Shown here: positions 1 to 32,324 of the stretch, in pieces | Layout: each line of letters opens with the position of its first letter | Position numbering within the stretch: position 1 is the stretch's first letter | From: Gammaproteobacteria bacterium | Lineage (GTDB): Bacteria; Pseudomonadota; Gammaproteobacteria; SZUA-152 | Assembly: GCA_022340845.1 (NCBI GenBank) | Contig: JAJDNG010000007.1 | Span: 1 to 32,324 of the forward strand | Direction: 5' to 3' | DNA length: 32,324 nucleotides | Notes under the pieces: model-generated | Seen by the model: only the letters and a program-made list of their open reading frames with translations | Told to the model about the DNA's origin: nothing | Databases searched by the model: none | Made by a program: the position numbers and the translations under genes

Positions 1-1
1 G

Positions 2-187
2 CTTGCCGCCGGCTGGTCTTGGTTTTTGTCATTTTATTACGAGCTACTTCCGACCCCAATCGCACCGGTATTGCGTACAGTGTGCGCGTGCTTGGCGGGG
101 CACCCTAAATCTAGGCCTCTTGAACAAGACACCTTTGAACAAGGCACCCTAAAACCATACACCTTAAAACCATGCACCTTAAAATAA
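2..187 (+). CDS. 3' end of an unidentified ORF truncated by the window edge
   Basis: Frame 2 is open from the window start to TAA 185-187: ...LAAGWSWFLSFYYELLPTPIAPVLRTVCACLAGHPKSRPLEQDTFEQGTLKPYTLKPCTLK*. The C-terminus is made of 5-aa repeats encoded by 15-bp repeats. No start codon in window. Confidence 0.4.
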   Translation, partial: LAAGWSWFLSFYYELLPTPIAPVLRTVCACLAGHPKSRPLEQDTFEQGTLKPYTLKPCTLK

Positions 188-195
188 GGCATCTA
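121..195. repeat. 15-bp tandem repeat array (about 5 degenerate units)
   Basis: tgaacaagacacctt / tgaacaaggcaccct / aaaaccatacacctt / aaaaccatgcacctt / aaaataaggcatcta, read directly. Confidence 0.85.
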
Positions 196-508
196 TTTTC
201 GCGGCACAAATAAAGTCGTTTTCCGATAATCCCCCTACCGAGTGGGTAGTGAAGTGCACCACACAGCGGTTGTAGCTGACTTCCAGGTCCGGGTGGTGAT
301 CTTGATGATTGGCAATCCAGGCAACCGCGTTCACAAACGCAATGGTTTGGTAGTAGTTTTTGAATTGGAAGCTTCGCCCAATGGTTTGGTTCTCTTGGTT
401 GAGGGACCAATCATGTAGTTGTTTCAGCAACTCATTGGCTTGTTCCACAGGCAATGACGGATCGCCTTTTTCATAGACTTTGCAGGATCTTTCCTTTAGT
501 GCAGCCAT
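179..508 (-). CDS. phhB: 4a-hydroxytetrahydrobiopterin dehydratase (pterin-4a-carbinolamine dehydratase)
   Basis: 109 aa; family-typical motif ANHQDHHPDLEVSYNRCVVHFTTHSVGGLSENDF. Confidence 0.9.
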   Translation of the reverse strand: MAALKERSCKVYEKGDPSLPVEQANELLKQLHDWSLNQENQTIGRSFQFKNYYQTIAFVNAVAWIANHQDHHPDLEVSYNRCVVHFTTHSVGGLSENDFICAAKIDALF

Positions 509-513
509 GGATT

Positions 514-810
514 TTAATCCTTCACGAATTTATAAAACTCCGTGTTCAAATAATCGGTAACGGATTTTAGCTGATCATCACTGAAACCGGCTTTGACCTG
601 AGCGTCACAAAACTTGACGCGGTTTGCCAAATCGCCATAGGTGTGAATAATCCGGTTCGGGCGGGTGTGAATCCGCGTATCGTGGCAACCCAGACAGTTT
701 TTTTCGTAGAGCATTTTGCCATTTTCCACATCGCCGGCATAAACACTCGAAAAGCCGGATATTACTACTAACAACACGGTTACTGTTCCGATAAATCGCG
801 TCATTCTCAT
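514..810 (-). CDS. small secreted c-type cytochrome
   Basis: Signal peptide, CXXCH haem site (KNCLGCH), 98 aa. Confidence 0.85.
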   Translation of the reverse strand: MRMTRFIGTVTVLLVVISGFSSVYAGDVENGKMLYEKNCLGCHDTRIHTRPNRIIHTYGDLANRVKFCDAQVKAGFSDDQLKSVTDYLNTEFYKFVKD

Positions 811-1175
811 GGGGTCTCCTCAGTTTGATGGGGCACTGTATCGTAAAATTTCTCAATATGCATTTAATAAACTCAATACAACCAGATTTATGTGCTGTAA
901 TACCGGGCACCGATGTGCCACCGCAGGGGGGCGCGCCAGAGTCAACAGCAGGAATTCTGTGCATTTCGAAATTATGACTACAATTTAAAGAATTAAATCC
1001 GCAAAATCGCGACTATAATACTCGATTTTATGCCTAAGGTCAGTACGCTCACGCGGCAGCGGCCAAGCACAACAAAGCATATACAAACCAGGCCATAAAA
1101 CTGCACAATCAAGTAGATAAATACATTGAAAAAACCAAGCCAATAAACACATGTTAATAAAAACAGAGGATTAAA

Positions 1176-1736
1176 ATGCCGATAAGCGAAAACCACTTGA
1201 TCTGGATTGATTTGGAAATGACCGGGCTGGATACACAAAATGACAGCATTATCGAAATCGCCACTATTGTCACCGACAGTGAATTAAACACCCTGGCCGA
1301 AGGTCCGGTGTTGGCGATTCATCAACCCGACGACGTCTTGAATAAGATGGATGAATGGAACACCAAACAACACGGCAGCTCCGGCCTGGTTGCGCGCGTC
1401 AAACAAAGCACCACCACCGAAGCACAAGCGGAACAACAAACCATTGAGTTTTTGCAACAATATGTACCAGCCGGCAAGTCTCCCATGTGTGGTAACAGTA
1501 TCTGCCAGGACCGCAGATTTCTGGCCCGCAACATGCCCACCTTGGAAGCCTATTTCCATTATCGAAATCTGGATGTCAGCAGCATAAAAGAACTGGCCAA
1601 ACGCTGGGCGCCACAAATATGCAAGGGCTTTGAAAAGAAAGCCAGCCACCTGGCGCTGGATGACATCAAGGAGTCGATTGCTGAATTGCTTTACTACCGG
1701 GAACATTTTTTTAAAGATCTGGCAAGTTCTAATTAA
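1176..1736 (+). CDS. orn: oligoribonuclease
   Basis: [37 protein letters not shown] motifs; 186 aa; SD agagga upstream. Confidence 0.95.
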
Positions 1737-1859
1737 TGGATTTCGACGCCGCTATAAAAAGTGCATGCAAATCAGACCAGATTATGGGCAAGCATTAATA
1801 TGGTTGCCAAGAAAATATTTTGTTGACAAACCCGTAAACCACAAGGCACACTCATCACC

Positions 1860-2003
1860 ATGAATTTACAATTTCCAAAACATAAATCCGAAATGTTTCC
1901 AGTGGTGCCGTCCGTTGTACTGAACGCGGTAATGCACGCGGTAATGTTTGTGCGCTGGTTCTCGGCTGCGTGTCTTTGGAAAGTGAGGATATATTTACAG
2001 TAG
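1860..2003 (+). CDS. possible small leader ORF (47 aa)
   Basis: ATG 1860 to TAG 2003: MNLQFPKHKSEMFPVVPSVVLNAVMHAVMFVRWFSAACLWKVRIYLQ; lies upstream of a terminator-like hairpin and the EamA gene. No homology known; below the ORF-track length cutoff. Confidence 0.25.
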   Translation: MNLQFPKHKSEMFPVVPSVVLNAVMHAVMFVRWFSAACLWKVRIYLQ

Positions 2004-2030
2004 TTAAATCACTAATAATTTACCAAACCC

Positions 2031-2066
2031 AAAGGCCGCAGATCGACAAGACTGCGGCCTTTTTGC
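2031..2066 (+). terminator. Rho-independent terminator or attenuator
   Basis: AAGGCCGCAG atcgacaaga CTGCGGCCTT followed by TTT; GC-rich perfect stem with U tract, about 75 bp before the likely EamA start. Confidence 0.8.
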
Positions 2067-2106
2067 TTTTAAGGGCTTTGTTTTTAGGGAATTTGCTTTT
2101 TCAAGG
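2062..2106. repeat. 15-bp tandem repeat, 3 degenerate units
   Basis: tttgcttttaagggc / tttgtttttagggaa / tttgctttttcaagg, read directly. Confidence 0.7.
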
Positions 2107-2140
2107 AATACACTTTGACACACAAAAAAGGAGTAAAACA

Positions 2141-3031
2141 ATGTCAGTGCCAGCGGCGTTTCTTGGCGTAGTGATCATATGGTCCACCACGCCGGTTGCA
2201 ATTCAGTGGAGCAGTGAAGGATGGGGCTTTTTATTTGGCGTGACTGGCCGTATGGCCATAGGCGCGTTGTTTTGCCTGATCATGCTCAAAGTTTTCGGCG
2301 ATGAGCTGCGCTGGCACAAATCCGCACGCCGCACTTATTTCATTGCTGCAGCGGGCATTTACGGCGCCATGTTATCGGTATACTGGGGTGCGCAGTACAT
2401 ACCATCGGGATTGATTTCGGTGCTATTCGGATTGAGCCCTATAGTCACGGCATTTATGGCTTCTGCATGGTTACAGGAGCACAGTTTAAGCGTCGCGAAA
2501 ATCGCAGGTGCCTTGTTGGGATTGGTTGGTGTTAGCGTTATATTCCTCTCCGATAGCCTACATACTGATTTACAGTGGCAAGGTATCGCGGCTGTTTTGA
2601 CGGCCGTGGTGTTGCAATGCGCCAGCGGAGTGTGGATAAAACGCATCAGTACCGATGTATCCGGGCTGGCGCTCACCACCGGGGCTTTGTTACTGGTGGT
2701 ACCGATGTTTGTGCTAACCTGGATCGTGTTCAGTGATCACAGTATCCATCATGTCACATTGCGTGCTTCCGCCTCTTTGGTTTATTTGGGGATCATAGGG
2801 TCGGTACTGGGCTTTACATTGTATTTCTATGTATTAAAACATGTGCAAGCCAGCAAAGTGGCGCTGATTACGCTGATGACGCCTGTTAGTGCTTTGTTTA
2901 TCGGGCAGGGGTTTAACGGCGAACATATTTCCACCCACGTGTGGTACGGTACTGTTGTAATTCTCGCTGCATTGCTGGTTCACCAGTGGGGTGACCGCCT
3001 GTGGGCATTCGGTGTTCGCAGAGCGGAATAA
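2141..3031 (+). CDS. EamA/DMT-family transporter
   Basis: Ten-TM DMT-like sequence (SVPAAFLGVVIIWSTTPVAIQWSSEG...). ORF track starts at 1970, but the ATG at 2141 follows AAAAAAGGAG and lies after the terminator, so it is the better start. Confidence 0.85.
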   Translation: MSVPAAFLGVVIIWSTTPVAIQWSSEGWGFLFGVTGRMAIGALFCLIMLKVFGDELRWHKSARRTYFIAAAGIYGAMLSVYWGAQYIPSGLISVLFGLSPIVTAFMASAWLQEHSLSVAKIAGALLGLVGVSVIFLSDSLHTDLQWQGIAAVLTAVVLQCASGVWIKRISTDVSGLALTTGALLLVVPMFVLTWIVFSDHSIHHVTLRASASLVYLGIIGSVLGFTLYFYVLKHVQASKVALITLMTPVSALFIGQGFNGEHISTHVWYGTVVILAALLVHQWGDRLWAFGVRRAE

Positions 3032-3043
3032 TCACAGCGTTTT

Positions 3044-3071
3044 GCACCGCGGGCGATTCACGCCGCGGTGC
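3044..3071. other. GC-rich hairpin between convergent genes
   Basis: GCACCGCG...CGCGGTGC perfect 8-bp arms plus an inner GCG/CGC pair; no downstream U tract. Confidence 0.5.
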
Positions 3072-3072
3072 G

Positions 3073-5910
3073 TCAACTGGCGTGCTGTTTTAATTTGCTA
3101 TCGTGCGGAAATTGCAACGGTCTGGGTTTGTCGATGCCATAACCTTGGGCAAAGTCGATTTGCAAGGCTTTGATTAATTCCAGGATATGATCGTTTTCGA
3201 CAAATTCGGCAATGGTTTGCAAGCCCATCAACTGACCTATCTGGTTAATGGATGAGACCATGGCGTAATCGATACGATTTTGATCGATTTGTTTGACAAA
3301 CGAGCCGTCGATTTTTAAAAAGTCGATGTCCAGTTCCCGCAAATACGCGAATGAACTCATGCCGCTGCCAAAATCATCCAGCGCAAAGCGAAATCCACTC
3401 TGCTTCAGGAAGTTGATGAATTTCTTGGCTTCTGACAAATTGGTGACCGCGGCGGTTTCGGTGATTTCAAAACAGACCCAGTGTGGATTCAATCCGACTT
3501 TATTTTGGGTTTCGATGATGTATTCCAGCAATTCCGGATCGGATAAAGATTGTCCGGACAGGTTTATGGAGAAATTCCAGAGCCGTTCATGTGTGGCGTT
3601 GTGTGCGGCCAACATGGTAAATGCGGCATTAATGACCCAGCGGTCAATGGTGGTCATGAGTTGATAGCGTTCAGCAGCGGGAATAAAATTTTGCGGTCCG
3701 ATTAAATTGCCTTGTTCGTCAACCATGCGCACTAAAATTTCGAAGTGTTGCAGATTGTCATCGGATACAGCCAGAGACTGGATGGACTGACAAAAAAGCG
3801 TAAATCGTTCGTCAGCCAATGCCTGGGTAATGCGCTGCACCCATTGCATTTCACCCCGGTGCTGTTGCACCACCACGTCGTTGTCGTTATACACATGGAT
3901 GAGGTTGCGGCCGGCGTTTTTCGCCACGTAGCACGCGGAGTCGGCGTTGTTCAATACATCGGCACCGCTGCCGCTCGCTTCGGTAATCAGCGTGATGCCC
4001 ATGCTGACACCGATCTCAAAACTTCTTTCGTTCCATTGAAAACGATATTCTTGCACACGGTGTTGAATTTCGGCGGCGATGTTCTTGGCTTGTTGTATGG
4101 GGCACCCAACCAGCAACAATGCAAATTCATCGCCTCCCAGCCGGGCAAAGGTGTCTGTGCTGCGAACATGGATTTTGATCAATGCGCAAAATTGTTTCAG
4201 TAATTCATCACCGGCCAGATGTCCGCAGGTATCGTTGACGATTTTAAAATTGTCCATGTCCATATATATCAGCGCATGTTGCTGACTGTCTATGTGCGCA
4301 TTTTCCAGCGCTTGTGACAGGCGGATCTCGAATTCGCGGCGATTGATAAGGCCCGTTAGTTCATCATGGGTCGCTTGGTAGTTCAGTTTGCGCGCCATAT
4401 TATGCATTTCGGTAACATCGTGTGCCACCAGAACGCAGCCATTGAGTTCGCCATTGTTCGAAACCTTAGAGTTTGAAAACCCATCGTTTGAAAATCCAGA
4501 ATTCGAATAACCGCTGTTTGCGTGTATGGGAGCGACAGTAATATCGACCACATGCTCATGGCCATTATGAGAGATAATCAAACTGTGCTCGTCCATGACT
4601 TCCGGGGTTTGGTTTTTCAGGCACAACTCAATAGGGTTGGCTTTGGATGTTCGGGTGGTGCTGTCGTATACGCCAATGACTTCGTCGTAACTTTTGCCGA
4701 CGATGGCCGCGGCATTGAGTTCCAGCAGCCTTTCAGTGGCGGGATTGGCGTATTCAACTATACCGTTTCTGTCAGTGGTCAATACTGCGTCGCCAATGGA
4801 ACGCAAGGTGACTTGGGCTTTTTCTTTTTCTTCAAACAAAGCTTTTTCCGCCAGTTGTCGATCAGTAACGTCCTGGGCGGTGCCAGACAGTGATTTTACC
4901 TTGCCGTCTTTGTCAAGATTGACCTGAGTTTCTTGATGCACGTAGCGACGTTTGCCTTGGCTCAACACCAGTTGATGGTCCAGCCGGAAAGCGGTTCCTG
5001 TCTCGATGGCGTGGGTTATGGCGGTGCGCAATGAGGACTGGTCTTGCAAGGGGAGACGCTCGATCAACGTTTCCATGGAAATGGGGTTTTCGGCGGGGTC
5101 CATGCCGAAGATATTGTACAGTTCGGCCGAACCGATGAGTTCGTCTTTTTTCACGTCCCAGTCCCAGTTTCCCACGCTGGCGATGCGTTGGGCGTTGGCC
5201 AGACGGTTCTGGCTTTCCCTCAAAGCTTGTTCGGTTTGCCGCAAGTGGCTGAGGTCTCGCAGTCCCTGGAATATGCCAATGGGTTTGCCTAGATCGTCTT
5301 TCACCACGCGGATGGTCACTTCAATCGGCCGGCCCGTGGGATTGGTGGGATCGTCAGCTTCTTTGGTGAAAAATGCGTCTCGCCGCTCAAGACGTGCCGC
5401 ACAGCCTGGGCACGGGATTTTTTCCGGTTTTAAGTGAATCAAACTGCGCACGTCATGGCCCAGGGCTTGTTCGGGGGATTTGCCGATTTGATTGTAAAAC
5501 GCCCGGTTCGCACGAATGAGACGGTCATCCAGATCCACCAGGTACATGGGATCTTCAAGGAAATCCATGGCATAAGACCATTCGGCTGCCGAGCGCGCCA
5601 AATCGGATTCAATGGCCGCGAGCTTGTATCTAAGGTTCCGCACATAATCCACTGCCACGGCAACCGCTAACAGGATAAATGCTACTAATACGCCCACCGC
5701 CCACACCGGCACCGGTAACTGGGTGTGTGCGGAAAATGGTTGGACAATCTCCTGTGTCAGGGCTTGACTTGAGTTCAGCAAGCAAAAACTCCAGGCACAA
5801 AATCGACTGGCTATCCTCAGGCGCGCATTTGCCGTAGAGAGTTTCAGATTCACAAGCGTTAACTGTTTAAATGTCTTAACAAAAAAATTGAAAAAGGGTA
5901 CGGTTCCCAA
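3073..5910 (-). CDS. membrane-anchored PAS-PAS-PAS-GGDEF-EAL protein (c-di-GMP turnover)
   Basis: GGDEF site RLGGDEFALL; EAL-domain residues FEILVRM (EIL variant), NLSGQSLSD, FEITETA, LDDFGSGMSSF, KIDGSFV; PAS-like repeats; hydrophobic N-terminal segment. Confidence 0.92.
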   Translation of the reverse strand: MGTVPFFNFFVKTFKQLTLVNLKLSTANARLRIASRFCAWSFCLLNSSQALTQEIVQPFSAHTQLPVPVWAVGVLVAFILLAVAVAVDYVRNLRYKLAAIESDLARSAAEWSYAMDFLEDPMYLVDLDDRLIRANRAFYNQIGKSPEQALGHDVRSLIHLKPEKIPCPGCAARLERRDAFFTKEADDPTNPTGRPIEVTIRVVKDDLGKPIGIFQGLRDLSHLRQTEQALRESQNRLANAQRIASVGNWDWDVKKDELIGSAELYNIFGMDPAENPISMETLIERLPLQDQSSLRTAITHAIETGTAFRLDHQLVLSQGKRRYVHQETQVNLDKDGKVKSLSGTAQDVTDRQLAEKALFEEKEKAQVTLRSIGDAVLTTDRNGIVEYANPATERLLELNAAAIVGKSYDEVIGVYDSTTRTSKANPIELCLKNQTPEVMDEHSLIISHNGHEHVVDITVAPIHANSGYSNSGFSNDGFSNSKVSNNGELNGCVLVAHDVTEMHNMARKLNYQATHDELTGLINRREFEIRLSQALENAHIDSQQHALIYMDMDNFKIVNDTCGHLAGDELLKQFCALIKIHVRSTDTFARLGGDEFALLLVGCPIQQAKNIAAEIQHRVQEYRFQWNERSFEIGVSMGITLITEASGSGADVLNNADSACYVAKNAGRNLIHVYNDNDVVVQQHRGEMQWVQRITQALADERFTLFCQSIQSLAVSDDNLQHFEILVRMVDEQGNLIGPQNFIPAAERYQLMTTIDRWVINAAFTMLAAHNATHERLWNFSINLSGQSLSDPELLEYIIETQNKVGLNPHWVCFEITETAAVTNLSEAKKFINFLKQSGFRFALDDFGSGMSSFAYLRELDIDFLKIDGSFVKQIDQNRIDYAMVSSINQIGQLMGLQTIAEFVENDHILELIKALQIDFAQGYGIDKPRPLQFPHDSKLKQHAS
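4456..4520. repeat. 15-bp tandem repeat inside PAS coding region
   Basis: gttcgaaaccttaga / gttt gaaaacccatc / gtttgaaaatccaga / attcgaataaccgct; encodes SGYSN SGFSN DGFSN SKVSN on the minus strand. Confidence 0.85.
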
Positions 5911-5976
5911 GGTTATCGACCAGTGGGGGAAATCATTTAGCGGGGGCCAAAGCCTGCCGGGATGGTTGTATAGCCT

Positions 5977-6480
5977 CTATATGCTCAGTACTCGGGAGGA
6001 TTTCCAATAGTGCTTGGACCAGTAGGGAGATGTAAGACTGGATTTGATCACGCCTTTTGAAGTGGACGCGTGTATAAACTGGCTGTTGCCCACATAGATA
6101 CCAACGTGATGTTTGCTAAAACCGGTTTTAAAAAAAACCAAATCGCCCACTGCCAGTTGTTTGCGCGGAATTGGTGTGCCGGTTTTCGACAATAATTGGG
6201 TGGAGCGGGGAATGGTGATACCAAGCGCGTTTTTGTAAGTGAGGTGTACAAATCCGGAACAATCGATACCACGTTTATCGTTGCCGCCGATTTTGTAACC
6301 CACCCCGCGCCAAGCCAGATAATGCTGATTTAAGCGTTGCTGCAATTGCCCGGGTTTAATCGCCGAGGGTGCAATAGGTGAGGTGACATCCGGACCGGGT
6401 GTAGACGAGCATCCGGTTGCCAACAGTATCGATAAAGTCGATAAAACAAGGGCTTGAATGATTTTACTGGAATTGAGCAT
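5977..6480 (-). CDS. NlpC/P60-family lipoprotein (peptidoglycan hydrolase)
   Basis: Lipobox LLATGCSS; catalytic DCSGFVHLTYK, HHVGIYVGNSQFIHAS. The upstream extension in the track (to 6609) overlaps queG; the start at 6480 (MLNSSKIIQ) fits the signal peptide. Confidence 0.87.
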   Translation of the reverse strand: MLNSSKIIQALVLSTLSILLATGCSSTPGPDVTSPIAPSAIKPGQLQQRLNQHYLAWRGVGYKIGGNDKRGIDCSGFVHLTYKNALGITIPRSTQLLSKTGTPIPRKQLAVGDLVFFKTGFSKHHVGIYVGNSQFIHASTSKGVIKSSLTSPYWSKHYWKSSRVLSI

Positions 6481-6574
6481 GATTTTTATATGATGATCAA
6501 CGCAACAAATTGTGCCGTGCGTGCCGGCGCCGGTCAGTGTCAATATAGTGGTTATCGTCCGCATCATAATCTGC

Positions 6575-7675
6575 CTAAAGAGTAGCCTGTGATAGCGCCC
6601 ATTGCACATGCTCGAGCACCATGGCCGATGGATGACTCGCCCGGGAGCGCAAGGCGCTGACTATACTCGCTGTTTTATTGGTGTCGTGTTGAATTTCGCT
6701 GGTGCTTAAAGCGTTGCCTAACGCTACCGCAATATTGCGCAACCAGCACTCGTGGCCGATGCGGCGAATGGCCATCCCCTCAGTATTACGCAGAAACTTC
6801 GCTTCATCCCAGGCAAATAACTCGATCAAGTCCGGTGCATCCAGGCCGTGACGTACCCTGAAATCCTCTTCACGCGTGGTTTTGGCGAAGCGATTCCAGG
6901 GACAGACTACCTGACAATCATCGCAACCGTAAATACGGTTACCCATCAGAGGGCGGAATTCGATGGGGATAGCGGATTTCAATTCTATGGTGAGATAGGA
7001 AATACAACGCCTGGCGTCGACTTGGTAAGGTGCGACGATGGCATTGGTGGGACAGGCTTCCAGGCAGGCCTCACAACGGCCACAGTGATTGGCGCTGATG
7101 GCGTTGTCCACCGGCAATGGCATATCGGTATAGATCTCCCCTAAAAAAAACCACGATCCGGTTTGCTGTTGCAGGAGGTTGGAGTGTTTGCCTATCCACC
7201 CCAGGCCGGCTTTTTCCGCCAGGGCTTTTTCCAATACTGGGGCACTGTCGGAAAACACCCGGTAACCGAAGGGACCCACGCGCTGCGTAATGCGTTCACT
7301 GAGTTGTTGCAAGCGATGACGCACCACCTTGTGGTAGTCCCGGCCCAGCGCGTAACGGGAGATGTACCCCAATCCGGCTTGTTGTAAAACGAATTGCGGA
7401 TCAGCCGCGGCGGGGGGCAAATAGTCCATGCGGGCGCTGATGACGCATACAGTGCCAGCCTCCAGTTCCGACGGCCGACTGCGTTTGCTGCCGTGACGTT
7501 GCATGTATGCCATTTCACCGTGAAATCCCCGTCGTAACCAGTCCAGCAGATGCTGTTCCGCAGTGGACAACTCGGTATCCGTGATGCCGATGTGCTGAAA
7601 ACCCAGTTCCTTCCCCCAGGCTTTAATGTCTCGCGCCAGTTGCAAAAAATCGGTGTTGGAGTATTGTTTTCGCAT
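6575..7675 (-). CDS. queG: epoxyqueuosine reductase
   Basis: SDSAPVLEKALAEKAGLGWIGKH and ferredoxin-type CGRCEACLEACP / CDDCQVVCPWN clusters; 366 aa. Confidence 0.95.
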   Translation of the reverse strand: MRKQYSNTDFLQLARDIKAWGKELGFQHIGITDTELSTAEQHLLDWLRRGFHGEMAYMQRHGSKRSRPSELEAGTVCVISARMDYLPPAAADPQFVLQQAGLGYISRYALGRDYHKVVRHRLQQLSERITQRVGPFGYRVFSDSAPVLEKALAEKAGLGWIGKHSNLLQQQTGSWFFLGEIYTDMPLPVDNAISANHCGRCEACLEACPTNAIVAPYQVDARRCISYLTIELKSAIPIEFRPLMGNRIYGCDDCQVVCPWNRFAKTTREEDFRVRHGLDAPDLIELFAWDEAKFLRNTEGMAIRRIGHECWLRNIAVALGNALSTSEIQHDTNKTASIVSALRSRASHPSAMVLEHVQWALSQATL

Positions 7676-7763
7676 TGTTTTAGATTTGTTTTTGCAATGG
7701 TAACTGTTTATTTACAGGCCGCTAACCACGAACTTCGACGCACAATCGACTAATCATAACCCC

Positions 7764-9269
7764 ATGAGTGAGCTACCGAAAAATTTATATCGCGCGGAAA
7801 AAGTCCGCGAACTGGATCGTATTGCCATAGAACAGCTGGGCATTGCCGGCATGAAACTGATGGAGCGGGCCGGTAACGCCGCTTTTAACGTGATTCTCAG
7901 TCATTGCCCACGAGCCAAACGCATCGCCGTAGTGTGCGGGACTGGCAACAATGGTGGCGATGGCTTTGTGATTGCCCGCATGGCCGATGCCGCCGGTTTT
8001 CGCGTGATGGTCTATTTGTTGGGTGACCCGGCCAAGCTGAAAGGGGACGCCTTAACGGCGTACGAACGTCTGGAAGGCTCGCACGTCAGTATCTTTCAAT
8101 ATGAAGGGCATAGCTTTGAAATGTTCGATGTGGTGGTGGATGCCATGTTGGGCACCGGTTTGCAGGGTGAAGTGAAAGGGCCGTTTCGACAAGCCATAGA
8201 CAACATCAATCAAGCCAGGGCCGGGGGCGCGTCCGTGCTGGCCGTGGACATTCCGTCCGGGTTGCATGCGGACACCGGGCGTGTATTAGGGGTAGCCGTA
8301 CAAGCGAATTTGACCATTACCTTCATCGGCATGAAGCAAGGATTGCTCACCGCGTCGGGGCCGGATTATTGCGGGCAGATCGTGTTTAACAGCCTGCAGG
8401 TGCCGCAAGAGCTCTATGCTGGCGTTACACCTTCGGCACTGCGGATCGAGGCTGAGGATTTCACGAGCTTGTTTGGCAAAAGAGCCCCTACAACACATAA
8501 AAGCCAATGCGGTCATGTATTAGTGGTGGGCGGCAATTCGGGCATGACCGGAGCCGTGCGCATGGCGGGCGAAGCCGCGGCGCGCAGTGGCGCCGGATTG
8601 GTGAGCATTGCGACGCGGCCCGAACACGCCCTGCTGGTTAATGTGCAGCAACCGGAATTGATGTGTCATGGCATAGAGCAAAAAAGCGATTTGCTACCCC
8701 TGCTGGATAAAGCGGATGTCGTGGCCTTAGGGCCGGGATTGGGCCAGGACGAATGGGCGCAAATGCTGTTCGAGACTGTGATGCAGAGCAACTTGCCGTT
8801 AATACTGGATGCCGACGGATTGAATCTGTTAGCCGATCACCCCCGCGAGCGTGCCAATTGGGTGGTGACGCCACATCCCGGAGAAGCGGCCCGGTTGCTG
8901 AACGGATCGGTTACAGATGTGCAAGCGGATCGTTTTTATGCCGCTGAACAAATTAGCCAGCGTTATGGAGCCATTTGTGTGTTAAAAGGTTGCGGTTCCC
9001 TGGTGTGTACTGGCAAAACGGTGAGCGGCGGGGATGGGGATATGGTTTTGTGTGATGCCGGTAATCCCGGTATGGCCAGCGGCGGCATGGGTGACGTGTT
9101 AACCGGTATCATCGCCGCATTCGTTGCGCAATTCCATGATCTGAGCAGCGCCGCCAAAGCCGGTGTGTTTGTGCATGCGCGGGCGGCGGATTTGGCGGCC
9201 GCTGGTAACGAACGCGGATTATTAGCCAGTGACTTGTATGCACATATCAGGGGCTTGATTAACTCATGA
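7764..9269 (+). CDS. nnr: bifunctional NAD(P)HX epimerase / ADP-dependent (S)-NAD(P)HX dehydratase
   Basis: N-terminal VCGTGNNGGDGFVIAR; C-terminal NPGMASGGMGDVLTGIIAAF; 501 aa; divergent from queG as is common. Confidence 0.95.
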   Translation: MSELPKNLYRAEKVRELDRIAIEQLGIAGMKLMERAGNAAFNVILSHCPRAKRIAVVCGTGNNGGDGFVIARMADAAGFRVMVYLLGDPAKLKGDALTAYERLEGSHVSIFQYEGHSFEMFDVVVDAMLGTGLQGEVKGPFRQAIDNINQARAGGASVLAVDIPSGLHADTGRVLGVAVQANLTITFIGMKQGLLTASGPDYCGQIVFNSLQVPQELYAGVTPSALRIEAEDFTSLFGKRAPTTHKSQCGHVLVVGGNSGMTGAVRMAGEAAARSGAGLVSIATRPEHALLVNVQQPELMCHGIEQKSDLLPLLDKADVVALGPGLGQDEWAQMLFETVMQSNLPLILDADGLNLLADHPRERANWVVTPHPGEAARLLNGSVTDVQADRFYAAEQISQRYGAICVLKGCGSLVCTGKTVSGGDGDMVLCDAGNPGMASGGMGDVLTGIIAAFVAQFHDLSSAAKAGVFVHARAADLAAAGNERGLLASDLYAHIRGLINS

Positions 9270-9355
9270 GCGGGCTACCAGAAAGTGTTTTACCGGGTAA
9301 TGACGGACTTTAGTACTTTGCGAATATTGGGGCAATACAGCGCAACGGCGGTTAC

Positions 9356-9814
9356 ATGAAGTTTTTCCTCGCGGATGAAAACCAGATGCTTGCTTTCGGC
9401 GAGCGGCTGGCTCAAGGCGTTGGTCGCAGCGATGCTGGCTGTGTCATTTATTTAAACGGAGAATTAGGCGCGGGCAAAACCACTTTAACCCGTGGATTGT
9501 TACGGGGGTTGGGACATCAAGGCGCGGTGAAAAGCCCCACATTCACGCTGGTGGAACCTTACGAGCTCGAAAAGCGCAGGGTTTTTCATTTTGATCTTTA
9601 CCGTCTGAACGATCCTGAAGAACTGGAATACGTCGGCATACGCGATTATTTTGCACAGGGTAATGTGATTGTCGTGGAATGGCCCGATTACGGCGCTGGC
9701 GTTTTACCTCCACCAGACCTGATCGTTGTCATCGAGTATCGCGACAAAGGGCGTGAGGTCGAGGTGCAGGGAGCCAGTCCCCGGGGTGATTCTTTGCTCG
9801 TGCAATTGCAATGA
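9356..9814 (+). CDS. tsaE: tRNA t6A biosynthesis ATPase TsaE
   Basis: GELGAGKTTLTRG Walker A, SPTFTLVEPY, HFDLYRL, VVEWPDYG. Confidence 0.95.
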   Translation: MKFFLADENQMLAFGERLAQGVGRSDAGCVIYLNGELGAGKTTLTRGLLRGLGHQGAVKSPTFTLVEPYELEKRRVFHFDLYRLNDPEELEYVGIRDYFAQGNVIVVEWPDYGAGVLPPPDLIVVIEYRDKGREVEVQGASPRGDSLLVQLQ

Positions 9815-9875
9815 GCGTTTGACAATTGTGCATTTTTCACAAAAATTAGGCTTATTTGTAACTTGCAGGTTATAC

Positions 9876-9889
9876 TTGTATTAATACAA
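9876..9889. promoter_or_regulatory. 14-bp perfect palindrome upstream of amiC
   Basis: TTGTATTAATACAA is its own reverse complement, in the tsaE-amiC gap. Confidence 0.4.
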
Positions 9890-10000
9890 TCAAACAATCT
9901 TGTATATGTATGTAAATTAATAAAAATACCTTTTCCATTGGATTGTTTTATGCATGCTTTCATTTACAATTTGTTCAAGACCGGGAAGATTGCTCAGATG

Positions 10001-11329
10001 ATGAAAGCCGTTATACCTTGCGCCCTAAGCCTTTGTTTTCTTGTTCTCTCTAGTGCTGCCGTTGCGGGCCAGATCGACGGTATCCGCATGTGGTCCAGCC
10101 CAGATGGCACCCGTCTGGTTTTCGATATCAGTGCCCCCTTGGAACATCAAGTATTCGTGTTGCACAATCCGGATCGCATTGTGGTGGATTTTAAAAACAC
10201 GTCGTTTTCCAGCAAGTTGCCGAAGCTGGACTTTTCCGGTAGTCATTTACTCGACATACGCAGCGCGAAACGCAACCACCACGATCTTCGCGTGGTGTTG
10301 GACGCTAAAAAGTCTCTTACGCCAAAAAGCTTTCTGCTCAAGCCTATGGGGAATTACGGTCATCGGCTGGTATTGGATCTTGATGAACCACAAAGCGACC
10401 TTCAAGCGCAAACGCCCAAAAAGACCCTGGAAAACCTCAATGCCAGCGTGCGGCCCATTATCGTGGCCATTGATGCTGGCCATGGTGGTGAAGACCCCGG
10501 AGCAATCGGCAAGCATAGAACCCGGGAAAAAGATGTGGTCCTCGCCATCGCGAAAAAACTTTTCACAATGCTGGAAAAAGAACAAGGTATCCAACCGGTA
10601 TTGATACGGGAAGGGGATTATTACATCAGTTTGCGCAGCCGGATTCGCAAAGCCCGTGCCCACAAAGCCGATTTATTTATTTCAGTGCACGCGGATGCCG
10701 CAAAGAACCGCCGTGCCAATGGCGCTTCTGTGTTTGTGTTATCACAAAAGGGGGCCAGCAGCGAAGCGGCCCGATGGTTGGCGGCGACCCAAAACAATTC
10801 CGATTTAATCGGTGGTGTTAGCCTGGATGACAAGGATGACTTGCTGGCCTCGGTGTTGCTGGATTTATCCCAGAACGCCACCATTGCCGCCAGCACCGGC
10901 GTGGGTGAAAGTATTTTGCAGCAACTGGGTTTTGTTTCAAATCTGCACAAGGGCTTGATTGAACGCGCTGGATTTGTGGTGTTGAAGTCACCGGATGTGC
11001 CCTCCATACTGGTGGAAACCGGTTTTATCTCCAATGTCAGGGAAGAGCGCAATTTAAAGAAAAACACGTATCAGGAAAATATCGCTCGCGCCGTGCTGGC
11101 CGGGGTTACCAGTTATTTTCGCCAGAATCCGCCGGCCGGTACCTTGTATGCCATGCTTTTACAGAAAAAGGCTGATATTAATCACATCATCCGCGAAGGC
11201 GAAACCATCAGCGCGATCGCCCAAAAATACAATGTCAGCCTGGCATTGCTCCGCCAAATCAATCGCTTAGACAGCGATTTGGTGTTCCCGGGGCAGGTGT
11301 TGCGGATTCCCCTGGCGGATAATTCTTAA
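10001..11329 (+). CDS. amiC: N-acetylmuramoyl-L-alanine amidase with AMIN and LysM domains
   Basis: Amidase_3 motifs IVAIDAGHGGEDPGAIG, FISVHADA, SILVETGFISN; C-terminal LysM (IREGETISAIAQKYNVSLALLRQIN); signal peptide from M at 10001. Track start at 9863 is probably too early. Confidence 0.9.
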   Translation: MKAVIPCALSLCFLVLSSAAVAGQIDGIRMWSSPDGTRLVFDISAPLEHQVFVLHNPDRIVVDFKNTSFSSKLPKLDFSGSHLLDIRSAKRNHHDLRVVLDAKKSLTPKSFLLKPMGNYGHRLVLDLDEPQSDLQAQTPKKTLENLNASVRPIIVAIDAGHGGEDPGAIGKHRTREKDVVLAIAKKLFTMLEKEQGIQPVLIREGDYYISLRSRIRKARAHKADLFISVHADAAKNRRANGASVFVLSQKGASSEAARWLAATQNNSDLIGGVSLDDKDDLLASVLLDLSQNATIAASTGVGESILQQLGFVSNLHKGLIERAGFVVLKSPDVPSILVETGFISNVREERNLKKNTYQENIARAVLAGVTSYFRQNPPAGTLYAMLLQKKADINHIIREGETISAIAQKYNVSLALLRQINRLDSDLVFPGQVLRIPLADNS

Positions 11330-11410
11330 TTGAACTGATCACGCACTTACGAAGGGCGCTACGTAAAAGCGAATAAAAAAATCGTTGTAGCTTTCGTGGC
11401 GAATTCAATA

Positions 11411-11438
11411 CCTGCCCAATAATGCCTGCCTAGTAATG
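11411..11438. repeat. 14-bp direct repeat x2
   Basis: cctgcccaataatg / cctgcctagtaatg. Confidence 0.6.
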
Positions 11439-11503
11439 CAAAATACCGCTAAAAATTGTAGACTTACCGGCTTGTCCGGAAATATTAGCAGTCAGGTGAC
11501 TTC

Positions 11504-11863
11504 ATGAGCGGTGATCAAATACAGGAAAGCAGTTCAGTGCAGGAAAACATAGAAAAAATTCAAAACACCTTAAATAATATAAAAATATTCACGGCCGTTC
11601 CCATGGGTATATTATTGATATTGTATTTTTTCAGTTATGCCACATTAATAGACGGCGGGTATACCGCGTTATTGGTGGTGGAAATCGTTACCAGTATCGT
11701 ATTTGTGTTGGGTTTTATCTATTTGAATACCTGGTCGTTTCAAGTGGTTAAATGGATTTATAAAAACCGATCACCTTACCGTGCCGTTGTGGCGCAGCTT
11801 ACGGTGGAAAACATCGTCAAACCAGCGGATCAACTTAGTAAAGAAATCGTGCCAGGCAATTAA
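11504..11863 (+). CDS. small membrane protein of unknown function
   Basis: 119 aa with two hydrophobic segments (AVPMGILLILYFFSYATLI; ALLVVEIVTSIVFVLGFIYL); sits between amiC and mutL. Confidence 0.65.
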   Translation: MSGDQIQESSSVQENIEKIQNTLNNIKIFTAVPMGILLILYFFSYATLIDGGYTALLVVEIVTSIVFVLGFIYLNTWSFQVVKWIYKNRSPYRAVVAQLTVENIVKPADQLSKEIVPGN

Positions 11864-11891
11864 TGTCAGGTAACTAATACCTGGTTACTGG
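11851..11891. repeat. 14-bp degenerate direct repeat at the 3' end of the small membrane protein gene
   Basis: gccaggcaattaat / gtcaggtaactaat, then a weaker acctggttactgg; the first unit contains the stop codon. Confidence 0.55.
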
Positions 11892-12012
11892 CAAGGTGTT
11901 ATTTTGCAAATCAGTCATGGGTGAGACTTTCCCTGCCAGCCATTCAGCACTGAAATTTTTTGTCGACGTTCTTTATTAACTACTGTTGCCGTAACATGTG
12001 ACAATATCTTCA

Positions 12013-13911
12013 ATGAGCGACTCGCCGATTCTTACCCGCATTAAGCGGTTACCCACTCAACTAGCTAACCAGATAGCCGCAGGTGAAGTTGTGGAGCGGC
12101 CTGCTGCCGTAATCAAAGAACTTATTGAAAACAGTCTCGATGCCGGTGCCAGCAATATTAATATCGAGGTGGAAAAAGGCGGCATGAGTCTGATGCGCCT
12201 GCGCGATGATGGTTGCGGCATCCATAAAGACGATATGGCGCTAGCATTAAGCCGCCACGCGACCAGCAAAATCAGCAGCTTCGAAGATTTGGCCAAAGTA
12301 CTCAGTTTGGGCTTTCGTGGTGAAGCCCTGCCCAGCATCAGTTCGGTATCCCGCTTGGAATTGCTTTCTCGGCGGCAGGAGGATGCCAGCGGCTGGAAAG
12401 TAACCGGCGATGGTGGTGACCGGATCAGTGAACCCGAGCCCGTGCCGCATCCAGTTGGCACTACCGTGGAAGTGCGCGATTTGTTTTTCAATACTCCGGC
12501 GAGGCGCAAATTTTTGCGCACCGAAAAAACCGAATTCACTCATCTGGAAAACGTCGTCAAACGCATTGCCTTAAGCCGGTTTGACGTGGGATTCACCTTA
12601 CAGCACAACCAGCGGCTGGTGCACAAGCTGCGACCCGCTGGCAACGAGGCGGAAAAACAAAAACGCGTCGCGGACATTTGCGGCAGTCCGTTTGTGCAAC
12701 ATGCCGTGCAACTGGAGTACGCCGCTGCCGGGTTGCGTTTGTGGGGCTGGATATCGCTGCCGACGTTTTCGCGCAGCCAGGCGGACTTGCAGTATTTCTA
12801 TGTCAACGGCCGCATGGTGCGCGACAAAGTCGTCACCCACAGCATACGCCAGGCGTATCAAGACGTCTTATATCACGGCCGGCATCCGGCCTACGTATTG
12901 TATTTGGAAATGGATCCGGCGTTGGTGGATGTCAATGTGCATCCCACCAAACACGAAGTCCGTTTTCGCGAAAGCCGGCTGGTGCACGATTTTATTTTTC
13001 GTGCCCTGCATCAATCCCTGGCTGATGTGCGTCCCGGCCAGGCCCCGGCATCTTCACCCACATCGAACGACAGCGAAGAGCAACAAGTTTGGGCGTATAG
13101 CGGGGGTGATAACCCGGGGCTGGTGGATAATTCCGCCGCTTCCCAATGGCCTGGCCCATCCGCTGGGGGTGTTGGCCCTGGTAACGATCAAACAAGCGCC
13201 TATCGCCTCAATTCTTATCGTACCCAGCAAAGCATTCCGCTCAATATCGAAGAGCAAAGCCATGCCTATGAAATATTGCGCGACTCGGTGTCACAGGCGG
13301 AAGCGGATTTCAAACGGGAAGAGGGTTTGCCCCCTTTGGGGTTTGCGGTCGCTCAATTGCACGGCGTCTACATACTGGCTGAAAACGCCCAAGGATTGAT
13401 TTTAGTGGATATGCACGCGGCGCACGAACGCATTACTTATGAACGCCTGAAACAAAGCCATGCCGCCGACGGCATACGCACACAACCGTTATTGGTACCC
13501 ATGAGTATCGCGGTTAGCAAGGGGGAAGTGAAACTGGTGGAACAGTCACAAGCCGTCTTTGGCGAGTTAGGGTTTGTGATCGAGCCCTTAGCGGAAGAAG
13601 CCATCGTGGTCCGGCAAATCCCCACGGTGTTAAAAGATGCGGATATCGAATCCTTGGTACGCGATGTGCTGGCAGATATTGCTGAGCACGGTACCAGCAA
13701 TCGCATTCGAGACCAGATCAACGAATTGTTCGCCACAGTGGCTTGTCACGGGTCCGTGCGGGCCAATCGGCGCTTAAGTCTTGCAGAGATGAACGCCTTA
13801 TTGAGGGACATGGAGCGCACCGAACGCAGTGGCCAATGCAACCATGGCCGGCCCACCTGGGTGCAGCTTCGCATGGATCAATTGGATAAATTGTTCATGC
13901 GAGGTCAGTGA
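12013..13911 (+). CDS. mutL: DNA mismatch repair protein MutL
   Basis: [47 protein letters not shown], and C-terminal [21 protein letters not shown]. Track start is a GTG at 11998; ATG 12013 is preferred. Confidence 0.96.
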
Positions 13912-13964
13912 GGGGCCGGATTATCAATTTCTCATCCAGAATTAGCTAAAACAACCCGATAGAA

Positions 13965-15770
13965 ATGCAGAATACCAAGCAGTTTACCTGGCAAGGTATG
14001 TTAAACATTGCCGGCGAACACCAAAAAGCGTTGTTGATCGCCAATATGCTCGCTTTGCTGGCGGTGGTGTGCAGCGTGCCTATCCCGTTACTAATGCCTT
14101 TGTTAGTCGATGAGGTGTTGTTAAACCAGCCAGGGCCGTTGGTGGAATTTGTCGGCTCCCTGTTTCCCTTCGCCTGGCAGGGACCTACTTTGTTTATTCT
14201 ATTTACTTTACTGATTACTATTGTGTTGCGCACGGCCATGATTTTGCTAAACGTGTGGCAACTGAGCAAGTTTACCCTGGTGGCCAAAGACATAACGTAC
14301 CGAATGCGCCGGGCTTTGCTGGAGCGCCTGCAATCCATCTCCATGTCGGAATACGAAACCCTGGGTAGCGGCACGGTAAGCTCTCATTTTGTTACCGATA
14401 TCAATGCGGTTGATACTTTTGTCGGCGAAACCATCAGTAAGGCCTTGGTTGCCGCTTTGAGTTTAGTGGGGATCAGCATAGTGTTGGTGTGGATGCATTG
14501 GCAACTGGCGCTATTCATTTTGCTCATGAATCCCCTGGTGATTTATTTTACGGTGAGCTTCGGCAAAAAAGTCAAGCACCTCAAGAAAAATGAAAACAAG
14601 GCTTTCGAGGCATTTCAGGAATCGTTAACGGAAACCCTGGATGCTATTCATCAAATCCGTGCCAGTAATCGCGAACGTCACTACCTCAACGGCGTTATCG
14701 ACAAAGCCAAAAACATCCGCGCGCATTCGGCTGCTTATTCCTGGAAAAGCGACGCGGCCGGGCGGTTGTCGTTTGGTATTTTTCTGTTTGGATTCGATAT
14801 CTTTCGTGCCGTGGCCATGTTAATGGTGGTTTTCTCGGATTTATCCGTGGGTCAGATGATGGCGGTGTTTGGGTATTTGTGGTTTATGATGGCGCCGGTA
14901 CAGGAACTGCTGAACATCCAATACGCGTATTTTGCGGCCAAAGCGGCGCTAATACGGCTCAACCGCTTGTGGTCTTTACAAAACGAACCTCAATATCCGC
15001 ATATTCATAATCCATTTAAAAATAAACATACCGTTTCGCTTAAAGTGGAGAATTTATCGTTTCGCTATCAAGGGGACGATGGGGACAAGCAAGTGGATAA
15101 TGTCTTGCACGATGTGAATCTCACCATCCGAGCCGGCGAAAAAGTGGCCTTAGTGGGTGCCAGTGGCGGAGGCAAATCCACTTTAGTGCAGGCGATCCTG
15201 GGAATGTACCCACCGCAATCCGGACAAGTGTATTTTGATGAGATACCAGTGACCCAGATTGGATGGGATGTAGTGAGGGACAACGTGGCCACGGTATTGC
15301 AACATCCTGCCATGTTTAATGATAGTGTACGAATGAATCTGACCATGGGACAGGTGATTGACGATAACAAACTCTATGAAGCCCTGGAGATTGCCCAACT
15401 GCGTACTACCATAGAAAATCTGCCGCACAAACTGGATACGATTATCGGTCGGCAAGGGGTACGGTTGTCCGGCGGGCAAAAACAACGTTTGGCAATTGCC
15501 CGCATGGTGCTAACCAACCCTAAAGTGGTTATTCTGGATGAGGCCACCTCGGCTCTGGATACCGAAACGGAAGCGCAATTGCACACTGCGCTGGCTGAGT
15601 TTCTAAATAATCGCTCCACGCTTATAATTGCCCATCGACTCAGCGCCGTGAAACAAGCCGACAGGGTGTACGTTTTTGAAGACGGCCACATTATCGAAGA
15701 GGGAGTACATGAAGAGTTGGTGCAAACCAACGGCTTGTATAGCCGTTTATACAGCACTCAGTATCATTAA
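13965..15770 (+). CDS. ABC transporter, fused permease/ATPase
   Basis: Walker A GASGGGKST, signature LSGGQKQRLAIAR, Walker B VVILDEATSALD, H-loop IAHRLS. Confidence 0.93.
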   Translation: MQNTKQFTWQGMLNIAGEHQKALLIANMLALLAVVCSVPIPLLMPLLVDEVLLNQPGPLVEFVGSLFPFAWQGPTLFILFTLLITIVLRTAMILLNVWQLSKFTLVAKDITYRMRRALLERLQSISMSEYETLGSGTVSSHFVTDINAVDTFVGETISKALVAALSLVGISIVLVWMHWQLALFILLMNPLVIYFTVSFGKKVKHLKKNENKAFEAFQESLTETLDAIHQIRASNRERHYLNGVIDKAKNIRAHSAAYSWKSDAAGRLSFGIFLFGFDIFRAVAMLMVVFSDLSVGQMMAVFGYLWFMMAPVQELLNIQYAYFAAKAALIRLNRLWSLQNEPQYPHIHNPFKNKHTVSLKVENLSFRYQGDDGDKQVDNVLHDVNLTIRAGEKVALVGASGGGKSTLVQAILGMYPPQSGQVYFDEIPVTQIGWDVVRDNVATVLQHPAMFNDSVRMNLTMGQVIDDNKLYEALEIAQLRTTIENLPHKLDTIIGRQGVRLSGGQKQRLAIARMVLTNPKVVILDEATSALDTETEAQLHTALAEFLNNRSTLIIAHRLSAVKQADRVYVFEDGHIIEEGVHEELVQTNGLYSRLYSTQYH

Positions 15771-15855
15771 CACACAGCTGCAATCTCGGGACGAGCGCCT
15801 GCCAGGATTCTTCACGAGAACGTATTAATCCATTACAAAATTAAAAAAGATAACC

Positions 15856-17070
15856 ATGAGCAATCAAGACCAGGAACCGATAAAAACCATCAAATTGAAA
15901 AATGCCGAAGTCACTCTACTCGGCACCGCTCACATCTCCCGCGCCAGCGCAGACAAAGTCAAGGAGTTGCTGGATTCAGGGCATTATGACTCGGTCGCGG
16001 TGGAACTGTGCCCCAGCCGGCATAACGCCATCATCAATCCCGATGCCTTGTCAAAGATGAACTTGTTCCAGGTAATTCGCGAAGGTAAAGCATCCCTGGT
16101 GGCGGCCAATCTGGCACTGGGGGCGTTTCAACAGCGCATGGCGGAGCAGTTGGATATCAAACCCGGTGCGGAAATGCGGGTGGCCATCGATTCGGCCACC
16201 GAGATGCACATCCCGGTATCGCTGATCGACCGGGAAATTTCCGTAACCCTGAAACGCGTGTATCGCAACGTACCGTGGTGGCAGCGCATGAACATTGTGG
16301 CCGGTTTATTTGCCAGCGTGATTTCACGCCAGGAAGTCTCTGAAGAAGAAATCGAAAAACTCAAAGAAGGTGACATTCTGGAGTCGGCGTTTTCGCAATT
16401 CGCGCAAGAAGCGGAACACTTGTATAAACCGCTGGTTGACGAACGTGATCAATACATGGCCGCCAGATTAATCCAGGAAGATGCGCCCGGCAAATATCAA
16501 CGCATATTGGCGGTAGTGGGAGCGGGGCACTTAAAAGGCATAGCCAACTATCTTACTCAGTGGCAGGCGGAACAGGATCCAGGCCATACGCAAAATACTT
16601 TATCCCGCCTGGATGCCGTTCCGCCTGGCAGTCAATGGATTAAATTCATTCCCTGGGTGATTGTGGCGCTGATTATTACCGGTTTTGTCATCGGTTTTTC
16701 CCGCAGCCCGGATTTGGGATTTCAATTGGTATTGGATTGGGTCCTCATTAACGGCGGGTTGTGCGCGCTGGGGACGTTAATCGCCTTTGGCCATCCAATT
16801 ACCGTTATCGGCGCGTTTTTAGCCGCTCCTCTCACTTCCTTGAATCCCACCATCGGTGCCGGCATGGTCACGGCCGCCATCGAGACCTACATGCGAAAAC
16901 CCACCGTGGAAGATTTCAGCCGTTTGCGCAGCGACACCACGCATTTAAAGGGATGGTGGGGTAATCGGGTGACCCGCGTCCTGTTGGTTTTTATTCTCAG
17001 CACCCTGGGCTCCGCAGCTGGCACATATTTGGCAGGATTCAGGATAATTGAGCGTTTATCTTCATCTTAG
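15856..17070 (+). CDS. TraB/PrgY-family membrane protein
   Basis: VTLLGTAHISRASADKV, VAVELCPSRH, VVGAGHLKGI and four C-terminal TM segments. Confidence 0.9.
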   Translation: MSNQDQEPIKTIKLKNAEVTLLGTAHISRASADKVKELLDSGHYDSVAVELCPSRHNAIINPDALSKMNLFQVIREGKASLVAANLALGAFQQRMAEQLDIKPGAEMRVAIDSATEMHIPVSLIDREISVTLKRVYRNVPWWQRMNIVAGLFASVISRQEVSEEEIEKLKEGDILESAFSQFAQEAEHLYKPLVDERDQYMAARLIQEDAPGKYQRILAVVGAGHLKGIANYLTQWQAEQDPGHTQNTLSRLDAVPPGSQWIKFIPWVIVALIITGFVIGFSRSPDLGFQLVLDWVLINGGLCALGTLIAFGHPITVIGAFLAAPLTSLNPTIGAGMVTAAIETYMRKPTVEDFSRLRSDTTHLKGWWGNRVTRVLLVFILSTLGSAAGTYLAGFRIIERLSSS

Positions 17071-17150
17071 TGATTTGATAACCCCTTGAGATTAAATAAC
17101 ATTCCTTAAGCAGTACAATTTTTCGTATTTTCCTAAGGCAATTTTAATCC

Positions 17151-17156
17151 TATAAT
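17151..17156 (+). promoter_or_regulatory. -10 element TATAAT upstream of the DUF6502-like gene
   Basis: Exact TATAAT; the -35 is weak (ttttcc at 17-bp spacing). Confidence 0.5.
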
Positions 17157-17164
17157 GGTACCTT

Positions 17165-17186
17165 TTTTGGGAGAGGGTTCCCAAAA
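17165..17186. promoter_or_regulatory. operator-like inverted repeat TTTTGGGA-N6-TCCCAAAA
   Basis: Perfect 8-bp arms immediately downstream of TATAAT and 9 bp before the ATG. Confidence 0.75.
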
Positions 17187-17194
17187 TTGTCATT

Positions 17195-18046
17195 ATGAGC
17201 AGCGAATTGACGTCACAAAAAGCGCTTTTTAAAGCGGTATACAAATTAATGCGCTCCCTGGTACGCATTCTGTTACGTAATGGCGTTCCCTACGGAGCAT
17301 TTACTGATATTGCCAAACGCGCGTACGTGGATGTGGCAATGAAAGAATTTGGGGTGCCCGGCAAAAAGCAAACCAATTCCCGGGTGGCTACTATCACTGG
17401 CTTATCCCGTAAAGAAATCCAGCGCGTTATTAGTCTCAATCTCAGCGGTGATCAGGAAAAAGATATGGTGGTGCGCTACAATCGCGCCGCCCGAGTGGTG
17501 TACGGCTGGGTACATGACAGAACCTATGCTGGCCAGGATGGCGATTCTGCCATTTTGCCGTTTGAGGGGGATACTCCCAGTTTTAGCTCCCTGGTCAGAA
17601 CTTACAGTGGCGATGTGCCGCCGCGCGCCATATTGGATGAATTACTGCAAGTGGGCGTGGCGCAGCGGCTGGATAATGGAAACATTAAGCTGTTGGAACG
17701 GGCTTATATCCCCACCAAAGGCGAAGCGGAGAAACTGGTGTTATTGGGCCGGGACGTGGCAGGTCTGATTTCCACGATGGATAAAAACATTCACGGCGTG
17801 CACGACATCCTTTATTTTCAGCGTAAAGTGTTTTACGACAATCTATCCGAAGAAGCGGCCGTGGAATTTCACGAGTTTTTACTCAACAAAGGCCAGCCGC
17901 TGTTGGAAGAGTTTGATCAATGGATGGCCCAGCGCGACCGCGATGTGAATCCTGATGCCGGCGGCAGCGGCCGCAAAGCCGTTGGCGTGGGTTTGTATTA
18001 TTTCGAAGAAGAACTTCAACAAGATCCTCCGGAGTCCTCCTCATGA
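17195..18046 (+). CDS. DUF6502-like protein, putative HTH transcriptional regulator
   Basis: 283 aa; N-terminal KAVYKLMRSLVRILLRNGVPYGAFTDIAKRAYVDVA...NSRVATITGLSRKEIQRVI is typical of this family and contains an HTH-like segment. Confidence 0.75.
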   Translation: MSSELTSQKALFKAVYKLMRSLVRILLRNGVPYGAFTDIAKRAYVDVAMKEFGVPGKKQTNSRVATITGLSRKEIQRVISLNLSGDQEKDMVVRYNRAARVVYGWVHDRTYAGQDGDSAILPFEGDTPSFSSLVRTYSGDVPPRAILDELLQVGVAQRLDNGNIKLLERAYIPTKGEAEKLVLLGRDVAGLISTMDKNIHGVHDILYFQRKVFYDNLSEEAAVEFHEFLLNKGQPLLEEFDQWMAQRDRDVNPDAGGSGRKAVGVGLYYFEEELQQDPPESSS

Positions 18047-19446
18047 ATTGTTCCTTGTTACGCTTTTTTTCATTAAGCGCGTCCTTAAGCATAGTGCTCA
18101 GTTTGCTCGTCGCGGCGTGCAGTGGTGGTGAATCCGGCACCGGTTTCGGCGGTAGTTACCCCAAAGTGTCTGTGGGAGTGATTACCGGTTTCGGCAGTGT
18201 GTTTGTCAATGGCGTTGAATTCGATACTTCCCGGGCTGAGATCAATGTCAATGAAGCTATAGCCAGTGAAGAGGACTTGGCCATCGGCATGGTAGTGAGC
18301 GTGGTGGGTTCTACCGACCAATCTCAGGTTAGCGGCAGCGCTGATGCGATATATTACGAAAGTGAAGTGTGCGGCATAGTCAACCAAAACGATCAGCCTG
18401 ACCAATTGGAAATTATGGGCCAGACCGTAAAATACGATAGTGAAACGGTGTTCGATAGCAGTATTGATACCGTGGCGTCAGTTGCGGAAATTCCGGTGGG
18501 CGCTGTAGTGGAAATCACTGGATACCGCACTGGCGACAACAGCTTGCATGCCACTCAGATTACTTTGCTACAGAGCCAGTATAATGACGGCGAGCAATTG
18601 ATCGTTAACGGTGTTGTGACCGCCGGTGTCTCGTCCGGGAAATTTTCGATGGGCACACTCACGGTGGTGGTTGACGATGTAACGCAATTTATTAACCTCC
18701 CGAACAACCAGATCACACCTGGCATGGCGATAAAAGTTAAAAGCAAGCGGGGTCTGGTGAATACTAATGAGTTGCTCGCAGATCAAATTCAATTGAACAA
18801 AAATCAATACGTGGTCGCAGGCAATGTTCTGGAAATCGAAGGCATTGTGATGAATCCGAATCTGCAAGCCAATGAATTTCAGTTAAACGGATATACCGTC
18901 TATTTTTCAGCTCAAACCAGGTTTGTCGATGGCGCTGAGGATAATCTGGCCGATGGCGTAAAAGTGGAAGTGGAAGGTGTATTGCTGTCGGACAATCAGC
19001 TGGAAGCTGGCGAAATTACTTTTCGCAAATCAGCTAAAATCGATTTAATTGCACCAGTGACTTCCATCAATATTGCTGACAACCAAGTAAACCTCTCGGG
19101 CGTCAACGTACGACTGACCAATAGAACTTTGTTGTAAGACGACGATAGAATCACCAAAATCAGGCAATTCTCGCTGGAGGATCTTAGCGACGGCGATAGA
19201 GTCAAAATTAAGGCTTTCCGGGATAACCTTACTCAGCAAATTATAGCGATCCAGTTCCGACGCGTAGAAGCGCAATCCGCAGATTCAACCTTTGAAATTA
19301 CGGGTATTTTGGATGAATTGAACAATGCGCAGGCGATTATCGCCGGTGTCGCCGTCGATACTGCAGGTTTGTCTCCCGTGCTCACCAATGCCGACGTTGG
19401 AACTGATGTTACGGTTGTCGGTACGATCCCCATTTCCACCCAATAG
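18043..19446 (+). pseudogene. DUF5666-like lipoprotein gene interrupted by an in-frame TAA (19135-19137)
   Basis: Lipobox LLVAACSGG; repeated ~70-80 aa beta-rich units. The frame continues past the TAA for 102 codons to TAG 19444-19446, with continuing DUF5666-like sequence. Intact part is 18043-19137 (364 aa). Confidence 0.7.
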
Positions 19447-19503
19447 CCTTTCGTCCGGGTCCTGCAACTATCTCTTCAATGACCAACCGCCACATCGTGT
19501 CTA

Positions 19504-19539
19504 CGGTGTGGCCAAGAACGCTTCACCGCCTTCTTTTTT
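19504..19539 (+). terminator. weak candidate terminator after the DUF5666-1 frame
   Basis: CGGTG...CACCG followed by ttctttttt; only 5-bp arms. Confidence 0.3.
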
Positions 19540-19638
19540 CCAGCGTGTTCACTTAATTTCTTGTAAATCATAACGTTAAACTCCTTTTCCCAATATCACG
19601 CGTAATCCGTTTGGAACACAAACTGCGAATAATCCCTA

Positions 19639-19666
19639 TTGACGGTCGTTTGCTGCAGTGTATAAT
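19639..19666 (+). promoter_or_regulatory. sigma70-like promoter of the second DUF5666 gene
   Basis: TTGACG - 16 bp - TATAAT. Confidence 0.75.
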
Positions 19667-19672
19667 CTTGCA

Positions 19673-19696
19673 TGTTTGGGAATATATTCCCAAACA
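19673..19696. promoter_or_regulatory. 24-bp perfect palindrome, operator-like
   Basis: TGTTTGGGAATATATTCCCAAACA is identical to its reverse complement; sits at the expected +1. Confidence 0.85.
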
Positions 19697-19701
19697 TAGG
19701 C

Positions 19702-19837
19702 TGGGTGTCACTACAGACAGAAACCGTGCACCCATCGCTCGGTAAAGTGGAAAACATTACCGGCATCACGGCAGTAGCACCTACGGGAGGGAGAGGTCAT
19801 GCGAAGGACATGCGATGACAATGGTGTTTCTGCCGTG
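19702..19837 (+). ncRNA. structured 5' leader: three consecutive predicted hairpins
   Basis: TGGGTGT(19702-19708)/GCACCCA(19728-19734, one G-U); CGGTAA(19740-19745)/TTACCG(19757-19762); CACGGCAG(19767-19774)/CTGCCGTG(19830-19837) enclosing AGCACC/GGTGTT and GTCAT/ATGAC. Confidence 0.55.
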
Positions 19838-19885
19838 TATTTATCCATTCACACAATCAATATTGTTATCAGAGTTTATCTCTAA
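19799..19885 (+). CDS. possible leader peptide (28 aa)
   Basis: MRRTCDDNGVSAVYLSIHTINIVIRVYL*, preceded by GGGAGGGAGAGG; lies inside the structured leader. Confidence 0.35.
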   Translation: MRRTCDDNGVSAVYLSIHTINIVIRVYL

Positions 19886-20045
19886 CCATTAAAACTGATG
19901 CGAAATCACGTCCATCAATAAATATGCCGAACCAGCGCATGAAGCGAGTCGGTTATAACCCAGGTATAAAAACTGTCGGCGATCTAATTACAAAATAACA
20001 GCCCTGTTGCAATGGGCATAACCTATTTTTCCAAGAGGAGGCGTT

Positions 20046-21521
20046 ATGAACTACAGACATCTTTTACTACTCGTCACTCTGTCGTCAACGATGGCATTGA
20101 TCGGCGGTTGTGGTGATTCCGGTAATACCGGTAACGCCAGTTCTTCAGAATCGATTAAATCCGTCGGTGTAGTCAGCAGTGTAAACAGTGGCCAAAGCAT
20201 TAATGTCAACGGTGTAACATACGCTACCGGCCAGAGTGAAGTTGTCAATGAAGAAGATGGCGAGCTCGATGTGGGTATGGTGGTCACGGTAGACGGTACT
20301 ATGGACGAGGATGCTAACACCGGGGAAGCACACAATATCCACTATGAAGCTGAAATCAAAGGCGTAGTGATTGTCAACGATGTCATGGGCAGCAATTCGC
20401 TGAACGTGATGGGGCAGACGGTTCTGGTGGACGATTTGACAATGTTTGTAAGTGAATATCCAAATTACGCCACCTTGGATTCCATCCCGATCAATGCTTA
20501 TGTGGAAGTCAGCGGACTAATGCTCAACGACGGCACATTAAAAGCTACACGTATTGAATTGGAATCGGAAACGTATATGGCGGGAATGCTACTTAAGGTC
20601 AAAGGTAAAATCACTGACGTAGGTGACATGTATTTCACCATAAATGATCTCACTGTAATGTATAACGACACTACGGATTTCATTAATTTAAGCAAAGAAG
20701 ATTTGATGGCGGATATCTGCGTAAAAGTGTTAAGTACACAAGCATTCGACCCCAATACCATGAATTTAACCGCTGACAGTGTCCAAATGAAACACAATGG
20801 CGTGGACGCTGATCATGGTGAAAAAGTGGAGTTGTACGGTGAGGTGACCAGCGATGGAGTGATTGACAATGTGTTCGTATTAAATGACCAGCCGGTGATG
20901 CTTACCGACCGTACGCACTTTGTGCATGGCACCATGGCGGACATTGTCAAAGGCGCAATGCTGCAGGCCAAAGGCCACCTGGATGAAAATAACGTACTGG
21001 TTGCGGAAAAAATTAAATTCCAGAAACCGCATAATGTCATAATCTCCGGTATTGTCGATGCAGTGAATGCGGAAGAAAATTACCTGCAGGTCATGGGCGC
21101 CATGGTTTATGTGGACGAAAACACCTGGTTGAAAGACCATCCCCACAATGGCGGTGAAATCCCAAACAATCCTGATCCTGTGGCTGGTACTAATGAAATG
21201 TTCGCTTTTGGTCTGAGTGATATTGAAGCTGGGAATTTTGTCATGGTTCACGGTGCTTATATGCAGCAAAAACAAGCCATTGAGGCGCGCAAACTCCAGC
21301 GTAAAAAACCGGATCATCCGGCGCAAGTCCATGTGGCAGGTCCGGTAACCGCTATTGACAGCGATAACAATCTTCTGGAAATCGCCGGAGTAAAAGTCGA
21401 TATATCCGGTTTTACCAACCTGACTCCCAGTTTAGGAGATAGGGCCAGTGCCACCGGTGGTTACGATCAAGAATCCATGATCTTAATTCCAATGGAAATG
21501 GATATCGAACCCAAAGAATAA
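20046..21521 (+). CDS. DUF5666-like multi-repeat lipoprotein
   Basis: Lipobox ALIGGCG; about six repeats such as VGVVSSVNSGQSINVNGVTY, IKGVVIVNDVMGSNSLNVMGQTV, ISGIVDAVNAEENYLQVMGAMV; SD aagaggagg. Confidence 0.8.
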   Translation: MNYRHLLLLVTLSSTMALIGGCGDSGNTGNASSSESIKSVGVVSSVNSGQSINVNGVTYATGQSEVVNEEDGELDVGMVVTVDGTMDEDANTGEAHNIHYEAEIKGVVIVNDVMGSNSLNVMGQTVLVDDLTMFVSEYPNYATLDSIPINAYVEVSGLMLNDGTLKATRIELESETYMAGMLLKVKGKITDVGDMYFTINDLTVMYNDTTDFINLSKEDLMADICVKVLSTQAFDPNTMNLTADSVQMKHNGVDADHGEKVELYGEVTSDGVIDNVFVLNDQPVMLTDRTHFVHGTMADIVKGAMLQAKGHLDENNVLVAEKIKFQKPHNVIISGIVDAVNAEENYLQVMGAMVYVDENTWLKDHPHNGGEIPNNPDPVAGTNEMFAFGLSDIEAGNFVMVHGAYMQQKQAIEARKLQRKKPDHPAQVHVAGPVTAIDSDNNLLEIAGVKVDISGFTNLTPSLGDRASATGGYDQESMILIPMEMDIEPKE

Positions 21522-21554
21522 ATTCCTCTAAAAAAAGCAGTACCCAGAGCTATT

Positions 21555-21579
21555 AAGGCGGTTTCGACCGCCTTTTTTT
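21555..21579 (+). terminator. Rho-independent terminator
   Basis: AAGGCGGTttcgACCGCCTTTTTTT. Confidence 0.92.
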
Positions 21580-21702
21580 ATTGCCCCGCCAATGTGATAT
21601 TGTCTTGTGTGGTACCTTAGCACTGAGTTAGATGAGCACTTGTACTCACAGTAGGTCACCCAAATATAAGGCAGATAACTCAAATCGCAGCAGGAAAAAC
21701 CC

Positions 21703-23520
21703 ATGCCCGCACCTTTTAAACGCACCGAAACCCCCAGCGCGGACCGCAATGCCTTGTATAACCTTAATGCATTGCTACCTTACATTTGGGAATTCCGTGG
21801 CCGCGTATCGTTGGCACTGGCCTGCTTGATATTCTCGAAGCTGGCGACCGTGGGTATACCCATTACTTTAAAGGAAATCGTAGATAGCCTGGACAGCACG
21901 ATCACCACAACCATCGTGTTGCCGGTGACCTTGTTGTTTGCCTACGGATTATTGCGCCTGGCCAGCTCTTTTTTTAATGAAATGCGGGATGTATTATTTA
22001 CCCGGGTGCGTTATCGCGCCATGCGCCGCCTGACCATACGCACCCTGGAGCATCTGCACAACCTTTCGCTGCGTTTTCATTTGGAAAGAAAAACAGGTGC
22101 TCTCAGCAGCGACTTGCAGCGCGGCGCCGCCAGTTTGAGTTCGCTGCTGAACTATTTTATTTTCAGTATCATCCCAGTATCCGTGGAGTTTTTATTAATC
22201 GCCGGCTATTTGTTTGTGCAATACGATGCTGTGTTTACCGTTATTATCGGCGCTAGTGTTATTGTCTATATTGTCTTTACCTTCAAGGTAATGAACTGGC
22301 GCGTGGAATACCGCCATCAAATGAACCGGTTGGAATCCCAGGCCAACAACGAAGCCATAGACAGCTTAATCAATTACGAAACGGTTAAATACTTCAACAA
22401 CGAAACGTTCGAAGCCAGGCGCTGCAATGACACTTTGGATCAGTGGGAAGATAAAGCGGTACTGAGTCAGTTTTCCATGTCCGCCCTGAATTTCGGCCAA
22501 GGGGCCATCATTGCGGTTGCGATCACCTTCATTATGTTTTTCGCCGCTAACCAAGTGGCGCATGACAAGATGACCCTGGGTGAGTTGGTGATGATCAACA
22601 CTTTCTTGCTGCAATTGTTTATACCGTTGAATTTTCTCGGCGTCGTTTATCGCTCCATACGCTACTCGTTAGCGGATATGGACCGCTTGGTGAAATTACT
22701 GGAACAGGAACCTGAAATCAACGATGTCCCGCAGGCCAAGTCATTGGTCATCCGGGAAGGGGGGGTGCGTTTCGAACACGTGCAATTCGCCTATCAAGCC
22801 GAACGGCAAATATTATTTGACGTGGATTTTACCATCGAGCCAGGTCAAAAAGTTGCCGTCGTCGGGCACAGTGGTGCCGGTAAATCCACTCTGGCTCGAT
22901 TAATGTTCCGCTTCTACGATGTGACCGGCGGCAGGATAACCATAGACGATCAAGACATACGCAACGTGACCCAGGAAAGCCTGCGCCGCGCCATCGGCAT
23001 TGTCCCCCAGGACACGGTGTTGTTTAACGATACTATTTACTACAACCTGGCCTACGCTAATCCCGAAGCCAGCAAACAGGATGTCATTAACGCCGCCAAA
23101 AAAGCGCACATCCACGAATTCATCCATTCATTACCGGATCAATATGACACCGTCGTGGGCGAGCGTGGCTTGAAACTTTCCGGGGGTGAAAAACAGCGCG
23201 TCGCCATTGCCAGAACCATCTTAAAAGACCCCAAAATCCTCATATTCGACGAAGCCACTTCCGCCCTGGACACCAAAAGCGAACAAGCCATTTTAAAAGA
23301 GCTCAAAGCTACTGCGGTAAATCATACTACGTTGGTTATTGCCCATAGACTATCCACCATTGTGGATGCTGACCGTATACTGGTATTGGATTCAGGAAAA
23401 GTGCTGGAACACGGCAATCATAATCAACTGCTGGAAAAACAAGGTGTATATGCAAACATGTGGACGTTGCAACAAAAAGAGCAGAAAAAACTGGCAGACT
23501 CGGCTGAGGAAGGGAAATAG
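21703..23520 (+). CDS. Atm1-type (heavy-metal/Fe-S class) ABC exporter, fused permease/ATPase
   Basis: NYETVKYFNNE, Walker A GHSGAGKST, LSGGEKQRVAIART, ILIFDEATSALDTKSE. Confidence 0.9.
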   Translation: MPAPFKRTETPSADRNALYNLNALLPYIWEFRGRVSLALACLIFSKLATVGIPITLKEIVDSLDSTITTTIVLPVTLLFAYGLLRLASSFFNEMRDVLFTRVRYRAMRRLTIRTLEHLHNLSLRFHLERKTGALSSDLQRGAASLSSLLNYFIFSIIPVSVEFLLIAGYLFVQYDAVFTVIIGASVIVYIVFTFKVMNWRVEYRHQMNRLESQANNEAIDSLINYETVKYFNNETFEARRCNDTLDQWEDKAVLSQFSMSALNFGQGAIIAVAITFIMFFAANQVAHDKMTLGELVMINTFLLQLFIPLNFLGVVYRSIRYSLADMDRLVKLLEQEPEINDVPQAKSLVIREGGVRFEHVQFAYQAERQILFDVDFTIEPGQKVAVVGHSGAGKSTLARLMFRFYDVTGGRITIDDQDIRNVTQESLRRAIGIVPQDTVLFNDTIYYNLAYANPEASKQDVINAAKKAHIHEFIHSLPDQYDTVVGERGLKLSGGEKQRVAIARTILKDPKILIFDEATSALDTKSEQAILKELKATAVNHTTLVIAHRLSTIVDADRILVLDSGKVLEHGNHNQLLEKQGVYANMWTLQQKEQKKLADSAEEGK

Positions 23521-23522
23521 TC

Positions 23523-24203
23523 TTATTGTTGCTTGTGCAGAAACTGCTGAAGAAACCACTGTTGCGTGTGAGCGGCGATTTGTTCCAATACTTTTGGGTT
23601 GTGGGAATCGTGAGTGGTGCCGGAGATGATCTCGAGGCGGTGTTTGGTATCCAATGCTTCTATCGCATCCCGGTTCCATTGAAGTTGTGCGCGGTCCTTG
23701 TCGCCGGAAATCAACAAGGTGGGTGCTTTGACCCGCTGGAGATAATTTTTTATAAGTTCAGGTTTTGCGTTGCTCAGCGCCAGCGCTGAGATGCAATCCG
23801 TGCGTTCGGTAGCTGCGGCCAATGCGGCGGCGGCGCTCATATTGGTTCCAAAAATGCCAATTGGAAATTTACCCAGTGCTTCATCATGAGTTATCCATTC
23901 TATCGTACAAACCAAGCGCGAAGCGATGAGTTGAATATTGGCGTCATAACCACGTTGTTTCGATAAAGCGCGCTCACCCGGCGTGAGTAAATCGATTAGC
24001 ACGGACGCAACGCCAGCGTCAGTCAGCAGATTGGCGACATGGCGATTGATCGGGCTGAAACGACTGCTTGATAGACCGTGTGCAAAAATAACAATCCCTT
24101 TGACCGGTTCAAGGGATTGGACAATTCCGGTGAGTGTCACGCCGTTGACCGACACGTAAATATCACGGTATTTTTTTGTAGACTGTTCAGCCATGGAAAC
24201 CAT
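23523..24203 (-). CDS. alpha/beta hydrolase (dienelactone-hydrolase-like), nucleophile apparently lost
   Basis: IVIFAHGLSSSR, APTLLISGDKD, and TTHDSH near the C-terminus; the nucleophile elbow reads GTNMSA. Confidence 0.8.
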   Translation of the reverse strand: MVSMAEQSTKKYRDIYVSVNGVTLTGIVQSLEPVKGIVIFAHGLSSSRFSPINRHVANLLTDAGVASVLIDLLTPGERALSKQRGYDANIQLIASRLVCTIEWITHDEALGKFPIGIFGTNMSAAAALAAATERTDCISALALSNAKPELIKNYLQRVKAPTLLISGDKDRAQLQWNRDAIEALDTKHRLEIISGTTHDSHNPKVLEQIAAHTQQWFLQQFLHKQQ

Positions 24204-24494
24204 CCTGTTTCGTTGCCAAACGCGGGCAATTTATCGCATACCAGCGTAACTTTACCAACGGCTGTCGGCTTCCGGCGCGTTCATTTACTTAAGGCCCGCG
24301 ATCGTTTGTTAAATTACGTGGAAGGTGTACAAAATGTATTCAAAGACTCATTTGTGCACAAAATCTGGTACATCATAAGCTCGTGCGTGCGGCCAGTTGT
24401 GGTTACCGCCAAGCCATTAAAACCATAGTCCAATCACTTTACTTCTGCAATGAAATATATCAATGATGGATTTCACGATAACCTTGCGTGGTTA

Positions 24495-25250
24495 CTATAA
24501 CATTGGCAGTGGTGTGAGATTCAGCATGGCGCACAAAGATTGGGCATTGTCCGCGGCATAACCGGCTTCGTCGTTATCAAAATAGCAGTAAATGCTCAGC
24601 CCTTGTTGTTGCCATGCACTAATGACGTTGCTCCAACCGGACAATGACTGCCTGGAATAACTGCCTTGATAGGCGCCCTTCGGTCCATGCAAACGGATGT
24701 AGACGAAATCTGTGGTGATTTCCTTGGGCGATAAGACATTGTCCAACTCGTAGATGCAAAACGCAGTTCGGTGTAGTGACAGTAACTCCAACGCATGCGG
24801 ATTAATCCAGCTTTGATCACGAAACTCAAACGTATAACGAAATTCGCGGCTCAATGACTGCAAAAACTCACTAAAGCGTGTTTCGTTGTATTTCCATTTG
24901 GGCGGCAGTTGAAACAAGATCGGGCCAAGCGTATCGCCCAATGCGGTTATACGGTTAAAAAATTCTCTGATGCTTGCGCCCGGGTCTTTTAGTTTTTTCA
25001 TGTGGGTAATGTAACGGCTGGCTTTGACCGCAAATTGGAACCCCGTGGGTGCCAGTTCCCGCCAATGTTCCAGAGTTTTCTTCTCTGGCAGGTGATAAAA
25101 CGTGTTGTTGATTTCTGTACTGCGAAAATGTCGCAAATAATACTCCAGCATATGATCGCTGGGAGTATCTTCCGGGTAAAACGCACCCCGCCAATGCTTA
25201 TATGACCAACCGGAAGTGCCAACAAATAGTTTGCTTTTGACGTGGTTCAT
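24495..25250 (-). CDS. DUF72 (YecE-like) protein
   Basis: LFVGTSGWSYKHWRGAFYP, EINNTFYHLP, FVYIRLHGP, CYFDNDEAGYAADNA. Confidence 0.93.
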   Translation of the reverse strand: MNHVKSKLFVGTSGWSYKHWRGAFYPEDTPSDHMLEYYLRHFRSTEINNTFYHLPEKKTLEHWRELAPTGFQFAVKASRYITHMKKLKDPGASIREFFNRITALGDTLGPILFQLPPKWKYNETRFSEFLQSLSREFRYTFEFRDQSWINPHALELLSLHRTAFCIYELDNVLSPKEITTDFVYIRLHGPKGAYQGSYSRQSLSGWSNVISAWQQQGLSIYCYFDNDEAGYAADNAQSLCAMLNLTPLPML

Positions 25251-25384
25251 GAGATTAGAAATTCTACGGTTATAACGCTTGTCTGTTGTCAGTAATTAGG
25301 ATTATTCGCAAATTCAACAGCAATTATAGTACTACTGACAATATTATTAATAACCTTATGGAGACCGATTTTCTAATTTGCCAG

Positions 25385-25690
25385 TCATCGCCAGTCCAGC
25401 TTTTCCGGATCAGCAATATTATCGTCACGGTGGTCGATAACTTCCCGTAAAAACGATTCTGACACAGTAAGGCTTTTGTTTGCTTCATACACCCCTTTGC
25501 TGATTGATGCGGAATTAAATACGTCGTGAAATAACCCTGGTTGTCTTCGCTACCAATCGTTTTTTTAACACCAAGATTGTCGTGTCGCCAGACACGAATC
25601 TCTCCATAAGGGATCAAGTTTCTTCGATCTCTGGGATTTTTTGGATGACTATTGACAATCTTCAATGCACGGTTGTAAGGGTAATACGAT
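25385..25690 (-). pseudogene. possible frameshifted gene remnant
   Basis: Upstream frame YNRALKIVNSHPKNPRDRRNLIPYGEIRVWRHDNLGVKKTIGSEDNQG; the next frame gives GLFHDVFNSASISKGVYEANKSLTVSESFLREVIDHRDDNIADPEKLDWR* (25385-25537). Both look protein-like, whereas the 113-aa track ORF becomes low-quality after the junction. Confidence 0.35.
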
Positions 25691-25726
25691 TATGACAAAA
25701 GAATTGCACACCATCGGGAGGTTCTT

Positions 25727-26725
25727 ATGCATAATGTCGCTATCAATGGTTTGGGCCGAATAGGCCGGGCGGTTTTAAAAAACATTATCGGCAGAACTGA
25801 TATCAACGTGAAGGCGGTAAACGATCTGGCACCGATTGCCAACCTGGCCTATTTGTTACGCTATGATTCTGTTTACGGAAAGTTTAAAGGAACACTTGAA
25901 GTGGCCGCTGATGAGCTGCAAATTAATGAACACTCGGTTCAAGTATTGAATCAAGCCAACCCGGAACAATTGCCATGGGAAGAATTAGGCGTGGATTTGG
26001 TGTTTGAATGCACCGGTTTGTTTCGTCATTACATAGATCTTGAAAAACACCTTCAAGCGGGTGCAAAAAAAGTGATTTTATCCGCGCCGCCCAAAGACGC
26101 TGACGTGCCGACTAGAGTCGTCGGGGTTAATAAATTGGATTCGAATTCACCCCCAATTTTTTCCACGGCCAGTTGTACCACCAATTGTGTTGCACCCGTG
26201 GCGGAAATCATGGCCCGACGCATTGGCGTGAAAAAAGCGATCGTGACCACGACCCACGCTTATACCTCCAGTCAGGAAATTGTCGACTCAAGCAGCTCCA
26301 AAGTCGAACGCGGCCGCGCCGGTGCGGCCAATTTGATACCGACGACTACCGGTGCAGCAACCGCAATTATGGATGTACTACCGGATTACCAAGGCCATTT
26401 CGCAGCAATAGCCATACGCGCACCAGTACCAGTAGGGTCTATTGCCGATTTCACTTTTGTCACGGAACGGGAAACTGATGTGATAGAAGTGAATGACATT
26501 TTTAAGCAGGAAGCGGCAGGGGATCGCTACGCAGATGTGCTAGCTGTCATAGACGAACCTATTGTATCTTCCGATATCATCATGGATCCGCATGCGTCAG
26601 TTGTCGATTTAGGCCGTACCCAGGTAGTGGATGGCGATTTGGTGAAAATTATGAGTTGGTACGATAATGAATGGGGATATGCCCATCAAATGGTAAAACA
26701 GGCAGTGGCAGTATTAAAAAAATAA
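25727..26725 (+). CDS. gap: type I glyceraldehyde-3-phosphate dehydrogenase
   Basis: INGLGRIGRAVLKN, active site STASCTTNCVAP, HAYTSSQ, SWYDNEWGYAHQM. Confidence 0.95.
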   Translation: MHNVAINGLGRIGRAVLKNIIGRTDINVKAVNDLAPIANLAYLLRYDSVYGKFKGTLEVAADELQINEHSVQVLNQANPEQLPWEELGVDLVFECTGLFRHYIDLEKHLQAGAKKVILSAPPKDADVPTRVVGVNKLDSNSPPIFSTASCTTNCVAPVAEIMARRIGVKKAIVTTTHAYTSSQEIVDSSSSKVERGRAGAANLIPTTTGAATAIMDVLPDYQGHFAAIAIRAPVPVGSIADFTFVTERETDVIEVNDIFKQEAAGDRYADVLAVIDEPIVSSDIIMDPHASVVDLGRTQVVDGDLVKIMSWYDNEWGYAHQMVKQAVAVLKK

Positions 26726-26764
26726 TTCAAACAAAAATATGTGCGAAACGGATTTCTTATTCGA

Positions 26765-26798
26765 TTGTTGAGGATCTATCGTCAGGTAACCTCAACAA
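26765..26798. other. 9-bp perfect inverted repeat downstream of gap
   Basis: TTGTTGAGG - 16 nt - CCTCAACAA; no U tract. Confidence 0.5.
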
Positions 26799-27184
26799 CA
26801 TCATTAGCCCATTGTGAATACACTCTATTAAAGAGTTTAGTGGAAATGGTGCGCCATACAAGCACATTTTAACAACAAAGCAGCCTGGCTAAATAACTTG
26901 TGCGCAAGATGTGTTAATTGCAGGCCTGGATGCTTTGATTTTCAGTGTCAGCATGGAAGACGCCGCAGCCGGGCGCTTCACACTTAAAGGAAGTCAAGAT
27001 AATTTCCAAAAAAAAGCTTGGCAACAAAAGTCTTTGCTTATAGAATCTCCAATAGCGTCAAACTGGGGAAAGTCATAGTGCATGATTGTGACCAACGCAG
27101 TAATTTGATCATAATTACGCGAAAGACCCAATCACACCTTTCTTTCTAACTTATGTTGTTAACTTACGCTTTCTTATTTATCCA

Positions 27185-28225
27185 ATGAAAAACATCTCAC
27201 AGAACTTGCGCATTTTAATCAGTTTATTTTGCGTGACGATTCTCAGCAGTTGCCAGTGGAACAGTAATTCCAACAGCGATGTAATAGTCTTGTCCGGTAC
27301 ACTGGAGGCGCGTGAGGTAGACTTATCGTTTCAAGTAAGCGGCCGAATGAGTGATTTGCTAAGCGATGAAGGCGATCTGGTGCAAGCCGGTACCACCGTC
27401 GCGACACTGGATGACCGGGACTACGTATTGGCGCTGCAACAGGCCAGCGCCACCGCTAATGCGGCCAAAGCCTCATTAGCCGCCTTGACTGCAGGAACCC
27501 GACAGCAGGAAATTCGTGCGGCCGAAGCGGACTTGCAAAAAGCCAAAGCACAATTGAATTACTGGCAATCGGAAGTCAAGCGCATCAGCTACCTGGTACC
27601 GAAAAAACTGACCACTGAAGAACAACTGGAACAAACGCAATTGCAATATGAAATTGCGTTGGCGGGTGTGGAACAGGCACAACAAAAGCTACATCTGTTG
27701 AAGGAGGGGCCTCGCAAGGAGGAAATAGAACGCGCCGATCAAGAATACACAGCCCGCATAGAATCCCGTGAACTTGCAAAACAGCAACTGTCGTACACTA
27801 CGTTGCAAAGTCCCATTAACGGTATGGTGACATTGCGACTGAGTGAGTCCGGAGAAGTGATTGCGCCCGGTCAGCCGGTGATTCGTGTGGCAGAGTTGTC
27901 CAATACCTGGGTACGGGCTTATATCAGTGAGACTGATTTAGGCCGAGTACGCTTGGGTCAAGCCGTGAGTATCAAAGTGGACAGCTATCCCGATAAAGAA
28001 TTTTCCGGGACATTGACATTTATTTCGCCGGTTGCGGAATTCACGCCGAAAACGGTGGAAACCCGTAAACTGCGGGTGGATCTTGTCTACCGTGTCAAAG
28101 TACAAGTGGCTAATCCGCAAGGGATATTAAAAATCGGTATGCCGGCGGATATTTTTATACAACCCGTAGCGGATCAATCTGTATCTAAACAATCTGTATC
28201 TAAACAATCTGTAGCTAAAAAATGA
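27185..28225 (+). CDS. HlyD/YbhG-like periplasmic adaptor lipoprotein
   Basis: Lipobox ILSSCQW; LEAREVDLSFQVSGRM, coiled-coil hairpin, SPINGMVTLRLSESGEVIAPGQPV. Confidence 0.9.
   Translation: MKNISQNLRILISLFCVTILSSCQWNSNSNSDVIVLSGTLEAREVDLSFQVSGRMSDLLSDEGDLVQAGTTVATLDDRDYVLALQQASATANAAKASLAALTAGTRQQEIRAAEADLQKAKAQLNYWQSEVKRISYLVPKKLTTEEQLEQTQLQYEIALAGVEQAQQKLHLLKEGPRKEEIERADQEYTARIESRELAKQQLSYTTLQSPINGMVTLRLSESGEVIAPGQPVIRVAELSNTWVRAYISETDLGRVRLGQAVSIKVDSYPDKEFSGTLTFISPVAEFTPKTVETRKLRVDLVYRVKVQVANPQGILKIGMPADIFIQPVADQSVSKQSVSKQSVAKK
28175..28219. repeat. 15-bp tandem repeat x3 at the 3' end of the adaptor gene
   Basis: caatctgtatctaaa / caatctgtatctaaa / caatctgtagctaaa encoding QSVSK QSVSK QSVAK. 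Confidence 0.95.
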
Positions 28226-29157
28226 CCATGAATGAGGTCGTAGTACAGGCAGAAAAACTGGCCTACGCGTATGGCCATACACCAGTTTTACAAGATATTA
28301 GCCTTAGCATAAACGGTGGCGAGATCTATGGGCTAGTGGGCGCTGATGGTGCCGGTAAAAGCACTCTATTGAGTTTGGCGGCCGGTCAGCTTGCGCCGCA
28401 TTCCGGCATTCTGCAGGTGCTGGGCAAGGCATCCACTGAGCCGAACCTGCGGGGCGACATCGCTTACATGCCACAGAATTTCGGTCTCTATCCGGATTTG
28501 TCCATTATGGAAAATATGCAGTTCTTTGCTGATTTACATGGCTTGGCAAATCAAGCCGCAGAACGGCGTATTACCGATCTTCTGACCCGTACGGGACTGA
28601 AGGGTTTCGAAGCGCGGCGCAGCGGCAATCTGTCCGGCGGCATGATGCAAAAACTGGCGCTGGCCAGCGTATTGGTGCACGACCCCAAAGTCATGTTCCT
28701 GGATGAGCCGACCACCGGCGTTGATCCGGTATCCCGGCGCGCTTTTTGGAGACTGCTGGAGTCTGTGCGAGCGGAGGGCGTGGCTATTTTGTTTGCCACA
28801 GCGAATATGGACGAAGCCGAACGTTGCGACCGAGTCGGCATGTTGCAAAACGGAAAACTAACCCGCGAAGGCGCACCCCTGGACCTAATTCAACAAAATC
28901 AAGCACAACTGGCGGCTGTATTCGGCCCTTCGGTCAGACAATACCGGGAGAAGATACGTCAATTGCCGAGTGTGGAAATGGCCTTTCCGGTCGGCATCAA
29001 ATTGAATGTCTGGTTGCGGGATCAGACATCGCTACAAACATTAAAACAAGATCTCAGCACATTATCCCAAGGGTTGGATGCAAAATTGGCAATACCCAGT
29101 TTGCATGATGCTACCTTGCGGGATCTAGCGCTGGCCCAGCAATCCCGCGGTGGCTAG
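28222..29157 (+). CDS. ABC transporter ATPase (YbhF N-half-like)
   Basis: Walker A GADGAGKST, LSGGMMQKLALA, VMFLDEPTTGVDP; overlaps upstream stop (ATGA). Confidence 0.9.
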   Translation: MTMNEVVVQAEKLAYAYGHTPVLQDISLSINGGEIYGLVGADGAGKSTLLSLAAGQLAPHSGILQVLGKASTEPNLRGDIAYMPQNFGLYPDLSIMENMQFFADLHGLANQAAERRITDLLTRTGLKGFEARRSGNLSGGMMQKLALASVLVHDPKVMFLDEPTTGVDPVSRRAFWRLLESVRAEGVAILFATANMDEAERCDRVGMLQNGKLTREGAPLDLIQQNQAQLAAVFGPSVRQYREKIRQLPSVEMAFPVGIKLNVWLRDQTSLQTLKQDLSTLSQGLDAKLAIPSLHDATLRDLALAQQSRGG

Positions 29158-30124
29158 TTCAAGCGTCAACAACGACGACCCGGTTATCCAGGCTAGCGGT
29201 ATAGTCAAGCGCTTTGGCGGATTTGTGGCCGTGGATCATGTGGATATTACATTGCAGCGTGGGGAGGTATTCGGCCTGCTTGGAGCGAATGGTGCGGGAA
29301 AGACCACGGCGATTCGCATGTTGTGCGGTACGTTGCCACCCAGCGAAGGCACTATTAATGTAGCCGGTATCGATATGGTTCGCCACGCACGCCGTGCCCG
29401 CAGCCGCCTGGGGTATGTGTCACAGCGGTTCGCTTTATACGCGGAATTAAGCGTATTGGAAAATTTGAAATTGCAGGCTGGGCTGTACGGGTTATCGGGA
29501 AAACACAAGCGTGACCGATTGCGCTGGGCATTGCAACACTTGGAAATGGCACAGTTACAACACCAACCCGCGGGGAAGTTACCCTTGGGCTACCAACGTC
29601 GTTTGGCGCTGGCGGCGGCGTTGATGCATCAACCGCAAGTGTTGTTTCTGGATGAACCCACGTCCGGCGTGGATCCCATGGCACGGCAGCAGTTCTGGGA
29701 GTTGATCTACGAACTGGCCGAACAAGGCATAGGCGTATTGGTGACGACACATTACATGGACGAAGCGTTGTTCTGCGACCGCATCGCATTTATGCATACC
29801 GGTAAAATCATTGCTCAGGACACGCCGCAAAAGCTGAAAGCTATGCCGTTAACAACACCTTTGCTGCAACTGGATTCCAAAGATTGCGCACGCTGCGCGC
29901 AACTCATCAGTGCTCTCGATTCAATCAAGGAAATCGTGCCCCATGCCGGGCAATTGCGCATCCGATTGCAGCCGGGCGTAGACATGGATTCAGCGGAGCA
30001 ACAAATAAAATCAGTAGCAAAGCAATCCAGTCTGCAAATCGGGGAACTGCGACCGGTGGATGCGGACCTGGAGGACGTGTTCGTCGCTGTGCTTGAAGAC
30101 TTTGAAACACGGGAAAACGCATGA
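29150..30124 (+). CDS. ABC transporter ATPase (YbhF C-half-like)
   Basis: Walker A GANGAGKTT; variant signature KLPLGYQRRLALA; VLFLDEPTSGVDP. Confidence 0.9.
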   Translation: MASSSVNNDDPVIQASGIVKRFGGFVAVDHVDITLQRGEVFGLLGANGAGKTTAIRMLCGTLPPSEGTINVAGIDMVRHARRARSRLGYVSQRFALYAELSVLENLKLQAGLYGLSGKHKRDRLRWALQHLEMAQLQHQPAGKLPLGYQRRLALAAALMHQPQVLFLDEPTSGVDPMARQQFWELIYELAEQGIGVLVTTHYMDEALFCDRIAFMHTGKIIAQDTPQKLKAMPLTTPLLQLDSKDCARCAQLISALDSIKEIVPHAGQLRIRLQPGVDMDSAEQQIKSVAKQSSLQIGELRPVDADLEDVFVAVLEDFETRENA

Positions 30125-31224
30125 ATCTGCAACACGTTCGTGCGATAGCCCGCAAGGAATGGTGGCATTTGTTTCGCGACGCCAGAAGCCTGGCTCTACT
30201 GATTCTGATGCCCAGCATGTTATTGTTCCTGTTCGGTTATGCCATTCGCCTGGATATCGTGGAAGCACCCATCGGTATATTGCAGGAGTCTCATGACGCT
30301 CAGTCCAGGGAACTGGCCGCGGCATTCGATGCCAGCCGGGCGTTTGATGTGGTGCGCTATTATCCCAGCCGGCAAAGCCTGGGAGATGCCATAGTGCAAG
30401 GCGACATCTGGGCAGGGCTGGTGATACCGCATGATTTTATCCGAGACATTAAACGCGGTAAGGCGTCATTGCAGTTTATCGTGGACGGGGTGGATGCCAA
30501 TACTGCACGTTTATTGCTCAACTATTCACAAGCACTAATTAGCGACCATCTCCTGCAACAGGGACTAAGGCCGCCCATCCGGATCGAAGATCGGCTTTGG
30601 TTTAACGAGGCCAAACAAAGCCGAATTGCCATAGTGCCGGGTGTCATCGCCATCGTCATGGCGGTGATCGGCGCGCTGATGACCTCTCTCACCATTGCTC
30701 GGGAAATAGAGCAAGGCAATCTGGTGATGCTGCGCACTACGCCGCTGACGCGGGGGGAATTTCTGGTGGGAAAAATGACACCGTATTTTTTCATCGGCCT
30801 GGCGGATCTGGCGGTCGCGGCCTCGGCGGCGGTGCTTATTTTCGATGTACCGCTGCGTGGTTCGGTGTTTGGGTTGTCGTTGGTTTCCGCTTTGTTTCTG
30901 CTGGTTGTCATGTTGCAAGGCGCGGTGGTGTCTATTAGCGCGGGAAATCAGTTGCTTGCCAGTCAAATCGCTATGGTAAGTACTTTTTTACCGGCGTTTT
31001 TGTTATCGGGTTTTGTGTTCGCCATCGAAAACATGCCCAAGGTATTGCAATACGTCACTTATATCGTACCCGCCCGCTATTATGTTTCGTTGTCGAAAGT
31101 GATTTTTCTTAAAGGCATTTCACCCTTTGTGGTGTGGACCGAAGTTATTGCGTTGCTCGTGATCCTGCTATTGCTGATCGGCATCACTTTTGCGCGTGCT
31201 CGAAAACTGGGTTTGTTATCGTGA
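30121..31224 (+). CDS. ABC-2 type permease (YbhS/YbhR-like)
   Basis: ARKEWWHLFRDARSLALLILMPSMLLFLFGYAI; six-TM pattern; ATGA overlap. Confidence 0.9.
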   Translation: MNLQHVRAIARKEWWHLFRDARSLALLILMPSMLLFLFGYAIRLDIVEAPIGILQESHDAQSRELAAAFDASRAFDVVRYYPSRQSLGDAIVQGDIWAGLVIPHDFIRDIKRGKASLQFIVDGVDANTARLLLNYSQALISDHLLQQGLRPPIRIEDRLWFNEAKQSRIAIVPGVIAIVMAVIGALMTSLTIAREIEQGNLVMLRTTPLTRGEFLVGKMTPYFFIGLADLAVAASAAVLIFDVPLRGSVFGLSLVSALFLLVVMLQGAVVSISAGNQLLASQIAMVSTFLPAFLLSGFVFAIENMPKVLQYVTYIVPARYYVSLSKVIFLKGISPFVVWTEVIALLVILLLLIGITFARARKLGLLS

Positions 31225-32306
31225 TGCAATCGCTACTCCTGTCTTGGCTTCGATTGCGCTCGTTGTTGGGAAAAGAGTTTTTACAATTGCTGCGCGACCC
31301 ACGCATGCGATTTTTTGTTTTAGTCCCGCCCATCGTGCAATTGATTATCTTCGGCTATGCGGCAACCTTTGATGTCAAGTCAGCCCAAGTAGGGGTGTTG
31401 GACTATTCTCGCAGCAAAGTCTCGCGCGACTTATTAGCCGATGTGACTGCCACGGGGCATTTCGATCTGCATTATCTGGATAATATGTCGCAAGCGCAGC
31501 AACTCATGAACCGCAATGAGGTGCGCGCCATTGTGCAATTCCCCAGAGACTTTGACCGCAGCGGTGTGGTGCAATTAATCGCCGACGGCTCGGATTCCAA
31601 CAGTGCCTTGTTGGTGGTTGGCCAGTTCAGCCAGGCGTTGCGTCACAGCGCGCTGGATACTGAGCACATCGCACCGCCCATCGAGATAGAATATCGCGCC
31701 TGGTTTAACCCCAATTTGGAGGATCGCGAGTTTTTTGTACCGGGTATTATTGCCAATGTGCTTCTCATTTCGACCATGATTCTTACCGCCATGACCGTGG
31801 TGAGGGAAAGGGAAATCGGTACGCTGGAAAGGTTAATGGTAACACCGCTGGCGCGGTTCGAGTTTATCTTTGGAAAGATAGTTCCGGTGGCCTGCGTGGG
31901 TTTGTTTGATGTTATATTGGTGAGTACCGTCGCGGTGGTCTGGTTCGGCATTCCGTTTCGCGGCAGCATAGTAGAAATGTTTTTCGGAACGACGTTGTAT
32001 CTATTAAGTACCCTGGGTCTGGGGTTGCTGGTTTCGAGTTTTTCCAGTACCCAGCAACAAGCCATGTTGTGGGCGGTGTTTTTGATTATGCCGCTGGTCA
32101 TACTCTCGGGTTTCGCTTTTCCTATACGCAATATGCCTGAAATTGTTCAACTGGTTACATGGTTAGATCCGCTGCGGTATTATCTGGTGGTCATTCGCGA
32201 CAGTTTTCTCAAAGGTGGGCACTTCGGTGATCATTGGTTCCAGTTTACCGCCATGGCATTGCTGGGGCTGACTGCGTTGTCTGTTAGTGCGTGGCGAATC
32301 CGCTGA
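31224..32306 (+). CDS. ABC-2 type permease (YbhR/YbhS-like)
   Basis: GKEFLQLLRDPRMRFFVLVPPIVQLIIFGYAATFDV; start at TGATG overlap (31224) rather than track start 31134. Confidence 0.9.
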   Translation: MQSLLLSWLRLRSLLGKEFLQLLRDPRMRFFVLVPPIVQLIIFGYAATFDVKSAQVGVLDYSRSKVSRDLLADVTATGHFDLHYLDNMSQAQQLMNRNEVRAIVQFPRDFDRSGVVQLIADGSDSNSALLVVGQFSQALRHSALDTEHIAPPIEIEYRAWFNPNLEDREFFVPGIIANVLLISTMILTAMTVVREREIGTLERLMVTPLARFEFIFGKIVPVACVGLFDVILVSTVAVVWFGIPFRGSIVEMFFGTTLYLLSTLGLGLLVSSFSSTQQQAMLWAVFLIMPLVILSGFAFPIRNMPEIVQLVTWLDPLRYYLVVIRDSFLKGGHFGDHWFQFTAMALLGLTALSVSAWRIR

Positions 32307-32324
32307 ATAATTCCTCACGTTTGC

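Follow-up and report, generated by a model that had tools for sequence, protein, structure and literature searches.

The locus formed by a DUF6502 gene and two DUF5666 genes in a gammaproteobacterial genome raises the question of which protein reads the palindrome TTTGGGA-N6-TCCCAAA, found in identical form at two of its promoters, and to what effect. The window analysed here is the whole stretch of 32,324 nucleotides at the start of contig JAJDNG010000007.1 (assembly GCA_022340845.1). Pfam assigns DUF6502 (PF20112) no function, and a literature search found no mention of DUF6502 or PF20112; a search for the operator half-sites returned mostly CRISPR and primer matches, with none on a DUF6502 regulator among the matches listed. 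DUF5666 appears in the gene list of an Acidithiobacillus ferrooxidans transcriptome (PMC10714799). From sequence comparison, the two palindromes are very probably DUF6502 binding sites. DUF6502 itself is likely to be a one-component regulator that binds the palindrome as a dimer and represses its own operon and separate DUF5666 genes; binding, dimer formation, repression and an inducer are what we infer from the comparisons below. This proposal offers two protein families of unknown function a hypothetical role, together with a DNA target and a regulon, and the near-constant operator makes cross-genome regulon prediction straightforward.

The DUF6502/DUF5666 locus and its promoters

The DUF6502 gene (17195-18046, forward strand), the proposed autoregulatory repressor gene, encodes 283 amino acids and is a full-length member of PF20112, the Pfam match covering residues 9-273 (267.7 bits against a cut-off of 27; E 9.5e-80). 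Its AlphaFold model (pLDDT 82) contains helices at residues 33-51, 61-68 and 72-80, the last two of which lie within the highly conserved stretch KQTxSRxxxxTGLxRKEVxR. Codons 61-80 (17375-17434, forward strand, including SRKEIQR) rank among the family's best-conserved parts, with T68 and R72 invariant, and the helix pair carries invariant or nearly invariant basic residues. We read helices 61-68 and 72-80 as a predicted helix-turn-helix (HTH), on the basis of the model and family conservation rather than recognized homology. A Foldseek search with the model gave no match below E 0.001 (best E 0.23), and its top-ranked neighbours, all non-significant, include many winged-HTH regulators (BlcR, BusR, PcaR, MarR and Fnr). 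A Pfam scan of 41 DUF6502 proteins detected no convincing HTH, a single member matching HTH_29 at E 0.019, and found no cyclic-nucleotide-binding fold with a Crp-type HTH at permissive E values of up to 10. DUF6502 was considered as a member of the Crp/Fnr family and rejected, since none of the 41 proteins scanned gave a Pfam match of that type. The same genome encodes a second DUF6502 paralogue (G000:C215; loci L017 and L058), which is without the operator and has a multihaem-cytochrome-like gene in its vicinity.

Both downstream genes match PF18914 above the cut-off in three stretches each: the first DUF5666 gene (18043-19137, forward strand) with 98.6 bits (E 2.5e-28) and the second (20046-21521, forward strand; 491 amino acids) with 142.3 bits (E 5.4e-42). 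The first overlaps DUF6502 by 4 bp, so that the two are taken to form one operon. It is interrupted by an in-frame TAA (19135-19137), giving a product of 364 rather than about 467 amino acids; a further DUF5666 domain match spans this codon, the frame is open again to 19446, and the copy in a genome of the same genus (G001) is an uninterrupted 482-residue frame. The TAA represents either a pseudogene or an assembly error. Both proteins start with lipoprotein-like signals (the signal type was judged by eye). In AlphaFold, DUF5666 models as repeated OB-fold barrels, with domain-size Foldseek matches that include PilY2, CusF and CcmE. DUF5666 proteins look like exported proteins with tandem OB-fold domains, and such modelled barrels would fit a possible binding role in the envelope.

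Operator 1 (17165-17186, forward strand) reads TTTTGGGA-GAGGGT-TCCCAAAA and operator 2 (19673-19696, forward strand) reads TGTTTGGGA-ATATAT-TCCCAAACA; the 20-mer cores occupy 17166-17185 and 19675-19694. The first-pass annotation had described identical palindromes at two promoters of this locus, with cores 15 and 14 bp after the first base of a TATAAT box, and both the positions and the offsets were reproduced. Given the usual distance from -10 to +1, these offsets predict that both palindromes start near +1. The DUF6502 promoter has its TATAAT at 17151-17156 (forward strand) and a weak -35 element with three mismatches, and the promoter of the second DUF5666 gene (19639-19666, forward strand) is strong by sequence, with a good -35 element TTGACG, a 16 bp spacer and TATAAT at 19661-19666. 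The leader of the second DUF5666 gene, downstream of operator 2 (19697-20045), is unusually long at about 350-370 nt; it folds little better than shuffled sequences (z -1.94) and gave only sub-threshold eukaryotic matches in Rfam, and an Rfam scan of the window found no RNA family.

Abundance of the motif across the genome, which would have counted against the proposal, was not seen: the entire 3.84 Mb genome (289 contigs) holds two exact copies, both in this locus, where about 0.01 would be expected by chance from its 14 fixed bases. Two copies within 2.5 kb, each at a promoter, are thus not attributable to chance. Three additional copies with one mismatch lie outside the window, and no copies with one or two mismatches were found within it. 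A scan of the same genome with a relaxed pattern returned only the two operators and one site close to a contig end; ATTGGGA-N6-TCCCAAT occurs at G000:C248:5337-5356, 20 bp from the end of its contig, and the gene downstream is unassembled.

Distribution of the palindrome across genomes

Relatives, 387 genomes belonging to the class and 80 GTDB contigs supplied the DUF6502 loci, whose upstream regions (330 bp each) numbered 129 once redundancy was removed. Conservation at DUF6502 orthologues, proposed as a check when the palindromes were first noticed, was borne out: exact GGGA-N6-TCCC is present in 76 of the 129 regions. When all 256 four-base half-sites were combined with spacers of 0-14 (3840 combinations), the mean was 0.94 regions, GGGA at any other spacer occurred in 0-6, and the other high-scoring combinations were only shifted or extended forms of the same palindrome (TGGG with spacer 8, TTGG with spacer 10). 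Averaging the sites gives WTTGGGA-(AT-rich 6)-TCCCAAW. About 40% of the regions have no exact core, and several of these loci contain copies with one mismatch that score beyond the 99% threshold set by shuffled sequences; such sites, an upstream operonic DUF5666 gene or contig ends explain some of the missing cores, and others are unexplained, including that of G000:C215. The metagenome-assembled genomes that bear sites are labelled Gammaproteobacteria, Nitrospirae/Nitrospira (Nitrospirota), Deltaproteobacteria, SAR324, Candidatus Binatia and Tectomicrobia, and many uncultured bacteria (labelled Gammaproteobacteria, Nitrospira, Desulfobacterales and others) carry both DUF6502 and DUF5666.

Variants of the site were also seen. 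Upstream of DUF6502 in L021, L033, L042, L082 and L181, paired operators have centres 24-26 bp apart, a spacing suggesting cooperative binding. In L024-L027, from two genera of the same family (g3 and g6), the site upstream of DUF6502 is AACGGGA-N6-TCCCGTT (AACGGGAT-N4-ATCCCGTT), and KTTYSR replaces KQTxSR before the predicted recognition helix. These paired changes represent a possible shift in specificity; as proof of recognition the covariation was discounted, since it may be a single evolutionary event. TTTGTGA-N6-TCACAAA in L043 and a similar site in L167 were set aside as DUF6502 sites because they may be Crp or Rex sites.

Coupling between site and regulator is also evident at the level of whole genomes. 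A scan of 21 DUF6502-bearing genomes gave 64 copies of WTGGGA-N6-TCCCAW and 8 of a reversed-pattern control, and 21 genomes without DUF6502 gave 4 and 8, respectively; 36 of the 64 sites lie at DUF6502 or DUF5666 genes (including two in L232). Among genomes with DUF6502, 34 of 103 contain the stricter form WTTGGGA-N6-TCCCAAW; among those that lack the gene, 10 of 284 do so (Fisher p = 8e-14, the genomes not being phylogenetically independent). Several of the sites seen in DUF6502-less genomes fall within coding frames, as expected of chance matches.

In 23 DUF6502-bearing genomes, DUF5666 genes were sorted into those directly behind DUF6502 and those that are separate. None of the 21 genes directly behind DUF6502 has a site of its own, a count that sets aside long open frames running back across the DUF6502 promoter, whereas a site precedes 14 of the 19 separate genes, some of which lie on different contigs (G001:C7, G045:C26, G350:C275, G388:C3, G211:C3 and G201:C2). 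Of the five separate genes that form the exceptions, L241 does have a weak site, and two follow another DUF5666 gene at short distance. Eight additional separate DUF5666 genes were located in other genomes through their sites, while nine DUF5666 loci from genomes lacking DUF6502 showed no site (0/9). The DUF5666 domain itself occurs in 23/23 DUF6502-bearing genomes and in 6/80 without DUF6502. This distribution, the strongest argument of the present analysis, indicates that site, regulator and targets belong together and links the motif to DUF6502 and DUF5666 rather than to unrelated genes, the point on which the initial proposal could have failed.

Additional palindromes precede genes for membrane 4Fe-4S/pyridine-nucleotide-disulphide oxidoreductases in three families (L275, G388:C38; L276, G060:C1:2217205; L282, G092:C356). 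They also stand ahead of a DUF4266-DUF3570 pair, a multihaem cytochrome and, within one genus, a glycine-zipper gene. Oxidoreductases of that same family, as well as multihaem cytochromes, adjoin DUF6502-DUF5666 in several loci, including Nitrospira. From these few genomes, 4Fe-4S/pyridine-nucleotide oxidoreductases and cytochromes are tentative further targets. It is conceivable, though we would not expect it, that DUF6502 constitutes an unrecognized multi-phylum regulator family with one near-invariant operator and a regulon of DUF5666 proteins, membrane oxidoreductases and multihaem cytochromes, pointing to an envelope redox or metal system.

Proposed mode of action and its alternatives

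In the proposed mechanism, a DUF6502 dimer would bind (T/A)TTGGGA-N6(AT-rich)-TCCCAA(T/A) within the promoter of the DUF6502 gene, thereby controlling the DUF6502-DUF5666 operon, and would bind the same palindrome ahead of separately transcribed DUF5666 genes, here the gene at 20046. Bound DUF6502 would block RNA polymerase at -10 in relatives or at +1 in the window, and repression of both kinds of promoter would hold until some signal releases the protein. The -10 boxes and +1 positions are sequence predictions. A TATAAT-like hexamer lies close to 64 of 84 sites and inside the palindrome in 46, against a random-window background of 5% for the latter; in 36 of the 84 it takes one fixed position, GGGA-N-TATAAT-CCC. 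With the palindrome lying over -10 in many relatives and over +1 in the window, blocking of RNA polymerase, and hence repression, is the likeliest mode. The locus thus presents what marks an autoregulated repressor: a conserved palindrome in its own promoter and a site overlapping the predicted -10 or +1. The earlier suggestion that DUF6502 is an autorepressor that also controls the DUF5666 paralogue is accordingly supported computationally, with DUF6502 as binder and its repressive action being the inferred parts.

Other explanations were weighed against repression by DUF6502. The one that we rate highest, itself improbable, keeps DUF6502 as the binding protein and makes it an activator, or a dual regulator depending on position; in some genomes sites do stand 100-300 bp ahead of the start codon, and paired sites with a 24-26 bp separation occur, but the placement seen at most loci, over a -10-like box or, in the window, over the +1 region, is that of a repressor. 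It is still less probable that a different regulator, for instance of Crp/Fnr type, binds the palindrome and DUF6502 is merely a target. The TGGGA-N6-TCCCA geometry equals that of the Crp site TGTGA-N6-TCACA, and a gene resembling a cyclic-nucleotide-binding regulator adjoins one DUF6502 locus (L236). Across about 100 DUF6502 neighbourhoods, however, only DUF6502 and DUF5666 are widespread and no further regulator recurs widely; moreover, the site stays at background level in DUF6502-less genomes and is found chiefly at the promoter of DUF6502 itself, the usual sign of autoregulation.

The palindromes might instead work as RNA, forming 5'-terminal stem-loops that stabilize the mRNA. Those of the window begin near +1 and would form a terminal hairpin (folding was shown for the second), but the -10-like box inside the palindrome at more than half of the relatives' sites means that there the palindrome would not be wholly transcribed, and the four core bases are conserved at a spacing of exactly 6, with stem-preserving base-pair changes rare; we regard this as very unlikely. 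Short palindromes do arise by chance, yet conservation, the genome-wide count and the controls refute chance inverted repeats as an explanation, and its likelihood is negligible.

Comparison with known regulators

IclR, MarR and BusR winged-HTH regulators are among the structural neighbours of DUF6502, none of them significant and none accompanied by a sequence-family match; the C-terminal part of DUF6502 is without known relative. Parallels are also offered by operator architecture. The Crp operator is TGTGA-N6-TCACA and that of Rex is TTGTGA-N6-TCACAA. Crp/Fnr-type and Rex operators, like the DUF6502 palindrome, have inverted half-sites of 5-7 bp with 6 bp between them, and are bound by a dimeric winged-HTH protein; DUF6502 may bind likewise. 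The SRKEVxR of the DUF6502 helix may resemble the Crp recognition helix SRETVGR, a likeness that, together with that of the operator geometry to Crp sites, serves as a lead only. DUF6502 differs in its half-site, TGGGA as opposed to TGTGA in Crp, in having neither a cyclic-nucleotide nor a Rossmann domain in the Pfam scan, and in having its palindrome placed over -10 or +1. Autoregulators that bind palindromes are already familiar; the assignment of the DUF6502 family to them, its operator and its DUF5666 regulon appear to be new.

Follow-up and report, generated by a model that had tools for sequence, protein, structure and literature searches.

The window, the whole stretch of 32,324 nucleotides of DNA that was analyzed, carries a gene pair that has the look of a genuine control circuit for envelope proteins, one not described before. 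We interpret it, with a probability of about 72%, as an autoregulated envelope-lipoprotein module in which a protein of the DUF6502 family represses both of its targets. The cytosolic regulator, probably dimeric, would bind the palindrome WTTGGGA-N6-TCCCAAW and thereby block RNA polymerase at its own operon, where the regulator would be translated together with a partner lipoprotein, and at a separately transcribed DUF5666 paralog placed behind the same operator. One switch would then govern a set of lipid-anchored envelope lipoproteins made of chains of predicted OB folds, and the coupled partner alone among them has a GxGTG peptide. Direct binding of the palindrome by DUF6502 is highly probable, and repression rather than activation is quite probable, because the operator covers near-consensus promoters in relatives; a cytosolic signal would relieve the repression. 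Gene order, gene overlap, operator, promoter geometry, and motif distribution were read directly from the sequence.

Neither DUF6502 nor PF20112 was found in the literature searched, a scope outside which most subscription papers and preprints lie, and DUF5666 is mentioned there only in passing (PMC10714799, PMC12455991, PMC12894976, PMC13255231). The regulator family thus acquires a partner and a DNA target as well as a predicted function, and DUF5666 gains a regulatory context.

The regulator and its lipoproteins

The regulator gene (17195..18046, + strand) encodes 283 amino acids and matches Pfam PF20112 (DUF6502) over model positions 2 to 264 of 268 (E = 9.5e-80; 267.7 bits for a curated cut-off of 27). 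Its structure model (pLDDT 84, pTM 0.73) shows a helix-turn-helix (HTH) at residues 61 to 80, a winged-helix-like segment at residues 130 to 166, and two long C-terminal helices. The predicted HTH, encoded at 17375..17434 (+ strand), contains the sequence TGLSRKE, which is near-invariant among relatives. No transmembrane-like segment was found in the protein, which is predicted to be cytosolic. Neither sequence nor fold searches gave a significant match in the PDB, the fold search returning only weak HTH-like and methyltransferase matches below significance.

The stop codon of the regulator overlaps the start of the first lipoprotein gene (18043..19137, + strand) in an ATGA at positions 18043 to 18046, as the first-pass annotation had read it. 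The second paralog that it described, intact and with its own promoter and the common operator, is also present (20046..21521, + strand), the palindromes lying at 17166 to 17185 and 19675 to 19694. Both proteins match DUF5666 (PF18914), with 98.6 and 142.3 bits for a curated cut-off of 27, and have a hydrophobic N terminus with a lipobox (LVAAC and LIGGC); they are predicted lipoproteins, their envelope location being deduced from the lipobox. The count of about six repeats in each holds for lipoprotein 2, with its six DUF5666 stretches, and fails for lipoprotein 1, with three significant repeats and one more across its in-frame TAA (19135 to 19137). The frame stays open from there to 19446 (19138..19446, + strand), and since the 102 codons past the TAA are still homologous to the C termini of intact relatives (E = 9e-11), lipoprotein 1 appears to be cut short by this codon, which may be real or an assembly error. 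Naturally short coupled relatives exist (311 to 347 amino acids), and the truncated protein may therefore still work.

Lipoprotein 2 was confidently modeled (pLDDT 88) as a string of small beta domains; its top Foldseek neighbors include cold-shock, S1, SSB, and PilY2 OB folds, but with low whole-chain TM-scores. The DUF5666 repeats are predicted to be tandem OB folds. In a PDB sequence search with DUF5666, CcmE and a 4gnx chain were weak matches; a carbonic anhydrase match (E = 8e-5) was judged to be a chance match in an alignment of low conservation. PilY2, CcmE, and YgiW-type proteins are periplasmic proteins with OB folds. The DUF5666 lipoproteins resemble them in their predicted folds and in having PilY2 among their structural neighbors, but they would consist of several tandem OB folds on a lipid anchor, and none of these families includes them at the sequence level (the Pfam score for CcmE, E = 0.017, is below the cut-off). 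Other lipoproteins adjoin or overlap DUF5666 matches in two loci (L252:1946-3778 and L069:9557-10540) and may resemble DUF4382.

Lipoprotein 2 is preceded by an untranslated leader of about 350 nt (19695..20045, + strand), longer than the leaders of other uncoupled paralogs; an Rfam search of the whole window, this leader included, gave no match. A hairpin followed by a T run, resembling an intrinsic terminator, stands at the end of the module (21555..21574, + strand). The ABC transporters and the TraB/PrgY-family gene that flank the module (window positions 13965 to 17070 and 21703 to 23520) have counterparts in the same place in loci L097 and L098, indicating that the module occupies a stable place in this lineage.

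The first-pass proposal would have failed had the two families not co-occurred beyond chance, but they do. A survey of 291 genomes of the class with Pfam models found DUF6502 in 79, DUF5666 in 74, and both in 67 (odds ratio, 164; Fisher test, P = 7e-45). An independent scan by DUF6502 peptide patterns alone, without selecting for DUF5666, yielded 80 loci from several phyla, and DUF5666 was directly downstream of DUF6502 in 71 of the 74 with enough sequence. When profiles built from the window proteins and their relatives were used for counts over about 120 loci, the stop-start overlap was of exactly 4 bp in 46 of 93 pairs, and 14 more had a gap of less than 20 bp. The module is found in Pseudomonadota, Nitrospirota, Myxococcota, Thermodesulfobacteriota, and Binatota, and its cultured, named cases include Methylocystis iwaonis, where DUF6502 precedes DUF5666 with a 4-bp overlap, and Rhizobium sp. 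C104. Clustering of the genes around the modules revealed no third conserved neighbor, and the genes immediately 3′ of DUF5666 had no common theme.

Operators and promoter geometry

The palindrome search identified TTTGGGAGAGGGTTCCCAAA (operator 1, 17166..17185, no strand assigned) and the perfect palindrome TTTGGGAATATATTCCCAAA (operator 2, 19675..19694, no strand assigned), which begin 8 to 9 nt past their TATAAT boxes. The regulator promoter has its predicted -10 at 17151..17156 (+ strand), with the same spacing to the operator as in the second promoter, and a weak -35; the promoter of lipoprotein 2, TTGACG-16-TATAAT (19639..19666, + strand), agrees with the consensus at 11 of 12 positions. 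Allowing at most one mismatch, the 3.84-Mb genome holds three operator sites in total, two of them in this module. Two more palindromes near the operator consensus occur on other contigs of this genome (C86:6767 and C248:5338).

The consensus in relatives is WTTGGGAATATAATCCCAAW, and the pattern WTTGGGA-N6-TCCCAAW is kept across phyla. Of 88 sites, 40 have a TTGAC that starts 14 to 16 nt ahead of the operator, and 6 have one at any other place; of 64 regulator sites, 42 have their first ATG 0 to 4 nt past the operator. Relatives thus usually appear to have a TTGAC-17-TATAAT promoter, in which about 17 nt separate the -35 from a -10 that falls within the operator, with the transcript likely starting at or beside the ATG; an operator over the -10 is as expected for a repressor. 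Across the 291 genomes, 33 of the 36 exact operators with an AT center were in DUF6502 genomes (counted by genome, odds ratio, 32; P = 5e-13), and a reversed control pattern showed no association with DUF6502; the exact AT-centered site is present in only 25 of the 79 DUF6502 genomes. Distant subfamilies carry TG(I/V)HR(K/R)(D/E) in place of TGLSRKE and have variant palindromes, e.g., GTGGGA-N5-TCCCAC; those of Methylocystis and L095, both in distant subfamilies, are GTGGGATTGTGTCCCAC and AGTGGGATTTTTTCCCACT, respectively. This pairing of other HTH sequences with variant palindromes supports direct recognition of the operator by DUF6502.

The operator is not confined to the regulator promoter. 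Unlinked DUF5666 genes on other contigs have it (L181, L186, L190, L194, and L195), and a second DUF5666 gene with its own operator is frequently found upstream of the module in relatives. Many loci lack a clear operator ahead of the regulator; in some of them, it precedes the upstream DUF5666 gene instead, and in some loci no recognizable operator was found near the regulator (e.g., L100 and L112, with at best 10 of 16 matches). In L097 and L098, which are the closest relatives by synteny, two operators stand in tandem, and the first of these contains TATAAT; compared with them, the window seems to retain the TATAAT and only the second operator. The window operators sit just 3′ of the -10, not over it, and occlusion is therefore less direct there.

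This last geometry, which leaves the -10 box uncovered, together with the weak -35 of the regulator promoter, is what could favor DUF6502 as an activator of its own operon and of the DUF5666 paralogs via the same palindrome. We consider this improbable, since most relatives have the -10 of a near-consensus TTGAC-17-TATAAT inside the operator, where a bound protein would block the polymerase, and a promoter so close to consensus needs no activator. The palindrome might also act as an mRNA hairpin that controls translation rather than as a DNA operator: in the window it would fall in the 5′ leader, over the place of the ribosome-binding site, and it is listed as a stem-loop. The position of the -10 speaks against this as well, because a transcript of most relatives would begin past the palindrome. 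Moreover, the same palindrome occurs at separate promoters that lie a long way from the start codon (in the window, 351 nt), and the gene with which it is linked genome-wide encodes a predicted HTH, so that control by a hairpin is very improbable.

Repression by DUF6502, the reading that we prefer, would place the module beside TetR/MarR-type one-component autorepressors, which share an operon with their target. Two marks of such autorepressors, a predicted HTH and a conserved palindromic operator in the own promoter, are present here. The likeness extends to a small cytosolic HTH protein, a palindromic operator over the promoter, and autoregulation with a linked target. Unlike those circuits, the regulator belongs to an uncharacterized family for which no significant match emerged from the PDB searches, and what it would control is neither an enzyme nor a pump but an envelope lipoprotein bearing a shared peptide motif.

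Some operators lie at other genes. In L066 (position 9496) and L064 (position 5874), an extra operator stands ahead of a gene that lies downstream of the module and encodes a P-loop protein (AVVGTAMNAGKTT...), in L066 inside a TTGACA promoter, and this gene is a possible further member of the regulon. In two related genomes (L198 and L199), an exact operator at position 1501 lies within a TTGACA promoter. No coding gene is obvious immediately 3′ of it in either genome, and it may serve a small RNA or a short gene.

The GxGTG peptide of coupled partners

Among DUF5666 proteins with a lipobox, G-x(1,2)-G-T-G is present in 73 of the 86 coupled to a regulator versus 2 of the 35 uncoupled (P = 9e-17); lipobox and motif were tested with regular expressions picked after the motif had been seen, so that the P values describe strength rather than pre-planned tests. 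One of the two uncoupled carriers (L161) is the first DUF5666 gene about 800 bp downstream of a DUF6502 gene. In the window, lipoprotein 1 has the motif as G-E-S-G-T-G (18127..18144, + strand), shortly past its lipobox cysteine (CSGGESGTG); the motif is missing from lipoprotein 2. That it is nearly confined to proteins produced jointly with the regulator is an unexpected rule, and it suggests that partner and regulator act together.

In a tree of DUF5666 paralogs built without the motif, coupled and uncoupled proteins interleave (22 changes, at least 13 of them forced), and among 12 independent pairs the motif went with coupling in an average of 7.7 and against it in 0 (median P = 0.008); for a looser motif, the same comparison gave 8.0 following versus 0.6 opposing. 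Glycine codons vary about as much inside the motif as elsewhere in the genes, indicating conservation of the peptide and not of the DNA. GIGGTG-coding DNA was tried as a genome-wide marker and was too frequent in glycine-rich proteins to be specific alone, and the string GGIGGTG had no relevant occurrence in the literature searched.

Coupled partners of other families also have the peptide. In several loci without a recognized DUF5666, the DUF6502 gene is coupled to another envelope-type protein: one with a bacterial Ig domain in L057, ones with fn3 and Calx-beta in L084 and L243, and ones without a family match in L087 and L090; all five lipoproteins carry a GxGTG-type motif shortly past the lipobox cysteine, with I, L, V, E, or S at the variable places. 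In L244, the downstream protein has GIDGTG repeats at its start and no lipobox in the part seen, and the DUF6502 loci L092, L096, L142, L237, and L240 have no such partner. DUF5666 is therefore not what defines the partner, which appears to be marked rather by a GxGTG peptide in its N-terminal region. The first-pass proposal of an undescribed regulator-lipoprotein module thus stands as regards a module with a shared operator, strongly supported by co-occurrence, adjacency, translational coupling, and operator conservation far beyond chance, and has to be revised as regards DUF5666. The envelope-sensing or envelope-modifying role that it suggested is conjectural: the regulator lacks a membrane segment, and none of the neighbors is a conserved one that would point to a physiological role.

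The peptide could also name the inducing signal. The coupled lipoprotein would report on its own secretion or lipidation: while still in the cytosol, its peptide would bind DUF6502, free the operators, and induce the paralogs upon export failure, which is an extension of autorepression. The motif distribution between coupled and uncoupled paralogs, its association with coupling in the tree comparisons, its occurrence in partners of unrelated families, the selection on the peptide, and a cytosolic regulator made together with its partner are all consistent with this. The interaction itself is hypothetical, proposed from the motif distribution; moreover, the peptide lies past the signal peptide and might act solely in the periplasm, and a few coupled partners lack it. 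Sensing of export is therefore a tentative, rather unlikely proposal, as is the broader one of DUF6502 as a repressor-based cytosolic secretion sensor that several phyla would use with interchangeable partner domains (DUF5666, Ig, fn3/Calx-beta), and a periplasmic role of the peptide is equally open. SecM, VemP, MifM, and NlpE-Cpx are systems that monitor export. The module described here resembles them in that an exported protein is produced together with a cytosolic regulatory element, but it has no visible arrest peptide or two-component system, and its link to export is hypothetical.

The Ig-domain case lies in the same genome as the window, where a second DUF6502 gene is coupled to the gene for this lipoprotein (contig C215, 10504 to 11361 and 11908 to 13587). 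This pair adjoins a divergent gene for a multiheme cytochrome lipoprotein resembling MtrC/MtrF, and proteins that cluster with this cytochrome are found near modules in L112, L164, and L167.

Follow-up and report, generated by a model that had tools for sequence, protein, structure and literature searches.

The window, i.e., the whole stretch of DNA analysed here, is contig 18 (32,324 bases) of a 3.84-Mb draft genome in 289 contigs, with a completeness of 91.6% and a contamination of 1.9%. It carries a DUF6502 gene followed by two genes for DUF5666 lipoproteins, the first of which is interrupted by an in-frame stop codon. The features of the locus are as follows.

17166–17185, no strand assigned: palindrome TTTGGGAGAGGGTTCCCAAA 5′ of the DUF6502 gene, one of two sites in the genome
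17195–18046, plus strand: DUF6502 gene (PF20112, 267.7 bits)
18043–19137, plus strand: truncated DUF5666 lipoprotein gene, an open reading frame of 364 codons and TAA (PF18914 matches at 18373–18561, 18610–18789 and 18862–19017)
19054–19224, plus strand: DUF5666 domain 5, broken by the stop (PF18914, 27.6 bits, one TAA inside)
19135–19137, plus strand: in-frame TAA, codon 365, within DUF5666 domain 5 (a sense codon in 41/41 aligned homologous frames)
19138–19446, plus strand: post-stop remnant of 102 codons and TAG (coding composition, leave-one-out profile score, module identities)
19639–19666, plus strand: sigma-70-like promoter TTGACG-N16-TATAAT (11/12 consensus matches; a consensus match, not proof)
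19675–19694, no strand assigned: palindrome TTTGGGAATATATTCCCAAA 5′ of the second DUF5666 gene, the other of the two sites in the genome
20046–21521, plus strand: second DUF5666 lipoprotein gene (paralog), intact (PF18914, 142.3 bits; Lys at the position aligned with the stop)

The end of the DUF6502 gene (18046) overlaps the ATG of the first lipoprotein gene (18043) in an ATGA, and the product of the latter has a predicted signal peptide with a lipobox-like LVAAC. DUF5666 lipoproteins (PF18914) are often encoded beside DUF6502 (PF20112), and the same pairing is found at this locus. The resemblance to known DUF5666 lipoproteins extends to the lipobox-like signal, the tandem DUF5666 barrels and the neighbouring genes, with DUF6502 immediately 5′ and another DUF5666 gene 3′. 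The difference lies in the frame itself, which is open at the site in the relatives and is broken here by a TAA in domain 5.

This TAA is in frame with the ATG at 18043, and another 102 sense codons follow it in the same frame before the TAG at 19444–19446. When the stop is read through, the resulting protein matches PF18914 in four stretches with 110.3 bits, against a cut-off of 27, which places it in the family; the open reading frame is not continuous through all DUF5666 domains, as the TAA falls within the fifth. The first-pass annotation had described this stop and the open tail behind it, and both the description and the positions agree with the reading of the frame and with the DUF5666 match at 19054–19224, which spans the TAA. 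It had also placed a Lys of the paralog at the stop column, which the alignment confirms. The further claim of 102 conserved codons holds for the first ~43 post-stop codons, which complete domain 5; the ~58 codons behind them encode a C-terminal module of weak conservation, with an identity of 11–42% to other copies. A Pfam search of the tail matches residues 6–29 only (17.6 bits, below the cut-off). Restart of translation downstream, giving a separate product, was considered and rejected as unlikely, since the first ATG, GTG or TTG in frame after the TAA is the TTG at 19309, which is 57 codons past the stop and still within the remnant.

A structure model of the read-through protein, built on an alignment of 22 sequences, has a mean pLDDT of 82.9 and a pTM of 0.65. 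In the model, the stop is located in strand 363–366 of barrel 5, and the strands that close this barrel, 386–393 and 400–408, lie after it, together with the whole C-terminal module. According to this model, the 364-aa product would retain the signal and four complete barrels. The fold search returned OB-like barrels, with CusF, CcmE and S1 among the weak, partial matches, from which no function was drawn, and the DUF5666 literature provided no usable function.

The sequence after the stop has the character of a gene. The chance of a 102-codon open frame, as estimated from base composition, is P ~0.006, and the other two plus-strand frames over the tail contain 3 and 8 stops. The GC content by codon position is 0.56/0.39/0.52 in the tail and 0.54/0.37/0.52 in the gene before the stop, compared with 0.45/0.44/0.45 in the intergenic DNA that follows. 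The coding score of the tail, 0.17 per codon, is slightly below that of equal-sized windows before the stop (0.18–0.33); the values for the other two frames on the plus strand are −0.27 and −0.62. Such gene-like codon-position GC and coding score indicate that the tail is coding sequence, either as a remnant or as a part that is still used.

Homologs were drawn from 60 related genomes and from a set in which each species is represented by a single genome, and the frames spanning the site were aligned. Apart from the query, a sense codon occupies the stop column in all 41 aligned frames (Glu 12, Lys 10, Asp 8, others 11). As one repeat-rich gene is represented by a few overlapping frames, the number of independent genes is somewhat lower. 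In the sole congener compared, the syntenic DUF5666 frame is open over 482 codons and has Lys in this column; the DUF6502 protein of that genome is 69% identical to that of the query locus. The nearest relatives of the query protein are only ~35% identical, and synonymous sites are therefore assumed to be saturated; a near-identical copy of the locus was not present in the comparison set (one genome per species, one congener). The family members end after domain 4 (query position ~328), after domain 5 (~407) or later, and none at 365. The possibility that orthologs simply end at the stop column, on which the first-pass annotation had made its claim depend, thus does not apply, and homology continues downstream in the same frame. 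This is the pattern of a nonsense allele, with a sense codon at the column in 41/41 frames and the tail aligned beyond it. Of 148 genomes surveyed in the class, 39 contained DUF5666, with no internal stops among the matches listed, which do not include the weakest ones, that of the query among them. A TAA flagged in another genome (G002) as an equivalent stop proved to be the terminator of that gene after domain 5, and a pattern scan of viral contigs gave no copy of the site. In one related genome (G004, contig 107, loci L029–L034), a DUF5666 frame of ~720 codons contains many closely similar DUF5666 repeats, which suggests a recent amplification of the domain.

The first-pass annotation had reasoned that the lack of further decay makes the event recent or the tail still used. 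As far as this rests on the missing second stop, the argument is weak. A neutral tail is expected to gain ~0.08 new stops per 0.01 substitutions per site, and at the 5% level up to ~0.37 neutral substitutions per site could have accumulated without producing a second stop, so its absence dates the nonsense event only loosely. The profile score of the remainder of domain 5 is a stronger sign of limited decay. In a leave-one-out profile, the 40 residues after the stop reach 31.5 bits, where the family median is 27.0, and outscore 21 of the 35 members; the part just before the stop scores 16.9 bits against 21.9 in the family. The mean identity to close relatives drops from the pre-stop to the post-stop part by 0.034 in the query and by 0.044 in other pairs. 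Neither the profile nor this comparison of identities detects decay of the tail, which argues against a very old nonsense event, as such an event would predict it.

An ordinary, fairly recent nonsense mutation, truncating the lipoprotein to 364 aa with four domains and a fragment, is the probable explanation of the stop. The ancestor of 18043–19446 would have been a normal DUF5666 lipoprotein gene encoding five barrels followed by a short C-terminal module, in which a point substitution would have turned codon 365 into TAA; most relatives have Lys, Glu or Asp there. Either RF1 or RF2 should terminate at the UAA and release a 364-aa lipoprotein in which four barrels are complete and the fifth is a fragment, and the remaining 102 codons would be an untranslated remnant, little decayed so far. 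The downstream paralog should still be expressed, because it has its own likely promoter and operator, and it may lower the cost of the truncation. What the sequence contains is a TAA with homology on both sides, a sense codon in every relative and a coding tail; from this we infer that the TAA is real in the organism, that it terminates translation efficiently and that the shortened protein is produced. Ordinary nonsense alleles and young pseudogenes have the same single in-frame stop, intact homology beyond it, intact relatives and no recoding signal, and no feature of the query gene was found to differ from them. In two other genomes, the DUF6502 gene carries one in-frame stop (G002, contig C166, 7710–8504, TAG; G028, contig C98, 19245–20036, TGA), which indicates that nonsense alleles occur in this accessory gene pair. 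Among the three options of the first-pass annotation (nonsense mutation, sequencing error and programmed readthrough), the first is thus supported, and the last is without positive support.

A less likely source of the stop, although one that retains some weight, is a consensus error or a mixture of strains in the draft, so that the organism, or most of its population, would have a sense codon and make the full-length protein. A one-base error would suffice to produce the TAA, the frame is otherwise undamaged, and the draft consists of 289 contigs. However, the 62 ABC_tran stretches of the same genome contain no in-frame stop, nor do the 18 other genes of the window and the other DUF5666 domains, which indicates that the assembly is not error-rich; moreover, the TAA is located in mid-contig.

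It is very improbable that the truncation was favoured, with the 364-aa form as a working protein of a family that varies in the number of its C-terminal barrels. Several relatives do end naturally after domain 4 (L020, L029, L038 and L054, at query positions ~327–334), and both the lipoprotein signal and four entire barrels are preserved in the 364-aa product. Nevertheless, the stop in mid-domain leaves ~30 residues of an unclosed barrel, and no relative ends at this column.

The remaining explanation is a programmed or tolerated readthrough of the UAA, by which a 364-aa form with four barrels and a longer, 467-aa form with five barrels would arise from one gene. The tail frame is intact and coding-like up to its own stop, and in this it resembles the extensions past the UGA codons of nudL and pheL in Escherichia coli (PMC5373646). 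Unlike those cases (PMC5373646), the codon here is UAA, no stimulatory element was found and the stop is present in no relative. The native readthrough in the E. coli study was confirmed at UGA codons, and bacterial readthrough was called rare relative to frameshifting (PMC5373646). The genes of both release factors are intact in the genome. UAA is recognised by both RF1 and RF2, and no suppressor tRNA with the anticodon UUA or CUA was detected among the 28 tRNAs found, an incomplete set in this draft. A change of the genetic code was rejected as well, as genes of the window terminate in all three stop codons (TGA 9, TAG 5, TAA 4), RF1 and RF2 are both encoded and the tRNA search yielded no suppressor. 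The RNA structure after the stop does not differ significantly from shuffled sequences (z of −0.57 and 0.29), and the Rfam search of the same region gave no match; on these grounds an RNA recoding element was rejected. A programmed signal should be conserved, and the stop is shared by 0/41 aligned frames. Readthrough is the least credible of the explanations considered.

Beside the nonsense allele, the locus contains a candidate regulatory element. The palindrome TTTGGGA-N4..10-TTCCCAAA has exactly two sites in the genome, 17166–17185 and 19675–19694, both with a spacer of N6. The first lies nine bases 5′ of the ATG of the DUF6502 gene, ahead of the DUF6502–DUF5666 operon, and the second just 3′ of the sigma-70-like promoter at 19639–19666, upstream of the second DUF5666 gene. 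It is thus probable that the latter gene is transcribed from a regulated promoter of its own, with a leader of ~350 bases. This intergenic leader is not unusually stable on folding, and a lax Rfam search of it gave chance eukaryotic matches only.

The same type of palindrome recurs in the loci of the relatives. The sequence TGGGA-N6-TCCCA is found within about −120 to +10 of 17 of the 35 distinct DUF6502 genes, compared with 11 occurrences in the other 265,079 bases of these loci; several of these 11, by inspection, stand 5′ of DUF5666 genes. Relaxing the spacer to 3–14 bases added no site at any other DUF6502 gene, which sets the spacer of the palindrome at 6. In the 60 related genomes, the strict palindrome occurs in nine places, six of them in DUF6502/DUF5666 loci; the other three (G002 C117, G045 C49 and G053 C9) are away from any DUF6502 gene found. 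The palindrome precedes DUF6502 genes in Gammaproteobacteria, Nitrospirae and Deltaproteobacteria. In 22 of the 32 site orientations with a nearby TTGACA-like hexamer, this hexamer is located 15–17 bases before the centre of the N6, so the centre can double as a −10 box, and in many loci of the relatives the ATG follows within a few bases of the palindrome. The rule is not universal, as the centre of the first window site, GAGGGT, is not −10-like, and the second DUF6502 gene of the genome (C215) has no strict palindrome. Four loci (L039, L045, L050 and L062) carry divergent DUF6502 genes (~32% identical) without a TGGGA site just upstream, and a different inverted repeat, of the type CATATGTGT-N9-ACACATATG, stands at the same position before DUF6502, possibly reflecting a changed specificity of the operator.

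The simplest reading of this distribution is that DUF6502, of which no mention was found in the literature searched, is probably a DNA-binding autorepressor that controls the DUF5666 lipoprotein genes. The stop itself is ordinary, as it truncates a single accessory lipoprotein of one bacterium represented by a draft genome, and it serves chiefly as a caution for annotation. Its surroundings, with the candidate operator, are worth more than the stop codon, as the recurring palindrome makes DUF6502 and DUF5666, two domains of unknown function, a testable pair of putative repressor and regulon.
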